DNA from: Alphaproteobacteria bacterium
GTDB lineage: Bacteria; Pseudomonadota; Alphaproteobacteria; Thalassobaculales; Thalassobaculaceae
Length of the DNA: 64,000 nucleotides
Reading direction: 5' to 3'
NCBI GenBank assembly: GCA_024742275.1
Contig: JANSYS010000008.1
Location: 1 to 64,000 of the forward strand
Shown here: positions 1 through 64,000 of the stretch, piece by piece
How positions within the stretch are numbered: the first letter of the stretch is position 1
Layout: each line of letters opens with the position of its first letter
The notes under the pieces: generated by a model
The model's input: only the letters and a program-made list of their open reading frames with translations
The model's database searches: none
Told to the model about the DNA's origin: nothing
Program-made: the position numbers and the translations under genes

Positions 1-408
1 GAAACCAACCCAAACCCAAGGAACGCTAGCTTCTCGAAACAGACGATCGCTCGCCCGCTCCGGATACGGTCCAGCAAAAACCAAAGCCGAACCGCCGCCC
101 GCGCATCCCTTCCATTTTCCAACTATGTCAAAAAACTAGGGTCAACCCGAAGGCCAGACACCCATACTCCGGCGCGAAGAAGCCCGTGGCGCGACTGACG
201 CGCCTCGAACTGATCCTTTCCGGAGGCCGCGACTGGCGTAGCCGCCGCGGTGAGTGGGTATATAGCCAACGCCGATCCGGGGTGCAAGCGCATTCTGAAG
301 AAAAAACGTCATACTCGAGATGCTGACTTCTCAGTCCCCCTATGGCACCATATTTAGCTATGCAGCACGCGCCCGCGCGCAGGGGCATTTCCAGGGGCCA
401 GAGGCGCC
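1..408. other. Left-edge non-coding stretch
   Basis: I see no supportable gene here. Frames are open on both strands, but none has a recognisable family match or a convincing ribosome binding site. A TTGACA-like hexamer lies on the minus strand at 126-131 without a matching -10 box. The stretch ends in the upstream region of the lipoprotein gene. No tRNA T-arm pattern was seen. Confidence 0.4.
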
Positions 409-945
409 ATGACGCGATTTCGGACACTTGCGGCGCTTGCCGCCGCCTTTTTCCCGATCCTGGCGATCGCCGGCTGCGTGAACAATCCGTTCGACGACAC
501 CGTGGCCACCACCGGACGGGAGGCGGTGCCGGCCACCGGCAACGCGCCGAGCCAGAACCTGGGCCAGAACCTGGGGCAGAACCAAGGCCAGGCCAGGCTC
601 AACGGGTTCGCACAGTTCGACGATATACCAATTCCGGTCGATGCCGAGATGGATCTCGGCCAGACCCTGGTGCTCGGCGATCGCGAAGGCTGGATCGGCC
701 GGCTGTCGCTCGATGTCCGCCACGGGATGACGGACATGTATGCCTTCTACGAGCAGGAAATGCCCCGGTTCGGCTGGGAGCGGATTACGTCCGTTCGCGC
801 CCGGATTTCCACCCTCACCTACCAGCGCGGCCCGCGGGTCGCGACCATCACGCTGCAGCCCACCTTGACCGCCGGCACCATCGTCGATTTCACGGTCGCC
901 CCTGGCCGGACGGGCGCATCCGACGGTACCGTGCCGGGCAGCTGA
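409..945 (+). CDS. Putative outer-membrane or periplasmic lipoprotein
   Basis: The protein has 178 residues. A hydrophobic signal peptide ends in the lipobox AIAGC, with Cys23 as the predicted lipidated residue. A low-complexity segment at residues 48-61 repeats the unit GQNL/GQNQ. The remaining ~115 residues form a compact domain beginning PIPVDAEMDLGQTL, with a later YAFYEQEMPRFGWE stretch that looks like a small alpha/beta domain. I do not recognise a named family and assign no function. It is a single gene, convergent with the DUF1489 gene downstream. The start follows a purine-rich AGAGG. Exported lipoprotein is well supported; the role is unknown. Confidence 0.75.
   Translation: MTRFRTLAALAAAFFPILAIAGCVNNPFDDTVATTGREAVPATGNAPSQNLGQNLGQNQGQARLNGFAQFDDIPIPVDAEMDLGQTLVLGDREGWIGRLSLDVRHGMTDMYAFYEQEMPRFGWERITSVRARISTLTYQRGPRVATITLQPTLTAGTIVDFTVAPGRTGASDGTVPGS
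551..590 (+). repeat. 12-bp tandem repeat inside lipoprotein gene
   Basis: About three imperfect copies of a 12-bp unit (cagaacctgggc) lie in frame and encode the QNLG/QNQG repeats after the lipidation site. In-frame repeats of this kind can change copy number without breaking the reading frame. Confidence 0.6.
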
Positions 946-966
946 CGCGGCCGGATCTCCGGCGCC

Positions 967-1422
967 TCAGATCAGGCCGAGCGCGCGAAGCTCCCGCAGC
1001 ATCTCCTCCGGCATCTCGTCGGTGCCGTCCGTCTCGGCACCGGCCAGGTCCGCCGGCGCGTCAGCCGCCGGCAGGTAGCGCCAGCCCTGGAACGGCCGGT
1101 GCGGCCGCGGATCGACGCGGATCAACTCCGGTTCCAGGACCAGGGCGCAGCAGCGCCGACCCTCGTGGTCGACCGCCTCCTCGATGGCATGGAACGGCTG
1201 GCGGACCCGGACCTCCCGGCGGATCACCCAGAACAGCGAGCCTGACGGCCCCTCCTCCGGATCCATGATCTCGTCGACGCGGCGCGGAAAATTGCGCGTG
1301 AGATGGCGGTTGTAGGCCGGCAGTCCAGCGGCCGTCAGTTCAGCGCGGCGCCGCTTCTGGAACGCGGCGAGTTGCTCCACTGTGTCGATGCCGACGCAGA
1401 GCTTTATGAGGTTCAGCGCCAT
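967..1422 (-). CDS. DUF1489 family protein
   Basis: The protein has 151 residues and matches my recall of the DUF1489 family, small conserved alphaproteobacterial proteins of unknown function. Recognisable parts are the opening MALNLIKLCVGIDTVEQL, the TRNFPRR segment, SGSLFWVIRREVRVRQPF, and a WRYLPAADAPADL segment near the C-terminus. No signal peptide or membrane segment is visible, so it is probably cytoplasmic. It lies 19 bases downstream of the SLC13 gene on the same strand and may be the last gene of the mccA transcript. The biochemical role is not known. Confidence 0.75.
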   Translation of the reverse strand: MALNLIKLCVGIDTVEQLAAFQKRRRAELTAAGLPAYNRHLTRNFPRRVDEIMDPEEGPSGSLFWVIRREVRVRQPFHAIEEAVDHEGRRCCALVLEPELIRVDPRPHRPFQGWRYLPAADAPADLAGAETDGTDEMPEEMLRELRALGLI

Positions 1423-1441
1423 GCCGCGATCCGCCCCCCGC

Positions 1442-2836
1442 TCACGGCAGCAGACCGATCACCCGCCACCAGGCGTAGTTCAGGGGCAGCAGGATCAGGA
1501 CGGTGAAGAAGGCGGTCACCAGCGCGGTGCGCACGGCCGCGGAGGCCGAGATGCCGCCGAGTTGCAGCAGCACGATCAGCGGCGGGACCTGATAGGGGAA
1601 CAGGACGGTCGAGAACCCGTTCACAAAGGTCATCAGCACGGTCTTGAGCGGCAGCCCCGACGCAGCGGCAATATCGCCGGCGATCGGCGTCAGAATCGCC
1701 GGAATGCCGGGCATCGTCGAGACGGTGCCGAGCAGCGTCGTCATCAGCGACAGGGCGAAATACGCCTTGGCCGGGTGCTCGCTGTCCATCGCCACGTTGT
1801 CGAGCACGACATGGGCAAGCATCTCGCCGAGGCCGCTATGGGCGACAAGGGCGCCGACGCCGAGGATTCCCGCCACATAGATCAGCGGATTCATCGGCAC
1901 CTTGTCGCGGAACGTCTGTGGCGGCACCAGTCCGACCGCCGGCAGCAGACAGATCAGCCCCGCCGCAAGACTGATCCAGGCGGGCGAGACGCCATGCACC
2001 GCGTCGGTGGCCCAGAGAGCGAGCGCCGCCGCCAGCAACAGGGCGAGACGGACCTCGTCCCGGCTCCAATAGGCCGGCTCCGTGGGCTCCTCGGCCGCCG
2101 CTTCCGGGGTCTGCGGGGTATCGTTGAACAGCCGCCAGACGACCAGCACCAGCAGCACGGACTTCAACAGGCCCAGCACCGGGAAATGGATCAGCAGCCA
2201 GTCGAAATACTGGATCTGGACGCCGTGGAAGGTCTGGGCGGCGCCGAGCAGGACATTGTTCGGCACGTTGGCAGGCAGGATCGCGACGGGTCCGAGATAG
2301 GAGCCGAAGCCGGTGGCGATCACCATGCCGGTCCTGCCGCGCGTGCCGGCCGCGTACCCGAGCCGGTCCGCCAGGGCGAGCACGATCGGCAGCAACAGGA
2401 CGAGACGGCCCATGGTGGAGGGCATCAGGAATCCGAGGGCGAGGCAGACGGTAACCACTCCGGCGATGGTCGCCAGATACCCGCCGGTGAAGCGGCGGAC
2501 CAGGGCGCGCGCGATCCGGCCTCCGAGCCCCGTCCGATCGACCGCCGCGCCGATGATCAGGCCCCCGAACACCAGCCAGAAGGCCGGGCTGGCGAAGCCG
2601 GAAAAGATCACCGGCGGCGTCGAGACGTGCAGGATCATCGCCAGCAGGAAGAACGACACCGCCACCAGATGCTCCGGCAGCAGCACGGTCGCCCAGGCGC
2701 CGATCGCCAGCACTACCAAGGCGGCGGCCTTCATGATTTCCGGCGACGCGCCGTCCGGCACCGGCATGAACCACAGGGTGCAGGACAGGGCCGCGAGGAT
2801 GATCGTCGTGATCAGGTGGCGGGGTGAGGCGGTCAC
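1442..2836 (-). CDS. SLC13/DASS family anion permease
   Basis: The protein has 464 residues and about a dozen hydrophobic segments, the layout of the divalent anion:sodium symporter (SLC13/ArsB-NhaD) superfamily in the inner membrane. The FWLVFGGLIIGAAVDRTGLG region (residues ~86-105) and a second re-entrant-like region near residue 370 (STMPGIPAILTPIAG) fit this fold. Known substrates of the family are dicarboxylates, citrate, sulfate and related anions; the sequence does not show which applies. Its ATG overlaps the mccA stop by 4 bases, implying translational coupling with a biotin carboxylase. A carboxylic-acid substrate tied to leucine or branched-acid metabolism is possible but is inference. 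Confidence 0.8.
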   Translation of the reverse strand: MTASPRHLITTIILAALSCTLWFMPVPDGASPEIMKAAALVVLAIGAWATVLLPEHLVAVSFFLLAMILHVSTPPVIFSGFASPAFWLVFGGLIIGAAVDRTGLGGRIARALVRRFTGGYLATIAGVVTVCLALGFLMPSTMGRLVLLLPIVLALADRLGYAAGTRGRTGMVIATGFGSYLGPVAILPANVPNNVLLGAAQTFHGVQIQYFDWLLIHFPVLGLLKSVLLVLVVWRLFNDTPQTPEAAAEEPTEPAYWSRDEVRLALLLAAALALWATDAVHGVSPAWISLAAGLICLLPAVGLVPPQTFRDKVPMNPLIYVAGILGVGALVAHSGLGEMLAHVVLDNVAMDSEHPAKAYFALSLMTTLLGTVSTMPGIPAILTPIAGDIAAASGLPLKTVLMTFVNGFSTVLFPYQVPPLIVLLQLGGISASAAVRTALVTAFFTVLILLPLNYAWWRVIGLLP

Positions 2837-4884
2837 GCCCCGGCTCCACTATCGACGGCAACCCTGTCGGCGGGCCCGCCGCCATCCGCCGCCCCCTCGG
2901 CCTCGAAGACGACGAGATCGGCCCCCTCCTCGACGAGATCGCCGGCAGCGACCAGCAGGCCTACGACCGTGCCGTCCGCAGGCGCCGCGATCGTATGCTC
3001 CATCTTCATCGCCTCCAGCACGATCAGGGTCGCGCCCTTCTTGACGCTGTCGCCTTCGGACACGGCTACGGACACAACCTTGGCCGGCATCGGCGCCACA
3101 AGGCGCCCGCCGCCCTCCGCCGCATCGTCCAACCCGGCCAACGGATCGACCAGCGATACCGTCCAGGCCCCGCCGTCGACCAGCACCGTGCGTCGGTCTC
3201 GGTCCGCGACCACGCGGACCCTGCGCCGCACGCCGTCGACCGCGACCGACAGCGTGCCATCCGGATCGGCGTCGGCCTCGAGCGTCAGGACGGTCCCGCC
3301 GATCCGCGCCCGCCACCCTTCCCGGTCGGCATGCATCTCGACCTCGATCTCCTCCTCACCCTGTCGAAATCTCAGCGCGTGATGGGCGCTGTCGTTGAGC
3401 CGCCAGGAGTCGGCCCTGGCCCAGGGCGAGTTTGGATCGGCGGTCGACGCGGCATGAGCCCGGGCCTCGGCGTCCAGGCGACGCATCTCCGCGAGCCCGG
3501 CCAGCGCCAGAACATGGTTGGGGGCGGCAGCCGGCGGCGCCAGGGACTCGATCTCGCGGCCGACGAAACCGGTGTCGATGGGTCCCGCGACCACCGCGGG
3601 GTGCTCGACAAGAGCCTTCAGGAATGCCCGGTTGGTCGTCACGCCGACGACCTCGCAGCGCCCCAGCGCCGCGGCGAGCCGAGCCAGCGCCTCGCGGCGG
3701 TCGGCGCCGTGGGCGATCACCTTGGCGATCATCGGGTCATAGTGAACGCTGACCATACCGCCCCGCTCGACGCCGGAATCGATGCGGACGCCGTCACCCT
3801 CGGGGAAGCGCAGATGCGCCAGCCGGCCGGTCTGGGGCATGAAGTCGCGTGCCGGATCCTCGGCGTAGAGCCGGACTTCGACCGCGTGACCGGTGATGGT
3901 CAGATCCGATTGGGCGAACGGCAGCGCCTCCCCCGCGGCGACCTTCAACTGCAGGGCCACGAGATCCAGGCCGGTGATCAGTTCGGTCACGGGATGCTCG
4001 ACCTGGAGCCGGGTGTTCATCTCCATGAAATGGAACGCGCCGGACGCGTCCATGATGAATTCCACGGTCCCGGCACCGACATAGCCGACGGCCTCGGCGG
4101 CGGCCACGGCGGCCGCCCCCATATCGGCTCGCAGCGACGGATCCAAATCCGGCGCCGGCGCCTCCTCCAGGATCTTTTGGTGCCGGCGCTGGGCCGAGCA
4201 ATCGCGTTCGAACAGGTGAACGGTATTGCCGTGGCTGTCGGCAAAGACCTGGATTTCGACGTGCCGCGGCCGCTCCAGATACTTCTCGACGATCAGCCTG
4301 TCGTCGCCGAAGGACGCCATACCTTCGCGCTTCGCCCCGTCGATCCCGGCGGTGAGATCGTCGGTGCCGCGCACCACGCGCATGCCCTTGCCGCCACCGC
4401 CGGCCGACGCCTTGAGCAGGACCGGAAAGCCGATCTCGCGGGCCGCGGCGGCCAGACGCTCCGGTGTCTGGTCGTCGCCGTGGTAGCCGGGCACGAGCGG
4501 CACCCCCGCGGTCTCCATCAGCGCCTTGGCGCCGGCCTTGGAGCCCATGGCCTCGATCGCGCCGGCCGGCGGACCGACAAAGGCGATACCCGCGGCATCG
4601 CAGGCTTCCGCGAACGCCGCGTTCTCCGACAGGAACCCGTAGCCCGGGTGGATCGCCTCGGCGCCGGCGCGGCGGGCGACCTCAAGAATCCGCTCGGCCA
4701 CGAGATAGCTTTCGGACGCCGGTGCCGGTCCGATCGGCCAGGCCTCGTCGCAGGCGCGGACATGCAACGCGTCGCGGTCGGCCTCGGAATAGACGGCGAT
4801 CGTCCGCAAGCCCATGGCGCGGGCGGTGCGGGCTATGCGCACAGCGATCTCGCCGCGATTGGCGATCAGCAGGCTGGAGAACAT
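2833..4884 (-). CDS. liuD: 3-methylcrotonyl-CoA carboxylase, alpha (biotin carboxylase) subunit
   Basis: The protein has 683 residues and carries out the ATP-dependent carboxylation of biotin in the conversion of 3-methylcrotonyl-CoA to 3-methylglutaconyl-CoA (leucine degradation). An N-terminal biotin carboxylase domain opens FSSLLIANRGEIAVRIAR; the Gly-rich ATP-grasp loop KASAGGGGKGMR and MNTRLQVEHPVTE are present. A BT-like middle region follows. The C-terminal biotinyl domain has the site EAMKMEHT with Lys627. Length and order match MccA rather than the closely related propionyl-CoA or geranyl-CoA carboxylases, and the nearby MccB and LiuC favour this call. The gene (also mccA) is separated from mccB by liuC and by dimethylargininase on the opposite strand. 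Confidence 0.9.
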   Translation of the reverse strand: MFSSLLIANRGEIAVRIARTARAMGLRTIAVYSEADRDALHVRACDEAWPIGPAPASESYLVAERILEVARRAGAEAIHPGYGFLSENAAFAEACDAAGIAFVGPPAGAIEAMGSKAGAKALMETAGVPLVPGYHGDDQTPERLAAAAREIGFPVLLKASAGGGGKGMRVVRGTDDLTAGIDGAKREGMASFGDDRLIVEKYLERPRHVEIQVFADSHGNTVHLFERDCSAQRRHQKILEEAPAPDLDPSLRADMGAAAVAAAEAVGYVGAGTVEFIMDASGAFHFMEMNTRLQVEHPVTELITGLDLVALQLKVAAGEALPFAQSDLTITGHAVEVRLYAEDPARDFMPQTGRLAHLRFPEGDGVRIDSGVERGGMVSVHYDPMIAKVIAHGADRREALARLAAALGRCEVVGVTTNRAFLKALVEHPAVVAGPIDTGFVGREIESLAPPAAAPNHVLALAGLAEMRRLDAEARAHAASTADPNSPWARADSWRLNDSAHHALRFRQGEEEIEVEMHADREGWRARIGGTVLTLEADADPDGTLSVAVDGVRRRVRVVADRDRRTVLVDGGAWTVSLVDPLAGLDDAAEGGGRLVAPMPAKVVSVAVSEGDSVKKGATLIVLEAMKMEHTIAAPADGTVVGLLVAAGDLVEEGADLVVFEAEGAADGGGPADRVAVDSGAGA

Positions 4885-5101
4885 CGGCTCTGGTCCTGAT
4901 GCTTGGGTCGGCCGGAAGGCCGGATATCTGGAAAGCCGAGCATAGGAAGCCGGCAGCCGGAATTCAAAGGTGACTGTGGGTCACCCGCACGCGGGCGGCA
5001 CGGAACCGGGGTCTTCCGGGTGGTCGGCAGGCGGCGAAATGGTGGACGCGGGTCCGGGACTCCGACATATGGGTCAGTCACAACCCGCCTCGGACCATGC
5101 C

Positions 5102-5917
5102 ATGCCAATCCAGGACCGATCGTTCCGTTTCACCCACGCCATCCTACGCCGCCCAGCGGACAGCATCGTCGACGGCCTGCGCGCGGTCGATACGGGCACG
5201 CCGGATGTCACGCTGTTCCGCACCCACCACGAGGCGTACCGGGCGGCCCTGGAAACGGCGGGCCTGAAAACCACGGTGCTGCCTCCGCTGGAGGACTTTC
5301 CCGACAGCGTCTTCGTTGAAGATGCGGCTCTGTGCCTGCCCGAGGGCGCCATCGTCATGCGTCCGGGCGCACCCACGAGGCTCGGGGAGGCTGTGAAGAT
5401 CGAGCCGGCCCTGCGCGACGCGTATGGCGACGTCCGGCACCTGCCGTCCCTCGGCGACCATGGCCATGGCCGGATCGAGGGTGGCGACGTCATTGTGACA
5501 GGCACCGAGATCCTGGTCGGCCGCTCGGCCCGGACAAACGGAGCGGGGATCGAAGCGCTGCGCGAAACCGTGCGCGACTGGGGGTATCGCGTGCGGGAAC
5601 TCGCCACACCGCCCGACGTGCTGCATTTCAAGACCGATTGCGGACTGCTCGACGGAGAAACGATCCTGGTCACCCGGCGGCTGGCCGCCGGCGGTCAACT
5701 CGACGGCTACCGGCTCATCCCCGTGGCCGACGGCGAGGAAGCCGCTGCCAATGCGGTCCGGGTGAACGACATCGTCCTGCTGCCGGCCGGCTTCCCCCGC
5801 ACCGCCGAGACGGTCCGGGACGCCGGCTATACCGTGGTCGAACTGGAGAACAGCGAAGCGGCCAAGGTGGACGGCGGGATGTCCTGCCTGTCGCTAAGGT
5901 TCCAGCGGAGCGCTTAG
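5102..5917 (+). CDS. Dimethylargininase (DDAH) family amidinohydrolase
   Basis: The protein has 271 residues from the ATG at 5102; upstream in-frame starts lack family-like sequence. It fits N(G),N(G)-dimethylarginine dimethylaminohydrolase, which splits methylated arginine into citrulline and methylamines. Family-like features are FPDSVFVEDAAL near residues 66-77 (substrate-binding acidic residues), GRIEGGDVIV (~123-132), the catalytic His in DVLHFKTDCG (His175), and a near-terminal nucleophile in GGMSCLSLR (Cys262). The pentein fold is shared with arginine deiminase and amidinotransferases, so substrate choice is inferred from length and motifs. It is the only plus-strand gene inside the leucine catabolism block. 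Confidence 0.85.
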   Translation: MPIQDRSFRFTHAILRRPADSIVDGLRAVDTGTPDVTLFRTHHEAYRAALETAGLKTTVLPPLEDFPDSVFVEDAALCLPEGAIVMRPGAPTRLGEAVKIEPALRDAYGDVRHLPSLGDHGHGRIEGGDVIVTGTEILVGRSARTNGAGIEALRETVRDWGYRVRELATPPDVLHFKTDCGLLDGETILVTRRLAAGGQLDGYRLIPVADGEEAAANAVRVNDIVLLPAGFPRTAETVRDAGYTVVELENSEAAKVDGGMSCLSLRFQRSA

Positions 5918-5967
5918 AACAGTAGGGCGGAATCGCGCACCGCCCCGTCGCACAGCTCGCCGACGGA

Positions 5968-6777
5968 TCAGGCGCCCCAGGTCGGTTTGCGCTTCTCCAG
6001 AAACGCGCTGAGACCTTCCTTCGCCTCGTCGCCGGCGCGCTGCCGGGCGATCCGTTGCGCGGTGTCGCGCACCAGAAGGTCATCGATCCGCTTTCCCGCC
6101 ACCTGGCCGATCAGGTCCTTCGAGGCGCGCACCGCCAGCGGCCCGGACCCCGTGATATGGTCGACCAGGTTCTCCACCGCCGCATCCAGCTCCGACTCGT
6201 CGGCTGTCACTTGATGGACCAGGCCGAGCCGCAGGGCCTCGTCGGCGTCGAACCGCTCTCCGGTAAGGAAGTAGCGGCGCGCCGCCCGCTCTCCGATCGC
6301 CCGGAGCGCATATGGGCTTATCGCTCCAGGAATGATGCCCAGCTTGACCTCGCTGAAGGAAAAGACCGCGTTGCGCACCGCCACCGCCATGTCGCAGGTC
6401 GCGGTCAATCCGACCCCGCCGCCGAGCGCAGCACCGTTGATCCGGGCAATGGTCGGCATCGGCATCCGGTCGAGCCGCTTCATCAGCCCGGCGAGCTTCA
6501 TCGCGTCCTGGAAATTGTCATGGTCTCCCTGGCTGCCAGCCTTCTGCATCCATCCGATTTCCGCGCCCGCCGAGAACGCGGCACCGGCGCCGGTCAGCAC
6601 CAGGACCCGCACCTTGGTCTCGGACGAAAGGCGTTCCAGCGTCTCGGTGAGGTCCTGAATCAGCACATCGTCGAAAGCGTTCCGAATCTCCGGACGGTTC
6701 AACGTCAGGCGCACCACGCCGCGGTCGTCTTGCTCCAGCAGGATGGTTTCCGGTCGCTGAATGTCGTGTCGGATCAT
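5968..6777 (-). CDS. liuC: Enoyl-CoA hydratase, probable methylglutaconyl-CoA hydratase
   Basis: The crotonase-fold protein has 269 residues from the ATG at 6777, which has a GAGAGGAAA ribosome binding site just upstream; a longer frame to 6927 would run into mccB. LTLNRPEIRNAFDD, the oxyanion-hole segment FSAGAEIGWMQ and INGAALGGGVGL are visible. LiuC hydrates 3-methylglutaconyl-CoA to HMG-CoA, the step after methylcrotonyl-CoA carboxylase. The gene follows mccB by 115 bases on the same strand. Crotonase membership is certain. The methylglutaconyl substrate rests on context and on similarity I recall for LiuC proteins. Confidence 0.85.
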   Translation of the reverse strand: MIRHDIQRPETILLEQDDRGVVRLTLNRPEIRNAFDDVLIQDLTETLERLSSETKVRVLVLTGAGAAFSAGAEIGWMQKAGSQGDHDNFQDAMKLAGLMKRLDRMPMPTIARINGAALGGGVGLTATCDMAVAVRNAVFSFSEVKLGIIPGAISPYALRAIGERAARRYFLTGERFDADEALRLGLVHQVTADESELDAAVENLVDHITGSGPLAVRASKDLIGQVAGKRIDDLLVRDTAQRIARQRAGDEAKEGLSAFLEKRKPTWGA

Positions 6778-6892
6778 TGCCGGGTTTCCTCTCTCGTCGT
6801 CCCGGAGCGGATCCGGGAGTCGCGGGGTCGATAACGGGGCGAAACCGATCGCGAAGCGCGCACCCGGTTCGCCAATCGGCCGGGCCGAGCCG

Positions 6893-8500
6893 TCACATCC
6901 GGAACAGGCCGAACTTGGTCTCGCCAATCTCCCGATTCAATGCCGCGGAGAGCGATAGGGCGAGCACCGTCCGGGTCTCGGCCGGATCGAGGATCCCATC
7001 GTCCCACAATCGGGCTGTCGCGTAGTAAGGATGTCCCTGGGTTTCGTACTGCTCGCGGATCGGCGCCTTGAACGCCTCCTCATCCTCCGCGCTCCAACTC
7101 TCGCCGCGCGCTTCAAGCCCGTCCCGCCGGACCTGACCCAGAACGTTCGCCGCCTGCTCGCCCCCCATCACCGAAATCCGCGCCGTCGGCCACGTGTAGA
7201 GCATCCGCGGCCCGAACGCCCGACCGCACATGCCGTAGTTTCCGGCCCCGAACGATCCGCCGACGATCACGGTGAACTTGGGCACCGCCGCCGTCGCCAC
7301 GGCGGTGACCAGCTTGGCCCCGTCCTTGGCGATCCCCCCGGCCTCGTACTTTCGGCCGACCATGAAGCCGGTGATGTTCTGGAGGAACAGCAGCGGAATT
7401 CCGCGCTGGGAGCAGAGTTCGATGAAATGGGCGCCTTTCTGGGCCGACTCCGAAAACAGGATCCCGTTGTTGGCGACGATGCCCACCGGGTAGCCATGGA
7501 TGCGGGCGAAGCCGGTGACCAGCGACGTGCCGTACAGCGGCTTGAATTCGTCAAGCTCGCTGCCGTCGACGATACGGGCGATGACCTCGCGGATTTCCGC
7601 TGGCTTCCGCAGATCGTCCGGCATGATGCCGTAGATCTCGGCCGGGTCGTAGGCCGGCGGCTCCGGGTCGCGCAGTTCCACCGCCGACGGTTTGCGCCGG
7701 TTCAGGTTCTCGACGATACGCCGGGCAAGACCCAGGGCGTGCGGATCGTTCTGCGCCATGTGATCGGTGACGCCGGAGATCCGCGAATGCACGTCGGCGC
7801 CGCCCAAGTCCTCGGCCGAGACCACTTCGCCGGTCGCAGCCTTTACCAACGGCGGGCCGCCGAGGAAGATCGTCCCCTGCCCCTTCACGATGATGCTTTC
7901 GTCGGCCATCGCCGGCACGTAGGCACCGCCGGCGGTGCAGCTTCCCATCACCACGGCGATCTGCGGAATGCCTTCCGCCGACATCTGCGCCTGGTTGTAG
8001 AAGATCCGGCCGAAATGGTCGCGGTCCGGAAACACTTCGTCCTGGTTAGGCAGATTGGCCCCGCCGCTGTCGACCAGATACACGCAGGGCAGGTTGTTCT
8101 CCCGTGCGATATCCTGAGCGCGCAGGTGCTTCTTCACGGTCATCGGATAGTAGGTGCCGCCCTTCACGGTGGCGTCGTTGCAGACCACGACGCACTCGCG
8201 ACCGCCGACCCGACCGATGCCCGTCAGGATGCCTGCAGCCGGGACTTCTCCGCCGTACATGCCGTCGGCGGCAAGCTGGCTGAATTCCAAGAAGGGTGCG
8301 CCCGGATCGAGCAGGGACCGGATGCGGTCGCGAGGCAGCAGTTTGCCGCGCGACAAGTGACGCTCCCGCGCCCGCTCGCCGCCGCCCTGCTTCACCGAAC
8401 GGACCTTGTCCCGCAACTCCTCCACCAGGGCGGCGGTGCGCTCGGCGTTCCGCTTGAACCCGTCCGACCGGGTGTCGACCGCAGATCGAATTCTGGCCAC
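6893..8500 (-). CDS. liuB: 3-methylcrotonyl-CoA carboxylase, beta (carboxyltransferase) subunit
   Basis: The carboxyltransferase has 535 residues, the usual MccB length. It moves the carboxyl group from biotin to 3-methylcrotonyl-CoA. Characteristic segments are [62 protein letters not shown], the first oxyanion hole [14 protein letters not shown], and the second [19 protein letters not shown] (~420-438). The run YGMCGRA and the GGANLPNQ motif distinguish MccB from propionyl-CoA carboxylase beta. It is also called mccB. It lies 3 bases after the HCCA isomerase gene, so the two are probably co-transcribed. Confidence 0.95.
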
Positions 8501-8503
8501 GGG

Positions 8504-9136
8504 CTACCAGCCCCCGGTCGCGAGCCAACGCTCGACATGATCGAGCCGGTCGGCGCCCCAGAACGGTTCGCCGTCCACGACGAAGAAGGGCGAGCCGCAA
8601 ACGCCGGCCTGCATCGCCGCCTCGATCTCCGTCTTCAGCCGTTCCTTGACCGCCGGGTCGCCGAGTGCCGCCGTCAATTCTCCGGCGTCCAGGCCGACCG
8701 TGCCCGCGATCCGGGCCACCGCCTCGGCGCCGCGGATGTCACCGCCCCGGGCAAATGCCTCGTCGTACAACGCCTTGACCAGCGCAACCGCTTTATCGGG
8801 GTGACGATCCTTGGTCCAGTAGACCGCCCGCGCCGCCGGGACGGACGGGAACGGCATGACCTCTGGCAGAACGAAGGGCAGGCCCATCATCCGGGCGGTC
8901 CGGTCCATGTCGCGACGGGCATAGTCGCCCTTGATCGGGATATCCAGCAGCGGCTGGGCTCCCGTCGCCTTGAAGATCACGCCGAGCAGGACCGGTTTCC
9001 AATCGACCTCGCGACCGTACAGGCCCGCCATCTCGCCGATCTTATGCGCCGCCAGGTAGCCGTAGGGCGAGGAGAAGTCGAAATAGAAGTCTATCGGCGG
9101 TTTTGCGTCCTCGCCGGACTCGTCGGTCTCGGTCAT
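8504..9136 (-). CDS. 2-hydroxychromene-2-carboxylate isomerase family (DsbA fold, GST kappa-like)
   Basis: The protein has 210 residues. It opens PIDFYFDFSSPYGYLAAHKIGEMA, the N-terminal thioredoxin-like signature of HCCA isomerase/GST-kappa proteins, with Ser in place of the catalytic Cys of DsbA. It ends in GVCGSPFFVVDGEPFWGADRLDHVERWL, also typical. Known family members isomerise 2-hydroxychromene-2-carboxylate using glutathione in naphthalene degradation, but most chromosomal copies have no established substrate. Its position directly upstream of mccB suggests a CoA- or glutathione-linked role in acid catabolism, which is inference only. Confidence 0.85.
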   Translation of the reverse strand: MTETDESGEDAKPPIDFYFDFSSPYGYLAAHKIGEMAGLYGREVDWKPVLLGVIFKATGAQPLLDIPIKGDYARRDMDRTARMMGLPFVLPEVMPFPSVPAARAVYWTKDRHPDKAVALVKALYDEAFARGGDIRGAEAVARIAGTVGLDAGELTAALGDPAVKERLKTEIEAAMQAGVCGSPFFVVDGEPFWGADRLDHVERWLATGGW

Positions 9137-9166
9137 GTCAGATCCTCCCAGATGCGGCCCATTGTG

Positions 9167-9847
9167 TTACCAGGGGAATTCGGTGCCGTCATAGTTGCGG
9201 AAGCAGCCGTTGTCCTGCGGCGTCAGCTTCGCGACCACGTCGCGCAGACCCGCGGCGCTCTCCTCGGCGGTCACCGGTGCGCTCGCCCCCCCCATGTCCG
9301 TGCGCACATGGCCCGGATGCAACAGGGCGACGATCGCGCCCTTGTCCGCAAGCTCCACCGACAGGCAGTGCGCCGCCATGTTCAGCGCCGTCTTGGAAGA
9401 CCGGTAGACCGCGTTGCCGCCGCCGTTTCGCCCGATCGAGCCCATCAGCGAACTGGTGAAGGCCATCACCTTCGTCGGACTGGCCAGGACGTTGTCTTTG
9501 AACGCCCAGGCGACGCGGATCGGCGCGAAAACGTTGGTCGCCATGGTCTGCGCCCAGGCGTCATAGTCGATATCGCCGATGGACGGCACCTTGTTGATGT
9601 TGATGCCGGCGTTGTTGAAGAGGACGTCGATTTCCTGCCCCTTCAGGCTGGTGACCAGCGCGTCCAGGGTCGAGGGGTCGTCGACATCGAGCGGATAGAC
9701 ATCGATATCGCCGCCGACCGCCTGCAAGTCTGCGGCCGCGCCGGGGTTTCGGCAGGTGGCGATCACCCGCCATCCATCGGCGGCGTACTGACGGGCGAGT
9801 TCGAGGCCGATGCCGCGGTTGGCGCCGGTGATCAGGACGGTTGGCAT
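9167..9847 (-). CDS. Short-chain dehydrogenase/reductase (C-factor-like SDR)
   Basis: The protein has 226 residues. The nucleotide-binding motif TGANRGIG is at residues 7-14, NNAG near 85, and the catalytic pair in YRSSK (~150), with a Ser cluster FTSSLMGS before it. The short length and the C-terminal end FRNYDGTEFPW resemble CsgA/C-factor-type SDRs. The reaction is NAD(P)-dependent oxidation or reduction of an unknown alcohol or ketone. It lies 25 bases downstream of the DUF1989 gene and 30 bases upstream of the HCCA isomerase gene, so these genes probably form one transcript with mccB and liuC. Confidence 0.88.
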   Translation of the reverse strand: MPTVLITGANRGIGLELARQYAADGWRVIATCRNPGAAADLQAVGGDIDVYPLDVDDPSTLDALVTSLKGQEIDVLFNNAGININKVPSIGDIDYDAWAQTMATNVFAPIRVAWAFKDNVLASPTKVMAFTSSLMGSIGRNGGGNAVYRSSKTALNMAAHCLSVELADKGAIVALLHPGHVRTDMGGASAPVTAEESAAGLRDVVAKLTPQDNGCFRNYDGTEFPW

Positions 9848-9872
9848 TGCTGTTTCCTCTCGATGTCCGGTC

Positions 9873-10493
9873 TCAGAACGCGGCGCCTTCGGTCACGACG
9901 AAGTGCGCGTCCTGCGGGGTGCAGTTGATCCCGTTGATCGGGATGATGTCCTGGGGGCAGGAGGAGAAGACGACGACACAGTCGATCAGCGCCTTGAGGA
10001 CGACGAAGCCGCCCGGCGCGCTGACCGGCGGTTTCCAATCGATCCGACCCTCGGCGTCCCAGGGAATGTTCATGAAAAGGTTGAGCGGGCTAGGCGTCTC
10101 CGCGGAAGACAGGCCGATTTCCTGCAGCGCGGTGTGCAGGTTGTTCTCGCAACTGTCGTGAAAGCCCTCGACCCCAAGACCCTCGTAGCGCCAGCGGTCG
10201 CACGCCGCGATGAAGGTGTCGTGAATCTCCCCCGACGTGTCCTCGACCAGCGTCAGGATCGGACGGCGATGATTGGTGACGAGTGTGTCGCCGATTTTCG
10301 GCGTCAGGCGGTTCATCGAGGCGCGGCTATGCTCCATCGACATGAACTCGGTCATGTCCCCATCGACAAAGGCCCAGGTGTCGACCACCTGACTGCCCGG
10401 CGTGTTGATGACCCTGACCGACTGGCCGGCCACCAGCCGGGCGGCCTTGCCCTTGCGGGCGGGGATGGTGGTCTGTCCGTCGCTCATGTTCAT
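9873..10493 (-). CDS. DUF1989 / urea carboxylase-associated family protein
   Basis: The protein has 206 residues. IPARKGKAARLVAGQSVRVIN, the GSQVVDTWAF segment, SMEHSRASMNRLTPKIGDTL and NLFMNIPWDAEGRIDWKPP are hallmarks of DUF1989. Members are often encoded next to urea carboxylase or aminomethyltransferase-like genes, and their enzyme activity is not firmly established. It is soluble, with no signal peptide. Here no urea carboxylase gene is nearby; it heads a run of minus-strand genes leading to mccB. The conserved C-H-rich stretch (CENNLHTALQE, CPQDIIPINGINCTPQDAHF) suggests metal binding, which is inference. Confidence 0.85.
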   Translation of the reverse strand: MNMSDGQTTIPARKGKAARLVAGQSVRVINTPGSQVVDTWAFVDGDMTEFMSMEHSRASMNRLTPKIGDTLVTNHRRPILTLVEDTSGEIHDTFIAACDRWRYEGLGVEGFHDSCENNLHTALQEIGLSSAETPSPLNLFMNIPWDAEGRIDWKPPVSAPGGFVVLKALIDCVVVFSSCPQDIIPINGINCTPQDAHFVVTEGAAF

Positions 10494-10604
10494 GCCCCCA
10501 ATGTTCGACGGCGGAGCCTAACAAGTCGCGGGGGGCGGAGGCTAGACGGGTTGGCTGCACCCGACGACGATCCCCGTCGCCGTTCCCCGAGCTCTGCGGC
10601 TCGA

Positions 10605-10997
10605 CTAGCGACGGTTATCCTCAAGCTTCGCGGTCACCTCCACCTCCACCCGCATGTACGGCTCGGCCAATTCGGCCAGGATCGTCGTGTTGGCCGGCCG
10701 GGCGGCATCGCAGTGGCGTTTGATGATCGGCTTGATCCGTTCGAATTCGGCGCGCGTGGCCACGAAGACCCGCACCCGTACCATATGATCCATCCGCGAT
10801 CCGGCCTGGACGAGCGCCCGCTCGATGATGCGGAAGCAATTCTCGCATTGGCTCTCCACATCCTCGGGAAATTCGAGCGTCTCCGGATCGAAGCCGGTGG
10901 TGCCGGACACGAACACATAGGGCGGATCGACCACCGCCCGAGCGTATCCGGCCATCTCCTCGAACGGGGCGCCGGAATAGATGCGTCGACCGATCAT
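10605..10997 (-). CDS. RidA/YjgF/UK114 family protein
   Basis: The protein has 130 residues from the ATG at 10997, preceded by a GAGGAG ribosome binding site. RidA proteins deaminate reactive enamine/imine intermediates from PLP enzymes or act in specific catabolic steps. Visible signatures are YVFVSGTTGFDPET, the central CENCFRIIERALVQAGSRMDH and the closing ILAELAEPYMRVEVEVTAKL. The archetypal RidA active-site Arg (near residue 105 in Escherichia coli) is not obvious here, so it may belong to a non-archetypal Rid subgroup. It follows tag by 13 bases and probably shares its transcript. Confidence 0.85.
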   Translation of the reverse strand: MIGRRIYSGAPFEEMAGYARAVVDPPYVFVSGTTGFDPETLEFPEDVESQCENCFRIIERALVQAGSRMDHMVRVRVFVATRAEFERIKPIIKRHCDAARPANTTILAELAEPYMRVEVEVTAKLEDNRR

Positions 10998-11010
10998 TGC
11001 TGGCTCCTCT

Positions 11011-11637
11011 TCAGACTGTCGGGCGTGCGAAAGCCGCGCGGTCCCGCTCGCAGGCGTCGCGGAAGACGCAGGTTTCAACATGGTCGTTCACAATACCGAC
11101 CGACTGCATGAACGCGTACATTGTGGTCGGCCCGACGAAACTCCAGCCGCGCTTCTTCAGCGCCTTCGACAGCGCCGTCGATGCCTCGGACTGGGTGATC
11201 GTCCGCAGAGTCTCATGATCGAACCGGTCGGGTCTCTGCTCCGGCGACGGCTCGAAGCTCCAGATGAAGGCGGCGAGCGATCCCGCCTCCTCCACCAGTT
11301 CGATCGCCCGTTTCGCGTTGTTGATGGTCGAGCGGATCTTGCCCTGGTGGCGGACGATACCCTTGTCGGCCAGCAGCCGTTCGACATCCGAGTCGCCGAA
11401 GGTCGCAACCTTGCGGAAATCGAATCCGGCGAAGCCGGCGCGGAACGCTTCGCGTTTTCTGAGGATGGTCAGCCAGGAGAGACCCGACTGAAACCCCTCC
11501 AGGCAGATCTTCTCGTAGAGCCGGACATCCTCCCGGACCGGCCGTCCCCACTCGTCGTCGTGATAGGCGATGTAGTCGGCATATTCGCCCGGCCAGGAAC
11601 AGCGGGAAAGACGGGGATTAGGGTCACCCTGCGTCAC
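11011..11637 (-). CDS. tag: DNA-3-methyladenine glycosylase I
   Basis: The protein has 208 residues. It excises 3-methyladenine from alkylated DNA as the first step of base-excision repair. The family zinc ligands are visible: Cys in RCSWPG (Cys13), His in YIAYHDDEWG (His26), and the His/Cys pair in NDHVETC near residue 190. FEGFQSGLSWLTIL-type sequence (here CLEGFQSGLSWLTILRKR) and the GWSFVGPTTMYAFMQSVG segment, which contributes to the base pocket, are both present. Length fits the family, with a slightly extended tail. It forms a two-gene unit with the RidA gene. Confidence 0.93.
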   Translation of the reverse strand: MTQGDPNPRLSRCSWPGEYADYIAYHDDEWGRPVREDVRLYEKICLEGFQSGLSWLTILRKREAFRAGFAGFDFRKVATFGDSDVERLLADKGIVRHQGKIRSTINNAKRAIELVEEAGSLAAFIWSFEPSPEQRPDRFDHETLRTITQSEASTALSKALKKRGWSFVGPTTMYAFMQSVGIVNDHVETCVFRDACERDRAAFARPTV

Positions 11638-11863
11638 GTCGGTCGCTCCACATAGAATCGCGCCGGATCCGCGGACCCGGTGCTCCAGCCCAGCCCTGAT
11701 ACCATAAGACGCTGGCCGGCCACAGGTTCCGGCGGCACCGACATCGCGTCGACACTCGCCAAAAGAAACACCCTTTTTACGGGTATACGATTAAATATTA
11801 TCTTTACATGAGAGAGATACGCGTAAAATGATGGTCGCTCATCAACCCTCAGGGAGCGGAACG

Positions 11864-13930
11864 ATGGGCATCGATCTTGGCGAGATTTCGCGACGGGATA
11901 CGCTGAAGCTGCTGGTCGCTATGGGCGGTGCGGCCTCCGCCGCCTCCCTGTGGCCAATCAAGGCCGTGGCACAACAGAGCACGGCGCCAAGTCTGGCGAG
12001 CCCTCCCCCGTCGACGCCCGTAGCCGCCGGCAGCGATCTCGTGACGGCCTACGTGGACTCCCTCACGTCAGTGCCCGGTAACCCGTACGTCGCCATGCCC
12101 GATACGCTCTACGCGCTGACGGCGGAAAGCCGGCTGAACGTGCCGTTCAACGGGATATCGTTGTCCGTTCCCGCCTATACCGATCCGGCAAACAACAGCC
12201 AGATATCGCAGCCTCTGGTCGGCCCGACCATGACCTTTGTGCGTGGTCAGACGACCGGTGTTTGGCTCCAGAACTCCCTGACGGTTTGCGGTCCGGTCGA
12301 CAACATGATGATGACCGACCCGTTGTCGGAATACACGCCGCACGGCTACACGACGACGAACCTCCATACCCACGGCCTGCACGTCTCGCCGAAAGCGCCG
12401 TCCGACGACGTCCTGCTGATGATCGGGTCGACCGAGGACACCGCGAGCACGTCCGATAGAACCGACTTCCCCTACTACTACGATTTGCCGAGCGATCATC
12501 CGGTCGGCACCTTCTGGTACCACCCGCACAAGCATGGATCCGTTGCCAGCCAGGTCGGTCCCGGGATGTCCGGGGCATTGATCGTCCGCAGTGGGCCGGG
12601 CCAGACCGATTTCGACGAACTGCTGGCCGCAGCGCCTTACAACATCACCGAGGACGACGAGGAAATCCTGGTGCTGCAGACCATCGACTACGACTACACC
12701 AATGCCGACAAGACGGCCGGCGCCTTCTTCCCGGTGGGCTACTACACCGGAACCACGAACCTCGGCGGTGCGAGTTGCTACGGCGCCTCATCGGTCACGT
12801 CCGGTCCATCCTCCGCCGCCACCTCGGTCAACGGCGTGGTGAACCCGACGCTCACCATGAATGCCGGCGAGATCCGCCGTTTGCGCATCGTCAACGCCAC
12901 CAACGGCCAGACCTATGTGCCGATGTTCAGCGGCAGCGGCACGCTGCCGGGGGTCTATGTGATCGCCACGGACGGGATCGCTCTGCCACCGCCGTTCAGC
13001 ATGGCCGGCTTCTCGGACACGGATCCGCACTTCGCCGTCGACTATTCGCTGACGGCCAGCGCCGATCCGGCGAAGTACTGGACCACCGCCGAGTTGATCA
13101 CCCTGGCGCCCGGCCAGCGGGTCGATCTTCTGATCAATCCGACGGAAGCCGGCACGTTCACCCTCGCCGGCGCGGCCAAGGGTGCGGCCCCCATGGTGGT
13201 GGAGCACAACACCCCCAACACCGCCACGCTTCTCACCCTCCAGGTGAACGCGGAGACGCCGTCGAAGAGCCAGCAGCTCCCGCCGCTCAGTCTGTTCAAA
13301 AGCGATCAGATCGACCGGCCAGAGCCACCGGCGCAGGTATTGTCCGGTCCGGGCATGCCGGTCGCCACCCAAACCCTAGAGTTCAAGACGCTGGGAGCGG
13401 CCTTCGTCGACGGTGTTCCGACCGAGCCCGCATTCCTGATCAACGACCAGCATTTCAACGCCGGGCAGAACTCGGCCCAGTTACAGCTCTACAAGGGCGA
13501 TTCGGACGTCTGGAACCTGTACAGCACGAACGACGCGCACATCTTCCACATCCATATCAACTCGTTCATCGCCTTCGCCCGGATTCCTTACGACACGCCC
13601 AACCGAGTGTACGGGAACCCGATCTTCTATCTGCTGCCCATATGGCGGGACACGATCTACTTCGATGCGGGCACCGACGGCGAGGATTTCGTGCCTGGGA
13701 CGATGGTGGCCATGGCGAGCAAGCAGGTCGAGTTCACCGGCGAGTTCGTCCTGCACTGTCACAACCTGTTCCACGAAGACAACGGCATGATGCTGACGGT
13801 CGCGATCCTCGACCCGGAGACCGGCGCCTACGATCCCGGGATGGGTATGGATATGAGTACCCGAACCCACATCCACAACGACCCGTCGATCCCGGACCGG
13901 CCGGCGGCGATCACCCGTCCGAGCAACTGA
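11864..13930 (+). CDS. Tat-exported multicopper oxidase
   Basis: The protein has 688 residues from the ATG at 11864, preferred over 11828 because AGGGAGCGG lies just before it and it places the twin-arginine motif SRRDTLKLL near the N-terminus. The Tat signal runs to about AVAQQ (residue 37), so the enzyme folds and loads copper before export to the periplasm. All copper-site motifs are present: HTHGLH (168-173), FWYHPHKHG (217-225), HIFHIHINSF, and HCHNLFHEDNGMM with Cys632 as the type 1 ligand and a downstream Met as probable axial ligand. Substrate is unknown (metal ions, phenols or other). The upstream 200 bases are AT-rich relative to their surroundings. No copper-resistance partners are adjacent. 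Confidence 0.88.
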   Translation: MGIDLGEISRRDTLKLLVAMGGAASAASLWPIKAVAQQSTAPSLASPPPSTPVAAGSDLVTAYVDSLTSVPGNPYVAMPDTLYALTAESRLNVPFNGISLSVPAYTDPANNSQISQPLVGPTMTFVRGQTTGVWLQNSLTVCGPVDNMMMTDPLSEYTPHGYTTTNLHTHGLHVSPKAPSDDVLLMIGSTEDTASTSDRTDFPYYYDLPSDHPVGTFWYHPHKHGSVASQVGPGMSGALIVRSGPGQTDFDELLAAAPYNITEDDEEILVLQTIDYDYTNADKTAGAFFPVGYYTGTTNLGGASCYGASSVTSGPSSAATSVNGVVNPTLTMNAGEIRRLRIVNATNGQTYVPMFSGSGTLPGVYVIATDGIALPPPFSMAGFSDTDPHFAVDYSLTASADPAKYWTTAELITLAPGQRVDLLINPTEAGTFTLAGAAKGAAPMVVEHNTPNTATLLTLQVNAETPSKSQQLPPLSLFKSDQIDRPEPPAQVLSGPGMPVATQTLEFKTLGAAFVDGVPTEPAFLINDQHFNAGQNSAQLQLYKGDSDVWNLYSTNDAHIFHIHINSFIAFARIPYDTPNRVYGNPIFYLLPIWRDTIYFDAGTDGEDFVPGTMVAMASKQVEFTGEFVLHCHNLFHEDNGMMLTVAILDPETGAYDPGMGMDMSTRTHIHNDPSIPDRPAAITRPSN

Positions 13931-14023
13931 GCGGTTCGTTCACGTTCCCCAGAAGGGCCTTGATCCTGAGGCGGTGTCGGTCCGATGGTGGCGGTATTGC
14001 GCCGCCGCCGGAGTTCCCGTGCC

Positions 14024-14440
14024 ATGTCCGATTGCCTGTTCTGCGACGTCGTCGACACCGGCGCGACGGCTGCCAACCGTATTGCGGAGTTCGAGCACTC
14101 GGTCGCCGTGGTGCATTTCCAACAAGCGTTCCGCGGCCGCTGCATCCTGGTGCTGAAGCCCCACTATGTGGACGTGCTGGAGGTGCCCGACGCCGTCCAT
14201 GCGGCCCTGACCGACGACCTGCGGCGGCTGGGCCGGGCGGTGCGCGCTGCGTTCAAGCCCGATCGGATCAACTACTCCAATTTCGGCAATGTCGAGCCGC
14301 ATGTACACTGGCAGATCATCCCGCGCTATCGCGACGACGGCCACTGGGGCGGCCCGCCGCCGATGCCGGAGACGAAGCTTCCCCTGCTTCCCGACGCAGC
14401 GTATCGGGCGATCGCGGAGAAGATCAGGGCGGAACTCTAG
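14024..14440 (+). CDS. HIT family protein (HxHxQ variant)
   Basis: The protein has 138 residues from the ATG at 14024. Histidine-triad proteins hydrolyse or transfer nucleotidyl groups from dinucleoside polyphosphates or AMP conjugates. An N-terminal CLFC pair and the active-site strand [11 protein letters not shown] are clear. The third His of the usual HxHxH is replaced by Gln, giving HxHxQ as in the GalT/Ap4A-phosphorylase branch. Its stop overlaps the convergent ivd stop by 4 bases. The cellular substrate cannot be told from sequence. Confidence 0.85.
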
Positions 14441-15609
14441 GCGGTTTCCTTGAACAGCTCGCGGCCGATCAACATTCGGCGGATCTCGCTGGTACCGGCA
14501 CCGATCTCGTAGAGTTTGGCGTCGCGCAGGATACGACCGGTCGGGTAGTCCATGGTGTAGCCGTTGCCGCCCAGGCACTGGATCGCCTCCAGCGCCATCC
14601 AGGTCGCCTTCTCCGCAGCGTAGAGAATGGCGCCGGCGGCGTCCTTGCGGGTGACCTCGCCGCGGTCGCAGGCTTTGGCCACCGTATACACGTAGGACTT
14701 GGCCGCGTTCATGATCACGTACATGTCGGCGATCTTGGCCTGCATGATCTGAAAGCTACCGATCGGCTGGCCAAACTGCTCGCGCTCGTGGACGTAGGGG
14801 ATGACCACGTCCATGGCCGCCTGCATCAGCCCGGTCGGCCCGGCGGCCAGCACCGCCCGCTCATAGTCGAGGCCGCTCATCAGCACGCGTACGCCGCCGT
14901 CGACCTGGCCGAGCACGTTCTCCTCGGGCACCTCGACATTGTCGAACACCAGCTCTCCGGTGTCCGACCCGCGCATGCCGAGCTTGTCCAGCTTCTGGGC
15001 GACGGAGAAACCCTTTGCGCTGGTCTCAACCAGGAAGGCGGTGATCCCGTGCTGATGCTTCTCGGGATCGGTCTTGGCGTAGACCACGATCACGTCGGCG
15101 GTCGGGCCATTGGTGATCCACATCTTGGAGCCGTTGAGGACATAGCGGCCGTCCTTCTTCTCAGCCCGCAGCTTCATCGACACCACGTCGGATCCGGCGC
15201 CCGGCTCGCTCATCGCCAGTGCGCCGACAAATTCGCCGCTGATCAGCTTCGGTAGATACCGGCGCTTCTGTTCCTCGGTGCCATTGAGATTGATCTGATT
15301 GACGCAAAGGTTGGAATGGGCGCCGTAGCTCAAGCCCACCGACCCGGAAGCCCGGCTGATCTCCTCCATCGCAACGCAGTGCTCAAGATACCCCATGCCG
15401 GCGCCGCCATAGTCCTCGTCCACGGTCACGCCGAGCACGCCGACATCGCCCATCTTCCGCCAAAGGTCATGGGGGAAGGTGTTGCTCCGATCGATCTCGG
15501 CGGCGCGCGGGGCGATCTCGTCGCCGGCGAAACTGCGCACGCTGTCGCGTAGCATATCGGCGGTCTCGCCGAGATCGAAGTTCAGGCTCGGATAGTCGTT
15601 AGGGATCAT
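14437..15609 (-). CDS. liuA: Isovaleryl-CoA dehydrogenase
   Basis: The acyl-CoA dehydrogenase has 390 residues and oxidises isovaleryl-CoA to 3-methylcrotonyl-CoA with FAD, passing electrons to [32 protein letters not shown] is close to the isovaleryl-CoA dehydrogenase signature as I recall it (only key parts are quoted here: [15 protein letters not shown]). The catalytic base is Glu250 in [11 protein letters not shown], the position characteristic of isovaleryl-CoA dehydrogenase rather than the ~Glu376 site of other family members. FAD-binding [12 protein letters not shown] and the terminal ARG-like [15 protein letters not shown] are present. The gene overlaps the preceding 84-codon ORF by 4 bases in a liuR-ORF-liuA operon. 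Confidence 0.95.
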
Positions 15610-15860
15610 GGGGTTCCGTCCGTTCCAGAGGACTTGTGACTGAGGTCGTGCGGTGCGTCGGCCGTGCCGTCCAGCAGCATCATGGTGGCGAGCGCCGCCG
15701 CCACGGGTTTCTCGCGACCCTCCCCGACCGCGAAGCTCCCGACGGACACGGCGCCGGTGAATGCCGTGAACGGCTGACAGCCCAACGACACCGTCACCCG
15801 CTCCGAACTGGCAGGATCGGCAGTACCCACCTTGACGTAGACGTCATGCGATTGCGTCAC
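15606..15860 (-). CDS. Small hypothetical protein in the liuR-liuA operon
   Basis: The protein has 84 residues, opening [16 protein letters not shown]. The middle carries [21 protein letters not shown], and the acidic, polar tail ends [10 protein letters not shown]. No signal peptide, membrane segment or known motif is visible. It overlaps both neighbours by 4 bases (ATGA-type junctions at 15857-15860 and 15606-15609), a strong sign that it is translated and coupled to liuR and liuA. I do not recognise the family. A small accessory or regulatory protein of isovalerate catabolism is possible from context only. Confidence 0.6.
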
Positions 15861-16237
15861 GCCGCATCCTCCGAAAGCCTGTCCAGGCAGGTATTCTCCA
15901 GCACCGCCAACTCGGCCTCGATCGCCTCGATGTCGCGGCGCTGGGCCTCGAGCTGCGCCCGACGGTCGCGGATCTTGCGCAGCAGATGAACGAGTTGCGC
16001 CCGCTCGCCCTCCGTCGGGTCGTAGAGGTCAAGGATTTCGCGGATCTCGGAGATGGAGAACCCAAGCCGCCGGCCTCGCTGTATCAGGATCAGCCGCGTG
16101 CGGTCGCCTCCGGAAAACACGCGGCTACGGCCGTTGCGGCCGGGAAAGATAAGCCCCTGCTGCTCGTAGAAACGGATCGCCCGGCTGGTCAGTCCGAGCT
16201 CGCGCACAAGCTGGGTCATGGTGTAGCGGTCGGCCAT
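15857..16237 (-). CDS. liuR: MerR family regulator, probable LiuR
   Basis: The protein has 126 residues from the ATG at 16237; the frame extends to a TTG at 16273, but the MerR helix-turn-helix starts right after 16237 with YTMTQLVRELGLTSRAIRFYEQQGL. ILIQRGRRLGFSISEIREILDLYDP follows, then a C-terminal coiled-coil dimerisation helix. It has no metal-binding Cys pattern; the single Cys near the C-terminus stands alone. LiuR is the known MerR-type regulator of leucine/isovalerate genes in many proteobacteria, and liuA directly downstream supports the name. A palindrome 20 bases upstream (16257-16274) is its likely autoregulatory site. Confidence 0.85.
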   Translation of the reverse strand: MADRYTMTQLVRELGLTSRAIRFYEQQGLIFPGRNGRSRVFSGGDRTRLILIQRGRRLGFSISEIREILDLYDPTEGERAQLVHLLRKIRDRRAQLEAQRRDIEAIEAELAVLENTCLDRLSEDAA

Positions 16238-16256
16238 GAGAGCGAGAGTGAGACGT

Positions 16257-16274
16257 ATTGACGTCAACGTCAAT
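16257..16274. promoter_or_regulatory. Palindromic operator, probable LiuR box
   Basis: ATTGACGT and ACGTCAAT form perfect 8-base arms around a 2-base CA spacer. The site lies 20 bases before the liuR start and 96 bases before the divergent hydantoinase B gene. Short, tightly spaced palindromes between -35 and -10 are typical of MerR-family operators. LiuR as the binder is inference. Confidence 0.7.
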
Positions 16275-16369
16275 TGCCGTTCGCCGTTGCTTTCGCGGGA
16301 TGACCCACCGAAGCAACGGTCCTAAGCTCGCCTCCACGCCCAGTCATGCAGCGCCAACGGAGCGCCCAG

Positions 16370-18037
16370 ATGTCCGACAGACCTATCGAAGTCGATCCCA
16401 TCACCACTTCCGTCGTCCAGCATCGGCTAGTCGGCATCGTCGAGGAGATGGGCGAAGCGATGCTCCGGACCTCCTACTCCCAGATCCTGAACTCGAGCCG
16501 CGACTTCTCCATGGCAATTTGCGCCGCCGACGGCGATCTGGTGGCCCAGGCCGAACACATCCCGGTCCATGTCGGTGCCATGCCCTGGGCGACCCGCTCC
16601 GTCATCGAGTATTTCGGCCACGACGTGCATCCGGGCGATGTCTTCCTGCTGAACGATCCGTATTTCGGCGGCAGCCACCTGCCGGACGTGACCGCCTTCG
16701 TGCCGGTTTTCGCCGGCGACCGGCTGGTGTTCTGGACCCTGAACCGGGCCCACCATTCCGATATCGGCGGCGCCACCCACGGTGCCTACAACGCCGCCGC
16801 CACGGAAATCTGGCAGGAGGGCGTTCGCATCCCGCCGATCCGCCTCTCCGACCGCGGCAAGATCCGCGAAGACCTGCTGCACATGCTGTCGATCAACGTC
16901 CGCCACCCGCGGGACTTCCTCGGCGACCTCGCGGCGCAGACAGGCTCCGTACACCTGGGCGAGCGCCGGCTGAACGCTCTCATAGAGGAGTTCGGGGCCG
17001 ATACCGTGCTTGCCGCGGTCGCCCAGATCCTGGACGGCTCGGAGCGCCAGGCCCGGGCGGTGATCTCGAGTTGGACGGAGGGTACCTATCGCGGCGAAGC
17101 TCCGCTGGACGACGACGGGCGCGGCAACACCGACATCGCCGTGCGTGCCACCGTGACGATCAAGGACGGCGGAATCACCGTGGACCTTAGCGAGTCGTCG
17201 CCGCAGGTAACCTCCTTCATCAACTCTTCCTTCGCCAACATGCGCTCCGGCGTGGCCATGGCCATCGCTTTTCTGCTCGACAAGGAGATCCCGAAGAACG
17301 AAGGCTCCATGCGCCCGGTCGAGGTGATCGCCAAGGAGGGGACGGTCGTCTGGGCGCGACCCGGCGCGCCGGTGACGCTCTGCACCTCGCATTGCAGCCA
17401 GGAGATCGTCGAGGCGATCGTCGACGCGATCGCGCCGGCCTGTCCCGACCGCGCCATGGCCGGCTGGGGCAAGCGCTTCCGTCTGGCCATCAAAGGGACC
17501 TATCCCGGCGGCGACCGGCCGTTCATCTGGCATATGTTCCACGCCCGGCCGGGCGGCGGCGCCTCGCCCGGCGGCGACGGCTGGCACAGCGCCGGTGAAT
17601 GGCATTCGGCGGGTGGCCTGAAATTCGGGTCGGTCGAAGTGGCCGAGGCCCGGTTCCCGCTGTTCTTCGAGACCCACGAGTTCCGCCCCGGCTCGGGCGG
17701 CGACGGGCGCCATGTCGGCGGGGCCGGCGGCGAGCTGCGGCTGCGGCTGGAGACCGAGCGGGACGCCGTGGTGAACACCGCCGGCGAAGGCGCGCGGGTT
17801 CCCTCCAAGGGCCGGGCCGGCGGCGGCGACGGGGCGACCCACCACTACGTCATGCACGCGCCGGGCGCCGACCCGGTCACCCTCGAGACCAAGCGGGAGG
17901 GGCTGCCCGTTCCGGCCCGCTCGCTGTTCCACATCCAGGCGGGCGGCGGCGGAGGCTGGGGCGCCCCGGCCGAGCGCAGCCGGGAGGAACGGGCGGCCGA
18001 CGCCCGCGCAGGCCTGCCGCCCCTGACGCAAGGCTGA
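16370..18037 (+). CDS. hyuB: Hydantoinase B / oxoprolinase-type subunit
   Basis: The protein has 555 residues from the ATG at 16370. It belongs to the HyuB family, the partner subunit of ATP-dependent N-methylhydantoinase, 5-oxoprolinase and acetone carboxylase. The opening DPITTSVVQHRLVGIVEEMGEAMLRTSYS, FSMAICAADGDLVAQAEHIPVHVGAMP and NDPYFGGSHLPDV are standard (only fragments matter: AEHIPVHVG, NDPYFGGSHLPD). Later HHSDIGG and a Gly-rich PGGGASPGGDG region also fit. hyuA begins 15 bases downstream. Substrate cannot be fixed from sequence; hydantoins, oxoproline or a related lactam are all possible. No gamma subunit of acetone carboxylase is present. The divergent LiuR-type palindrome could influence it. 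Confidence 0.88.
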   Translation: MSDRPIEVDPITTSVVQHRLVGIVEEMGEAMLRTSYSQILNSSRDFSMAICAADGDLVAQAEHIPVHVGAMPWATRSVIEYFGHDVHPGDVFLLNDPYFGGSHLPDVTAFVPVFAGDRLVFWTLNRAHHSDIGGATHGAYNAAATEIWQEGVRIPPIRLSDRGKIREDLLHMLSINVRHPRDFLGDLAAQTGSVHLGERRLNALIEEFGADTVLAAVAQILDGSERQARAVISSWTEGTYRGEAPLDDDGRGNTDIAVRATVTIKDGGITVDLSESSPQVTSFINSSFANMRSGVAMAIAFLLDKEIPKNEGSMRPVEVIAKEGTVVWARPGAPVTLCTSHCSQEIVEAIVDAIAPACPDRAMAGWGKRFRLAIKGTYPGGDRPFIWHMFHARPGGGASPGGDGWHSAGEWHSAGGLKFGSVEVAEARFPLFFETHEFRPGSGGDGRHVGGAGGELRLRLETERDAVVNTAGEGARVPSKGRAGGGDGATHHYVMHAPGADPVTLETKREGLPVPARSLFHIQAGGGGGWGAPAERSREERAADARAGLPPLTQG

Positions 18038-18052
18038 GGGACGATCACCGAC

Positions 18053-20116
18053 ATGAACCTTCCGGACACCATGACCTATCGGATCGGCATCGATATCGGC
18101 GGGACATTCACCGACCTTGTCGCGGTCGACGAGACCGGCGCCGTCACCTTCGCCAAGACGCCCTCGACGCCCGAGGATCAGTCGGTCGGTCTCCTGAACG
18201 GGCTGGAGAGACTCGCCGCAATGCTCGGCCTGTCCCGCGAGGCGCTGCTCGAACGTACGGAGCGGATCGTCCACGGGATGACCGTGGCCACCAACGCGCT
18301 GCTGGAGCGCAAGGGCGCCAAGCTCGCCCTGTTGACGACCGAAGGCCACCGCGACGTGCTGGAAATGCGCGAGGGGCTGAAACCGGACCGCTACAACCTC
18401 CGCCTGCCGCGCCAGGAGGCCCTCGTCCCGCGCCACTTGCGCCTCGGCGTGCGCGAGCGGATGCGCCACAACGGTTCGGTCGAGGTGCCGCTCGACGCGA
18501 ACTCCCTGGCGGCGGCCATCGAAACGCTGAAGACGGAACAGGTGGAGTCCGTCGCCGTCTGCTACCTGCACAGCTACGCCAACGACGCCCATGAGCGGGC
18601 GACCGCCGAAGCGATCCGGGCCGCCCTGCCCGGCGTCTATGTGTGCGTGTCGGCCGACGTACTCCCCCAAATCAAGGAGTACGAGCGGGTCTCGACCACG
18701 GTGGTCAACGGCTATGTAGGCCCGGCCCTGCAACGCTACCTGCGGCGTCTGGAATCACGGTTGGACGAGGCCGGCTATCGCAACGCCACTCTGATCGTGC
18801 TGTCCCACGGGGGCGTGGCGCCGATCTCGGAGGCCATCCGCTCCGCCGTCGCCACGGTTCTCTCCGGCCCGGCTGGCGGTCTGGCCGGCGCCCGGCACGC
18901 GGCCGAGCTCACCGGGGTGGAGAACCTGATCCCGTTCGACATGGGCGGCACCTCCTCCGACATCTCCCTGGTCGACGGCGGCGAGATCGCCCTCGCCTCC
19001 GACAGGTCGATCGCCGGCGAGCGGATCGCCCTGCCGAGCCTCGACATCGTCACGCTGGGGGCCGGCGGCGGCTCGATCGCCCGGGTCGATGGTGCCGGCC
19101 TGCTCCAGGTCGGGCCGCACAGCGCCGGCGCGGTGCCGGGTCCGGTCTGCTACGGACGCGGCGGCACCGAACCGACGGTGACCGACAGCAACGTGGTGCT
19201 GGGCTATCTCGATCCGTCGGGCTTTCTGGGTGGTGCGGACATGCTCGACCGCAAGGGGGCGGAGGCCGCGCTGACCGATCTTGGCGAGAGGCTCGGCGTG
19301 TCGATGGTGGACGCCGCCGCAGGCGTGCACCGCGTGGTGAACACTCAGATGGCAGAGGGTATCCGGCTCGCCACCGTACGCCGGGGCGTCGATCCGCGCC
19401 GTTTCGCCCTGTTCGGATTCGGCGGCGCCGCCGGTCTGCATGTCACCGGCCTCGCCCGCATGCTGGACCTGCGCCGCGTGATCGTTCCGCGCGTCGCCTC
19501 CGTCCTTTCGGCGTGGGGCATGCTGACCACCGATCTCCGCTACGAGACCATCCGGACCCATATCGGCGATACCGAGGCCCTGGAACCCGACACCGTCCGG
19601 GCGCTCTTTGGAGAGATGGAGACTGACAGCCGTGCCCATCTCGCCTCCTGGTTCGATGGCGACGTGACCACGTCGCGGTCCGCGGATATGCGCTACGGCG
19701 AGCAGGTCTACGAGATCGACGTACCGTTGGACGCGCTCGACCTGGACGCGCCCGACCTGCTGGACCGGCTGAAGGCCATGTTTGAGGCCCGGCACGAGGC
19801 GCTCTACACCTACAGCCTGCCTGACCGGGCTCCAGTCCTCGTCAACGCCAAGATCGCCGCCATAGGCCGGCTTCCCGCACCGCCGCAGGAACCGGAAGCG
19901 GAGTCGGGGCCGGAGGCGACACCAAAGGGCATGCGCCCGGTCTTTCTAGACGGCTGGATCGACGCGCCGATCTACGGCTTCGACGACCTGGCGCCCGGCC
20001 AGAACATCACCGGCCCGGCCATCGTGGAGGCGAGCACGACCACGGTGCTTCTTCGAGAAGGCGATGCGGCGGTCTGCACGCCGCGCCGGTGGCTGGACAT
20101 CAAGGTCGGGGCATAG
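18053..20116 (+). CDS. hyuA: Hydantoinase A / oxoprolinase-type ATPase subunit
   Basis: The protein has 687 residues. The N-terminal actin-like ATPase phosphate-binding loop GIDIGGTFTDLVAVDE (residues ~9-24) and the second phosphate motif FDMGGTSSDISLVDGGE are clear, as are HGMTVATNALLER and VLSGPAGGLAGARHAA. The C-terminal segment ends near GPAIVEASTTTVLL, a HyuA-family closing motif. It works with HyuB to open a cyclic amide with ATP. The start at 18053 is chosen because GAGGGA lies about 12 bases upstream. Downstream is a repeat-rich spacer, so the operon is probably just hyuB-hyuA. Confidence 0.9.
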   Translation: MNLPDTMTYRIGIDIGGTFTDLVAVDETGAVTFAKTPSTPEDQSVGLLNGLERLAAMLGLSREALLERTERIVHGMTVATNALLERKGAKLALLTTEGHRDVLEMREGLKPDRYNLRLPRQEALVPRHLRLGVRERMRHNGSVEVPLDANSLAAAIETLKTEQVESVAVCYLHSYANDAHERATAEAIRAALPGVYVCVSADVLPQIKEYERVSTTVVNGYVGPALQRYLRRLESRLDEAGYRNATLIVLSHGGVAPISEAIRSAVATVLSGPAGGLAGARHAAELTGVENLIPFDMGGTSSDISLVDGGEIALASDRSIAGERIALPSLDIVTLGAGGGSIARVDGAGLLQVGPHSAGAVPGPVCYGRGGTEPTVTDSNVVLGYLDPSGFLGGADMLDRKGAEAALTDLGERLGVSMVDAAAGVHRVVNTQMAEGIRLATVRRGVDPRRFALFGFGGAAGLHVTGLARMLDLRRVIVPRVASVLSAWGMLTTDLRYETIRTHIGDTEALEPDTVRALFGEMETDSRAHLASWFDGDVTTSRSADMRYGEQVYEIDVPLDALDLDAPDLLDRLKAMFEARHEALYTYSLPDRAPVLVNAKIAAIGRLPAPPQEPEAESGPEATPKGMRPVFLDGWIDAPIYGFDDLAPGQNITGPAIVEASTTTVLLREGDAAVCTPRRWLDIKVGA

Positions 20117-20134
20117 CACCGCGAAGGTCCCTCC

Positions 20135-20210
20135 CTCTCCCGTCATCCCGGGAGCGACCGGAGGCTCTCCCGTTATCCCGGCAACGGCTGGCGCTCTTCC
20201 GTCATCCCGG
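20135..20210. repeat. Three tandem 29-30-bp GTCATCCCGG units
   Basis: Units beginning at 20135, 20165 and 20194 share ctctcccgtcatcccgg with small changes (gttatcccgg, cttccgtcatcccgg). This resembles the short dispersed 'GTCATCCCGG' intergenic repeats common in alphaproteobacterial genomes. Confidence 0.65.
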
Positions 20211-20244
20211 ACGAACCCGGGCCTGAACCGGGGGCGGGCCGGGA

Positions 20245-20332
20245 CCCACCTCCCCGTCATCCTGACGCATGTCAGGATTTGCGGTGCACGGGCGCCTGGG
20301 GCTTGGTCCTGACGTGCGTCAGGACGACGGGA
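20245..20332 (+). repeat. 88-bp intergenic repeat, copy 1
   Basis: This copy is identical to 20448-20535 at all but 3 of 88 positions. It contains two small hairpins, TCCTGACgcatGTCAGGA and TCCTGACgtgcGTCAGGA, enclosed by CCCGTC and GACGGG, so the whole element can fold as a nested palindrome. It has the form of a REP/BIME-like mobile palindromic unit between hyuA and the NlpC gene. Confidence 0.75.
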
Positions 20333-20447
20333 GAACGGCGATTGCGGTCGCGCCGAACATTCCGAGCAGGAGCGGTGCGGGCAAAGCGCGCCTAGCTCCG
20401 CCCGCTCCATGATTCCGTCCCATCCCGCTTCCAAGCCTCAATCCGCT

Positions 20448-20535
20448 CCCACCTCCCCGTCATCCTGACGCACGTCAGGATCTGCGGTGCACGGGCGCCT
20501 GGAGCTTGGTCCTGACGTGCGTCAGGACGACGGGA
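20448..20535 (+). repeat. 88-bp intergenic repeat, copy 2
   Basis: This is the second direct copy, 203 bases from copy 1, with the same nested hairpins. Its inner hairpins are fully symmetrical here (TGACGCACGTCA is nearer a perfect palindrome than in copy 1). It lies 18 bases beyond the stop of the NlpC/P60 gene and could serve as that gene's transcript end. The rest of the 20117-20553 spacer shows no gene. Confidence 0.75.
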
Positions 20536-20553
20536 AAGGGTAGTGGCGGAGGT

Positions 20554-21414
20554 TCAGAGAGGTCGCCGCACGGTTCGCACGTCGCCGATCTTCGCGAGGT
20601 TGCGGGCGCGAAAATCGCCGTGGGGCTCCTCGGCCACGGCCATGTGGTGCCCGTTGGCGTGCAGGATGCGGTCGGCCTCCAGCAGAAAGGCGACATGGCC
20701 CGGCCAATACAGCAGATCGCCGGGTCGCGCCTCGGAAAGCGCCGGCACCGGCTGGCCGACCGACGCCTCCTGCATGTCGCTATCGCGCGGACAGTCGATC
20801 CCGCAGGCGGCAAGTGCGAGCTGCACCAGGGCCGAGCAGTCGAGACCGGTGGTCGAGCGTCCGCCCCAGGCATAGGGCGCGCCCATGAACCGCCGGGCGA
20901 CGGCGACAGGATCCCGTTCGACCGCGTGCAGCGGGGAGAGATGCATCGCCCAGAGCCAGCCGCCATCAGCTACCCGCGCCCAATCGCCATGCCGGTCGGT
21001 GACGGCGACGCGGCTGGTCATGTGGATTACGGCGCGGGGTATGGTCTTCAGGTCCGGTGCGTCGAACAGATAGCTCCGCAGCGCCGTCACCCGGTGGGTC
21101 GGGGCGCTTTCTTCCGCCGGTCCGAGATCCGTTTCGCGCAGATAGCCGACATAGCCGTCGGTTCCGTTGCGGATCCAGGCCCAACCGTCGCGACGCTCGA
21201 ATACCGTCACACGCTCGCCGTAGAGCAGTTCGGATCCCTGACGCGCCTCGTCCAGCGGCGCCTCACGCAGGGACGCGGTGCCCGTCGCTACCTCAGCGGG
21301 CTCACCGGTGACAAACCGCGTAGCGCTCACCCGTCCCTCTAGCCTCGCATCCGCCAGATCGGTCCGGTAGGCATTGAGTCTCGGGTCCAGCCGTGCGGGC
21401 TCGTCGCCGGTCAC
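20554..21414 (-). CDS. SH3-domain NlpC/P60 family peptidoglycan hydrolase
   Basis: The protein has 286 residues. The start is GTG at 21414, overlapping the VWA gene stop by 4 bases (GTGA), since the open frame above it is antisense-like nonsense inside the VWA gene. Two bacterial SH3-like modules (around residues 40-100 and 105-170) precede a C-terminal NlpC/P60 domain. The catalytic Cys sits in GGRSTTGLDCSALVQ, the His in DLLYWPGHVAFLLE and a third polar residue in ILHANGHHM. The enzyme probably cuts gamma-D-Glu-diamino acid bonds in peptidoglycan peptides. No signal peptide is visible, so it may be exported without one or act in the cytoplasm on recycled peptides. Confidence 0.85.
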   Translation of the reverse strand: MTGDEPARLDPRLNAYRTDLADARLEGRVSATRFVTGEPAEVATGTASLREAPLDEARQGSELLYGERVTVFERRDGWAWIRNGTDGYVGYLRETDLGPAEESAPTHRVTALRSYLFDAPDLKTIPRAVIHMTSRVAVTDRHGDWARVADGGWLWAMHLSPLHAVERDPVAVARRFMGAPYAWGGRSTTGLDCSALVQLALAACGIDCPRDSDMQEASVGQPVPALSEARPGDLLYWPGHVAFLLEADRILHANGHHMAVAEEPHGDFRARNLAKIGDVRTVRRPL

Positions 21415-22589
21415 GAATTCAGTTCCTTGATCGCCCGGTCGAGCCCGTCGAGGGTCAACGGGAACATCCGGTCCTCGAGCAGTTCCTTCACCATGTCGAC
21501 TGACTGGGTGTACTGCCAGAACCGCTCCTGTACCGGATTCAGCCAGATGGACCGATGGAAATGCTCGGTCATCCGCTTGATCCAGACCCCGCCCGGCTCC
21601 GGGTTCATGTGCTCGACGCTGCCCCCCGCGACCGCGATCTCGTAGGGGCTCATGGAGGCGTCGCCGACGAATACCGCTTTGTAGTCGGCCCCATAGGTCC
21701 GCAGCACCTCGGCGGTATCGATCCGCTCGACATGGCGGCGTCGGTTGTCCTTCCACAACCGCTCGTACGGACAGTTGTGGAAATAGAAGAACTCCAGATG
21801 CTTGAACTCGCTGCGCGCGGCGGAGAACAGCTCCTCGCAGACCTTCACATAGGGGTCCATGGAACCGCCCACGTCGAAGAACAAGATGACGTTGACAACG
21901 TTCTGGCGCTCGGCCCGCATCTGCAGGTCGAGCCAGCCGCCGTTCTTCGCGGTCTGACGGATGGTGCCGTCGAGATCCAATTCGTCCGGCCGCCCCTGAC
22001 GGGCGAAGCGCCGCAGCTTGCGAAGCGCGACCTTGAGGTTGCGGGTGCCGAGTTCCACCGTGTCGTCGAGATTGCGGAACTCCCGCTTGTCCCAGACCTT
22101 CACCGCCCGGAAGTTGCGGTTGCCGTCCTGGCCTATGCGCACACCCTCGGGATTGTAGCCGTAGGCCCCATAGGGCGAGGTGCCGGCCGTGCCGACCCAT
22201 TTGCTGCCGCCCTGGTGCCGGCCCTTCTGCTCCTCCAGACGCTGGCGCAGGGTTTCCATCAGCTTGTCCCAGCCGCCCATGGCCTCGATCTGACGCTTCT
22301 CCTCGTCGGTCAGATTGAGCTCGGCCAATTTCTGCAGCCATTCGTCCGGGATATCGGCGCCGAAAAGCTCGTCCAGTGCCTCCATTCCCTGGAAGACGTG
22401 GCCGAACACGCGGTCGAACCGGTCCAGATGGCGTTCGTCCTTCACCAGGGCTGCGCGCGATAGATAATAGAAATCATCCACCGAGCCGCCGGCCACCCCG
22501 TCGCGCACCGCCCGCAGCAGCGTCAGGTACTCGGTGATCGAGACCGGCAGTTTGGCGTCGCGCAGTTCGGTGAAGAAGCGGGTGAACAT
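21411..22589 (-). CDS. VWA domain protein, CoxE-like
   Basis: The protein has 392 residues. It has an N-terminal helical region (FFTELRDAKLPVSITEYLTLL) and a C-terminal von Willebrand A domain starting at NVVNVILFFDVGGSMDPY. The metal site reads DVGGSMD rather than the canonical DxSxS, as is usual in this subfamily in my recall. Such proteins pair with MoxR AAA+ ATPases as chaperone-like complexes that mature metalloenzymes or other targets. The MoxR gene lies two genes upstream in the same operon, in line with that partnership. The actual client is unknown. Confidence 0.85.
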   Translation of the reverse strand: MFTRFFTELRDAKLPVSITEYLTLLRAVRDGVAGGSVDDFYYLSRAALVKDERHLDRFDRVFGHVFQGMEALDELFGADIPDEWLQKLAELNLTDEEKRQIEAMGGWDKLMETLRQRLEEQKGRHQGGSKWVGTAGTSPYGAYGYNPEGVRIGQDGNRNFRAVKVWDKREFRNLDDTVELGTRNLKVALRKLRRFARQGRPDELDLDGTIRQTAKNGGWLDLQMRAERQNVVNVILFFDVGGSMDPYVKVCEELFSAARSEFKHLEFFYFHNCPYERLWKDNRRRHVERIDTAEVLRTYGADYKAVFVGDASMSPYEIAVAGGSVEHMNPEPGGVWIKRMTEHFHRSIWLNPVQERFWQYTQSVDMVKELLEDRMFPLTLDGLDRAIKELNS

Positions 22590-22610
22590 TGGTTCCGACT
22601 CCCGGTTACC

Positions 22611-22994
22611 TCAGCCGCCTTTCAGCGCCTCTTCGATGAGCTTTCTATGCATGAACAGCTCCGACGCCACCGGGACCGCACCGTCCTCGTGACAGTCGCG
22701 CTTGCGCGGGGAGGCCGACATGGCCGCCCGTTCCATCTCGTACTCCAAGAAGCCCAGATCCTCGTCGTCGGCACCGATCTGGACCAGGTTGTCGCGCGCC
22801 AGACCGCGGAAGTAGGCTTCCTCCTCGGAATCGCCGCCACAGACCTCGATCGATCGCAGGATGTAACCCGCTTGCCGGGCGTAATTCAGCATGGCGTCCG
22901 GCGCAGCCTCCAGTAACTTGCCGGCGGTCGCCGGACCCGCGAAACCGGCGAGTGTCAGGGCGACCAGCGCCACGGGCAGGAGCACGCGCTTCAT
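22611..22994 (-). CDS. Exported hypothetical protein in MoxR-VWA operon
   Basis: The protein has 127 residues. A clear signal peptide (MKRVLLPVALVALTLAGFAG, cleavage near ATAG at about 24-25) precedes a helical domain rich in acidic residues. Two Cys residues (in SIEVCGGDSEEE and KRDCHEDG) could form a periplasmic disulfide. The ATG overlaps the MoxR stop by 4 bases and the VWA gene starts 21 bases later, so it is co-transcribed with both. I do not recognise a family. An exported partner in a MoxR/VWA system is unexpected and may be a client or accessory factor. Confidence 0.7.
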   Translation of the reverse strand: MKRVLLPVALVALTLAGFAGPATAGKLLEAAPDAMLNYARQAGYILRSIEVCGGDSEEEAYFRGLARDNLVQIGADDEDLGFLEYEMERAAMSASPRKRDCHEDGAVPVASELFMHRKLIEEALKGG

Positions 22995-23860
22995 GACCGT
23001 CCCTCGCGCCGGGCGAGGAACGCCAGACGTTCGAAGAGATGCACGTCCTGCTCGTTCTTCAGCAGGGCGCCGTAGAGCGGCGGAATGAGGTCTTTCTTAT
23101 CGGTCACCTTCAGCGCCTCCGGCGGAATGTCCTCGATCAGCAGCAGCTTCAGCCAATCGAGCAATTCGGACGTCGAGGGTTTCTTCTTCAACCCCGGAAC
23201 CTCCCGGATATCGAAGAAGGCGTTCAACGCGCTACGCAGCATCTCCCTCTTCAGCTTCGGGAAATGTACCTCGACGATCGCCGCCATCGTCTCCGGGTCG
23301 GGGAAGCGGATGTAATGGAAGAAGCAGCGACGCAGGAAGGCGTCCGGCAGTTCCTTCTCGTTGTTCGACGTGATGATGACGACCGGCCGGTGCCGCGCTT
23401 TGACGGTCTCGCCGGTCTCGTAGACGTGGAACTCCATGCGGTCGAGTTCCAGCAGAAGGTCGTTCGGGAACTCGATATCCGCCTTGTCGATCTCGTCGAT
23501 CAGCAGCACCGCCTGCTCGGACGCGGTGAATGCCTCCCAGAGCTTGCCGCGGCGGATGTAGTTCGAGATGTCCTGAACACGCTCGTCGCCGAGTTGACCA
23601 TCGCGCAGGCGAGCAACCGCGTCGTACTCGTAGAGGCCATGCTGCGCCTTGGTCGTCGACTTCACGTGCCACTCGATCAGCGGCATGCCTAGGGCTTCAG
23701 CGACCTCGCGGGCAAGCACGGTCTTGCCCGTTCCCGGTTCGCCCTTGACCAACAGCGGACGGGCGAGCTGAACGGCGGCGTTGACCGCGACACGCAGATC
23801 CTCGGTGGCGACGTAGGTGCCACTGCCCTCGAAGCGGGCGGGTTGCTGAATATCGTTCAT
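22991..23860 (-). CDS. MoxR family AAA+ ATPase
   Basis: The ATPase has 289 residues. Walker A is GEPGTGKTVLAREVAEALG (~40-58), Walker B VLLIDEIDKAD, and sensor/arginine-finger parts lie in TSNNEKELPDAFLRRCFFHYIRFP. This is the MoxR subgroup often annotated next to CoxE-like VWA proteins. It hydrolyses ATP to remodel or load cofactors in partner proteins. It is the first gene of a four-gene operon: MoxR, exported ORF, VWA protein, NlpC/P60 protein. alaS lies upstream in the same direction with a 77-base gap. Confidence 0.92.
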   Translation of the reverse strand: MNDIQQPARFEGSGTYVATEDLRVAVNAAVQLARPLLVKGEPGTGKTVLAREVAEALGMPLIEWHVKSTTKAQHGLYEYDAVARLRDGQLGDERVQDISNYIRRGKLWEAFTASEQAVLLIDEIDKADIEFPNDLLLELDRMEFHVYETGETVKARHRPVVIITSNNEKELPDAFLRRCFFHYIRFPDPETMAAIVEVHFPKLKREMLRSALNAFFDIREVPGLKKKPSTSELLDWLKLLLIEDIPPEALKVTDKKDLIPPLYGALLKNEQDVHLFERLAFLARREGRS

Positions 23861-23937
23861 CTCACCTCGCCAATTGCATGAGTGCGGACCCGTTTGCGGG
23901 CCGCATCATCGCCGGCCCTGTGCCCGAACCAACGACC

Positions 23938-26601
23938 TTACGCTGCGGCGGTGGACGCGGCCAGAGCCGCTTCGATCGCCGCCAGTGCCTTTTCCCCGGC
24001 CGCGCCTTCCGGTCCGCCGGCCTGGGCCATGTCCGGCCGACCGCCGCCGCCCTTGCCGCCGAGCGCCTCTGAGCCGGCACGCACCAAGTCGACCGCGCTG
24101 ATCCGACCGATCAGGTCCTCGGTGACACCGACGACGAGCGATGCCTTGCCGTCGTCATTGCTGACCACGGCGACGACGCCGGATCCAATCTCCTGCTTCA
24201 GACCGTCTGCAACGCCCTTGAGCTCGCGCGCCGGCACGCCGTCCAATGCCCGCGCGGCGAAAGCGACCCCCGCAACGGTCTTGGTGGATCCGCCACCCCC
24301 GCTGCCGGAGGCGAGCTTCTTTCGGGTCTCGACCAGTTCCCGCTCGAGGCGCCGACGATCCTCGATCAGGGCGTGAACGCGGGCCGGTAGTTCCTCCGGC
24401 GTGGTCTTCAGTTCGGCCGCGGCCTCGGAAAGCGCCGCCTCGCGGGCGGTCAGCCAATCAAGGGCGCCGCTCCCTGTAACCGCTTCCACCCGACGAACGC
24501 CGGCGGCGACGGCCGCCTCGGACACCAGCTTCACCACGCCGATATCGCCGGTTCGGCGCACATGGGTTCCACCGCAGAGCTCGACCGACCAAGCCGACTT
24601 GCCCTCCGCCTGGTCGTCTCCTCCCATGGACACGACGCGCACCTCGTCACCGTACTTCTCGCCGAACAAGGCCATCGCCCCCTCGCCGATCGCCGCGTCG
24701 GGCGTCATCAGTCGGGTGGTGACAGCGGTGTTCTGGCGAACGCGGCGGTTCACCTCGGCCTCAATCCAGGCAAGATCATCGCGCGAAATCGCGGTCGGCT
24801 GGCTGAAATCGAAACGAAGCCGCTCCGGCGCAACCAGCGAGCCCTTCTGGGCAACATGATCGCCGAGCCGGCGGCGCAGCGCCTCGTGAAGGAGATGGGT
24901 CGCCGAATGGTTGGCCCGCAGGCGGTCACGCCGATCCGCATCGACCGCAAGTTCGACCGGCTCGCCAACGGCAACCGCCGCCCCTTCCACCGCGGCGACG
25001 TGGACGAAGACGTCGCCGAGTTTCTTCTGGGTGTCGGTGACGGCAAGTGCAGCCCCGCCCGCGGTGCGGATCGTCCCCGTATCCCCCATCTGCCCGCCGC
25101 TCTCTCCGTAGAACGGTGTCTGATTGACGACAACCAGCGCCTCCGTTCCAGGATCGGCGCTGTCGACCTGCCGACCGTCCACGATCAGCGCGGTTACCAC
25201 GCCCTCGGCCGTCGTGGTGTCGTAGCCAAGAAACTCGGTGGCGCCGACCGCATCGCGGACCTCGAACCACGTCCGGTCGGTCGCCGCCTCGCCGGAGCCG
25301 GACCAGGATTTCCGAGCGGCCGCGCGCTGACGCTCCATCGCCGCGTCGAACCCGGCCTGATCGAGCGAACGACCCTGCCCGCGCAGAATGTCGGCGGTAA
25401 GGTCCACCGGGAACCCATAGGTGTCATAGAGCTTGAAGGCGACCTCGCCGTCCAGGGCCTGGCCTTCGCCGAGCTTGTCGGTCTCGTCCGACAGGATCCG
25501 CAATCCGCGATCCAAGGTCTCCTTGAACCGGGTTTCCTCAAGCTTAAGGGTCTCCGTCGCGAGCGCTTGGGCGCGGACGATCTCGGGGAAGGCCTCGCCC
25601 ATCTCCCGCACCAGGGTCGGCACAAGACGGTGGAGCAGCGGATCGGTGCAGCCCATGATGTGGGCGTGGCGCATGGCCCGACGCATGATGCGGCGCAGGA
25701 CATAGCCACGGCCCTCGTTCGACGGCAACACGCCGTCGGCGATCAGGAACGTGCTGGCCCGCAAGTGGTCGGCCACCACCCGATGGGACACCTTGAACGC
25801 ACCGTCGGCGCTCACGCCGGCCGCCTCAGCAGAGGCTTCGATGATCCGGCGCATGGTGTCGATGTCATAGTTGTCGTGCTTGCCCTGCAGCACGGCGGCG
25901 ATCCGTTCGAGCCCCATGCCTGTGTCGATCGACGGGCGCGGCAGGCTGACCCGCTCGTCCGGCGTGACCTGCTCGTACTGCATGAAGACCAAGTTCCAGA
26001 TCTCGATGAACCGGTCGCCGTCCTCGTCGGGGCTGCCCGGCGGTCCGCCGGGAATATCCGGGCCGTGGTCGAAAAAGATCTCGGAACAGGGGCCGCAGGG
26101 TCCGGTATCGCCCATCGCCCAGAAGTTGTCGGAGGTTGGGATACGAATGATCCGGTCGTCCGGAAGGCCGGCGATCTTGTTCCAAAGCGCCGCCGCCTCG
26201 TCGTCCTCGGCGTAGACGGTGACCAGGAGCTTGTCCTTCGGCAGGCCGAACTCGCCGGTCACGAGGGTCCAGGCGTAGTCGATCGCCTCGGCCTTAAAGT
26301 AGTCGCCGAACGAGAAGTTGCCCAACATCTCGAAGAACGTGTGGTGACGGGCGGTGTAGCCGACATTGTCGAGGTCGTTGTGCTTGCCGCCGGCCCGCAC
26401 GCATTTCTGGGATGTCGCGGCCCGCGTGTAGTCCCGCGTCTCCTGGCCGGTGAAGACATTCTTGAACTGGACCATGCCGGCGTTGGTGAACATCAACGTC
26501 GGATCGTTGCGCGGCACGAGCGGGCTGGAGTAGACCTCGGCATGCCCACGGGCCGAGAAGTAATCCAGGAAAGCGCGGCGGATGTCGTTCGTCGTGGCCA
26601 T
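23938..26601 (-). CDS. alaS: Alanyl-tRNA synthetase
   Basis: The protein has 886 residues from the ATG at 26601. It charges tRNA-Ala with alanine. The class II core opens [21 protein letters not shown], followed by [23 protein letters not shown] (quoted in part: [12 protein letters not shown]). The editing-domain zinc motif is [13 protein letters not shown] with the later CGGTH. A C-Ala/DHHA1 domain ends [16 protein letters not shown]. Length is standard. It lies 129 bases downstream of recA; the recA-alaS order is common in alphaproteobacteria. A 14-codon upstream extension is possible but poorly supported. Confidence 0.97.
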
Positions 26602-26730
26602 GGCCCTGTCTCCGGCGACGTTGAAGCCGGATCCGACCGTCACGGCGAACCCGGCTCCGTCAAAAGTCCCCGGTTTTATCGAGGCCGCCCGGCCCTGTCC
26701 AGCGGATGGCCGAACATCGCGGCTCGCTTC

Positions 26731-27810
<1,080 letters not shown>

Positions 27811-27945
27811 CTCCGCCTCCTTCTATCGTGCCGGCCGGGGTCGGGGCAACGGGGGTAACCCGTGATCGCTTCCGTTTGGGCCGGCGCGGGGTGAAAGACC
27901 AACTGGGACGGAGTGTACTTATTTTGTTCCCGTCGGCAAGTGAAT

Positions 27946-27960
27946 TTTCTTGTTTTGTTC
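27946..27960 (-). promoter_or_regulatory. Probable alphaproteobacterial LexA (SOS) box of recA
   Basis: Read on the plus strand the site is TTTC-N7-GTTC, one base off the GTTC-N7-GTTC direct repeat known for alphaproteobacterial LexA. It lies 136-150 bases before the recA start, in the short AT-rich recA promoter region. Confidence 0.55.
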
Positions 27961-27995
27961 TCCACCATATCTAGCGTTCGAATGCTAAAGCACCG

Positions 27996-29933
27996 TCAAG
28001 ATTCGGGGTCGGTGGACTGTGTGGCGTGCTTCACCGCCTGGGCAAGCTGCTTGAGCGAGAACGGTTTCGGAAGGGAAGCCACCGAGTCGCTGTCAGCGAT
28101 CCTCTGCCGCAAAGCGTCTTCGGAATAGCCTGAAATGCAGACAACGGGGAGTGTCGGCCGATCCTTTCGGACTTCGCGGATCAGCGTGGGGCCATCGATC
28201 CCGGGCATCATCACGTCGGTGACCATCAGATCGACATCCGGGTTCTCGTCCTTCAGAAGCGACAGGGCCACCTCTCCAGACCGTGCCTCCAGAACCGTGT
28301 AGCCCTTGCCCCGCAGCGCCCGCGCTGCGAACAGCCGGACGGGATCCTCGTCCTCGACCAGGAGCACGGTGCCGGTCCCGGAAAGATCGGTATCGAGCCG
28401 ACGCTGGCCGTCGGTCGCCGCCGCCTCGACGGCCCCCGTCCAGGCCGGCAGATAGATGGAGAACGTCGTCCCCACCTCCAGTGTGCTGTCGACGAACATG
28501 TACCCGCCGAACTGCTTGATGATGCCGAACGCCGTGGACAGGCCGAGCCCGGTGCCCTGCCCGAGGTCCTTCGTGGTGAAGAACGGTTCGAATATCCGCT
28601 TCTGCACGTCGACCGTCATTCCGGTTCCGGTATCGATCACTTCGATCAGAACGTACTCGCCCGGCGGCATCACCTCGTCGCCCTGGCGCAGCGGCCGGAT
28701 CGTCTGCGTCAGCCCCGTCCGCATGGCTATCCTGCCGCCAGACGGCATCGCGTCGCGGGCGTTGACTACCAGGTTGATGATCACCTGTTCGAGCTGACCG
28801 GGATCGACCCGCACCGGTCGCAATTCACGGCCGTGCTCGAGTTCCAGCGAAACTGTTTCGCCGATGAGCCGGCGCAGCAGGTGGGAAAGATCGGACAGGA
28901 TCTCCGTCAGGTCGACGACGCGCGGTATCAGCGTCTGCTGGCGCGAGAACGCGAGAAGCTGGCGGACCAGATTGGCCGCCCGATTGGCGTTCTGCTTGAT
29001 CTGCATGACGTCGGCGAAGGACTGGTCGCCGGCGCGATGGCGCTGCAGCAACAGGTCGCAATAGCCGGTCATCGCCGTCAGCAGATTGTTGAAGTCGTGC
29101 GCCACGCCGCCCGCGAGCTGACCGACCGCCTGCATCTTCTGGGACTGGGCGAACTGCACCTCGAGCGACCGCTGTTCGCTGATGTCGATGAGGTAGATCA
29201 CCCGCTGCTCCGGGTCGCCCTTGGGCCGGCGGACGAACATCGACGCGAATCGGTCCGTCTCGCCGTCGCCGACGGCGATGTCGATCGGCTTCGCGGTCTC
29301 ACCGTGCGGATCCGCATCGGCGATCGCTTGTCTCACCCTGTCCCGATCCTGCTCGGCGACCAGCGGCAGGAACTCGGACCCGACCAGCGCGTTGCGCCCA
29401 CCCGGGCCGAGCCAGTCGGAGAGAAACCGGTTGTGGCCCACGATCCGCCCAACCTTGTCGATCCGCAGGGTTCCGATAGGCGCGTACTCGATGGCATCGA
29501 TCACCAGCTCGAGTACCGGCGCGGAGTCCACCGCCGGAAGCGCCGCCGCGGCGAGAGCCGCCGTCACCGTGCCGTCCCCGGTCGAGGACAACACCACCTC
29601 GACGCGCCTGCCCTCGTGGTTGAAGCCGTCCGCGGTGTCCGCCTCCCCACCGTCGCGCTTCAGCACCATCAGGCGCAGGCGGGCGATCCCCTTGCCGCGA
29701 CCCTCCGCCGCCTCATCGCCGAGAATCCCGATCGCCCCCGCATCGGCGTCGAGAAACCGTCCGTCCTCGGCAAGGCGGACACGGCCGGTGTCTGAGGCGC
29801 CGCCCTCGCCGCCGGACGCCGCCTCGCTCGCCTGCTCGGCGCCGACGGCCTCTTTCGCCCGGGCACCGGTCAGCGCCCGCCAAAGTGCCGTGGCCTTCAA
29901 TCCGTCGCCGGAAAACAATCGTGCATCCGCCAT
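27996..29933 (-). CDS. cckA: CckA-type hybrid sensor histidine kinase, no membrane segments
   Basis: The protein has 645 residues. A PAS domain (~140-250) is followed by a histidine kinase core (His279 in GGVAHDFNNLLTAMTGYCDLLL), an ATPase domain with NLVVNARDAMPSGG and GTGLGLSTAFGIIKQFGGY, and a C-terminal receiver (Asp573 in TDVMMPGIDG). The HDFNNLL/TGLGLST pattern and order match CckA, the kinase at the top of the CtrA phosphorelay. Unlike Caulobacter CckA, I see no N-terminal transmembrane helices; the first 130 residues are polar and Ala/Gly rich. It starts 10 bases after flhB, so it is the last gene of a flgB-to-flhB operon. Orthology is likely but not proven. Confidence 0.82.
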   Translation of the reverse strand: MADARLFSGDGLKATALWRALTGARAKEAVGAEQASEAASGGEGGASDTGRVRLAEDGRFLDADAGAIGILGDEAAEGRGKGIARLRLMVLKRDGGEADTADGFNHEGRRVEVVLSSTGDGTVTAALAAAALPAVDSAPVLELVIDAIEYAPIGTLRIDKVGRIVGHNRFLSDWLGPGGRNALVGSEFLPLVAEQDRDRVRQAIADADPHGETAKPIDIAVGDGETDRFASMFVRRPKGDPEQRVIYLIDISEQRSLEVQFAQSQKMQAVGQLAGGVAHDFNNLLTAMTGYCDLLLQRHRAGDQSFADVMQIKQNANRAANLVRQLLAFSRQQTLIPRVVDLTEILSDLSHLLRRLIGETVSLELEHGRELRPVRVDPGQLEQVIINLVVNARDAMPSGGRIAMRTGLTQTIRPLRQGDEVMPPGEYVLIEVIDTGTGMTVDVQKRIFEPFFTTKDLGQGTGLGLSTAFGIIKQFGGYMFVDSTLEVGTTFSIYLPAWTGAVEAAATDGQRRLDTDLSGTGTVLLVEDEDPVRLFAARALRGKGYTVLEARSGEVALSLLKDENPDVDLMVTDVMMPGIDGPTLIREVRKDRPTLPVVCISGYSEDALRQRIADSDSVASLPKPFSLKQLAQAVKHATQSTDPES

Positions 29934-29943
29934 GAAATCCGCC

Positions 29944-31017
29944 TCAGCCGGTCATCCGCCTGCCCTTCAGGCGGTAGACATAAGAGATGATCTGGGCCAC
30001 CGCCTGATAGTGCTCCTCGGGTATCTGCTGGTCCAGTTCGCAGCCACCGAACAGCGCACGGGCAAGCGGCGGGTTCTCGACGATCGGGATGTCGTTGGCC
30101 TCGGCCACCTCGCGGATCCGAAAGGCGACGTTGTCGACGCCCTTCGCGACCAAGGTCGGTGCCGCCATGGTTTCCGTGTCGTATTGCAGAGCGATGGCGA
30201 AGTGGGTCGGGTTCGTGACCACGACGTCGGCTTGAGGCACCGCCGACATCATCCGCTGTCGGGCCCGCTCCTGGCGGATCTGACGGAGCCGCGCCTTGAC
30301 GTGCGGATCGCCCTCCGCCTGCTTGTGCTCGTCACGGATCTCCTGGCGGCTCATTCTGAGCTGCTTCACATGCTCGTACTTCTGGTAGACGTAATCGGCG
30401 ATGGCGATGACGGCCATGACGGCAGCGGTGCCGAACAGGACGCGCAGCAGCAGCGTCTGGATCTCCTCCAGGAGCTGACGCACATCCATCTGCACGATCA
30501 CCTCGAGCCGATCCAGTTCCGGCATCACCAGGATCACGGCGACGATCCCGACGATCACCATCTTGGCGATGCCTTTGAGGAACTCGACCAACGAGCGGAG
30601 CGAGAACAGGCGTCCGAATCCCTTGATCGGTGAAATTTTGTCGAGCTTCGGCGTCACCGGCTCCGTGGTGAACAGGATGCCTGTCTGCCCGAGGCTGGCC
30701 GCGAGCGCGAGCACCATGAAGATCGCGAAGACCGGCGACATGGCGATCAGCACGGACGCGAAGGCGTCGAACAGAACCTGCCCGGTATTGCCGAGATCGA
30801 TCGGCATGGTCCCGCTTTTCTCCACAAGTCCGGCGAGCGGGCTGTAGACCCGCAGCGCCACGAAAGGACCGACGATCGCAACAGCCAGGGCGGCGCCCAC
30901 CAGCACGAAGAAGCTGTTGATCTCCTTGCTGTTGGCGACTTGGCCTTTCTTGCGCGCCTCCGAAAGCTTTTTCGGGGTCGGTTCTTCGGTCTTTTCCGAC
31001 TGGTCCTGATCCGACAT
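29944..31017 (-). CDS. flhB: Flagellar export apparatus protein FlhB
   Basis: The protein has 357 residues. Four membrane helices (~30-210) precede the cytoplasmic switch domain that sets export specificity from rod/hook to filament proteins. The autocleavage motif NPTH is at residues 269-272, followed by FAIALQYD. The N-terminal DQSEKTEEPTPKKLSEARKKGQV is the standard FlhB opening (key part KTEEPTPKKL). It sits between fliR and cckA in a tight operon. A second FlhB-like C-terminal domain is encoded separately at 33607-33945. Confidence 0.96.
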   Translation of the reverse strand: MSDQDQSEKTEEPTPKKLSEARKKGQVANSKEINSFFVLVGAALAVAIVGPFVALRVYSPLAGLVEKSGTMPIDLGNTGQVLFDAFASVLIAMSPVFAIFMVLALAASLGQTGILFTTEPVTPKLDKISPIKGFGRLFSLRSLVEFLKGIAKMVIVGIVAVILVMPELDRLEVIVQMDVRQLLEEIQTLLLRVLFGTAAVMAVIAIADYVYQKYEHVKQLRMSRQEIRDEHKQAEGDPHVKARLRQIRQERARQRMMSAVPQADVVVTNPTHFAIALQYDTETMAAPTLVAKGVDNVAFRIREVAEANDIPIVENPPLARALFGGCELDQQIPEEHYQAVAQIISYVYRLKGRRMTG

Positions 31018-31041
31018 CGCTGCGCCGTCGCCTTACCGCGG

Positions 31042-31809
31042 TTAACCGGGAACGAGATAGCTGGCGATCCCGTCCTCATAGTAGCCGATGAACACCTCCA
31101 CCATCGTCCCCAGAATGGCGATGATGATGGTGAAGCCCATGATCATCTGTATGGGCAGGCCGATGAAGAAAATCTGAAGCTGCGGCATGAGGCGCGACAC
31201 CACGCCCAGCACGACGAAGAACATCAGCGAGAACAGGATGAAGGGCGCGGAAAGTTGGACCGCCATCTCGAACGAGTCCGAGACCAGCCGGGCATAGGCC
31301 AGCGACATGTCGCCGATCATCAGCGGCCCGCCCGGGGGAAAGACCGAATAGCTGTCGATCAGCGCCAGGATCAGCATGTGGTGCAGATCCGTCGCCAGGA
31401 CGACCATGATCGCCAAGGTGCTCAGGAAAAGGCTGATGGAGGTGCCCTGACCCTGGATCGACGGGTTGAACACCTGGGCGTTGGCCAACCCGGTCGAGAA
31501 GGAGATGATCATCCCGGCCGAGGAGAAGGTGAGGAGCAAGGTCCTGCCGACCAGGCCGAAGAAGGTCCCGATAACCAGTTCGGTGAAGACCAGCAAAAAA
31601 AGTTCCGCGACCGAGGGCGGCGCGACCGGCAGGTAGGTCATGACCGACGGCGCCACCAGCAGCGACACCGCCAGGACGAAAAGGATACGGATGCGGGCGG
31701 AGACGAAGGACTCGCCGATGCCCGGCAGCAGGAACACGAGCGCCCCGAGCCGCACCATGACCAACGCCAGAGCGTAGGATTGGACCGGGAGATATTCCTC
31801 GAGCGGCAC
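31042..31809 (-). CDS. fliR: Flagellar export apparatus protein FliR
   Basis: The protein has 255 residues and is mostly hydrophobic, with six predicted membrane helices. FliR forms part of the FliPQR export gate. It opens MPLEEYLPVQSYALALVMVRLGAL, with STGLANAQVFNPSIQGQGT in the middle and VVSRLMPQLQIFFIGLPIQMIMGF near the C-terminus, all FliR-like. It lies 9 bases after fliQ and 24 before flhB. Confidence 0.95.
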   Translation of the reverse strand: MPLEEYLPVQSYALALVMVRLGALVFLLPGIGESFVSARIRILFVLAVSLLVAPSVMTYLPVAPPSVAELFLLVFTELVIGTFFGLVGRTLLLTFSSAGMIISFSTGLANAQVFNPSIQGQGTSISLFLSTLAIMVVLATDLHHMLILALIDSYSVFPPGGPLMIGDMSLAYARLVSDSFEMAVQLSAPFILFSLMFFVVLGVVSRLMPQLQIFFIGLPIQMIMGFTIIIAILGTMVEVFIGYYEDGIASYLVPG

Positions 31810-31818
31810 AGCCGACGC

Positions 31819-32085
31819 CTACGAAAGGCCGATGATCTTGTCGGCCAACCCCTCGAAGAAGGTACGGATCGTCGCCAGCATGAACGGCAGGAGGAGCAGC
31901 AGCGAGGCGAAGACCACCAGGATCTTCGGAACGAAGACCAGCGTCATCTCCTGAAGCTGGGTCAGCGCCTGAAACAGAGCGATGGTCAAGCCGACGCCCA
32001 GGGCGATGAGCATGACCGGGAAGGTCATGGTCAGCAGGACCACGACAGCCTCGCGAGCGACGTCGATCGCATCCGCCTCGTTCAT
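31819..32085 (-). CDS. fliQ: Flagellar export apparatus protein FliQ
   Basis: The protein has 88 residues from the ATG at 32085, preceded by GGGAGGG; a longer frame upstream is not FliQ-like. Two membrane hairpin helices, MNEADAIDVAREAVVVLL at the start and LVFVPKILVVFASLLLL in the second, match FliQ, a component of the FliPQR gate. A stem-loop (32109-32127) sits just upstream, between fliE and fliQ. Confidence 0.95.
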   Translation of the reverse strand: MNEADAIDVAREAVVVLLTMTFPVMLIALGVGLTIALFQALTQLQEMTLVFVPKILVVFASLLLLLPFMLATIRTFFEGLADKIIGLS

Positions 32086-32108
32086 TTTCCCTCCCCCAAC
32101 GCGGATTG

Positions 32109-32127
32109 CCCGGCAAATCCTGCCGGG
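32109..32127. promoter_or_regulatory. CCCGGCA/TGCCGGG inverted repeat upstream of fliQ
   Basis: Perfect 7-base arms CCCGGCA and TGCCGGG flank a 5-base loop AATCC. The same arms recur at 52019-52039. There is no T-run, so a protein-binding site (for example for FlbD) or an RNA hairpin is as likely as a terminator. Confidence 0.5.
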
Positions 32128-32217
32128 TCCGTTCCTGCCGCCCTGTCGCTCCATATGGTCGTCCCCAGCGACGCCGCGGGCAAAAGCTCTGCCCCCGCGC
32201 CGACAGTCACGGCCACC

Positions 32218-32511
32218 TCAGATCGGCATGCGGATGATCTCCTGATAGGCTGAGACAAGTTTGTCCCTCAGCGCTGCCACGGTCTGGAGGGTGAGTTCCG
32301 CGTCGTTCACCGCGGCCACGACCTCGGTCAGGTCGGCCGTCCCGGCGATGCCCGCCTTGGACAGGGTCTCGCCCTGGTACATGGTGTTGACCGAAGACTT
32401 GGCCGCGTCCTCGACATAACTGGCGAAATCCTTCCCGGAGACGGGTGCGTTGCCCGCACCGGCGCCAATGCCCGGGATCGGCGGCGTGATATCTCCGATA
32501 CGTGTCACCAT
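32218..32511 (-). CDS. fliE: Flagellar hook-basal body protein FliE
   Basis: The protein has 97 residues. FliE joins the MS ring to the rod. KDFASYVEDAAKSSVNTMYQGE and the C-terminal VVAAVNDAELTLQTVAALRDKLVSAYQEIIRMPI match the family (key part TLQTVAALRDKLVSAYQEI). It lies between flgC and fliQ in the operon. Confidence 0.95.
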   Translation of the reverse strand: MVTRIGDITPPIPGIGAGAGNAPVSGKDFASYVEDAAKSSVNTMYQGETLSKAGIAGTADLTEVVAAVNDAELTLQTVAALRDKLVSAYQEIIRMPI

Positions 32512-32590
32512 GACGGTACCTCCATGGGCAGCAGTCTACGCGATGGGCCGAAACGACGAAACCATGCCGTGGTGCCGCCGGTCATCCCGC

Positions 32591-32998
32591 TCAACGCAGC
32601 AGATCGATGGTGCGCTGGATCATCGCCTTCGAGCTGTCGATCACGCTGACATTGGCCTCATAGCCGCGCTGAGCCTCCTTGAGGTCGGTCATCTCGATCA
32701 ACGTGTTGACGTTGGGGCGCTTCACGTATCCGTTCTCGTCCGCCAGAGGATGATGCGGCTCATAGGAGCTGTCGAACTCGCCCATGTCGCGGCCAATCTT
32801 GCTCACCTTCACCAGGTCGGCATTGAGCGACCGGTCCAGCGTGTCCTGGAAGGTGATTGTCTTGCGGCGATAGGGATCGTCGCCCGGCTTGTTGCCCATC
32901 GAATCGGCGTTGGCGACGTTCTCGGCGACGACCCGCAAGCGGGTGCCCTGGGCCTGCATGCCGGACGCGGAGATCTTAATGGCGTTCATGAGTTCCAT
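32591..32998 (-). CDS. flgC: Flagellar basal-body rod protein FlgC
   Basis: The protein has 135 residues from the ATG at 32998; an upstream extension of the frame runs through flgB antisense and is not real. It is a proximal rod component. The N-terminal NAIKISASGMQAQGTRLRVV followed by AENVANADS is the rod/hook family motif, and the C-terminal helix EAQRGYEANVSVIDSSKAMI is typical. It begins 17 bases after flgB. Confidence 0.96.
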   Translation of the reverse strand: MELMNAIKISASGMQAQGTRLRVVAENVANADSMGNKPGDDPYRRKTITFQDTLDRSLNADLVKVSKIGRDMGEFDSSYEPHHPLADENGYVKRPNVNTLIEMTDLKEAQRGYEANVSVIDSSKAMIQRTIDLLR

Positions 32999-33015
32999 GG
33001 CTCTGTCCTCTCCGT

Positions 33016-33426
33016 CTAGCGGTTGCCCTGACCGATCGCGGTCCGCAGCATCGTCATGTTCTTCTGATAGATGCTCGAAGCCAGTTGGTACTTCATCTGG
33101 GTATCGGACACCTTCATCACCTGCTCTTCGAGGACGATTCCATTGTCGTTCGGATTGGTCTCGTAGACCTCGCGGGGACGCAATTCCTCGACACGGTAGT
33201 CGGGTTTCTGGACCGTACCCTGGAGATGCGTGCCGCTGGTGGCTCTCAGGCGCACCTGATCCACGTCGCGCAGCTCGCGATCGAAATTGAGGCCCTTGAG
33301 ATCCTTGGCCCGGTAGTTCGGGGTGTCGGCGTTGGCGATGTTCTGGGCAAGGACCGTCTGACGGTCGCCGAGCCAGTTCATTTGCTGCCGAGCCATCCGA
33401 AACAGGCTCATCTCTGCCATCTTCAT
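33016..33426 (-). CDS. flgB: Flagellar basal-body rod protein FlgB
   Basis: The protein has 136 residues. It is a proximal rod subunit. AQNIANADTPNYRAKDLKGL is the conserved FlgB N-terminal motif and the C-terminal helix contains YQLASSIYQKNMTMLRTAIG. It is the first gene of flgB-flgC-fliE-fliQ-fliR-flhB-cckA. A near-consensus sigma-54 promoter lies 94 bases upstream (33520-33535). Confidence 0.96.
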   Translation of the reverse strand: MKMAEMSLFRMARQQMNWLGDRQTVLAQNIANADTPNYRAKDLKGLNFDRELRDVDQVRLRATSGTHLQGTVQKPDYRVEELRPREVYETNPNDNGIVLEEQVMKVSDTQMKYQLASSIYQKNMTMLRTAIGQGNR

Positions 33427-33519
33427 CTCTCGTCCCCTTTTTCAGCAATTTATATAAAATTGCTCCTTTAGTCCATCCACACCGTTCGAAGGGTCGTCGG
33501 TGCGTGTTGCAAACGACAA

Positions 33520-33535
33520 AGCAAGCACCGTGCCA
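33520..33535 (-). promoter_or_regulatory. Sigma-54 (-24/-12) promoter of the flgB operon
   Basis: On the minus strand the site reads TGGCACGGTGCTTGCT, matching the RpoN consensus TGGCACGN4TTGCA at all positions but the last. The GG and GC pairs are exactly 10 bases apart. Confidence 0.8.
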
Positions 33536-33606
33536 AAAACTTGATGAGCGGTTCGTGCGCGCGCCTCGAAGGCTCGATATACTTGCCGGATGACGAGGTT
33601 GATGAA

Positions 33607-33945
33607 ATGAGCAGGCGATCGCCCCCCTCGACGCTTCCCTCCGCCGTCCCGGAGCGGCAAATCGCGATCGCGCTCAGCCATGACATCGACTCCGGCACGG
33701 CGCCGACGGTCGTGGCCAAGGGCTATGGCGACTTGGCGGAGAAGATCCTCGATTTGGCCTTCCGCAACGACGTGAAGGTGAGAACCGACCCCGACCTTGC
33801 CCAGATCCTGGAAGTCGTCGAAGTCGACTGCGAGATACCGATGGAGGCTTTCGCCGCCGTGGCGGAGATCCTCACTTACGTCTACCGCGCCAACGGTCGG
33901 CTGAAATCCGATGCAGGAGATGTTCCGTCGGAGGACAGACGATGA
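33607..33945 (+). CDS. FlhB C-terminal-domain homologue (EscU/YscU/HrcU family)
   Basis: The protein has 112 residues from the ATG at 33607, which has GAGG eight bases upstream; a TTG at 33541 is a weaker alternative. It aligns with the FlhB cytoplasmic domain after the cleavage site: IAIALSHDIDSGTAPTVVAKGYGDLAEKIL resembles FlhB's FAIALQYDTETMAAPTLVAKGVDNVAFRI, quoted here in part (APTVVAKG versus APTLVAKG). The NPTH motif and all membrane helices are absent. It looks like a ready-made copy of the fragment FlhB makes by autocleavage. It overlaps the next ORF by 4 bases and is in the fliO-fliP operon. Confidence 0.85.
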   Translation: MSRRSPPSTLPSAVPERQIAIALSHDIDSGTAPTVVAKGYGDLAEKILDLAFRNDVKVRTDPDLAQILEVVEVDCEIPMEAFAAVAEILTYVYRANGRLKSDAGDVPSEDRR

Positions 33946-34271
33946 CAGCAGGAGCCCATGAGTCTCTGGACCTGGATGCGGAAGTAGCCGCCGTCGCCGC
34001 CGAGATCGGGGCGCTGACCGCCGGCACCGCCGACAGGGCGGCCCTGGAGGCGCGGGTCGCTCGGCTGTGCGACGCCGTTTTGGCGCGCCCGCCGGCCGAG
34101 GCGAAGGCCCTGCTGCCGGTGCTGCAGGACCTCATCCAGCGACTGGACGCGGCCGCCGCTGCGCTGAAGGCCGCGGAGCCCGGCGGCGATTCGCCCGCGC
34201 CCAGTCGACCGGCCCGCGCCGCCGCCGCCGCCTACGGCGCCGGACAGACCCGCCGACGGCGTGGATTCTAA
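33942..34271 (+). CDS. Hypothetical protein between FlhB-like and fliO
   Basis: The protein has 109 residues, alanine rich. Its predicted helices cover residues 10-80 (EVAAVAAEIGALTAGTADRA, then LLPVLQDLIQRLDAAAAALK), and it ends in a basic tail GQTRRRRGF. No signal peptide or membrane segment is visible. Overlap of 4 bases with the FlhB-like gene implies coupled translation. By size and helix content it could be an export chaperone of the FliT/FlgN kind. The sequence alone does not show this. Confidence 0.6.
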   Translation: MTAGAHESLDLDAEVAAVAAEIGALTAGTADRAALEARVARLCDAVLARPPAEAKALLPVLQDLIQRLDAAAAALKAAEPGGDSPAPSRPARAAAAAYGAGQTRRRRGF

Positions 34272-34336
34272 GGCCCCCATCCCGGGCCAAAACCCTGTGG
34301 CCTTGGCAGAACACCGGCCGCCGCCGACAATGCGTC

Positions 34337-34678
34337 ATGGGTCTGCTCGAATATATCCGCTTTGTCCTGGCCCTCGGCTTCGTTCTCGGGCTGATATGGA
34401 TATGCTATTGGCTGGTGCGACGGTACGCCGTCGAACGGCTCGGCTTGGCAATGAACGTTGGCAAGACACCGCGCCTGCGCATCGTGGAGAACCGGGTACT
34501 GGACGGACGCCGCCGGCTTGTTCTTGTTCGGCGTGACGATACGGAGCATCTGTTGGTGATCGGCGGAGAAAGCGACATGGTCGTCGAGACCGGAATACCG
34601 GCACCGCCGCTTCCGGACATCCAGGACGGATCCGAGCGCCCAGTGGCCATCAAACGCACCGAGGAGGCCGCCCGATGA
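34337..34678 (+). CDS. fliO: Flagellar biosynthesis protein FliO
   Basis: The protein has 113 residues from the ATG at 34337. It has one N-terminal membrane helix (YIRFVLALGFVLGLIWICYW) and a soluble FliO-like region: LRIVENRVLDGRRRLVLVRRDDTEHLLVIGGES carries the ldgrrrLvlvrrd..EHLlligg pattern (fragment RRRLVLVRRDDTEHLLV). FliO helps assemble the FliP ring. It overlaps fliP by 4 bases. Confidence 0.9.
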   Translation: MGLLEYIRFVLALGFVLGLIWICYWLVRRYAVERLGLAMNVGKTPRLRIVENRVLDGRRRLVLVRRDDTEHLLVIGGESDMVVETGIPAPPLPDIQDGSERPVAIKRTEEAAR

Positions 34679-35424
34679 CCCGCCGCAGCCTCCTGATCCT
34701 GCTCACGCTTTTCGCGGCGGCCGGGGCCTTCGCCTATGCCGCGCCGGCCCTGGCTCAATCACTGACTTTGGATGTCGGCGAACCGGGCGGTTCGACGACG
34801 GCACGGATCATCCAGCTCGTCGCCCTGGTCACGGTGCTGTCGCTGGCGCCGGGCATTCTTATGATGGTGACATCCTTCACACGCATCATTGTGGTCTTTT
34901 CGCTGTTGCGTTCGGCCCTAGGCACCCAGCAGGCGCCGCCGAACATCGTCGCCATCAGCCTCGCCCTGTTCATGACCGGTTTCATCATGGCCGACACGTT
35001 CGAGGCCGCCTGGCAGAACGGCGTACAGCCGCTGATCGAGGAGCGGATCGACGAAGAAGAGGCGTTTCGCGAGACCGTGGCGCCGTTCCGGGTCTTCATG
35101 CTGGCCCAGGTGCGCGACAAGGATCTGGAGTTGTTCGAGGATATCGGTCAGGTCGGACCCGCAGAGACCGGGTTGAACGCGCCGCTGCAGGTGCTGGTAC
35201 CGGCCTTCATGATCAGCGAACTGCGGCGCGCCTTCGAAATCGGTTTCCTGCTGTATCTCCCCTTCGTGATCATCGATATGGTGATCGCCTCGGTGCTCAT
35301 GTCCATGGGCATGATGATGGTCCCGCCCGTGACCATTTCCCTCCCGTTCAAGCTGATTTTCTTCGTGCTGGTAGACGGCTGGTACATGGTCGCCGGCAGT
35401 CTTGTCCGCAGCTTCACAACATAG
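34675..35424 (+). CDS. fliP: Flagellar export gate protein FliP
   Basis: The protein has 249 residues. A cleavable signal peptide (to about residue 27, AALAQ region) is followed by four membrane helices. TSFTRIIVVFSLLRSALGTQ with QAPPNIVAISLALFMTGFIM and the C-terminal PFVIIDMVIASVLMSMGMMM are FliP signatures. It forms the core of the FliPQR pore. It ends the FlhB-like/ORF/fliO/fliP operon, convergent with the TPR gene. A hairpin follows the stop. Confidence 0.96.
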   Translation: MTRRSLLILLTLFAAAGAFAYAAPALAQSLTLDVGEPGGSTTARIIQLVALVTVLSLAPGILMMVTSFTRIIVVFSLLRSALGTQQAPPNIVAISLALFMTGFIMADTFEAAWQNGVQPLIEERIDEEEAFRETVAPFRVFMLAQVRDKDLELFEDIGQVGPAETGLNAPLQVLVPAFMISELRRAFEIGFLLYLPFVIIDMVIASVLMSMGMMMVPPVTISLPFKLIFFVLVDGWYMVAGSLVRSFTT

Positions 35425-35446
35425 CCGATCGCTCCGAACCGATCGG
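35425..35446. terminator. Hairpin between convergent fliP and TPR genes
   Basis: Arms CCGATCG and CGATCGG are separated by 8 bases. It sits in the 32-base gap between convergent stop codons. No T-run is present, so termination is a guess from position. Confidence 0.35.
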
Positions 35447-35456
35447 AAGCCCGGCC

Positions 35457-38400
35457 TCAGTTGGTCGCGCTCAACGGGCCCTGTTTCAGCTTGTCGCGAT
35501 AGCTCGACAGGAACGCCTGGAAGCGACCGATCTCGTCAAACCGCTCTGACAGGCGCAGGAACTCATCAGGCCCGCTGTCCGTGTTGTTCGTGATCAGGCG
35601 GAACGCCTCGCGGAATGGCGTGTTGTCCATCTGCGTACCGTAGATCTGGCGCAGCCGGTTCAGGCCGTTGTCGTTGTCGCTCAACGCCAGAGACACGGCC
35701 CAGTTGACGATGAAGTTCGCCTGCTCCGGCGACAGCCGCCGACCGTCCCGTCCGGAATCGCCGACCAGGGTTCGGAATGTCTTCGCCGCCTCCACCCATT
35801 CCTGGGTTTTCCAGTAGATATCGGCACGCAGCAGATCGGCCTCTCGGGTCTTATCGTCGGCCAGAAGCTTCAACGCCCCCTGCGCGTCGCCGAGGTCGAA
35901 GATTGCCCGGGCGCGCAGACGACGGCGCTCGCCCGCCAGATCGGAGCGGAGTCCGGGGGCCACGCTCTCGTCCAAGGCGGCGATGGCACTCTCGGGCTGG
36001 CGGTCGAGCAGCAGGATCACCGCCAGTCGCGCGCCGACCCTGGCTTTCTCGGTGCCCTGAAGGCGAAACTTGACCTGGCGGTCCAGCAGCCGAGCCGCGC
36101 GGTCCAGCAGGTCGACCATTACCAGACGGTCCGCCAGCGACTCGATGATCTTGTCGCCCGCCGACCCGACAGGGGTCAGTTCCCGGAACTCGTCATAGAG
36201 CGCCAGCGCCTGTAACGGGGTCATCGAATCCGCTACGCCGCTGGTGAAGATGTCACTGAACGCCTCGGCCAGTTCGAAGGCGAGATCCCGACTATCCGGA
36301 TTGTCCGGGAAGAAAGTGACCGCCTGGCGCAGCGCCGACAGCCCCTCCTCGAACTCGTTCTCCTGCAGCCGCAAACGACCGAGATCACGCAGCAATTCGA
36401 ACTCGACCCGGTCGCCACGCCAGGCATAGCGGAGTTCGTCCAACCGATCCGCGGCCTCCATGGAGGTGATCCGTCCCTCATCGAGCAAATGTTGGATCAG
36501 CGAGCGCTCCGAACGGACGCGCGCCCACCGGTCCTCGCCCTCGGCCAGCCGACTCCAGATGTCAACCGCCGCTTCGGTGTCGCCGAACGCGTACAACACG
36601 CGGCCGCGCAGGAAATCCAGGCGGGCCCGCTCGCCCGGCGTCGGATCCCCTTCGGAGATCACGTCCAGGAAGGCGCCAGCTCCCCGGAAGTCGCCGGCTC
36701 TGATCGCCGCCTCGGCCGCCTGCATCGCGAGCTCGGTGGTGTAGTTTCTGGGGTAGCCGCCCGGAATTTCACCCGCCCGGGCGATGTGTTCGACCGCCTG
36801 GTCCCACTTGCCCTGTCCGGCGGTCGCCGCGCCGCGCCAGAGTTCCGCCTCGGAAAAGCCGTTCAGGGCGGGGTCGTCCAGGAACTGTTCGGCCTCCGCG
36901 TAGCGTCCGAGCATGAAGGTCGCCGCGCCACGCAGTGCCTTCACTTCCGGTCGGTTCGCAAGATCCTCGTCCGATTGGGCAATGGTGCGCAGCAGGCCGA
37001 TGGCCTCCGCCGCGAGGCCGCGCGCGAAGTAGAACTGAGCCAGTTCGAGCCGTGGGCCGTTTCGCGAAATGCTGGTCGCCTCGGCAATCCGAAGCTGAAG
37101 GGCCTGCCGGCGGTCCAGAAACTCGGCATCGGATCCCAGGCGCCAATTCGCCATGTCGAAGATCCGGCCCGGAGGCAACCCGGCTGTCAGCCCTTCGAAC
37201 CGCCCGCCGGTATACACGTCATCGGCGGAACGCGGCGCCGGCCCGGACAGCACCATGCCCTCGTCCCGAGTGATGGCGATACCATCCGGCAGCACCCGCA
37301 GCGCGAGATCCTGTCGGTTCGGCCTCACAACCACGCCCTGCAGCGAGGCGAGGATCGTCATGTCCGGATACCGCCGGTCGCCATCGATACCGCGCGAGAG
37401 CGGCGTCACCGGCACCAGGAAAAGCGAGTCGCCGACTTCGGGATCGGCGACGACGATCGGCTCGCCCACGCCTTCGACGGGGATGAAAAGTCGGGGCCCC
37501 TGCGGGCTGACCATCTGAGCGTCGACCCGCAACGGCACGTCGGGGCGAGAAAGCTGTGGCTGCAAGTCCAGAACCCATGCCGTTCCGTCGCGCCAGACCC
37601 TCGGGTTGACCCCCTGGACCACCGGTATGCGGACCACGGCGCCGGAGGACGCGGCAACCTGTTCGGGTAGACCGACGATTTCGTTCTCAAGCCCCGCCAG
37701 TTGGCTGGTGTCGAACGTGGCGGGCAGATCGAAGCCGACCCAAACATACCCTGCACGCGGGAACACGACGGCCGCCGCCTCTTCCTCGAAAGCGAACCGC
37801 AGAGAGATTGCTTCGGCGTTGTTGAGACGGGTGATCGCAATCGGAGGTCCCGCCACGGCAACCGCCGTCCCAACGGCCACCGCATCAAGCCGTGTCGCGT
37901 CATCGAGCGCGGACTCGGCTCCTTCGCCGGGCGGCGCCGACGATTGAACGTCCGGCAGGCTTGTGACCGACGTTCTCGGATCGGAGCCGGCGCTTCCGGC
38001 AGGTGGCGGCGCTGTCTGGGATCTTGCGGCGGGTACCGAGTTTTGCTCGGGCGCCGGCGGAACGGGCGCCGCGGTCGGAGCGGGAACTGTAGCTGGGGCG
38101 GATCCGGGCGACACACCCTGGCCTCCGGCAGCCCCCACACTGGCGGGAGGAACACTTGGCTCGGTCGTGGCCGTCGGTTCGGGAGCCGTTGCCGCTGCGG
38201 GTGGTTGACCGGGTGCCGGCTGGTTGGCTACGGCCTGGTTCGCTATGGGCTGGGCGGGCGCGGCTTGGACCGGCGCCGTTTGGACCGGCGCGGTTTGCGC
38301 GGGCGGCGGCGGCGCGCCCGCCCCCGGTCGACCACGGATACCGCTTGTGTCTCTCAGGACGTCAATGACCACCTTGGGACCCGACCGCAAGGCTCGGATG

Positions 38401-39119
38401 GACCGGCCTTCCGGTACCGGAACCGTGACCGTCAGCCCTGTGGCGGAACTGTCACTGATCACACCGCGGAGATCTTCCGGAAGTTGGCGGCGAAGAGCCT
38501 CGACGTCGATTCTGGCAGGACGGGCGAAGAGAATCCGGGCTGCTCCAGCATCCGGTTCGACATCGAAATCGACAGTTGCCGGCCAGTCGAACACGATACG
38601 GTCGTAGTTCGCGTGACGTCCGGTCCGCACGCCGAGCGCCGGCGCCGCCGCTTCCACCTGACCTGCGGCCTGAGCTCCCTGCGCCGCGGGAGGGGGCGTT
38701 TGAGCCGAGGGCTGCTGCGGCGCTGTGCCGGCCGTGGTCCGAGGAGCGGAAAGCGGTGCCGGATTGCTTGTACGATCCGACAGATCGATGACGATCCGAT
38801 TGCCGTCCCGGGTCGTTCGCAGGCGGTGATTGCCCGTGAGTTCGATCACCGCGCTTCGGCCGTCTCGGCCAATACGTCCGCCCGAGATGAAACGTCCGAG
38901 CGCGACCGCCGCCCCGGCGATGTCACCCTCGATCGGTTGAGAGAACCGGATGACGAGGGAATCGCCGAATCGTTCCGCCGAATACTCGACCGGACCCGGC
39001 CAATCGAAGACGAGCCTTTCCGACGTCGATGTCGATCCGCCACTTACCTGCACCGGCACCGCAGCCGCGGGTCCGCAGAGCACGGCGAGAAGCAGCACCA
39101 GGAAGAGGATCCCCCGCAT
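35457..39119 (-). CDS. Large exported TPR protein of the motor gene cluster
   Basis: The protein has 1220 residues. The signal peptide is residues 1-20 (cleavage after GPAAA). Two copies of a ~85-residue beta-rich module follow, each starting R-L/I-VFDWP and ending V/I-VID (about 33-113 and 172-254), then a Pro/Ala/Gln-rich linker (about 258-400). A third, more divergent module (about 438-520) has VGFDLPATFD. From about 700 to the end there are TPR-like helical repeats. The first ATG overlaps the stop of the preceding MotB-like gene by one base (TGATG), so the two are translationally coupled. I know no named family. It is probably a periplasmic scaffold around the flagellar motor, inferred from context. 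Confidence 0.8.
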   Translation of the reverse strand: MRGILFLVLLLAVLCGPAAAVPVQVSGGSTSTSERLVFDWPGPVEYSAERFGDSLVIRFSQPIEGDIAGAAVALGRFISGGRIGRDGRSAVIELTGNHRLRTTRDGNRIVIDLSDRTSNPAPLSAPRTTAGTAPQQPSAQTPPPAAQGAQAAGQVEAAAPALGVRTGRHANYDRIVFDWPATVDFDVEPDAGAARILFARPARIDVEALRRQLPEDLRGVISDSSATGLTVTVPVPEGRSIRALRSGPKVVIDVLRDTSGIRGRPGAGAPPPPAQTAPVQTAPVQAAPAQPIANQAVANQPAPGQPPAAATAPEPTATTEPSVPPASVGAAGGQGVSPGSAPATVPAPTAAPVPPAPEQNSVPAARSQTAPPPAGSAGSDPRTSVTSLPDVQSSAPPGEGAESALDDATRLDAVAVGTAVAVAGPPIAITRLNNAEAISLRFAFEEEAAAVVFPRAGYVWVGFDLPATFDTSQLAGLENEIVGLPEQVAASSGAVVRIPVVQGVNPRVWRDGTAWVLDLQPQLSRPDVPLRVDAQMVSPQGPRLFIPVEGVGEPIVVADPEVGDSLFLVPVTPLSRGIDGDRRYPDMTILASLQGVVVRPNRQDLALRVLPDGIAITRDEGMVLSGPAPRSADDVYTGGRFEGLTAGLPPGRIFDMANWRLGSDAEFLDRRQALQLRIAEATSISRNGPRLELAQFYFARGLAAEAIGLLRTIAQSDEDLANRPEVKALRGAATFMLGRYAEAEQFLDDPALNGFSEAELWRGAATAGQGKWDQAVEHIARAGEIPGGYPRNYTTELAMQAAEAAIRAGDFRGAGAFLDVISEGDPTPGERARLDFLRGRVLYAFGDTEAAVDIWSRLAEGEDRWARVRSERSLIQHLLDEGRITSMEAADRLDELRYAWRGDRVEFELLRDLGRLRLQENEFEEGLSALRQAVTFFPDNPDSRDLAFELAEAFSDIFTSGVADSMTPLQALALYDEFRELTPVGSAGDKIIESLADRLVMVDLLDRAARLLDRQVKFRLQGTEKARVGARLAVILLLDRQPESAIAALDESVAPGLRSDLAGERRRLRARAIFDLGDAQGALKLLADDKTREADLLRADIYWKTQEWVEAAKTFRTLVGDSGRDGRRLSPEQANFIVNWAVSLALSDNDNGLNRLRQIYGTQMDNTPFREAFRLITNNTDSGPDEFLRLSERFDEIGRFQAFLSSYRDKLKQGPLSATN

Positions 39120-39877
39120 CAGCGCGCCCGCTCCGGGAAGATCACCACGTCCACCCGTCGGGAGAGGGCGTATCGCCGTTCCATCTCGAGGGTCGGCGCG
39201 ACATCGGAAAACCTGCTGTCACCCTGGCCTTCAACCGTCGGCTGGCGCGGAAACCCGGTCTCCACCAGTCTACGGGCGACCGCATCCGCGCGCGCCAGAG
39301 AGAGTTCCCAGTTTGAGGAGAAGCGCCCGCCGCCATTGATCGGCTGGGGATCGGCATGACCGACGACATCGATGCGGTTCGGCAAGGTGGAAAGCGCGGT
39401 CGACAGAACCGCAACAGCATCGCGGGCGTCGCTCGTGAGATCGGATCCGCCTACAGGAAACAGCGTATCGGCCGGCAGAGCGATGACCATGCGCTCGCCC
39501 GCCCTTTCGATCCGCGCCTGCCGAAGCACGGGATCCCCCGCCATCTTCGCAAGCAGAACCGGCTCCAGATAGCCGAGGGAAAAGCCCTGACGGGAGCGTT
39601 CGGCCTCTACGCTGAGACTGACCGGCGGGGCCTGCTCTACCACGGAAACCTGCCGCCCAAGCACAAGTGAAATCGAGCCCGCGGCCTTCTCGAAGCTTGG
39701 CGTGTCCAGCGTCGTCATTGCGAAGCGCAGCACGAAGAAAGCGAGCATCAGAGATACGAGGTCGACCAGTGTGACCATCCAACTCGCACCACCGCCGTAC
39801 TTGCGGCCAGCGCGCCGACCAAGTTTTCGCTCTCCGCTTTGAACCGCCGATCGGGCGTGGCTGAGATGTACGGTCAT
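39119..39877 (-). CDS. MotB/OmpA-like protein with retained TM aspartate
   Basis: The protein has 252 residues. A single N-terminal membrane helix reads MVTLVDLVSLMLAFFVLRFA; Asp39 sits where MotB carries its ion-conducting Asp. A C-terminal OmpA-like peptidoglycan-binding domain includes RIDVVGHADPQPI and LSLARADAVARRLVETG. It may be a stator B-subunit, but no motA is adjacent. It overlaps the second MotB-like gene by 4 bases upstream and the TPR gene by 1 base downstream. MotB is a plausible name; the unusual companions are the reason not to assign it firmly. Confidence 0.8.
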   Translation of the reverse strand: MTVHLSHARSAVQSGERKLGRRAGRKYGGGASWMVTLVDLVSLMLAFFVLRFAMTTLDTPSFEKAAGSISLVLGRQVSVVEQAPPVSLSVEAERSRQGFSLGYLEPVLLAKMAGDPVLRQARIERAGERMVIALPADTLFPVGGSDLTSDARDAVAVLSTALSTLPNRIDVVGHADPQPINGGGRFSSNWELSLARADAVARRLVETGFPRQPTVEGQGDSRFSDVAPTLEMERRYALSRRVDVVIFPERAR

Positions 39878-40542
39878 TGCGGCGCACCGTTACGGCCCGG
39901 ATCGGTCGCTTCGGCCGGATGGGTCCGAAACACAAGCCGTACGGTGTCCGGGTCGCGCGGTTCCAGACCGGCGGACAGTATCTCCGGGTCGACTTCGTGA
40001 TCCGCAAAGGCCCTGACGGTCTCACTGGCGCGGAAGATCAATTCATCCCGAAGGCGGCGATCGATATCGGGCGCGAAACCGTACAGGATCTGCAGGTCCA
40101 ACCGGGTACCTGCCGGCGGAGCGTTGAGGATCGGCGCCAGCCGCCCCGCCAACTCTGCCATTACCGGGGTAACCCCGCCGGCGGCGGCCGCATAGACCCT
40201 GGCCGCCGGAATGGACACGAAGATCGGATTGCCGTCGGGCTCGATCTCCACCGGCACCGCCGGCAACAATTCCCGGAAAACTGCGCCCAACGCCGCGCGT
40301 ACCGACTGGTCGATAACCTGACCCGGGTCCGAATCGAGCGGGTCCTCGCCCAGATCGCTGCTCAGACCAGACGGAAACGCCCGCTTTACGCTCTCCAGCA
40401 CACGGTCGCTCTTGCCCTGCTCGACCGTGGACATCGCGTTCAACATAATGAAGAAGGCCAATAGCAACAGGAACAGACTGAGGAAAAGAGGCTGGCTGGC
40501 CCCTTTGTCAGGTTCCCGTCGCTCTGATCGGCTGATTGTCAT
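39874..40542 (-). CDS. Second MotB-like protein, TM aspartate missing
   Basis: The protein has 222 residues. Its N-terminal helix PLFLSLFLLLLAFFIMLNAM aligns with that of the neighbouring MotB-like protein (both share LAFF), but the Asp position is Ser22. The C-terminal half is OmpA-like but degenerate: LDLQILYGFAPDIDRRLRDELIFRASETVRAF resembles the lineage's NxxLSxxRA region (core segment RASETVRAF). Probably it anchors or partners the first MotB-like protein without conducting ions. It follows cheZ by 6 bases and overlaps the next gene by 4. Confidence 0.75.
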   Translation of the reverse strand: MTISRSERREPDKGASQPLFLSLFLLLLAFFIMLNAMSTVEQGKSDRVLESVKRAFPSGLSSDLGEDPLDSDPGQVIDQSVRAALGAVFRELLPAVPVEIEPDGNPIFVSIPAARVYAAAAGGVTPVMAELAGRLAPILNAPPAGTRLDLQILYGFAPDIDRRLRDELIFRASETVRAFADHEVDPEILSAGLEPRDPDTVRLVFRTHPAEATDPGRNGAPQ

Positions 40543-40548
40543 ACGCGC

Positions 40549-40974
40549 CTAGTCGAGGTTATCGAATAGCGCGTCGACCTCCGCTTGGCTCGCTGCCGAA
40601 CCCGGCAGTTGGGGACCGTTGAGCAACCCACTCTCCGAGGCCGACCCGTCCCCTCTTTTTTCGTCTATTTCCCGCGCTTTGTCACGTTTTGTTTCGAGCC
40701 CGGATGCAGCGGCCGGGCCGAGTAGGTCGATCGCTTCCCGGATCGCATTTAGACGCTGGCCCACGATATCCCGCACCGCCGACGCCTCGAACAGGGCGCC
40801 GGTCGCCACGGCGATTTCCTCACCGACCGATCCGCCCGCCGCCTCGCCCGTTCCCATCAGCGTTTCAGCCGCCTCGAGAACGCGCTCGAACGCCTCGTGA
40901 AGCTCACTGTCGGCGGCCGCGATCTCCGACAGGGCGCGCGCTGCCGCGTCGTCACCCTTGACGTCGGATTTCAT
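40549..40974 (-). CDS. cheZ: CheZ-like CheY-phosphate phosphatase
   Basis: The protein has 141 residues, shorter than enteric CheZ (about 214). The catalytic DxxxQ motif is DIVGQ (Asp69, Gln73) in a long helix, and the C-terminal tail SQAEVDALFDNLD matches the CheY-binding tail of alphaproteobacterial CheZ-like proteins, preceded by LLNGPQLPG. It would dephosphorylate CheY-P at the motor. cheY is the preceding gene, 22 bases away. Confidence 0.8.
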   Translation of the reverse strand: MKSDVKGDDAAARALSEIAAADSELHEAFERVLEAAETLMGTGEAAGGSVGEEIAVATGALFEASAVRDIVGQRLNAIREAIDLLGPAAASGLETKRDKAREIDEKRGDGSASESGLLNGPQLPGSAASQAEVDALFDNLD

Positions 40975-40996
40975 CGTACCCCGCCCAAGCTCACGA

Positions 40997-41383
40997 TCAG
41001 AACTCGCCGATGACGGCCGTCATCTTCGTCTTCAGGGTGGCGGCGTTGAACGGCTTGACGATGTAGTTGTTCACGCCCGCCTTCTTAGCGGCGATGACGT
41101 TCTCGGTCTTGCTTTCGGCGGTCACCATGATGAAGGGAGTCGACTTCAGCTTGGCATCCGACCGAACTTCCTTGAGAAGCTGAAGGCCCGTCATCGGCTC
41201 CATGTTCCAATCGGAGATGACAAGACCGAACTCGCCCCGGCGCAGTTTCTGCAGGGCCGTCGCGCCGTCTGACGCTTCATCCACGTTGCTGAAGCCGAGC
41301 TGGCGCAGCAGGTTCCGAATGATTCTCAGCATCGTCTTGTAATCGTCGACGATGAGAATCGCCATGTTCATATCGACCGCCAT
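40997..41383 (-). CDS. cheY: Chemotaxis response regulator CheY
   Basis: The protein is a single receiver domain of 128 residues. The acidic pair is in LIVDDYKTMLR, the phospho-acceptor Asp58 in VISDWNMEP, Thr in FIMVTAES and Lys in NYIVKPF. The ATG at 41383 has AGGGAGAC upstream. It switches the flagellar motor through FliM and is paired with cheZ. A sigma-54-like site is found at 41440-41455. Confidence 0.93.
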   Translation of the reverse strand: MAVDMNMAILIVDDYKTMLRIIRNLLRQLGFSNVDEASDGATALQKLRRGEFGLVISDWNMEPMTGLQLLKEVRSDAKLKSTPFIMVTAESKTENVIAAKKAGVNNYIVKPFNAATLKTKMTAVIGEF

Positions 41384-41439
41384 ATCCCGTCTCCCTAAGT
41401 CACTATTATCCGCTCATCGACGCGGACCTCGCCGAAGTC

Positions 41440-41455
41440 GGCACACCCTATGCCA
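41440..41455 (-). promoter_or_regulatory. Possible sigma-54 site before cheY
   Basis: The minus strand reads TGGCATAGGGTGTGCC: GG and GC are correctly spaced by 10 bases, and four other positions differ from consensus. The -12 G is 57 bases before the cheY start. Confidence 0.45.
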
Positions 41456-41554
41456 GGGGAGTTAAAACCTTGTAAACGAGATTAGTACTTTAGATCCCGA
41501 AATTTGATCAGTGCCGGTTCCCGATGCGATGGTTGGAACGCGACGCTGCCTTCA

Positions 41555-42472
41555 TCAGTTGATATCCGGCATCTTTCGCCGCTCTGCGATGCGTGCCGTC
41601 ACCTCTTTTGCCCGTTCCGGCGTCATCGCGGCCAACACGGGCGCGGTTTTCGACGCCTTCATCCGCTCAATGACCTGCAGCAGGATTTCCATGTCCAGGG
41701 CGTCGAAGATCTTTGCCGCATCCTTCGGCTTCATCGTCTCGTAGATCTTCACCAGCCCCGAGAGCTGTTCTTCTTCCTGCTCATCGTATTTCCGGATCAG
41801 GTCCTCGATCTCGGATTTAATGCCGTTCAACTCGCCGATCTTCTGCTCGATCCTGTGTTCGGCGGCGGCGAGCAAGCCCTCGCGCTGAACAAGCGTGCGC
41901 TCGCGCTCCTCGAGTTCCCGGCGCCGATCGGCAAGGCTTTGCAGGAGCTCGATCTGCGACTTGCCAAGATTGAACGGATCGACCCTGTCATCGGAATTCG
42001 TGGCGGTACTCGCCTGAGCGAGTTGCAGGGGCAGCTCGGCAGCCGCTGATACAGCGAGGTCGGAGGACGGGACACCCTGCTCGGAGGCCGAGGTGTCGGA
42101 ACGAGACTGATCCGCCCCGGAAGCCCGGGCCACAGTCCCCACCGTCACAGTTTCCACCAGCGTCTGACGGTTGTCCCAGAGGTCGGCGACTTTGACCGAA
42201 AGCACCAGGGCGGCAACGAAAGCAGTTACAGGAAGAATTCGAAGCGCGGACTGTCCGCGCTTGCTTGGCGCGGTCGGCGCCGCCGCTTTGTCGGCGGGCG
42301 TGCTCGAACGCTGCGCGGCACGCATCGCGGCGGCCGCCGCGCGGCCCCGGGCAAGGCGTTCGGCGTTGGGCGCCGCCGCGCGCGGCGACACGGGCGCGGT
42401 CGTCCCGGCGCCGGTTTCGGACTCGTCCAGCGGAGGGGGAGCGGCCCGTCTTCCCAATCGGTCGTAGCTCAT
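41555..42472 (-). CDS. MotE-like flagellar motor chaperone protein
   Basis: The protein has 305 residues. One membrane helix (ILPVTAFVAALVLSVKVADL, around 75-94) is followed by a periplasmic coiled coil (about 170-240, rich in Arg/Glu heptads) and a C-terminal MgtE-N/FliG-like fold: KDAAKIFDALDMEILLQVIERMK and TPERAKEVTARIA. This is the MotE arrangement known from Sinorhizobium, where MotE guides MotC folding. No MotC was identified, unless the large TPR protein plays that part. It begins 1 base after the DUF6468 stop. Confidence 0.82.
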   Translation of the reverse strand: MSYDRLGRRAAPPPLDESETGAGTTAPVSPRAAAPNAERLARGRAAAAAMRAAQRSSTPADKAAAPTAPSKRGQSALRILPVTAFVAALVLSVKVADLWDNRQTLVETVTVGTVARASGADQSRSDTSASEQGVPSSDLAVSAAAELPLQLAQASTATNSDDRVDPFNLGKSQIELLQSLADRRRELEERERTLVQREGLLAAAEHRIEQKIGELNGIKSEIEDLIRKYDEQEEEQLSGLVKIYETMKPKDAAKIFDALDMEILLQVIERMKASKTAPVLAAMTPERAKEVTARIAERRKMPDIN

Positions 42473-42473
42473 G

Positions 42474-42959
42474 TCAGCGCACGTTCCTTAAAGCGTTCAT
42501 CAGGTCGCGCTCAGCCTGAGAGCGCGCACCGTCCTCTGATCCAACGGCTGGCTCGGAAGCCGCGGGTCGGGTCGTCGATGCCGCGCGGCGGGCGGGCTTT
42601 CGCGCCGGGACAGTTTCGGGATCGGCTGCGGCAGGTTGTGGTTTGCCGCTGGTCGCTCCCGCCAGCCGTTCCGCCGTTCCGTCCGCTCGCTCGATCAGGA
42701 ACAGCAGCTCGTCCCTTAGCGCCTGAGCCCGGACGACCGGTTCGTTCAGCATCGCCTGAGTCTCCTCGGCGGTCTGTCTAATTCCCTTGAGGCTGGCGTC
42801 GGCTTTCGCCGTCGCCTGACTCATTCGTTCCAGAAAGACCTCAAGGCCCTCCTTTTCCGATCTGAGCATGGCGAGCCGCCGGTGCAAGACCATGGCGTAG
42901 ACAATCGTCGCCAGCAGCAGCACGATCAGAGCACTGTCGAGGATAAGCGCCAGCGTCAT
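42474..42959 (-). CDS. DUF6468 flagellar-locus protein
   Basis: The protein has 161 residues. An N-terminal membrane helix (ALILDSALIVLLLATIVYAM) is followed by a coiled coil (RLAMLRSEKEGLEVFLERMS) and a Pro/Ala-rich basic tail. This matches my memory of DUF6468, an alphaproteobacterial family coded in flagellar clusters of unknown function. It is located between fliM and the MotE-like gene, on the same strand. Confidence 0.75.
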   Translation of the reverse strand: MTLALILDSALIVLLLATIVYAMVLHRRLAMLRSEKEGLEVFLERMSQATAKADASLKGIRQTAEETQAMLNEPVVRAQALRDELLFLIERADGTAERLAGATSGKPQPAAADPETVPARKPARRAASTTRPAASEPAVGSEDGARSQAERDLMNALRNVR

Positions 42960-43036
42960 CTACGCTCTCTCCACACGGTCCCAATCATCGCTCAGTCGTC
43001 CCCTTGCCCGCGTACCGCCGAGATCAACGCCGGCCG

Positions 43037-44065
43037 TCACATCTTGCGCAGTCGGTGGCTGATCCTGACCGCGATGTTGCCGCCCTTGCGCCCCATCTTA
43101 CCATTGAACAGCGAAACGTTCCCGCATCGCATGTCGATGGTCGAATTCGGCAGGGCGTTGAGCAGGATTCGGCTACCCGGTTTCAGGTTCAGCACGTCAT
43201 TCAGCGGCATCACGATTTCGTCGAGTACGGCGTCCAGTTCGACATCTGTATTCCAGAGTTCGTTCGCCAAGTGAGTTTCCCAGATCGAGTCCCGACCGAA
43301 CTTCTCGCCCATGAACATCTGCAGCAGCAGTTCGCGGACCGGCTCCAGCGTTGCGTAGGGCAGCATCAGCTCCAGCCGGCCGCCCCGATCCTCCATATCG
43401 ATACGCAGACGCGCGAGCACCGCGGCATTGGCGGGACGGGCGATCGTTGCGAAGCGCGGGTTGGTCTCCAGTCGGTCAAAACGGAAGGTGACGGGGCTCA
43501 AAGGATCGAACGCCGCCGACAGATCGCGCAACACGACGTTCACCATGCGCTCGACCAGGTTGCGCTCGATCGTGGTGTAGGGCCGTCCCTCGATACGCAT
43601 GGCGGCCGTGCCGCGCCGTCCGCCGAGCAGCACGTCGACGATGGAGTAGATCAGCGCGCTGTCGACCACGAGCAGGCCGTAGTTGTCCCACTCTTCCGCC
43701 TTGAAGACGGAGAGCATGGCCGGCAGAGGAATGGAGTTCAGATAGTCGCCGAACCGGATAGAGGTGATGTTGTCGAGGGAAACCTCGACGTTGTCCGAGG
43801 TAAAGTTGCGGAGGCTGGTCGACATCATACGCACGAGGCGGTCGAACACGACCTCGAGCATTGGCAAACGTTCGTAGGAAACGAGTGCCGAGTTGACGAT
43901 GGCGTGAATGCCGGAGGTGTCGCTATCCCCGCCGCCAGCCTCGTCGAATCCGAGCAGACTGTCGATCTCGTCCTGGTTTAGAACCCGGGCGGCACCGACA
44001 TCCTCTTCCTCGTCGTCATCTCCCATCGCCTCCCATTCGGCGGCGAGATCGTCATCGGTTGCCAT
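43037..44065 (-). CDS. fliM: Flagellar motor switch protein FliM
   Basis: The protein has 342 residues. The CheY-binding N-terminal segment VLNQDEIDSLLGF (residues 28-40) is intact. The middle domain has NFTSDNVEVSLDNITSIRFGDYLNS and the C-terminal SpoA region PLNDVLNLKPGSRILLN. FliM forms the C-ring together with FliG and FliN, which are not in the window. It lies 60 bases downstream of fliL. Confidence 0.96.
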   Translation of the reverse strand: MATDDDLAAEWEAMGDDDEEEDVGAARVLNQDEIDSLLGFDEAGGGDSDTSGIHAIVNSALVSYERLPMLEVVFDRLVRMMSTSLRNFTSDNVEVSLDNITSIRFGDYLNSIPLPAMLSVFKAEEWDNYGLLVVDSALIYSIVDVLLGGRRGTAAMRIEGRPYTTIERNLVERMVNVVLRDLSAAFDPLSPVTFRFDRLETNPRFATIARPANAAVLARLRIDMEDRGGRLELMLPYATLEPVRELLLQMFMGEKFGRDSIWETHLANELWNTDVELDAVLDEIVMPLNDVLNLKPGSRILLNALPNSTIDMRCGNVSLFNGKMGRKGGNIAVRISHRLRKM

Positions 44066-44125
44066 CAGCCCAGCCTCGTCTCTGTCCGGCTCGTCCCTAT
44101 TCGACTAGTCCGCGGTTCGCCGGCC

Positions 44126-44662
44126 CTACTGGACCAGCATCTCCTTGAAAAGCACGTCCCGCACCCGTACGGGTCGGGCGGCAAGATTGACCCGCCGAAG
44201 CAGTTCTTCGCGCAGGCGATACATGCCGGCGGATCCATTCAGGTCGTCGACCCTCAGCTCGCGCAAATAGACCTGGAAGTTATCGACAATCCGCGGCAGC
44301 ACCTCGTTTATCCGGTCGGTATCCTGCGGCCCCTCAAGCTCAAGGGCGATCTTGATCTTTAGGAAGGTGGACTTCCGCCCGTTGGTGTTCAGGTTCACGA
44401 TCAGATCCGGAACCTCGAAGAAGAAGGCGCGCGTTTGCTGAGGCTCAGGCGCGGCTGGTGGCGGCGCTTCGCCTTCCGTCATCTCGGCAGGCGGCGGTTC
44501 GCTGCCGCCGAAAAGGCCCAGCATGAAGGCGGCGCCCACGCCGCCGCCGACCAGGATAAGAATGATCACCGCAGCAAAGATGATCAGCCGCTTGCCGCTG
44601 ACTTTCTTTTTCTCCGGGCCATCGCCGGCATCATCCATGTCGTCGAGGGCTTCTTCAGCCAT
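44126..44662 (-). CDS. fliL: Flagellar basal body-associated protein FliL
   Basis: The protein has 178 residues from the ATG at 44662 with GAGGAGAGG upstream. It has a short cytoplasmic tail, a single membrane helix (LIIFAAVIILILVGGGVGAA, near 25-44) and a periplasmic FliL domain with DLIVNLNTNGRKSTFLKIKIALELE (fragment VNLNTNGRKSTFLKI). FliL surrounds stator units. The predicted sigma-54 site at 44816-44831 precedes it. Confidence 0.93.
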   Translation of the reverse strand: MAEEALDDMDDAGDGPEKKKVSGKRLIIFAAVIILILVGGGVGAAFMLGLFGGSEPPPAEMTEGEAPPPAAPEPQQTRAFFFEVPDLIVNLNTNGRKSTFLKIKIALELEGPQDTDRINEVLPRIVDNFQVYLRELRVDDLNGSAGMYRLREELLRRVNLAARPVRVRDVLFKEMLVQ

Positions 44663-44815
44663 CGGCCTCTCCTCCGAACCGGACCTTCCGGCCGCGGTCT
44701 CCACCGGTTGGAGCGACCATCGCTCCGCACCGCCGGCCTTCCTTGCCGCCCTGCACGAACCCGTCATTCCGAGGAAGACCGAGGGTCGCCGGGATCGGCG
44801 CCGGCCCGTGCCTGA

Positions 44816-44831
44816 TGCAAGGTCGATGCCG
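44816..44831 (-). promoter_or_regulatory. Sigma-54-like promoter of fliL-fliM
   Basis: The minus strand reads CGGCATCGACCTTGCA. The -12 element TTGCA is perfect and the -24 GGCA is kept, with the correct 10-base spacing. It lies 154 bases before fliL in the 357-base divergent region shared with flgF (44663-45019). Confidence 0.65.
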
Positions 44832-44920
44832 AATCACTCCGATTCTACAGAAAGGAGGCCCCCGGTTAAAGGGCGGCGCCGCATAACCGCACTGAACGCC
44901 CCCAGGACCTGCCCGAGAAT

Positions 44921-44936
44921 TGGCACGGACCCTGCA
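44921..44936 (+). promoter_or_regulatory. Sigma-54 promoter of the flgF operon
   Basis: TGGCACGGACCCTGCA matches the consensus with one mismatch in the -12 box. It is 84 bases before flgF. Confidence 0.8.
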
Positions 44937-45019
44937 TATCCGGTCTGCGAGACGGCGGCATGGACCGTCGCCACGCAGACAAGAGCCCGAAACGGGCCAA
45001 GACATGCAAGGAGAGTGTG

Positions 45020-45751
45020 ATGGAGAACTCGATCTATATCGGCCTGTCCCGACAGGCGGCGCTTCGCCGGCAGATGAGCCAGGTCGCCAACAACATCGCG
45101 AACATGAACACCACCGGCTTCAAACGCGAGCTGATGATCTACCAGGCGTACGAAACGAAGATTCCGTTCACTCAGACGAACGACTTCGTGATCGACCGTG
45201 GATCGGCGATCGACCATTCGCCGGGCGCCATGCGACTGACCGGGAATACCTTCGATCTGGCGATCGACGGTCCGGGCTACTTCCAGGTCGACGACGGTAC
45301 CGGAACCTTCTACACGCGAAACGGCACGTTCTCCCTCGACGAGAACAACCAGCTCGTGACCAATCAGGGTTACCAGGTGCTCGACGCCGGCGGCGAACCG
45401 ATTTTCGTGCCCCGGTCGGACGAAAAGATCGTCATCGAGTCCGATGGCAGCGTGCGGCTCGGGGACGACGTCTACGGGCGGATCGCCGTGGTCGAATTCG
45501 ACAACATGATCGGGGTCAGGAAGGTCCGAGGATCTCTGTTTGAATCCGACGAATTGCCCCGGCCCGCCGAGAACAGCGAGGTGCAGCAAGGTCTGATCGA
45601 GACATCGAACGTCAGCCCGATCCTCGAACTTACCAACATGATCGAAGTCAGCCGGGCCTACGACTCGGTCAAGAACATGATCAGCAGCGAGAACGACCGC
45701 ACGAAGCAGGCGCTCGAGCGGTTGGCACGACCTGTGCAAGGTGGAGCCTGA
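45020..45751 (+). CDS. flgF: Flagellar basal-body rod protein FlgF
   Basis: The protein has 243 residues from the ATG at 45020, with AAGGAGAG upstream. It is a distal/proximal rod component in the FlgE/F/G family. SQVANNIANMNTTGFKRE is the conserved N-terminal motif, and the C-terminal coiled helix MIEVSRAYDSVKNMI is typical. It is shorter than FlgG and lacks its SNVDPVQE signature, supporting FlgF. It precedes flgG by 86 bases. Confidence 0.94.
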   Translation: MENSIYIGLSRQAALRRQMSQVANNIANMNTTGFKRELMIYQAYETKIPFTQTNDFVIDRGSAIDHSPGAMRLTGNTFDLAIDGPGYFQVDDGTGTFYTRNGTFSLDENNQLVTNQGYQVLDAGGEPIFVPRSDEKIVIESDGSVRLGDDVYGRIAVVEFDNMIGVRKVRGSLFESDELPRPAENSEVQQGLIETSNVSPILELTNMIEVSRAYDSVKNMISSENDRTKQALERLARPVQGGA

Positions 45752-45837
45752 ACCTAGTGACGGGTGATCGGCGCCGCTGATCACCGACGGTCATCGGACG
45801 AGACAGGACCCGACGCGGTCAGCCAGGGAGTAGAGTT

Positions 45838-46623
45838 ATGCAGTCGCTGAACATCGCCGCCACCGGCATGAACGCGCAGCAGATGAATGTCGAGGTTATC
45901 TCGAACAACATCGCGAACATGAACACCACGGGCTTCAAACGGCAGCGCGCGGAGTTCCAGGATCTGATCTACCAGGCCCAGCGCCGGGTCGGTACGGCGT
46001 CCTCGGACGCCGGCACCGTGGTCCCGTCCGGTATTCAGCTCGGCCTCGGTGTGAAGACCGCCGCCACCTACCGGGTGAACGAACAGGGCGCGCTGATCCT
46101 GACCGACAACCAGTTCGACCTGTCGATCCGCGGCGAAGGCTACTTCCAGATCACCCTGCCGAACGGCGATACGGCCTACACCCGTGCCGGTTCGTTCCAG
46201 CTCGATCAGAACGGTACCCTGGTGACCCCGGACGGCTATACCGTACAGCCCGGCGTCACCATCCCGGCTGACACGCTGTCCGTGACGGTCAACGAGTCGG
46301 GACAGGTCTTCGCGCAGATCGACGGCCAGGTCGACGAGCAGAATGTCGGCCAGTTGCAGCTCGCCATCTTCCAGAACCCGGCCGGTCTGGAGAATATCGG
46401 CAACAACCTGCTGCTCGAAACGACCGCTTCCGGCGCGCCCAGTGGTGGCGCCCCTGGCGCAGCGGGCTTCGGACGCCTGCAGCAGGGCTTCCTGGAATCC
46501 TCGAACGTCGATCCGGTGCAGGAGATCACAAGCCTGATCACCGCCCAGCGCGCATACGAGCTGAACTCGAAGGTCATCGAGACTTCCGACCAGATGATGT
46601 CGACGGTCAACAACGTCCGCTAA
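45838..46623 (+). CDS. flgG: Flagellar distal rod protein FlgG
   Basis: The protein has 261 residues. SNNIANMNTTGFKRQRAEFQDLIYQ (core NNIANMNTTGFKR) and the C-terminal FLESSNVDPVQEITSLITAQRAYE, quoted in part as SSNVDPVQEI, are FlgG signatures. It forms the distal rod through the L and P rings. A strong hairpin follows its stop. Confidence 0.97.
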   Translation: MQSLNIAATGMNAQQMNVEVISNNIANMNTTGFKRQRAEFQDLIYQAQRRVGTASSDAGTVVPSGIQLGLGVKTAATYRVNEQGALILTDNQFDLSIRGEGYFQITLPNGDTAYTRAGSFQLDQNGTLVTPDGYTVQPGVTIPADTLSVTVNESGQVFAQIDGQVDEQNVGQLQLAIFQNPAGLENIGNNLLLETTASGAPSGGAPGAAGFGRLQQGFLESSNVDPVQEITSLITAQRAYELNSKVIETSDQMMSTVNNVR

Positions 46624-46652
46624 CGCCATCTGACGCCCCTCTGTAAGCATGC

Positions 46653-46673
46653 GGCCCCCGTCCGACGGGGGCC
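46653..46673 (+). terminator. Strong hairpin between flgG and flgA
   Basis: GGCCCCCGT and ACGGGGGCC form 9-base perfect arms around CCG. No T-run follows, and flgA starts 21 bases later in the same direction, so it may attenuate transcription or stabilise the upstream mRNA end. Confidence 0.5.
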
Positions 46674-46693
46674 GGGACGACGGGAGAACCCCC

Positions 46694-47734
46694 ATGATCC
46701 GGATGCAAAACGCCATCGCCAACCTGACCTTCGCCGCCGCGCTGGTAATCGGTCTGACCGTCACCGCGGCCGCAACAGACAGCGTCGCGGCGACCGGACA
46801 GAGCAGCCAGGACAATCGGGCTGGGCAAGGACTGCAGGCTGGGAAGAACCTGCCGCTCATCCTGCGCGACCGTATCTCCCTGGATCACGACGATCTCATG
46901 CTGTCGGACCTGTTCGCCAATCTTCCCGAGGGCGTCGACCATCGCATCTCCGACGCGCCGGCCCCTGGCGAGCGTCTGGTGCTCGGTGCCCGGCAAATCT
47001 GGCAGTACGCCAAGGCGTTCGGTCTCAACTGGCGCCCGGAGCGATCGAAGATCGCCGTGATCGTCACGCGATCCAGCATCGAAGTGCCGATGGAGGTTGT
47101 CGCCGACACCCTCAGCGCGCGTCTAGCCGCGGAATACGTGGAGGATCAGTTCGATCTCGACCTGTTCGGTCGGAGCTCGAACATGTTCATCGCCGCGAAC
47201 GCGCCGATGAATCTCGACGTTCACTCCCTGTCGTACGAGCCACGCTCTAAGCGCTTCGAAGCCACAGTGAGCGCCAACGGCGGCACTGTGATGCAGATGA
47301 CCGGCAAGGTCGTGCCCATGGTCGAGGTCCCGATGCTCCGCAGGCATGCGATGGCGGGCCAGGTCATCACAGAAGACATGATCACCTGGGAGCGGGTCCC
47401 GACACGCCGCGCCGGTGTCACCACCGTCACCCAGCGCGACGATATCGTGGGCCAGACCGCCCGCCGTCCACTGACCGCCGGCGTCCCTGTCCGCCTGACC
47501 GACCTCAAGCCTAACCTGATGGTCACCAAGGGTGAAACGATCACCCTGATGGTTCGAACCGGCCTCATGACCCTCACCGCCCGGGGCACGGCCCTGGAGT
47601 CCGCTACCAGGAACGGCGTCATCCGGGTCCGCAATACCCACAGTCAAAAGGTCGTCGAGGCCCGCGTTGTCGGACCGGATATGGCCGTCGTCGAACCCGT
47701 CTCGCTCGCCAACCTCGCCGAGCTGAACGGGTAA
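46694..47734 (+). CDS. flgA: Flagellar P-ring chaperone FlgA
   Basis: The protein has 346 residues from the ATG at 46694. The signal peptide runs to about residue 27 (AAATDS region). A long periplasmic domain ends in a SAF/FlgA C-terminal region: AMAGQVITEDMITWERVPTRR and VRTGLMTLTARGTALESATRNGVIRVRN (core TARGTALESATRNGVI). FlgA escorts FlgI to form the P ring. It is longer than enteric FlgA (about 219), as usual in alphaproteobacteria. Confidence 0.92.
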   Translation: MIRMQNAIANLTFAAALVIGLTVTAAATDSVAATGQSSQDNRAGQGLQAGKNLPLILRDRISLDHDDLMLSDLFANLPEGVDHRISDAPAPGERLVLGARQIWQYAKAFGLNWRPERSKIAVIVTRSSIEVPMEVVADTLSARLAAEYVEDQFDLDLFGRSSNMFIAANAPMNLDVHSLSYEPRSKRFEATVSANGGTVMQMTGKVVPMVEVPMLRRHAMAGQVITEDMITWERVPTRRAGVTTVTQRDDIVGQTARRPLTAGVPVRLTDLKPNLMVTKGETITLMVRTGLMTLTARGTALESATRNGVIRVRNTHSQKVVEARVVGPDMAVVEPVSLANLAELNG

Positions 47735-47757
47735 GCCGCCTCTGACAGTGCCCGATT

Positions 47758-47773
47758 TGGCACGGCTCTTGAT
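47758..47773 (+). promoter_or_regulatory. Sigma-54-like site before flgH
   Basis: TGGCACGGCTCTTGAT has a perfect -24 half. The -12 half has GA where GC is expected, so strength is uncertain. It is 37 bases before the flgH ATG. Confidence 0.5.
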
Positions 47774-47809
47774 ACACGGGTGCAGAAGCGCCCCTTGGAG
47801 GATGAAGAA

Positions 47810-48574
47810 ATGACCCGCCTCGCCCCGCTCGCCCGGACCCGACCGCTGATCGGCCTCGCCCTTGCCGGCGTTCTGCTCTCCGGCTGCAACGCCCTCGACC
47901 GGCTCTCCGGTTTGGGAACCGCTCCGGAAATGTCGCGGATCCAGGATCCCACCCAGGCTGCGGGATATCAGCCGATCAGCATGCCGATGCCAGCGCCGGT
48001 CGTGGCCACTCGCCAAGCCAATTCGCTCTGGCAGGAAGGCAGTCGCGCGTTCTTCAAGGACCAGCGGGCAAGCGATATCGGCGATATCATTACCGTCGTA
48101 GTGGCGATCGACGACGGCGCCGACCTGACGAACACGACGACCCGGACCCGCGCTAATACCGACACTGCGAATCTTGGCGGCCTGTTCGGCTTCGAAGGCA
48201 CGCTGGGCGAGGTCTTCCCCGAGGGCATCACGGGTCAGAACCTCGTCGATCTCGGCTCCAACACCAGCAATGTCGGCAGCGGCGTGGTCGACCGCGAAGA
48301 AGACGTCAATCTTCGGATCGCGGCGGTGATCACGCAAAAACTGCCGAACGGCAATCTCGTCCTCTACGGCCGACAGGAAGTGCGCGTCAATTTCGAGGTC
48401 CGCGAGGTCGTGGTCGGGGGCGTGATCCGCGCGGCCGACATCACCTCCGGCAATACCATCAGCTACGACCAGATGGCCGAGGCGCGTATCGCCTACGGCG
48501 GCCGGGGACAGCTGACAGATGTCCAGCAGCCGCGCTACGGCAGCCAGGTCCTCGACATCATCATGCCGTTCTGA
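47810..48574 (+). CDS. flgH: Flagellar L-ring lipoprotein FlgH
   Basis: The protein has 254 residues from the ATG at 47810, with TTGGAGGA upstream. The lipobox LLSGC places Cys26 as the lipidated residue, as needed for the outer membrane L ring. SLWQEGSRAFFKDQRASDIGDIITV is the FlgH start motif (core GSRAFFKDQRASDIGDI), and the C-terminal YGSQVLDIIMPF closes the family. A bidirectional terminator follows. Confidence 0.95.
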   Translation: MTRLAPLARTRPLIGLALAGVLLSGCNALDRLSGLGTAPEMSRIQDPTQAAGYQPISMPMPAPVVATRQANSLWQEGSRAFFKDQRASDIGDIITVVVAIDDGADLTNTTTRTRANTDTANLGGLFGFEGTLGEVFPEGITGQNLVDLGSNTSNVGSGVVDREEDVNLRIAAVITQKLPNGNLVLYGRQEVRVNFEVREVVVGGVIRAADITSGNTISYDQMAEARIAYGGRGQLTDVQQPRYGSQVLDIIMPF

Positions 48575-48626
48575 TCGGAACCGGCTTCCGGGCGCAGCCA
48601 CCGCGGCCGCACCCCTCCCCAACGGA

Positions 48627-48652
48627 GAAGGCCGCCCTCCGAGGCGGCCTTC
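48627..48652. terminator. Bidirectional terminator between flgH and dksA
   Basis: GAAGGCCGCC and GGCGGCCTTC form 10-base perfect arms around a 6-base loop, positioned between convergent flgH and dksA. Short T-rich edges (CTTC / GAAG) flank the stem on both strands. Confidence 0.75.
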
Positions 48653-48720
48653 TTCACGTGTCATCCGGTCCGAACATCGCCCTGGCCGCGGGCAAACGCA
48701 GCGAACCGTCAGAACCCGGT

Positions 48721-49137
48721 TCAGTCGTCGCGGTGCGTACGCTCCATACGCTCGTGCCGCTCCTGTGCCTCCAGGCTCAAGGTCGCAATCGGCCGGGCCT
48801 CAAGGCGCCGCAGGCTGATCGGTTCATCGGTTTCTTCGCAATAGCCGTACGTGCCGTCTTCAATCCGCTTGAGAGCCGCTTCGATCTTGCTGATCAGCTT
48901 GCGCTCGCGGTCGCGGGTGCGCAGTTCGATCGAATGCTCCGTCTCAAGCGAAGCCCGGTCCGCCATGTCCGGCTGCTGCAAATTCTGTTCGGTCAAGTTG
49001 CTCAAGGTTTCGCCGGCCTCTTTGACGAGATCGGCTTTCCAACGCAGCAGCTTCAAGCGGAAGTACTCGAGCTGCTTGGGATTCATGAACTCCTCTTCAT
49101 CCGACGGCTGATAGTCCGGCGGCAGGGTAACGCTCAT
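48721..49137 (-). CDS. dksA: RNA polymerase-binding transcription factor DksA
   Basis: The protein has 138 residues. It binds the RNA polymerase secondary channel with ppGpp. A long coiled coil has the tip acidic residues (NLQQPDMADRASLETE) and the C-terminal finger is YGYCEETDEPISLRRLEARP, with a single Cys instead of the four-Cys zinc site. The one-Cys form is common in alphaproteobacteria. RLEARPIATLSLEAQERHER is the conserved tail. It lies 137 bases downstream of fliX. Confidence 0.93.
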   Translation of the reverse strand: MSVTLPPDYQPSDEEEFMNPKQLEYFRLKLLRWKADLVKEAGETLSNLTEQNLQQPDMADRASLETEHSIELRTRDRERKLISKIEAALKRIEDGTYGYCEETDEPISLRRLEARPIATLSLEAQERHERMERTHRDD

Positions 49138-49274
49138 CCGAAATCCTCCACGCGTCTGCGATCGCGACCGCCCCTCGGAGCCCCCGAGAACGGGACAGCT
49201 CCGGTCGGAACCGGTAGATATCGCCGATGGCCGGTGCCTATGCGCCGGTACCGCCGACAGCGACGGGCGTCGGG

Positions 49275-49691
49275 TTACACGCTTCGACCCAGTTTCGCAA
49301 GCTCGACTCGCGCTCGCAGTTCGATGTCATCCAGGATTTCAGACAAGCGGGGATCATCGATCTCTTCGCGCTGCTGGCGCGCCGCCGTCGCGAGGTCGTG
49401 GAGCCGGTCCATCGGAACCATTCCCATCAGCAACCCGTCGCGCAGATCTTCGAGGCGGGAGAGCATCAGTTCCGCCCTCTCCTTGGCCTTGCGCGCGTTG
49501 CCCTCGCGGTCGCCGACCGACTGGACGGCGAACACGGACTCGACGCCGCTGGCCGGTGCCGGACCGCTGGTCCGTTCCGTAGCTTCCGTATCGGAAATCA
49601 TGTCGGCGAAGGCCGGCCCTCCGGTCGAAGACGCCTTCTTGGCGCGCTTCGCCTGGGTAACACCGCTGATCTTGGTGGGATCAACCTTCAT
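49275..49691 (-). CDS. fliX: Flagellar assembly regulator FliX
   Basis: The protein has 138 residues from the ATG at 49691. In Caulobacter FliX works with FlbD to link early basal-body assembly to later sigma-54-dependent genes. KVDPTKISGVTQAKRAKKA at the N-terminus, the long helix AELMLSRLEDLRDGLLMG and the closing ILDDIELRARVELAKLG resemble FliX. It is divergent from flgI, the same arrangement as in Caulobacter. Confidence 0.85.
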   Translation of the reverse strand: MKVDPTKISGVTQAKRAKKASSTGGPAFADMISDTEATERTSGPAPASGVESVFAVQSVGDREGNARKAKERAELMLSRLEDLRDGLLMGMVPMDRLHDLATAARQQREEIDDPRLSEILDDIELRARVELAKLGRSV

Positions 49692-49863
49692 TCGAAGCCT
49701 CAATGACCATGGCCGGTGCGACGCATCCGTGGCGCATATCCTGCATTTGTTTCCGTCCAAGAGCAAATGCAGGTGTCGGACAGATCATCCGGAGCCGAAG
49801 CCGGGCGACGGCCGTGGTCACCGGCGACAGCCAATCCTGGCTATCCAGCAGGACCGAATTCAT

Positions 49864-49879
49864 TGCGGCGCCAATGCCA
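49864..49879 (-). promoter_or_regulatory. Possible sigma-54 site for fliX
   Basis: The minus strand reads TGGCATTGGCGCCGCA: a good -24 half, GC correctly spaced, but CCGC in place of TTGC. It is 173 bases before fliX, in the 337-base divergent region with flgI. Confidence 0.4.
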
Positions 49880-49942
49880 AACAGCCGGCGCTTCTACTTG
49901 AACGACCGCCTAGAAGGCCGGAAACCGGCCCTCTGCATAGAC

Positions 49943-49958
49943 TGGCATGAAACTCGCA
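49943..49958 (+). promoter_or_regulatory. Sigma-54 promoter of the flgI operon
   Basis: TGGCATGAAACTCGCA has GG and GC spaced by 10 bases and two mismatches to TGGCACGN4TTGCA. It is 71 bases before flgI. Together with the fliX site it accounts for the 49692-50028 spacer. Confidence 0.65.
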
Positions 49959-50028
49959 TAGACACTGGCGAGACCGGAGAAGCCGGCAGAAACGACACTC
50001 GGTTCAAGACGCGCGAAACGCGGGGACA

Positions 50029-51156
50029 ATGACGATGACGCTCACACGCTTCCTGAAAGGCATCGCGACGGGTCTGATGGCCCTGGCTCTGACGACGGCC
50101 GCCGCAAGCGCCCAAACGCGAATCAAGGACATCGTCGACTTCGAGGGCGTGCGCGAGAACATGCTGATCGGCTACGGGTTGGTTGTCGGCCTGAACGGGA
50201 CCGGCGACTCCCTGAGTTCCGCCATCTTCACCCGTGAGAGCTTGGTCGGCATGCTTGAGCGTCTCGGGGTCAATTCCCGCGACGACAGCCTCAGCACCGA
50301 CAACGTGGCGGCGGTCATGGTGACTGCTACCCTCCCGCCGTTTTCCACCCAGGGCACGCGGATCGACGTCACCATCTCCGCCATCGGCGACAGCGACAGC
50401 CTTCTCGGCGGCCAGCTTCTGGTGACGCCGCTCGTCGGCGCTGACGGAGAAGTCTACGCCGTCGCCCAGGGCCCGGTCGCGGTCGGCGCGTTCTCCGCCC
50501 AAGGCCAGGGCGCTTCGGTCACCCGAGGCGTACCGACCGGCGGACGGATCGCCAACGGCGCGATCGTTGAGCGCGAGATCGACTTCAAGCTCAACAGGAT
50601 GGAAACCGTGCGCATCGCGCTCCGCAACCCGGACTTCACCACGTCGCGCCGGATCGCTCAGGCCATCAACGCTTTCGTCGGCGGCCCCATCGCCCAATCC
50701 GTGGACAGCGGAACGGTGCGCATGCTGGTGCCCGACGCCTATCGGAACAACGCCGTCGCCCTCATCACCGACATCGAACAGCTCAGAGTGACCCCGGACA
50801 ATATCGCCAAGGTCGTGATCGACGAGCAGACCGGCGTCATCGTGATGGGCGAGAACGTACGCATCAACACCGTCGCCATCGCCCAGGGGAATCTGACGAT
50901 CCGGATCACCGAGACGCCCCAGGTCAGCCAGCCTCAGCCGTTCAGCGAAACCGGCGAGACCACGGTGGTGCCCCGAACCCAGATCGAGATCGACGACGAT
51001 AGCGACAACCGCCTGACGGTCCTGCCGACGACGGTCACCCTGCAGGAATTGGTGGACGGTCTGAACGCCCTCGGCGTCGGCCCGCGCGACATGATCTCGA
51101 TCCTGCAGGCGATCAAGGCTTCCGGCGCCCTGCAGGCCGAACTCGAAGTGCTCTAA
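50029..51156 (+). CDS. flgI: Flagellar P-ring protein FlgI
   Basis: The protein has 375 residues. The signal peptide ends at SAQ (about 28-29), and the mature protein begins TRIKDIVDFEGVRENMLIGYG, with GYGLVVGLNGTGD following. IIVMGEN-type sequence (TGVIVMGENVRI) and the C-terminal LVDGLNALGVGPRDMISILQAIKASGALQAEL (core GLNALGVGPRDMI) fit FlgI. It forms the periplasmic P ring. A start at 50035 is equally possible. flgJ follows by 13 bases. Confidence 0.96.
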   Translation: MTMTLTRFLKGIATGLMALALTTAAASAQTRIKDIVDFEGVRENMLIGYGLVVGLNGTGDSLSSAIFTRESLVGMLERLGVNSRDDSLSTDNVAAVMVTATLPPFSTQGTRIDVTISAIGDSDSLLGGQLLVTPLVGADGEVYAVAQGPVAVGAFSAQGQGASVTRGVPTGGRIANGAIVEREIDFKLNRMETVRIALRNPDFTTSRRIAQAINAFVGGPIAQSVDSGTVRMLVPDAYRNNAVALITDIEQLRVTPDNIAKVVIDEQTGVIVMGENVRINTVAIAQGNLTIRITETPQVSQPQPFSETGETTVVPRTQIEIDDDSDNRLTVLPTTVTLQELVDGLNALGVGPRDMISILQAIKASGALQAELEVL

Positions 51157-51169
51157 GGAGGAGAGGACG

Positions 51170-51520
51170 ATGACAAGCACCCTTTCCATGGCCAATCTCG
51201 GAACCGCCGATCTGGCGATGGCCCGTAGCCAGAACGCAGCAAGCGGCACGGCCGCTGAACTGCGGAACGCCGCCCGCGCCAAGGACGGCAACGCCGTCCG
51301 CGAGACCGCGGAGAAGTTCGAAGCCCAGTTCCTGTCCCAGATGATGGGGCACATGTTCAAGGGAATCGCCAGCGACGGCGCCTTTGGCGGTGGCCACGCC
51401 GAAGAAGTCTGGCGCGACTTCTACGTCGAAGAGGTCACCAAATCCTTCGCCAGCAAAGGCGGGATCGGACTAGCCGACTCTATCGAGAAGCAGCTTCTAA
51501 AGCTCCAGGAGGCCGCATAA
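51170..51520 (+). CDS. flgJ: Rod-binding protein FlgJ, N-terminal domain only
   Basis: The protein has 116 residues. It has the FlgJ rod-capping domain (EKFEAQFLSQMMGHMFKG and DFYVEEVTKSFASKGGIGLADSIEKQL) but no C-terminal muramidase domain, as is common in alphaproteobacteria. A separate enzyme must open the peptidoglycan. The stop overlaps the next ATG by one base (TAATG). Confidence 0.9.
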   Translation: MTSTLSMANLGTADLAMARSQNAASGTAAELRNAARAKDGNAVRETAEKFEAQFLSQMMGHMFKGIASDGAFGGGHAEEVWRDFYVEEVTKSFASKGGIGLADSIEKQLLKLQEAA

Positions 51521-51978
51521 TGGACCCGCGTGAACTGATCCAGCATTTCGTCGAGTCGATGACTCAGCTCATGGCCCTGATGCGACAGGAAACAGACCTC
51601 GTCCGCGAAAAGAATTTCGATCAGGTGGAACGCATCCAGCGCCACAAGGCAAGACTGACCCAGGCGTTCGAATCCTATCAGACCAGCATCCAAAAGGATT
51701 TGAGCGTAGTCGAGAACCTGTCCACGGAGGAGCGCGGCGAGTTGCGCGCCCTCTACCAAGCGTTCCGCGAGACACTGTCGGAGAACATGCTGGCGCTCAA
51801 GGCGGCGCAGGATGCTGCGAACAAAGTGGTGAACATGATCATTGGCGGTGTCCGCAAGTCGCGAGGGTTGCCGGAGGAAACCGCGCCCCGCCGCCGCGGC
51901 AATGTCGCCAACCAACGCGGCTACGGCGCCTACAGCGCGGTCGGCGCCGGCGGACATCTCATGAGCCGTACACTCTAG
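51520..51978 (+). CDS. flgN: FlgN-like export chaperone
   Basis: The protein has 152 residues. It is a helical protein of FlgN type: FVESMTQLMALMRQETDLV, then a long helix with KARLTQAFESYQTS, and a basic flexible tail. FlgN chaperones the hook-associated proteins FlgK and FlgL. It is translationally coupled to flgJ. The fit rests on helical pattern, size and context; sequence identity in this family is always low. Confidence 0.7.
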   Translation: MDPRELIQHFVESMTQLMALMRQETDLVREKNFDQVERIQRHKARLTQAFESYQTSIQKDLSVVENLSTEERGELRALYQAFRETLSENMLALKAAQDAANKVVNMIIGGVRKSRGLPEETAPRRRGNVANQRGYGAYSAVGAGGHLMSRTL

Positions 51979-52018
51979 ATTCGCCCTACTCGGCGGCTCC
52001 GCGCTTCGCCAAGGCAAT

Positions 52019-52061
52019 ACCCGGCAATTTCTGCCGGGTCGCTGGAACGGCTGGCGTTCCA
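52019..52061. terminator. Two tandem hairpins between convergent flgN and TPR genes
   Basis: The first hairpin (52019-52039) has perfect 8-base arms ACCCGGCA and TGCCGGGT, the same core as at 32109-32127. The second (52043-52061) has arms TGGAACG and CGTTCCA around GCTGG. They fall between convergent genes, which suits a bidirectional terminator, but the shared core also allows a protein-binding role. Confidence 0.5.
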
Positions 52062-52187
52062 AGCGAAGCGGGAGCGTCAACCCGCAATCGAGCGAGCCCC
52101 AGCAGCTCCGACCTATCCTGTTGGCCCTAAGCCAACTCGACCGATCGGAGCAGATGGTAGCGGAATGCTATGCCGTCGTTGCCGACT

Positions 52188-53147
52188 TCAGAGCTCCGAG
52201 AGATACCGAGCGTTGTCGGGCGCCAACTCCCGTACCCGTGAACGCGCCTGCTCGGCAAGATCTGCCTCGCCGGATTTATCGTGTACCTTCGCCAACGCGA
52301 AATGGCCGTCGATGCTCTGCGGGTCGACTTCGACGGATCGGCTGGCCGCCCTGCGGGCTTCGTCCAGATCGCCTTGTTCGGCCTTGAGCCAGGCAAGCCC
52401 GCCGAGCAGCGCAGGGTCGTCCGGATTTGCGGCCAGAGCCGTCTCGAACTCGCTAACCGCTTCGCCCACCTTGCCAAGCTGGCCCAGGCAACTCGCCAGC
52501 TTACCGCGGAAAGCGGCGACCGAAGGAGCGCGTTGCACGGCCGCTCGGAAGCAATCCTCAGCCTGCTCCAACTCGCCCAAATCGGCAAAAGACTCGCCAA
52601 GCTGGTACAAGCCGTTCGTGTTATCCGGATTGGCTTCGACTGCCCGCACAAGGAAGCTTACGGCATCGGCGCCTTCGCCGACTTCACGTCCGACGATACC
52701 GCGCCAAACCAGCACTTCGGAAGCCGTCGGGTCGGCCTTTATTGCCCGGTCAAGCGTCGCGGCAGCACCTGGCAGATCGTCCATACCCCGTTGCACGAGC
52801 GCTTTGTTGAACAATGCCTCGACATAGTTCGGATCCATTTCGAGTGCCCTATTGAACCACCGGTCGGCGCTCGGCAGATCTCCCAGTCTCAGCTCTGCGG
52901 TCCCGATATGATTCGGATAGGCAGGGTTTTCGGGATCGATCTCGGCTGCTGCGGCAAAGAGCGCCTTCGCCCCTTCGCTTTCGCCACATTGGAGGCATAG
53001 CAAGCCTGCCAGATGAAGCGCCCGCTCATGCTGCGGATCCGTTTCCAGGATTTCGAGGTAGAGGTCGCGCGCCTGTTCGATCTCGCCGGCCTCGTGATGA
53101 CGGACAGCGGCAACGAGCTTCGGTTGCAGGTCTTCGGCAGCGGTCAT
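52188..53147 (-). CDS. TPR repeat protein of the flagellin block
   Basis: The protein has 319 residues and consists almost wholly of TPR motifs (around eight 34-residue units, e.g. DPNYVEALFNKALVQRGM and DDPALLGGLAWLKAEQGDLD). No signal peptide and no glycosyltransferase domain are visible, unlike the three long TPR proteins at the right end. It is the last gene in a flgK-flgL-FlaG-like-TPR run. A binding or chaperone role for filament components is possible from context. Confidence 0.75.
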   Translation of the reverse strand: MTAAEDLQPKLVAAVRHHEAGEIEQARDLYLEILETDPQHERALHLAGLLCLQCGESEGAKALFAAAAEIDPENPAYPNHIGTAELRLGDLPSADRWFNRALEMDPNYVEALFNKALVQRGMDDLPGAAATLDRAIKADPTASEVLVWRGIVGREVGEGADAVSFLVRAVEANPDNTNGLYQLGESFADLGELEQAEDCFRAAVQRAPSVAAFRGKLASCLGQLGKVGEAVSEFETALAANPDDPALLGGLAWLKAEQGDLDEARRAASRSVEVDPQSIDGHFALAKVHDKSGEADLAEQARSRVRELAPDNARYLSEL

Positions 53148-53259
53148 GCGGTCCTCTCTGCCACGGATGTATCCCAGTCTTTGTCAAGCTACCACATGTT
53201 GTTGCTGCAGAGCATCAGTTCCATTGCGCTGCGAACAGGCGGGTATTTTGATCTTACAG

Positions 53260-53820
53260 CTAAGCGACCAAGTCCACGGAAGGTCTGGACGGTGCGGAAC
53301 TGGGTTGGACGGTGCTCTCATCGGCTGTCCGGCCGAGGCCAGGCGCTGCGGCGGCTCCTGCGGCGACGGCCGCCTCCTCCGCTTCAGCCGCGGCGGCGGC
53401 GACCGGTCCTCCGATCGTCGGTGGCGGAGGTCCGGTTGTCTCGTCCGACCCGTCAGGCGACTCAGGGAGGACGAAAGGCCGCGCCGACGGGTCTTGCCGA
53501 TAGCGTTCGACCACCGACTCCGCCGGGAACTGTCTGGTGACGTCCCCGGATTCGGTATCTCGAATTTGGAAGATTACGGTCAGGGACCGAGCGTCGAAGG
53601 TCAAAAACGGACTGATGTAGAATTCGCCGGCCTGTTCGGTCCGCGTCGCTTCCGCAGGCGCTGTTTCCCGACGAGAACCCTCTGAACCGGCGTCTGCCGA
53701 CCGCTCGGGCGCTAACACATTTCCGGGCGTTGCACTGGCAGACTCGCGCAGAGCCGACCGGGGCTGGAGAGCCACGTTACTAGCGTCGGTCGCAAGTCGA
53801 ATGTCCAAGGGATCCTCCAT
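53260..53820 (-). CDS. FlaG-like protein with extended tail
   Basis: The protein has 186 residues from the ATG at 53820. The central part (about residues 75-110) reads ISPFLTFDARSLTVIFQIRD, then TESGDVTRQFPAESVVERY, similar to the FlaG pattern of IDxxTGEVIRQIPPE. Flanks are low-complexity Ser/Ala/Pro/Glu, with an Ala-rich stretch (AAAAAEAEEAAVAAG). FlaG proteins affect filament length or export in some bacteria. It lies between flgL and the TPR gene. The match is modest. Confidence 0.6.
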   Translation of the reverse strand: MEDPLDIRLATDASNVALQPRSALRESASATPGNVLAPERSADAGSEGSRRETAPAEATRTEQAGEFYISPFLTFDARSLTVIFQIRDTESGDVTRQFPAESVVERYRQDPSARPFVLPESPDGSDETTGPPPPTIGGPVAAAAAEAEEAAVAAGAAAAPGLGRTADESTVQPSSAPSRPSVDLVA

Positions 53821-53972
53821 TCTGGAGCGATGCCGCAACAACGGAACCAATATCTTATATAAGACATACTAAAGCCTGTGCAAGTCGAGTGCGGCGCAGC
53901 GCTAGAATCCGCTAGCGGCCCTCTGGCACGCGGACAATGCGGGCCTCGACGCAATGAAGAGGGTGAACATGA

Positions 53973-54959
53973 TCAGATAAATCTCGTCAAACTCAGATTC
54001 CGCAATACGGCGGTGGTCTGAAACGAAGCCTCAAGCTGCGCTTGAAGGGTCTGGAACTCGCTCACCGCCTCGTATGGGTCGACATCCTCGATATTGCCGA
54101 TCTGCGTTTCCAGTAGAAGTATCGACTCCTTGTGGGCACTGGAACGGCTCTCCATCTCGGCGCCGACGACGCCGTTCTGACCGACCATATCGTTCATGAG
54201 GTCGAGCGCCGCCTCCACCTTTCCGAGGCCCCAGTTCACGAGGTTGCGGTATTGCGCGTCGTCGCCGGCGGTGAACGTGGTGTTGGAGAATGCGTAGAGC
54301 ACGTCGAAGATCTCTTCGAACGTCGCGCTGTCGTTCGCCAACTCGCCGTAGTCGAGATCCACACCCTCGTCGACCCGAACGGTCAGAGAGCCAGGGGCCG
54401 GCGTCGTCACGTTGGTCCAGTTGGCGTCAACATCGAAAAACGCCTCGGCCGCAGCGATGATACCGGCGGATCCGCCCGCGAGGGCCGGTTGGGCATAGGC
54501 GCCCTGGGTCGTTGCCGGGTCGATGATCGGCTGTGTATTTGTATCCGTCCCATTGAACAGGTATTTGCCGTCGACCGTCTGATTCAGAAGGTTGGAGAAC
54601 TGGTTGATCGCGGCCGTCGCATAGGTGGACAGAGCCAGGGACGACTGCTCGAACAAACCTTCAACCTGCTGGTAGAGTTGTTTACGCAACTCTTCCGCGA
54701 CGCCCGTCATTTGCTGAAGCGTCGCGTCGATCGTTTCCGTTTTCACTTTCGTATTGTTGATGGAATTTATATAGGATTCCATCGACGTGCGCTGTTCTTT
54801 CAACGTGATCAGCAGCCGCGTATCCTGTCCTTGGAAGCCGCTGTAGACTTGGCTGCGCTTTCCGGTCGAAATCTGCTGCTGCGCGTCCGCCAGGCGCCGC
54901 TGGATCGATGTGATCGAACTATCGATCCGAAGGTTCTGACTCAGGGTCGAGATACGCAT
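53973..54959 (-). CDS. flgL: Flagellar hook-filament junction protein FlgL
   Basis: The protein has 328 residues. It has flagellin-like N- and C-terminal helices: MRISTLSQNLRIDSSITSIQ and ISTGKRSQVYSGFQG at the start, YEAVSEFQTLQAQLEASFQT and NLSLTRFI at the end. A TVDGKYLFNGTDTNT segment is FlgL/HAP3-like. It joins FlgK to the filament. It starts 20 bases after flgK. Confidence 0.9.
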   Translation of the reverse strand: MRISTLSQNLRIDSSITSIQRRLADAQQQISTGKRSQVYSGFQGQDTRLLITLKEQRTSMESYINSINNTKVKTETIDATLQQMTGVAEELRKQLYQQVEGLFEQSSLALSTYATAAINQFSNLLNQTVDGKYLFNGTDTNTQPIIDPATTQGAYAQPALAGGSAGIIAAAEAFFDVDANWTNVTTPAPGSLTVRVDEGVDLDYGELANDSATFEEIFDVLYAFSNTTFTAGDDAQYRNLVNWGLGKVEAALDLMNDMVGQNGVVGAEMESRSSAHKESILLLETQIGNIEDVDPYEAVSEFQTLQAQLEASFQTTAVLRNLSLTRFI

Positions 54960-54979
54960 TGTCTATACCCTCCACGCGT

Positions 54980-56413
54980 CTATCGGATCACGGCCAGGAG
55001 CTCATCGAGTGCATCCTGCACCGTCGTAAGCACCCGGGCGGAAGCGGTGAACGCGCTTTCCAACTGAATCAAGCTGGCAAGTTCTTCGTCGACATTGACT
55101 CCGCTCTCGTCCCGCAGCCGTTCCTGCAGAAGATTGCGAACCTGATCCTGAAATCCGAGCTGGCTCTCGTAGTCGGCTTTCTGATTGGCCTGATAGGACA
55201 CGAGCTCGGCAGCGAAGTTCTCGAGCGTCGCCGTACCGTTCAAGCCCGTGACCGCGACGAAGGTCTGCGCCGTATCGAACATGTCGATGATCGCAAGCGG
55301 CAGCGCGCTGTCGCTGACGCCACTGGCGGCAAAGGTACCACCGTTCCCGTCTCGCAGAATGCTGGGTGTCGCCGTGACGGTTGGGTTGACCCGGATCTGG
55401 GCCGAAAAACCTTGATCGCCGGCCGGAACCACGTTCGTCGCGTCGACGAACAGATCGATGTTGGCCGCGTTGGCGCCGACCGTGATGGTGTCGAATTGCT
55501 GAGCCAGCTCGAACGCAAGTGAATCGAGCTGATCCTGGGCAAGCGGCAGAATGGTATCGCGCAACTCCAACAGTCCGCCGATCTTGCCGCTGTTCAAGTC
55601 GGCATTGATGGCGAACGGAGCGTTGAAACCATTGTCGAGAAAGACGCTGTTCAGCGCCGTGTCTGGGCCGACGGTGTTGGTCGGCGTGAACGTCAGGGTC
55701 ACGGCCGTCTGGTCGAGCAGGAAGTCGCTGCCCCCGGTCAGCACGGCGATCGTGCCGTCGTCCCGGCGGAACGTCTTGATATCCATCTCCTCGGAGAGCT
55801 TGCCGACCCACATATCGCGCTCATCCTCGAGATCGGCCGTCGACGCACCGACAACACTGCGGGCGCCGATTTCACCGTTAAGCTTCTCGATGTTTTCGAG
55901 CGCCGCGTTGATGTTGCTGACCGACTCTTCGATCCGCACATCCGCCTCCGCACGCAACGTCTGGATGGCGCCGGACAGGCTCTGAAAGGCTTCGGCGACG
56001 GCGGTCGCCTGACGAAGAACGTCGCTCTGAGCCGTCGCCGAGTCCGGGTTCGTTGCCAAGACCTGAAACGACCTCTTCAGGTCGGTAATCTTTGCCGATA
56101 TCGATACGTTGTCTTCCGGGCGGCCGAACTCAAGCTCTAGGCGCCCCAGGAAGTCGTCGATCACCGTGAGGGACTCCACGGTGGACGTCTGGTTGCGGAC
56201 GTCGATCTGAAGTTGCGCGTTCACCTCGCGGGTGACAGCCTCAAGACGAACGGTGCTGCTTTGACCGTCGACGATCCGAGTGGTCTGGTTCTGGGTCTTC
56301 TTCGTGTACCCGTCGACGTTCGCATTCGTGATGTTACGAGACGCGACGTCAATCCCCGCCTGGGCTGCGGCAAGACCGCTGGTGGCAGTGTTGAGAGCTG
56401 AAAGGAGACTCAT
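54980..56413 (-). CDS. flgK: Flagellar hook-associated protein FlgK
   Basis: The protein has 477 residues. SLLSALNTATSGLAAAQAGI then DVASRNITNANVDGYTKK is the FlgK N-terminus, and the C-terminal ESGVNVDEELASLIQLESAF with ARVLTTVQDALDELL is a HAP1 signature. It forms the first hook-filament junction. A sigma-54 site is placed 34 bases upstream. Confidence 0.95.
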   Translation of the reverse strand: MSLLSALNTATSGLAAAQAGIDVASRNITNANVDGYTKKTQNQTTRIVDGQSSTVRLEAVTREVNAQLQIDVRNQTSTVESLTVIDDFLGRLELEFGRPEDNVSISAKITDLKRSFQVLATNPDSATAQSDVLRQATAVAEAFQSLSGAIQTLRAEADVRIEESVSNINAALENIEKLNGEIGARSVVGASTADLEDERDMWVGKLSEEMDIKTFRRDDGTIAVLTGGSDFLLDQTAVTLTFTPTNTVGPDTALNSVFLDNGFNAPFAINADLNSGKIGGLLELRDTILPLAQDQLDSLAFELAQQFDTITVGANAANIDLFVDATNVVPAGDQGFSAQIRVNPTVTATPSILRDGNGGTFAASGVSDSALPLAIIDMFDTAQTFVAVTGLNGTATLENFAAELVSYQANQKADYESQLGFQDQVRNLLQERLRDESGVNVDEELASLIQLESAFTASARVLTTVQDALDELLAVIR

Positions 56414-56446
56414 GACTGATCCTCAGGGTTGACGCTCGGTTTCAGA

Positions 56447-56462
56447 AGCAAGACTCATGCCG
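56447..56462 (-). promoter_or_regulatory. Sigma-54 promoter of flgK-flgL
   Basis: The minus strand reads CGGCATGAGTCTTGCT: -24 GGCA and -12 TTGC are kept with 10-base spacing. It lies in the 73-base gap between flaF and flgK. Confidence 0.7.
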
Positions 56463-56486
56463 AACACCAGCCAACCCTCGCGGCGA

Positions 56487-56864
56487 TCATCCGACCAAGG
56501 ACTGCGGTTCAGGCTTCAAGCCCGCCATGATCTGGCGGTTGATCTCGATCAGGTCGTCCAGCGGCGCGTCATCGTCGGACATCACAAGCTTGGTTTCCTT
56601 GATGACCCAGAGCGCAAGGCTTGCAATTCCGCCTTTCAGCGCACGCGGGAGGGCATTCTCGGGATCGTTGACGTCGGCCAGAAACACGCCCCAGACCTTC
56701 TCGTTCTGGAGGATCCAGTTGTATTTCTCCTGGATCGAAGCTCGCCCGTCGCGCGCCTTCATCAGACCGCCCGTCACCTGTGCCAAAAGGCGGTATTCGA
56801 GGTCACGACCGTTCTGGGTCGCGACGGCGCCCTGGGTATTCTTGTAAGCACCGTATCCCTGCAT
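56487..56864 (-). CDS. flaF: Flagellar biosynthesis regulator FlaF, copy 1
   Basis: The protein has 125 residues. It begins QGYGAYKNTQGAVATQNGRD and has LEYRLLAQVTGGLMKARD, then WVIKETKLVMSDDDAPLDDLIEINRQIMAGL, a FlaF pattern (core LLAQVTGGLMKA, LIEINRQIMAGL). In Caulobacter FlaF acts with FlbT on flagellin translation and secretion. It follows the flagellin gene by 87 bases. A second FlaF is at 61917-62372. Confidence 0.92.
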   Translation of the reverse strand: MQGYGAYKNTQGAVATQNGRDLEYRLLAQVTGGLMKARDGRASIQEKYNWILQNEKVWGVFLADVNDPENALPRALKGGIASLALWVIKETKLVMSDDDAPLDDLIEINRQIMAGLKPEPQSLVG

Positions 56865-56927
56865 TCCTCACTCCTCCATCTAGGCCGGCCGTTGGTCTGC
56901 CTCAGACGGCAGCGGGCGGCGGCCTGT

Positions 56928-56950
56928 CGGCGCCGAACTGGCTGGCGCCG
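56928..56950 (-). terminator. Hairpin after flagellin stop
   Basis: CGGCGCC and GGCGCCG arms begin one base after the flagellin stop codon. No U-run follows. It could stabilise the flagellin mRNA 3' end or partly terminate before flaF. Confidence 0.45.
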
Positions 56951-56951
56951 A

Positions 56952-57779
56952 TTACTGGAACAGGCCGAGCAGGATCTGCGGCGCCTGGTTGGCGATGCCG
57001 AGAACCTGGACACCGAGCTGCTGACGAACCTGAAGCGCGGTCAACCGTGCGCTTTCGCGTGCCATATCGGCGTCGACGATGTTTCCGAGACCTTCTTCCG
57101 TGGCATCCGTGATCTGGTCCAGGAAAGACGTCTGCAGGTCGAGCGCGCGGGCTTCCGCTCCGAGCGACCCCAGGGCCGCGTTCACCACGGACTCGAGGTT
57201 CGAATACTGGTTGGCGATGACCTGCTGCGCCGATGTGGCCGACCCCAGGCTAACGGCGGCCAACGAGAAGGTCTGCGTCCGCAGATCCTGGTTGGTCAGG
57301 GTCAACGTGCCGCCCGCGAGATTCGAGAGCGTATTGATGCTGGGCGCCGCTGCGGCCGTATCCAGCAGGTTGACGCCGTTGAAGACGGCGTTGTCGATGA
57401 AGTTCGAGGCCTGGGACAGCAGTTCCGCGAAGTCGTTTGTCAGGATCTGCCGCTGCGTGGTCGTGATACCTTCGTTCGACAGCTCAGTGAGCTTCTGCCG
57501 CACTGTCTGCAGCAGGTCGGAGATACTGGTCGCGCCGGCGATCGCGACGTTGGCGATACCCTTCGAGTTGTTCAGCCCCTGGCTGATGGCGCCGAGCGCC
57601 TTGATGTCCCCTCGGATACCCTGGGCGATCGCGAAGTTCGACGCGTCATCGATAGCGCCGGTAACCTTGAGACCCGTGGAAACTCGGTTCTGAGTCGTGG
57701 CAAGAAGGCTGTTGGTCCGCTCGAGGTTGCGAAGAGCGACAAGAGCCTCGGGGTTCGTCAGGATTGAGTTGCTAGCCAT
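56952..57779 (-). CDS. Flagellin
   Basis: The protein has 275 residues, with D0/D1 domains only and no variable central domain. SNSILTNPEALVALRNLERT and NRVSTGLKVTGAIDDASNFA are alphaproteobacterial N-terminal motifs; the C-terminal ARESARLTALQVRQQLGVQV then LGIANQAPQILLGLF is typical. No Cys is present. Ser/Thr-rich surface stretches could be glycosylated. A sigma-54 promoter lies ~100 bases upstream, leaving a leader of roughly 85 bases where FlbT-type control could act. This is the only flagellin in the window. Confidence 0.96.
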   Translation of the reverse strand: MASNSILTNPEALVALRNLERTNSLLATTQNRVSTGLKVTGAIDDASNFAIAQGIRGDIKALGAISQGLNNSKGIANVAIAGATSISDLLQTVRQKLTELSNEGITTTQRQILTNDFAELLSQASNFIDNAVFNGVNLLDTAAAAPSINTLSNLAGGTLTLTNQDLRTQTFSLAAVSLGSATSAQQVIANQYSNLESVVNAALGSLGAEARALDLQTSFLDQITDATEEGLGNIVDADMARESARLTALQVRQQLGVQVLGIANQAPQILLGLFQ

Positions 57780-57876
57780 CGTTCTGTTCCTTCGTCAACA
57801 TTCTGCTGACCCCTGATCCCTGGCTTCCCGCCACGGTCCTCGACAAATGCCGAGTTGGGTCGTCCGTTCCCACCTC

Positions 57877-57892
57877 CGCAAAGCTTGGGCCA
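57877..57892 (-). promoter_or_regulatory. Sigma-54 promoter of the flagellin gene
   Basis: The minus strand reads TGGCCCAAGCTTTGCG: -24 TGGC and -12 TTGC with exact spacing. It is 98 bases before the flagellin ATG. Confidence 0.75.
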
Positions 57893-58016
57893 GAACGAGC
57901 CGAAGAATTTTTTTGTTTTATTTCAGATATTTATAAGAATTCCCATAGCCGCCCCCAAGCCACACAAGTCACAGAGCGGCAGAAACTCACCGGCAGATCG
58001 GGAAAATTCGTCCGGG

Positions 58017-59945
58017 TCAGGACGGTCGGCGGCAGGCCGCAGGGCCCTCCTGGAGCAGAACCACGGCCCGTGCGATGGCGACCGCGACGTCCATCGGTTC
58101 GTTCCGACGCATGGTCGGCGTCAGATCGGCGAAGAACAGGTCGTGATCGTCGAGGATGCTGTAGAAAGATGGCGCGAGCCTGATCGTCGAGCAGCCGACG
58201 GCGGCGGCCAGCACGCAGACGCTGGTTGCGGTCGACACCACCAGGTCCAACGCCGATATCAACGCGGCCACCCCATCCAGATCCTCTCGCTGATCCAGTT
58301 CCGTGGGACGCCAGATATCGATTCCGTAGCTCCGCCGGAACTCTTCGAGCTCTTGCCTGCAATCATCGTATTGCAGGCAAACGAAGCGGAATCCAGAAAG
58401 GCGGAGCAAGGGCAGGAGCTGCTCAAGCGCGGCATAGTAGGCTGAACGGACACTCCCTTTCAGCATGCTGCGCCAACAGATACCTACAAGAGGTCCCTCT
58501 CCGTCTATCTTCTCAAGCCGCAAGCGCCAGCAATCAACCGCCGAACGGTCCGCTTTCAGATATCCCCCCCGAGCCGGGCGATGGCTCCGATCGCGTCGAT
58601 AACGTCCCGGCAGGTCGCCCGCATGGACATGTGCTTTCAGTCCCAGGGCCGAAACAATCTTCGTGTAGTCGTAGATCGAGCTGGCGCCGTCGAGCTGGAT
58701 TTGTCGGTCGACTAGGCTAAGCCCTGGAAATGACCGGGCAAGGAGCGGGTGCAGCCGCGCATCGGCCTCCACCACCGGCTCAGGACAGTCCCTCAACAGG
58801 TCCGGAAGACAGGACAAGAACAATAGCTCGTCGCCGATCCCCTGCTCCGCAGCCACGAGCAGACCATCGGTTGGAGACTCCGTTCTCAAGAGCCGCGGCG
58901 GCAATCCGCGGGTGCGATGAAAGCGCGGACCGCTTGTGCGCCCGGAATCCAGGTCCCAACCTCTGCCCAGATCACCCGCCGCCTTCTCGGCCTGGGCCAG
59001 AAGGTAGACGAGTTCCCCGTCCTTTGGATGAGCGGTAAGGCCGGTCGCCGAGACCCGGCCTGCAAGCCCAAAGCGCGCCAATTGTAGAGCCGCCTGAGCG
59101 AAAGCTCTCGCGCATCCGCGGTCACCCGGAGATGCCAACAGGCCGCACCGGGCTGCTGAAAGGCTGGCAGCTGCATGACCCCGGCCCCGCTCGGCTCTTG
59201 CCAACACATCCCATGCCGGTGCCGAAACAGGGTTGAGCACCAGAGCGCGCCGGGCCCATAGCCATGCTGGCGCCATACCCTCGGGCCGCCCACCGCCTTC
59301 GCCAAGCAGGGCGACAACCTCGCGGGAGCCAGGGTTTGCCACCGCCGCGGCACATGCTCTGCTCCACGCTTGCTCACGCCAGGCGACGCGCCGGGCGGAG
59401 GTCACGGCCGCAACCGCCAACGCCGGAACGGTGGGAAGCAAGCGTGAGGCGGAAAGGGACGCGATGGCCGCCATCTCCGGCCGCCCCATCCTGGCGGCTA
59501 TCCCCGCGAGGCGAACCTGAAAAGACGGATCGGCCGGCGACGCGGTTGCAGCCCACCAAGCCAGGGGATAGGCGCCTCGAACTTTTCCGGTTCGGGCGAG
59601 GTCTTCGGCAACCAAGGACCCAGCCCCCCGAGCGCCCGCTGGATCGACGACCACAGCGCGTCGCAAGAATGCCATCGCTCTCGTTCTGTCGCCGAGCTGG
59701 GCCAAGGCCATCCCGCAGTGTTCCTGAACGCGGGCCAGAAGCGGATCAGAACACAGGGCTCTGCGGCACCATCGCGCCTGATTCAACAGGTCTCCGGCGA
59801 TGACCGTCGGGATGACTCTGCAATCGTCAGGCGCGGCGCAAACGGCGAAACGAAAGCATCGCTCAGCGATGACCGTCCGTCCCGCACGCTGCTCGGCGAT
59901 GCCGCGCCGAAGCGCGACGGCGGCCGCCGGCTCCAGCTGCTCCAT
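58017..59945 (-). CDS. TPR-glycosyltransferase-like protein A (FlmG-like)
   Basis: The protein has 642 residues. About 340 residues of degenerate TPR-like helices are followed by a GT-B-like catalytic half. The junction motif AAEQGIGDELLF (EQG at 367) matches the EQGxGDxxxF motif of bacterial TPR-glycosyltransferases. Further on are GPLVGICWRS and LDLVVSTATSVCVLAAAVG, the latter at the place of the nucleotide-sugar-binding DTSVAHLAGA segment. In Caulobacter, FlmG has this TPR plus GT layout and modifies flagellins. It lies 2 bases downstream of the next similar gene. Activity is inferred. Confidence 0.75.
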   Translation of the reverse strand: MEQLEPAAAVALRRGIAEQRAGRTVIAERCFRFAVCAAPDDCRVIPTVIAGDLLNQARWCRRALCSDPLLARVQEHCGMALAQLGDRTRAMAFLRRAVVVDPAGARGAGSLVAEDLARTGKVRGAYPLAWWAATASPADPSFQVRLAGIAARMGRPEMAAIASLSASRLLPTVPALAVAAVTSARRVAWREQAWSRACAAAVANPGSREVVALLGEGGGRPEGMAPAWLWARRALVLNPVSAPAWDVLARAERGRGHAAASLSAARCGLLASPGDRGCARAFAQAALQLARFGLAGRVSATGLTAHPKDGELVYLLAQAEKAAGDLGRGWDLDSGRTSGPRFHRTRGLPPRLLRTESPTDGLLVAAEQGIGDELLFLSCLPDLLRDCPEPVVEADARLHPLLARSFPGLSLVDRQIQLDGASSIYDYTKIVSALGLKAHVHAGDLPGRYRRDRSHRPARGGYLKADRSAVDCWRLRLEKIDGEGPLVGICWRSMLKGSVRSAYYAALEQLLPLLRLSGFRFVCLQYDDCRQELEEFRRSYGIDIWRPTELDQREDLDGVAALISALDLVVSTATSVCVLAAAVGCSTIRLAPSFYSILDDHDLFFADLTPTMRRNEPMDVAVAIARAVVLLQEGPAACRRPS

Positions 59946-59947
59946 CG

Positions 59948-61903
59948 TCAGCCTCGCGCCGCGGTCAGCAGTTCACCGAGCTTCGCCGCAGCCCTACGGC
60001 CCGCCTCCGGGCCATCGAAAGCCTCATCCCGGTCGAAGACAGGGTAGACATTGGGAAAGAAGAAATCGCGCTCGTTGGATATATAGAGGAACGCCTGGGC
60101 CAACCGCACCGTCGGCGTGCCGACGGCGCCGGCAAAGGCGCAGTTGGCTGTTCGTGCCGCGACGACCACGTCCAGCGCCTGCATCAACGCGGTCAGTCCC
60201 TCCAGGTCATCCCAAATGTCCAAGTCAGGCGGGGATACGATGTCGATCCCCGTTTCCCGCTTCACCAATGCCAGGTCCTCGGCGTTGTTGCCGACCATCA
60301 AGTTGATGAACTTGCACCCGGGCGTGGCGAAGATCGGAAGCAGATCCTCCATTGTGCAGTGGATGCGTGCGCGGAACTTGGTCCACTGCGCCGTGCGCCA
60401 GACAACACCGATCTTGGATCCATCGCCTAGATCCGAAAGCCACTTGCGCCAACGCGCAACGCGCCCGGGATCGGTTTTCAGATACCCAACCTGCTGCAAG
60501 GGGCGGGCGCGGTCGCTGCCAAGCAGGCGCGGTAGACTGCCTGAGAAAACGAAGTGGCGGATGCCATACGTGGCGATAGCTTCTCGATAGTCAAAGAACT
60601 GTCCGAGGCCGTCACCGGCCACAAACTGCCGTGGGATGACCGTTGCTTGCGGAAACGTTCGGGCGACCAGAGTCACTAGACGCTTGTCCACTTCGACGAC
60701 CAGCGGCTGGCTGATCCGGTCGACCACCTCCGTCAGGCAGGACAGGAAAGTGATCTCGTCCCCTACACCTTGTTCGGAAGCTATTAGAATAGGTCCGACC
60801 TCCGTTCCAGGGCCCAACCAGGGTTCCGGCAGGTTCAATCGAGGTCGATGAACGTCGCGCCGGATCCTGGCTTCATGCAGCCCCCAGGCGGTCTTCGCGT
60901 CGCCGACGCGGAACTCAAGCTCGGCCATAGTATACATCGCGTCCGGGTTTCCCGGCGCCAAGATCAGGACCCGGCGGGACAGATCGCGGCTCTCGACGAG
61001 CCGGTGCAGATTGATCGCGGCCGCCGCCAGATTCTGCAAGCCCATGTGCGACCCCGGATCGAGCAACAACGACCGGCGCGCCGCTTCGTATGCGTCCGAA
61101 ATCCGACCATCGCGATAGGTCTCGGCGCAGAGGTTCAGCCAGCCACGGGCGTCAAGAGGCCGCAGACATACCGCGGCCTTGGCCCAGGCGATATCGCGAT
61201 CGGTCGACCATCGTGCATCGTGAGATGTGGCCAGCGAGGCGTAGAGTTCATAGGCTTGAGGGGCCAACGCGATCGCCGCCATAACCACGCGCCGTGCTCT
61301 GTCCAAATGACCGAGGTCCACGTTGGCCCTAGCCAGATTCAAGGCGACCTCGGAATTGCCGGGGCTACGGCGCCAGGCGATCTTTAGAAAAGGAATCGCA
61401 TCCTCCGCCCTGCCGGCACGTCGCAGCAGTACCCCTTGACGCAGAACAGCGTCCGGCGAGTCCGGCATGACCAGGAATGCCCGACGGTTCAAGGCCAGTC
61501 CGGCATCCGTCTCGTCTCTATCGCCGAATATCGCCGCCAGATTGACCATGGCTTCGGCCTTGCCCGGCTCCAGAAGAACCGCGCGCCGGAACGACTGCGC
61601 CGCCAACGGATCGTTCTTCAGGCCCCGGTCGATGGCGCCGAGATGGTTCCATGCCGGTCCGTGTAGCGGTCGATGCTGGAGCGAAGCGGTCACATAGGGT
61701 CTGCCGGCTTGCGGCGCACCCAACTGAAACAAGGCCGTCCCGTACAGATCTAGGACATCCGCGTGGGCGGGAAGATATTTGAGAAGCTCTTCGTAGGCCT
61801 GCGCCGCGACGAGAACGTTGCCGGCAGCATGGGCCTCGACAGCATGATGGAATAGAGAAACGAGCTCCGCCTTCCGATCGGCGGAAATGGTTCGCCCGGT
61901 CAT
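59948..61903 (-). CDS. TPR-glycosyltransferase-like protein B (FlmG-like)
   Basis: The protein has 651 residues. Residues 1-340 contain clear TPR units (AAQAYEELLKYLPAHADVLD, LAAQSFRRAVLLEPGKAEAM). The GT part has ASEQGVGDEITFLSC at about 375-389, KIGVVWRTAQWTKFRARIHC near 497 and LDVVVAARTANCAFAGAVG near 577. No membrane segment or signal peptide is visible, so it should act in the cytoplasm, as FlmG does. It is located 13 bases after the second flaF, in a flbT-flaF-B-A operon, which ties it to flagellin production. Sugar donor and acceptor are unknown. Confidence 0.75.
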   Translation of the reverse strand: MTGRTISADRKAELVSLFHHAVEAHAAGNVLVAAQAYEELLKYLPAHADVLDLYGTALFQLGAPQAGRPYVTASLQHRPLHGPAWNHLGAIDRGLKNDPLAAQSFRRAVLLEPGKAEAMVNLAAIFGDRDETDAGLALNRRAFLVMPDSPDAVLRQGVLLRRAGRAEDAIPFLKIAWRRSPGNSEVALNLARANVDLGHLDRARRVVMAAIALAPQAYELYASLATSHDARWSTDRDIAWAKAAVCLRPLDARGWLNLCAETYRDGRISDAYEAARRSLLLDPGSHMGLQNLAAAAINLHRLVESRDLSRRVLILAPGNPDAMYTMAELEFRVGDAKTAWGLHEARIRRDVHRPRLNLPEPWLGPGTEVGPILIASEQGVGDEITFLSCLTEVVDRISQPLVVEVDKRLVTLVARTFPQATVIPRQFVAGDGLGQFFDYREAIATYGIRHFVFSGSLPRLLGSDRARPLQQVGYLKTDPGRVARWRKWLSDLGDGSKIGVVWRTAQWTKFRARIHCTMEDLLPIFATPGCKFINLMVGNNAEDLALVKRETGIDIVSPPDLDIWDDLEGLTALMQALDVVVAARTANCAFAGAVGTPTVRLAQAFLYISNERDFFFPNVYPVFDRDEAFDGPEAGRRAAAKLGELLTAARG

Positions 61904-61916
61904 CGACCGGATCCGA

Positions 61917-62372
61917 TCAGAACGAGTCGAGTGAAGCCGACAGGCCGGGATTCGGAGCAGCAGAAACCTGGTTGCCCGACGCTTGTTCGTCCTGATCGGC
62001 CCGGCCCGGATTTAGGCCACGCATGATGGCTTTGTTCACGGAGATCAGGGCTTCGATATCGCCCTCACCCGACTGCACGAGCCCGGTCTCTCGCGATACC
62101 CAAATTCCGAGACTTACGATGGCCGCACGTAGTTCACGCGGCAGCATGTTTCCCTCGGTGCCGACGTCCTCGACGAACGTATCCCAAACCTGATTGTTCC
62201 AGTTCAGCGCATCCATGACCTCAGCCATCACAGTCGGCTTGCCACGCGACTCGCCGATCTGCTCCTGTGCCTTGATCAACGCCGCTGTAACCTGCCCGAG
62301 CAGACGATACTCAACGTCGCGCGGCGTCGCGGTGCTCTTGATCGTTCGATTGTAGGCATCGTAGCTGGACAT
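61917..62372 (-). CDS. flaF: Flagellar biosynthesis regulator FlaF, copy 2
   Basis: The protein has 151 residues from the ATG at 62372. SYDAYNRTIKSTATPRDVEY and RLLGQVTAALIKAQEQIGES align with FlaF copy 1 (shared EYRLL-QVT-L-KA), and AALISVNKAIMRGLNPGR-like sequence (ISVNKAIMRGLNPG) matches its end. It has an extra 25-residue Gln/Ser/Asn-rich C-terminal tail. It follows flbT by 18 bases. Confidence 0.88.
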   Translation of the reverse strand: MSSYDAYNRTIKSTATPRDVEYRLLGQVTAALIKAQEQIGESRGKPTVMAEVMDALNWNNQVWDTFVEDVGTEGNMLPRELRAAIVSLGIWVSRETGLVQSGEGDIEALISVNKAIMRGLNPGRADQDEQASGNQVSAAPNPGLSASLDSF

Positions 62373-62390
62373 TCGGACTTCACCGTCCAA

Positions 62391-62828
62391 TCAGGGCGTT
62401 TCCAGAGCGATACTTGGCTTCTCGGCCGTCTCACCGCGACCGAACGCAAGCACCTGCTCTTCATAAGCGATTAATGCTTTACAAGTCTTTAATGCCCTGT
62501 AGTAGCGCGCTGCGTTGACATCCTGAACGATGTGCAACAGCGTCCGCCGCACCTCGTTGAAAGTCGTAGCCTCCATGAATTCCTCGATCAGTCTCATGAA
62601 GGTCGGGTAGTAGTCCTTGCGTCCTTCATCATCGAGGTACATCAGGAGGATAGAGAAATAGATACGCTTAGCGGGCGTATCCGCCTCCGTCTCCTGCATG
62701 ATGTCCTTGCCCAGCAGGATCGTCGCCTCATTCTGCAACACGAGCGACGCACCCTTGTTGCCGGCGACCATGACGGCGCCGTTGACGACGAATTTCTCTC
62801 CAGGCTTGATGTTGACCTTTAGCGGCAT
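62391..62828 (-). CDS. flbT: Flagellin translation regulator FlbT
   Basis: The protein has 145 residues. MPLKVNIKPGEKFVVNGAVM, the RIYFSILLMYLDDEGRKDYY segment and VRRTLLHIVQDVNAARYYRA match FlbT. In Caulobacter FlbT binds the flagellin mRNA leader and limits its translation until the hook is finished. It is first in flbT-flaF-TPR/GT-TPR/GT. The upstream spacer of 176 bases is shared with the divergent TPR gene. Confidence 0.94.
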   Translation of the reverse strand: MPLKVNIKPGEKFVVNGAVMVAGNKGASLVLQNEATILLGKDIMQETEADTPAKRIYFSILLMYLDDEGRKDYYPTFMRLIEEFMEATTFNEVRRTLLHIVQDVNAARYYRALKTCKALIAYEEQVLAFGRGETAEKPSIALETP

Positions 62829-63004
62829 GTGGTAAATGTCGCATTCATTTTCCGACTGTCAAGCGAAGCTGGGCTAACACGAATGATTTGTCGGTGGCAT
62901 CGAAGCGCCCATGCGGGTTTCCGCTCTCGCATGTTCATGCCCGGAACGGCGGGTTCGGAACGGCGGGATGCACTTCTCGTTCATCCGATTCGCTTGTTCT
63001 GAGT

Positions 63005-64000
63005 ATGCCTGACCTGCTGTCCGACGCGTTGAATGCCGGCTTGCGCGCTCACAGAGCGGGCCAAATCGAACAGGCGCTGGCGACGTACGATGCCGTGCTG
63101 GCGATCGAACCAAACCATGGGACGGCGCGTCACTTACGTGGTTTCGCACTACTGCAACTCGGCAGCCTCGAAAAGGCCGCGCTCGACTTACGGGCAGCAG
63201 TGCGCCTGACCCCGTCCAACGCGAACGCATGGGGTCATCTAGCCGTTTGTCTTTCCCGGATGGACGAGAGCGCCATATCCACGGCCCGCCGGGCCCTGTT
63301 GCTGAACCCCGCATCCGCAGAACCTCTGGATGTCATCTGCCGCGCGCCAGAGGCAGGCCCGAAAAGTGTCTCTCAGCTCCTTCAGATATCTCCGGGAGAG
63401 CCTACAGTCTGGAGCAGGGCTGGAGTGAATCTAGCCCGGTCCGATCCGGACGCGGCCCGACGGGCTCTTCAGCGATGCTTGATGCTCGCACCCGGCGAAG
63501 CCCCGTCCCTGCTCGACTTAGCCGATCTGGAGCGCCAACGCAAAGCGCCCGCCACCGCTCACAGGCTGGCGTCATGGAGCTTGATCCTGCGGCCGATGGA
63601 ACCGCGGTCGCTCGCCGAACGGGCAGCGGCATCGGTTGAGTTGGATGCTATCGACGACGCGCTGGCGGAGACGGCGATGGCCCTTGTGCGCGACCCGGCA
63701 CACGTGAGGGCATGGGGGAATCGCGGCGAAGCCTTCTATAGACTGGCGGACTACGAGGCGGCCAAGGACTGCGGAAAGCGCGCGCTCATGCTCGCGGGAA
63801 ACGATCCGGACGTCCGCGCCAACCTGGGCGCCTATAGACTTGCAGCCGGCGATCTTTCTGCCGGTTGGCGCCTCTTCCGCAACCGGCCCGCCCGCCGACA
63901 AATACGGCGCGCGGATCTGCCTAGATGGACAGGCGAATCCGGCGTCCGCCTCTTGGTGCTGGCGGAACAGGGCCTGGGCGACGAGTTGCTGTTCTCGTCT
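63005..64000 (+). CDS. TPR-glycosyltransferase-like protein C (FlmG-like), partial
   Basis: The frame is open from the ATG at 63005 to the window end: 332 codons, truncated by the window edge. TPR-like helices fill residues 1-300 (ALATYDAVLAIEPNHGTARH, ANAWGHLAVCLSRMDESAIS). The last residues read LLVLAEQGLGDELLFSS (EQG at 321), the same EQGxGDE junction as proteins A and B, so a GT half should follow outside the window. It diverges from flbT. No clear ribosome binding site is visible. Confidence 0.78.
   Translation, partial: MPDLLSDALNAGLRAHRAGQIEQALATYDAVLAIEPNHGTARHLRGFALLQLGSLEKAALDLRAAVRLTPSNANAWGHLAVCLSRMDESAISTARRALLLNPASAEPLDVICRAPEAGPKSVSQLLQISPGEPTVWSRAGVNLARSDPDAARRALQRCLMLAPGEAPSLLDLADLERQRKAPATAHRLASWSLILRPMEPRSLAERAAASVELDAIDDALAETAMALVRDPAHVRAWGNRGEAFYRLADYEAAKDCGKRALMLAGNDPDVRANLGAYRLAAGDLSAGWRLFRNRPARRQIRRADLPRWTGESGVRLLVLAEQGLGDELLFSS

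Follow-up and report, generated by a model that had tools for sequence, protein, structure and literature searches.

Four FlmG-like TPR-glycosyltransferase genes at one alphaproteobacterial flagellin locus

The window (the whole 64,000-nucleotide stretch analysed) comes from the genome of a marine bacterium that, among the matches listed, is congeneric with Thalassobaculum litoreum, and it ends within a cluster of flagellin-associated genes that continues on the contig. The features of this locus are as follows.

56487..56864, minus strand: second flaF, downstream of flagellin 1 (Pfam PF07309, E 5e-27)
56952..57779, minus strand: flagellin 1 (Pfam PF00669/PF00700)
58017..59945, minus strand: gene A, 642 aa, TPR-like repeats and a predicted GT9-like GT-B domain (C-terminal domain from about residue 329)
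59948..61903, minus strand: gene B, 651 aa, TPR and a predicted GT9-like GT-B domain (C-terminal domain from about residue 339), with LMV where LQY is expected
61917..62390, minus strand: flaF copy 1, flagellin chaperone family (Pfam PF07309, E 5.3e-28)
62391..62828, minus strand: flbT, flagellin regulator family (Pfam PF07378, E 4e-40)
from 62888 (TTG) or 63005 (ATG), plus strand: gene C, TPR and a glycosyltransferase half, cut by the window at 64000
contig 64900-65730 and 66040-66870, past the window: flagellins 2 and 3
contig 71805-73382, just past the window: gene D, TPR-glycosyltransferase, 525 aa

Gene C is complete on the contig, where it ends at 64771 (627 aa counted from TTG), and it diverges from flbT, in the position that flmG has in Caulobacter; gene D is flanked by flgE and fliF and is about 9 kb away from flbT. 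The original prediction placed three mutually similar TPR-glycosyltransferase genes around flbT, flaF and flagellin, two of them in an operon with flbT and flaF and the third divergent, and this arrangement was found, with 13 bases between flaF copy 1 and B and 2 bases between B and A on one strand. Its count of three copies for one flagellin was a window artefact, because D and two flagellins lie just beyond 64000, and the contig carries four TPR-glycosyltransferase genes (A-D) and three flagellins. Outside this locus the genome has seven more TPR-glycosyltransferase matches, two of which adjoin an RTX-like repeat protein and CDP-sugar genes. The Maf domain PF01973 (listed as MptE-like), which we take to be the family that includes the Maf flagellin glycosyltransferase, had 0 matches in the genome, in a search with limited sensitivity for bacterial Maf, since the controls that matched were archaea.

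The predicted EQG(I/V/L)GDE junction reads EQGIGDE in A, EQGVGDE in B and EQGLGDE in C, and A and B align at 31% over 580 aa (E 3e-67), far above chance. TPR repeats, proposed as a shared feature, were matched by Pfam in B and C and also gave matches in D, but those of A were almost missed (best E 0.01, below the cut-off) and appear instead as helical repeats at residues 6 to 338 of its structural model. Structure prediction, the check proposed for a GT-B-like C-terminal half, bore that half out: the models of A and B both consist of TPR-like repeats and a GT-B domain, and this domain, when compared on its own, matches GT9 enzymes best. Residues 355-638 of model A matched the GT9 structure 3tov (Z 17.1, 266 aligned, 3.7 Å), WaaF 1psw (Z 16.0) and WaaC 2h1h (Z 15.4), and residues 365-649 of model B matched 3tov (Z 18.2, 269 aligned, 3.7 Å). 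The HMM search for GT9, also proposed, gave traces below threshold, with C at 15.6 bits and A at 12.1 bits against a curated cut-off of 22 for PF01075 (Glyco_transf_9) and no match for the C-terminal domains of B and D. No Pfam glycosyltransferase model was above cut-off for A-D, NCBIfam returned TPR-type models only, all under their cut-offs, and a profile search of the C-terminal domains against PDB sequences gave 0 hits. Matches to GT41 (Foldseek, VIA-align) arose solely from whole-chain alignments with high rmsd. The architecture is thus of the FlmG type, a TPR N-terminal half and a GT-B C-terminal half, with the fold as predicted in the models of A and B.

With the protein encoded at the flmG position of Caulobacter sp. 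D5, C aligned at 30% over 455 aa (E 6e-41), D at 28% (E 2e-46), B at 27% (E 2e-34) and A at 31% (E 6e-34). By position, A, B and C are FlmG-type genes next to flbT, flaF and flagellin, and a TPR-glycosyltransferase divergent from flbT was seen in 15 of 78 loci, including Caulobacter and Kordiimonas (best 80 of 123 homologues). The proposed resemblance to FlmG therefore holds for architecture, homology and flagellin linkage, but not for the grouping of C with FlmG, which the tree rejects (p-AU 0.0131, LG+G4; tested after the first tree had been inspected). C as an FlmG orthologue by position alone was rejected on the same result (p-AU 0.013). A grouping of A and B with FlmG is absent from the tree yet not rejected (p-AU 0.0976), and D joined FlmG at 65/34 only and lies unresolved beside the FlmG clade. 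The first tree held 109 rows of glycosyltransferase domains of at least 240 aa from chosen loci, with smaller pieces from genome G026 and the remnant from genome G030 absent; the topology tests used 60 of these rows. Caulobacter rows were called FlmG by synteny and length, the tested NA1000 protein not being among them. On these tests, A-D are FlmG-like paralogues rather than established FlmG orthologues.

Of the 36 family genomes, 20 had their gene order read in flagellar-cluster or TPR-glycosyltransferase loci, with D outside the stretch in several. Related copies recur in the flagellar loci of the family, where their placement beside flagellins, flbT and flaF is kept in the loci read; A and B are sister copies in the tree, and in other genera a related copy adjoins flgK. 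Among four congeneric genomes, identity is 95-98% for flagellin 1 and 53-72% for A, B and C. The dN/dS of A-D is 0.10-0.31, and that of B, whose frame is intact, is 0.14-0.26 in three genomes, all rough values because dS of A-D is high (0.7-1.9). Copies have also been lost: genome G030 has three flagellins and no more than a B-like remnant of 91 aa, T. litoreum likewise has three flagellins with B reduced to a 141-aa remnant, BAL199 is without A, and genome G010 is without A and B, with flagellin 1 kept. T. litoreum DSM 18839 carries A, C, D and a PseI-linked copy, and T. fulvum carries all of A-D.

These losses bear on whether each paralogue is tied to one flagellin, or to the hook or hook-associated proteins, a reading that we consider unlikely. 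C, D and the related clade do adjoin different structural genes (fla2/fla3, flgE/fliF and flgK, respectively), and in the experimentally tested FlmG of C. crescentus the N-terminal domain confers substrate specificity, according to PMC7591256. The same paper links this single FlmG to modification of all six flagellins, and relatives that lack A or B, or hold B as a remnant, retain their flagellins, so that one copy per flagellin is disfavoured, and with it the original suggestion of different filament proteins in that form. The positions of D by flgE/fliF and of the related copy by flgK count against a flagellin-only role, with the hook or its caps as possible targets of some copies.

Atypical sequence had been noted in A and B where DTSVAHL is expected. 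The stretch is as described, but its absence is not diagnostic, since the flmG-position protein of Caulobacter sp. D5 is also without the motif (N534, with no DTS there), and the idea that a copy lacking it is odd or dead was rejected. Judged by its residues, the true oddity of the set is B: the near-invariant Q-Y pair (Q412 and Y413 in D numbering) is lost in 7/7 B orthologues, together with Y391. Of 22 conserved columns A keeps 20 and B 15; C and D belonged to the reference, which makes their own scores partly circular. The C-terminal Trp is lost in A and B and is missing from 15/15 Azospirillum modules, and R387 is lost in 9/9 flgK-adjacent copies and 5/5 of the second PseI-locus clade, so such losses also hit copies with no reason to be called dead. 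The reading of B, perhaps together with the copies next to flgK, as a pseudo-glycosyltransferase that serves as a flagellin-binding adaptor or regulator is rather doubtful. The losses of Q412, Y413 and Y391 in B and of R387 beside flgK would suit such a role, as would a B frame nonetheless kept at the dN/dS given above; however, B retains EQGxGDE and the remaining columns that do not vary among 24 sequences, loss of Q-Y could signal a different donor, and the R387 and Trp losses extend to the second PseI-locus clade and the Azospirillum modules.

On the original remark that a linked pseudaminic acid pathway is not in view, pseB and pseC are above cut-off on another contig of this genome; neither pseI nor NeuB above cut-off was found in this assembly. 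Full-strength NeuB is present in 20 of 21 FlbT-bearing family genomes and adjoins another TPR-glycosyltransferase in 15/15 loci read; its link to the flagellar locus is loose, as it also occurs in 9 of 15 family genomes, mostly incomplete, where FlbT was not found. For the PseI of T. litoreum the match is at equivalog level (488 bits, cut-off 340); pseI, pseG- and pseH-like genes and a Pse methylase adjoin another TPR-glycosyltransferase there, and a TPR-glycosyltransferase begins one base after pseI on the same strand. The copy beside pseI in congeners belongs to a clade other than A-D. A pseI block of about 41 kb common to two congeners has no close counterpart in the assembly (40 candidates scored of 471, 245 and 398), a result that a gap in the assembly or a loss could explain; this and the presence of pseB and pseC weaken the view, drawn from NeuB absence, that the lineage works without nonulosonic acid.

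It is highly improbable that A-D act on non-flagellar proteins and lie in the flagellar cluster incidentally. The seven matches outside the locus, two by the RTX-like repeat protein and CDP-sugar genes, would suit such a role, but linkage to flagellin, flaF and flbT recurs in many genera, as for the tested FlmG.

In 3/3 Azospirillum replicons, picked since B- and D-like matches lie close together (strain Sp7 not among them), a flagellin-like gene and flbT precede a protein with three glycosyltransferase modules (about 2,000 aa), and a two-module protein of about 1,200 aa lies opposite. In a 66-row tree (Asticcacaulis by module, two of the three Azospirillum replicons; Eilatimonas left out here and from the 60 rows above for its long branch) the modules form their own clade, so their link to A-D is by analogy. 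They nevertheless suggest that the copies could act in sequence and build an oligosaccharide on flagellin, as the fusions may do, which is possible though not the favoured outcome. PMC3958885 and PMC8100600 describe an O-linked glycan with repeats of Rha, Fuc, Gal and GlcNAc on the polar flagellin of A. brasilense, but the similarity of this glycan to the LPS O-antigen (PMC3958885) means that it may be made elsewhere.

Architecture, predicted fold, conservation, gene order and copy loss make it likely that A-D are paralogous FlmG-type cytoplasmic flagellin O-glycosyltransferases that serve shared flagellins rather than one each; substrate, donor and division of labour are those we infer here. 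The TPR half would, by analogy with FlmG, hold nascent flagellin, and the GT9-like GT-B half would transfer sugars from nucleotide donors to Ser/Thr before FlaF-aided export. The copies most likely share the same flagellins and would be told apart by the donor used, the acceptor site or the step performed. C, D and probably A are predicted to be catalytic, B would have a changed donor site or be non-catalytic, and pseudaminic acid is probably at least one donor. A bolder version is distinctly unlikely: a cytoplasmic assembly line building a multi-sugar flagellin glycan, in which FlmG paralogues divide the labour, the degenerate B is a non-catalytic flagellin-holding partner in the flbT-flaF operon, and Azospirillum reached an equivalent arrangement independently, in megaenzymes with three and two modules.

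Enzymes of this type are already known from Caulobacter; what is new is the multi-copy set, with one copy lacking residues conserved in its relatives. In the literature on FlmG and flagellin glycosylation that was covered, which largely excludes subscription papers, no paper is evidently on multiple FlmG paralogues. The choice of protein by O-glycosylation systems is described as poorly understood in the abstract of PMC7591256, and four fast-changing FlmG-like paralogues beside a near-constant flagellin, with natural copy losses, make it testable which half sets the donor and which the acceptor.

Among known systems, FlmG of Caulobacter crescentus (CCNA_01524; PMC7591256) has an N-terminal TPR and a C-terminal GT-B domain, as in the models of A and B, and C is placed as are its homologues in Caulobacter sp. 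D5 and C. hibisci, divergent from flbT, flaF and the flagellins. Caulobacter FlmG is a single copy whereas four are present here, and the lack of the LQY motif in B and of a detected pseI in this assembly are both unlike the Caulobacter system. O-GlcNAc transferase and SPINDLY (GT41) share the TPR superhelix and GT-B order and led the Foldseek results when the entire chain of A was compared, but superpose poorly (rmsd 10-21 Å for SPINDLY and full-length OGT rows, 16.1 Å for 7yeh). The GT9 heptosyltransferases (WaaC, WaaF, 3tov) and TibC resemble the C-terminal fold (Z 14.7-16.0 for A with WaaF, WaaC and TibC), but A-D carry a TPR domain and match Pfam GT9 below the cut-off or not at all. Azospirillum likewise has several glycosyltransferase modules at a flagellin locus, but fused into two proteins by independent duplication. 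The single FlmG of Caulobacter is thus one extreme of a series that extends to five modules at one Azospirillum flagellin locus.

The window makes up the first 64,000 bases of its contig (181,978 bases; genome 97.9% complete). Read on the full contig, the flagellar locus contains four TPR-glycosyltransferase (TPR-GT) genes, here called A to D, and three flagellins. Contig coordinates are listed below; flaF-1, flaF-2, flbT and flagellin-1 were assigned using Pfam, and the names of flgL, flgK, fliK, flgD, flgE and fliF were read from the sequence.

53973-54959, minus strand: flgL
54980-56413, minus strand: flgK
56487-56864, minus strand: flaF-2
56952-57779, minus strand: flagellin-1
58017-59945, minus strand: A, TPR-GT gene
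59948-61903, minus strand: B, TPR-GT gene
61917-62390, minus strand: flaF-1
62391-62828, minus strand: flbT
62888 or 63005 (two possible starts) to 64771, plus strand: C, TPR-GT gene
64900-65730, minus strand: flagellin-2
66040-66870, minus strand: flagellin-3
between flagellin-3 and D, plus strand: fliK, flgD and flgE
71805-73382, minus strand: D, TPR-GT gene
after D, plus strand: fliF

A and B are 31% identical over 580 aa (E 3e-67), and seven more distant TPR-GTs elsewhere bring the genome-wide matches to 11. The two flaF paralogues, one behind flagellin-1 and one behind flbT, occur together in most of the family loci that were read and are perhaps flagellin-specific chaperones. The cluster's flgL end also carries a 319-aa pure TPR protein without a GT domain (52188-53147, minus strand); in G003, a Thalassobaculaceae MAG (L046:3939-4898), a B-similar frame has the same length and place.

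Lack of a GT-B fold in the C-terminal halves (CTDs) would have refuted the original reading, but models of A and B do show this fold. The AlphaFold models, built from 24-row alignments, are of high confidence (pLDDT 89.5 and 91.5, respectively); in both, the first 338-348 residues form helical repeats and an alpha/beta half follows. Using VIA-align, residues 355-638 of A matched the GT9 structure 3tov (Z 17.1, 266 aligned, 3.7 A), WaaF (Z 16.0), WaaC (Z 15.4) and TibC (Z 14.7), and residues 365-649 of B matched 3tov (Z 18.2, 269 aligned, 3.7 A). Alignment of C and D with the modeled A and B extends through the CTD. Pfam TPRs are clear in B and C and scarcely detected in A (best E 0.01); the CTDs of A and C match the Pfam GT9 model only below cut-off, and the B and D CTDs give no match to it.

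CTD matches (E <= 1e-5) occur in 36 of 61 genomes searched, and gene order was read in 20 of the 36 genomes of the family. A and B occur together in the window's genome, G003, G004, Thalassobaculum fulvum and M30B52, where they are frame-shifted. T. litoreum, a congener of the window's genome, carries A plus a 141-aa remnant of B; in BAL199 and G009 B stands without A, both genes are absent from G010, and G030 has a 91-aa B-like remnant. Four genomes (G006, G017, G025, G033) carry a single A/B-type copy, D, and, in place of C, a related copy adjacent to flgK. Flagellin-1 is kept in the family loci read wherever A/B copies are missing, reduced or single, which speaks against strict one-enzyme-one-flagellin pairing. 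Several genes in the flagellar cluster of the MAG M30B52 (G026:C3, L062) have frame shifts, which may be assembly error. Two genomes placed in the genus, G001 and G005, are reduced (1.5 Mb, one contig, 99% complete) beside others of 5 Mb, and searches for FlbT, NeuB and the TPR-GT domain found no match in them.

Four genomes of the genus were compared (three in the case of B): identity is 95-98% for flagellin-1 (dN 0.01-0.04) and 79-88%, 58-71%, 62-72% and 53-64% for D, A, B and C, respectively. Pairwise dN/dS for A-D is 0.10-0.31, a range that gives no sign of decay in these genomes for any of the four. Between the window's copy and the others, the TPR and GT halves are 49-55% and 65-70% identical for A and 48-56% and 58-66% for C; the TPR halves thus evolve faster while the presumed partner flagellin is nearly static. 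A candidate explanation would be pressure from phages on the surface glycan.

Conserved residues were scored against 57 rows (FlmG, C, D, and PseI-linked copies, which lie beside pseI/NeuB in relatives), giving 22 CTD columns at least 90% conserved. A, B, C and D of the window's genome keep 20, 15, 21 and 22, those of C and D being partly circular because both are in the reference set; a Caulobacter sp. D5 protein keeps 21, and across the Azospirillum modules 312 of 330 cells are conserved. All seven B orthologues have lost the Q-Y pair (LQY becomes L-M, then mostly V, A or P), Y391 (to H), P493 and W509. P493 and W509 are also lost in 5/5 A orthologues, and R387 in 9/9 flgK-adjacent copies and 5/5 members of a second PseI-locus clade; W509 is absent from 15/15 Azospirillum modules, so its loss carries little weight. 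Positions that do not vary in a set of 24 sequences (EQGxGDE, R, P, G, W, R, A, D) are intact in B. The part of the WaaC C-terminal half matching B's altered stretch holds the nucleotide sugar, making a changed donor site in B a fair guess.

Full-strength NeuB is present in 20 of 21 FlbT-bearing family genomes, the sole exception being the window's genome, and in 9 of 15 without an FlbT match; a TPR-GT adjoins NeuB in all 15 NeuB loci fetched. In T. litoreum this NeuB is PseI, scoring 488 bits against a cut-off of 340. A TPR-GT starts one base behind it, and there are PseG and PseH matches below cut-offs and a Pse methylase above cut-off. The window's genome has no NeuB family member above cut-off (its single weak match is in a frame that reads like DAHP synthase) and no PF01973 match; PseC and PseB are adjacent at C59:156178-158457, both above cut-off. 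A pseI block of ~41 kb, common to G004 and T. litoreum at about 85-95% DNA identity with small gaps, has no counterpart of such quality in the window's genome among the 40 best candidates scored per search, where longer matches are 65-69% identical and closer ones very short. As pseB and pseC are kept, we lean toward an assembly gap rather than loss. About 4 kb from pseC-pseB is a 1,224-aa protein (L186:396-4070, minus strand), kept in T. litoreum, whose start resembles a sulfotransferase or P-loop domain. On contig C34 (L083:2846-13696), two further TPR-GTs (915 and 583 aa) adjoin an RTX-like calcium-repeat protein (repeat matches below model cut-offs), glucose-1-phosphate cytidylyltransferase and CDP-glucose 4,6-dehydratase; this may be another locus for protein glycosylation, one that draws on a CDP-sugar.

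In a tree of 109 GT domains, the D (13 rows, 100/100), C (8 rows, 100/99), A/B (21 rows, 100/99), flgK-adjacent (9 rows, 100/97) and main PseI-linked (20 rows, 100/100) clades were recovered as separate groups; within A/B, the 5 A rows and 7 B rows form sister clades (98/91). FlmG rows, defined as proteins divergent from flbT-flaF-flagellins (those of C. hibisci and, at 597 aa, Caulobacter sp. D5 are examples) plus near relatives, the tested C. crescentus protein not among them, formed two groups joined at 80/81. In a 60-row subset (LG+G4), one supported branch (98/97; 97/95 in a further tree including Azospirillum modules) put A/B, C, flgK-adjacent copies and a small PseI-linked clade on one side, with FlmG, D and the main PseI-linked clade on the other. 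Grouping C with FlmG, an idea taken from gene position before any tree, was rejected by an AU test run after the first tree (p-AU 0.0131). Grouping with FlmG was not rejected for the PseI-linked copies (p-AU 0.417) or for A/B (p-AU 0.0976), and appeared for D in the best tree with support of only 65/34. One branch (95/94) parts FlmG from all Thalassobaculaceae rows, making a radiation within the family possible.

Azospirillum replicons (plasmids L192, L193 and L194 of A. brasilense MTCC4039, Azospirillum sp. B510 and A. lipoferum 4B) were picked for clustered matches, and in all three a flagellin-like gene and flbT are directly followed by a protein of 2,002-2,021 aa that carries three GT modules, opposite a 1,190-1,229-aa two-module protein. 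In Asticcacaulis the flmG position is taken by a protein with two modules. Azospirillum modules (two replicons in the tree) form their own clade, and the pair of modules from Asticcacaulis group as sisters, indicating that GT modules multiplied several times. The polar flagellin of A. brasilense carries a repeating O-glycan (PMC3958885; PMC8100600); nothing found in this analysis links that glycan to the multi-module genes. Whereas Azospirillum modules are fused in two large proteins, the Thalassobaculaceae locus has separate genes. A-D are homologous to FlmG (596 aa in C. crescentus; PMC7591256) and are likely flagellin glycosyltransferases acting like it; the test of orthology fails for C, and for A/B and D the trees neither reject nor firmly support it. 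The enzyme kind is known, and is present here as a set of FlmG-like paralogues.
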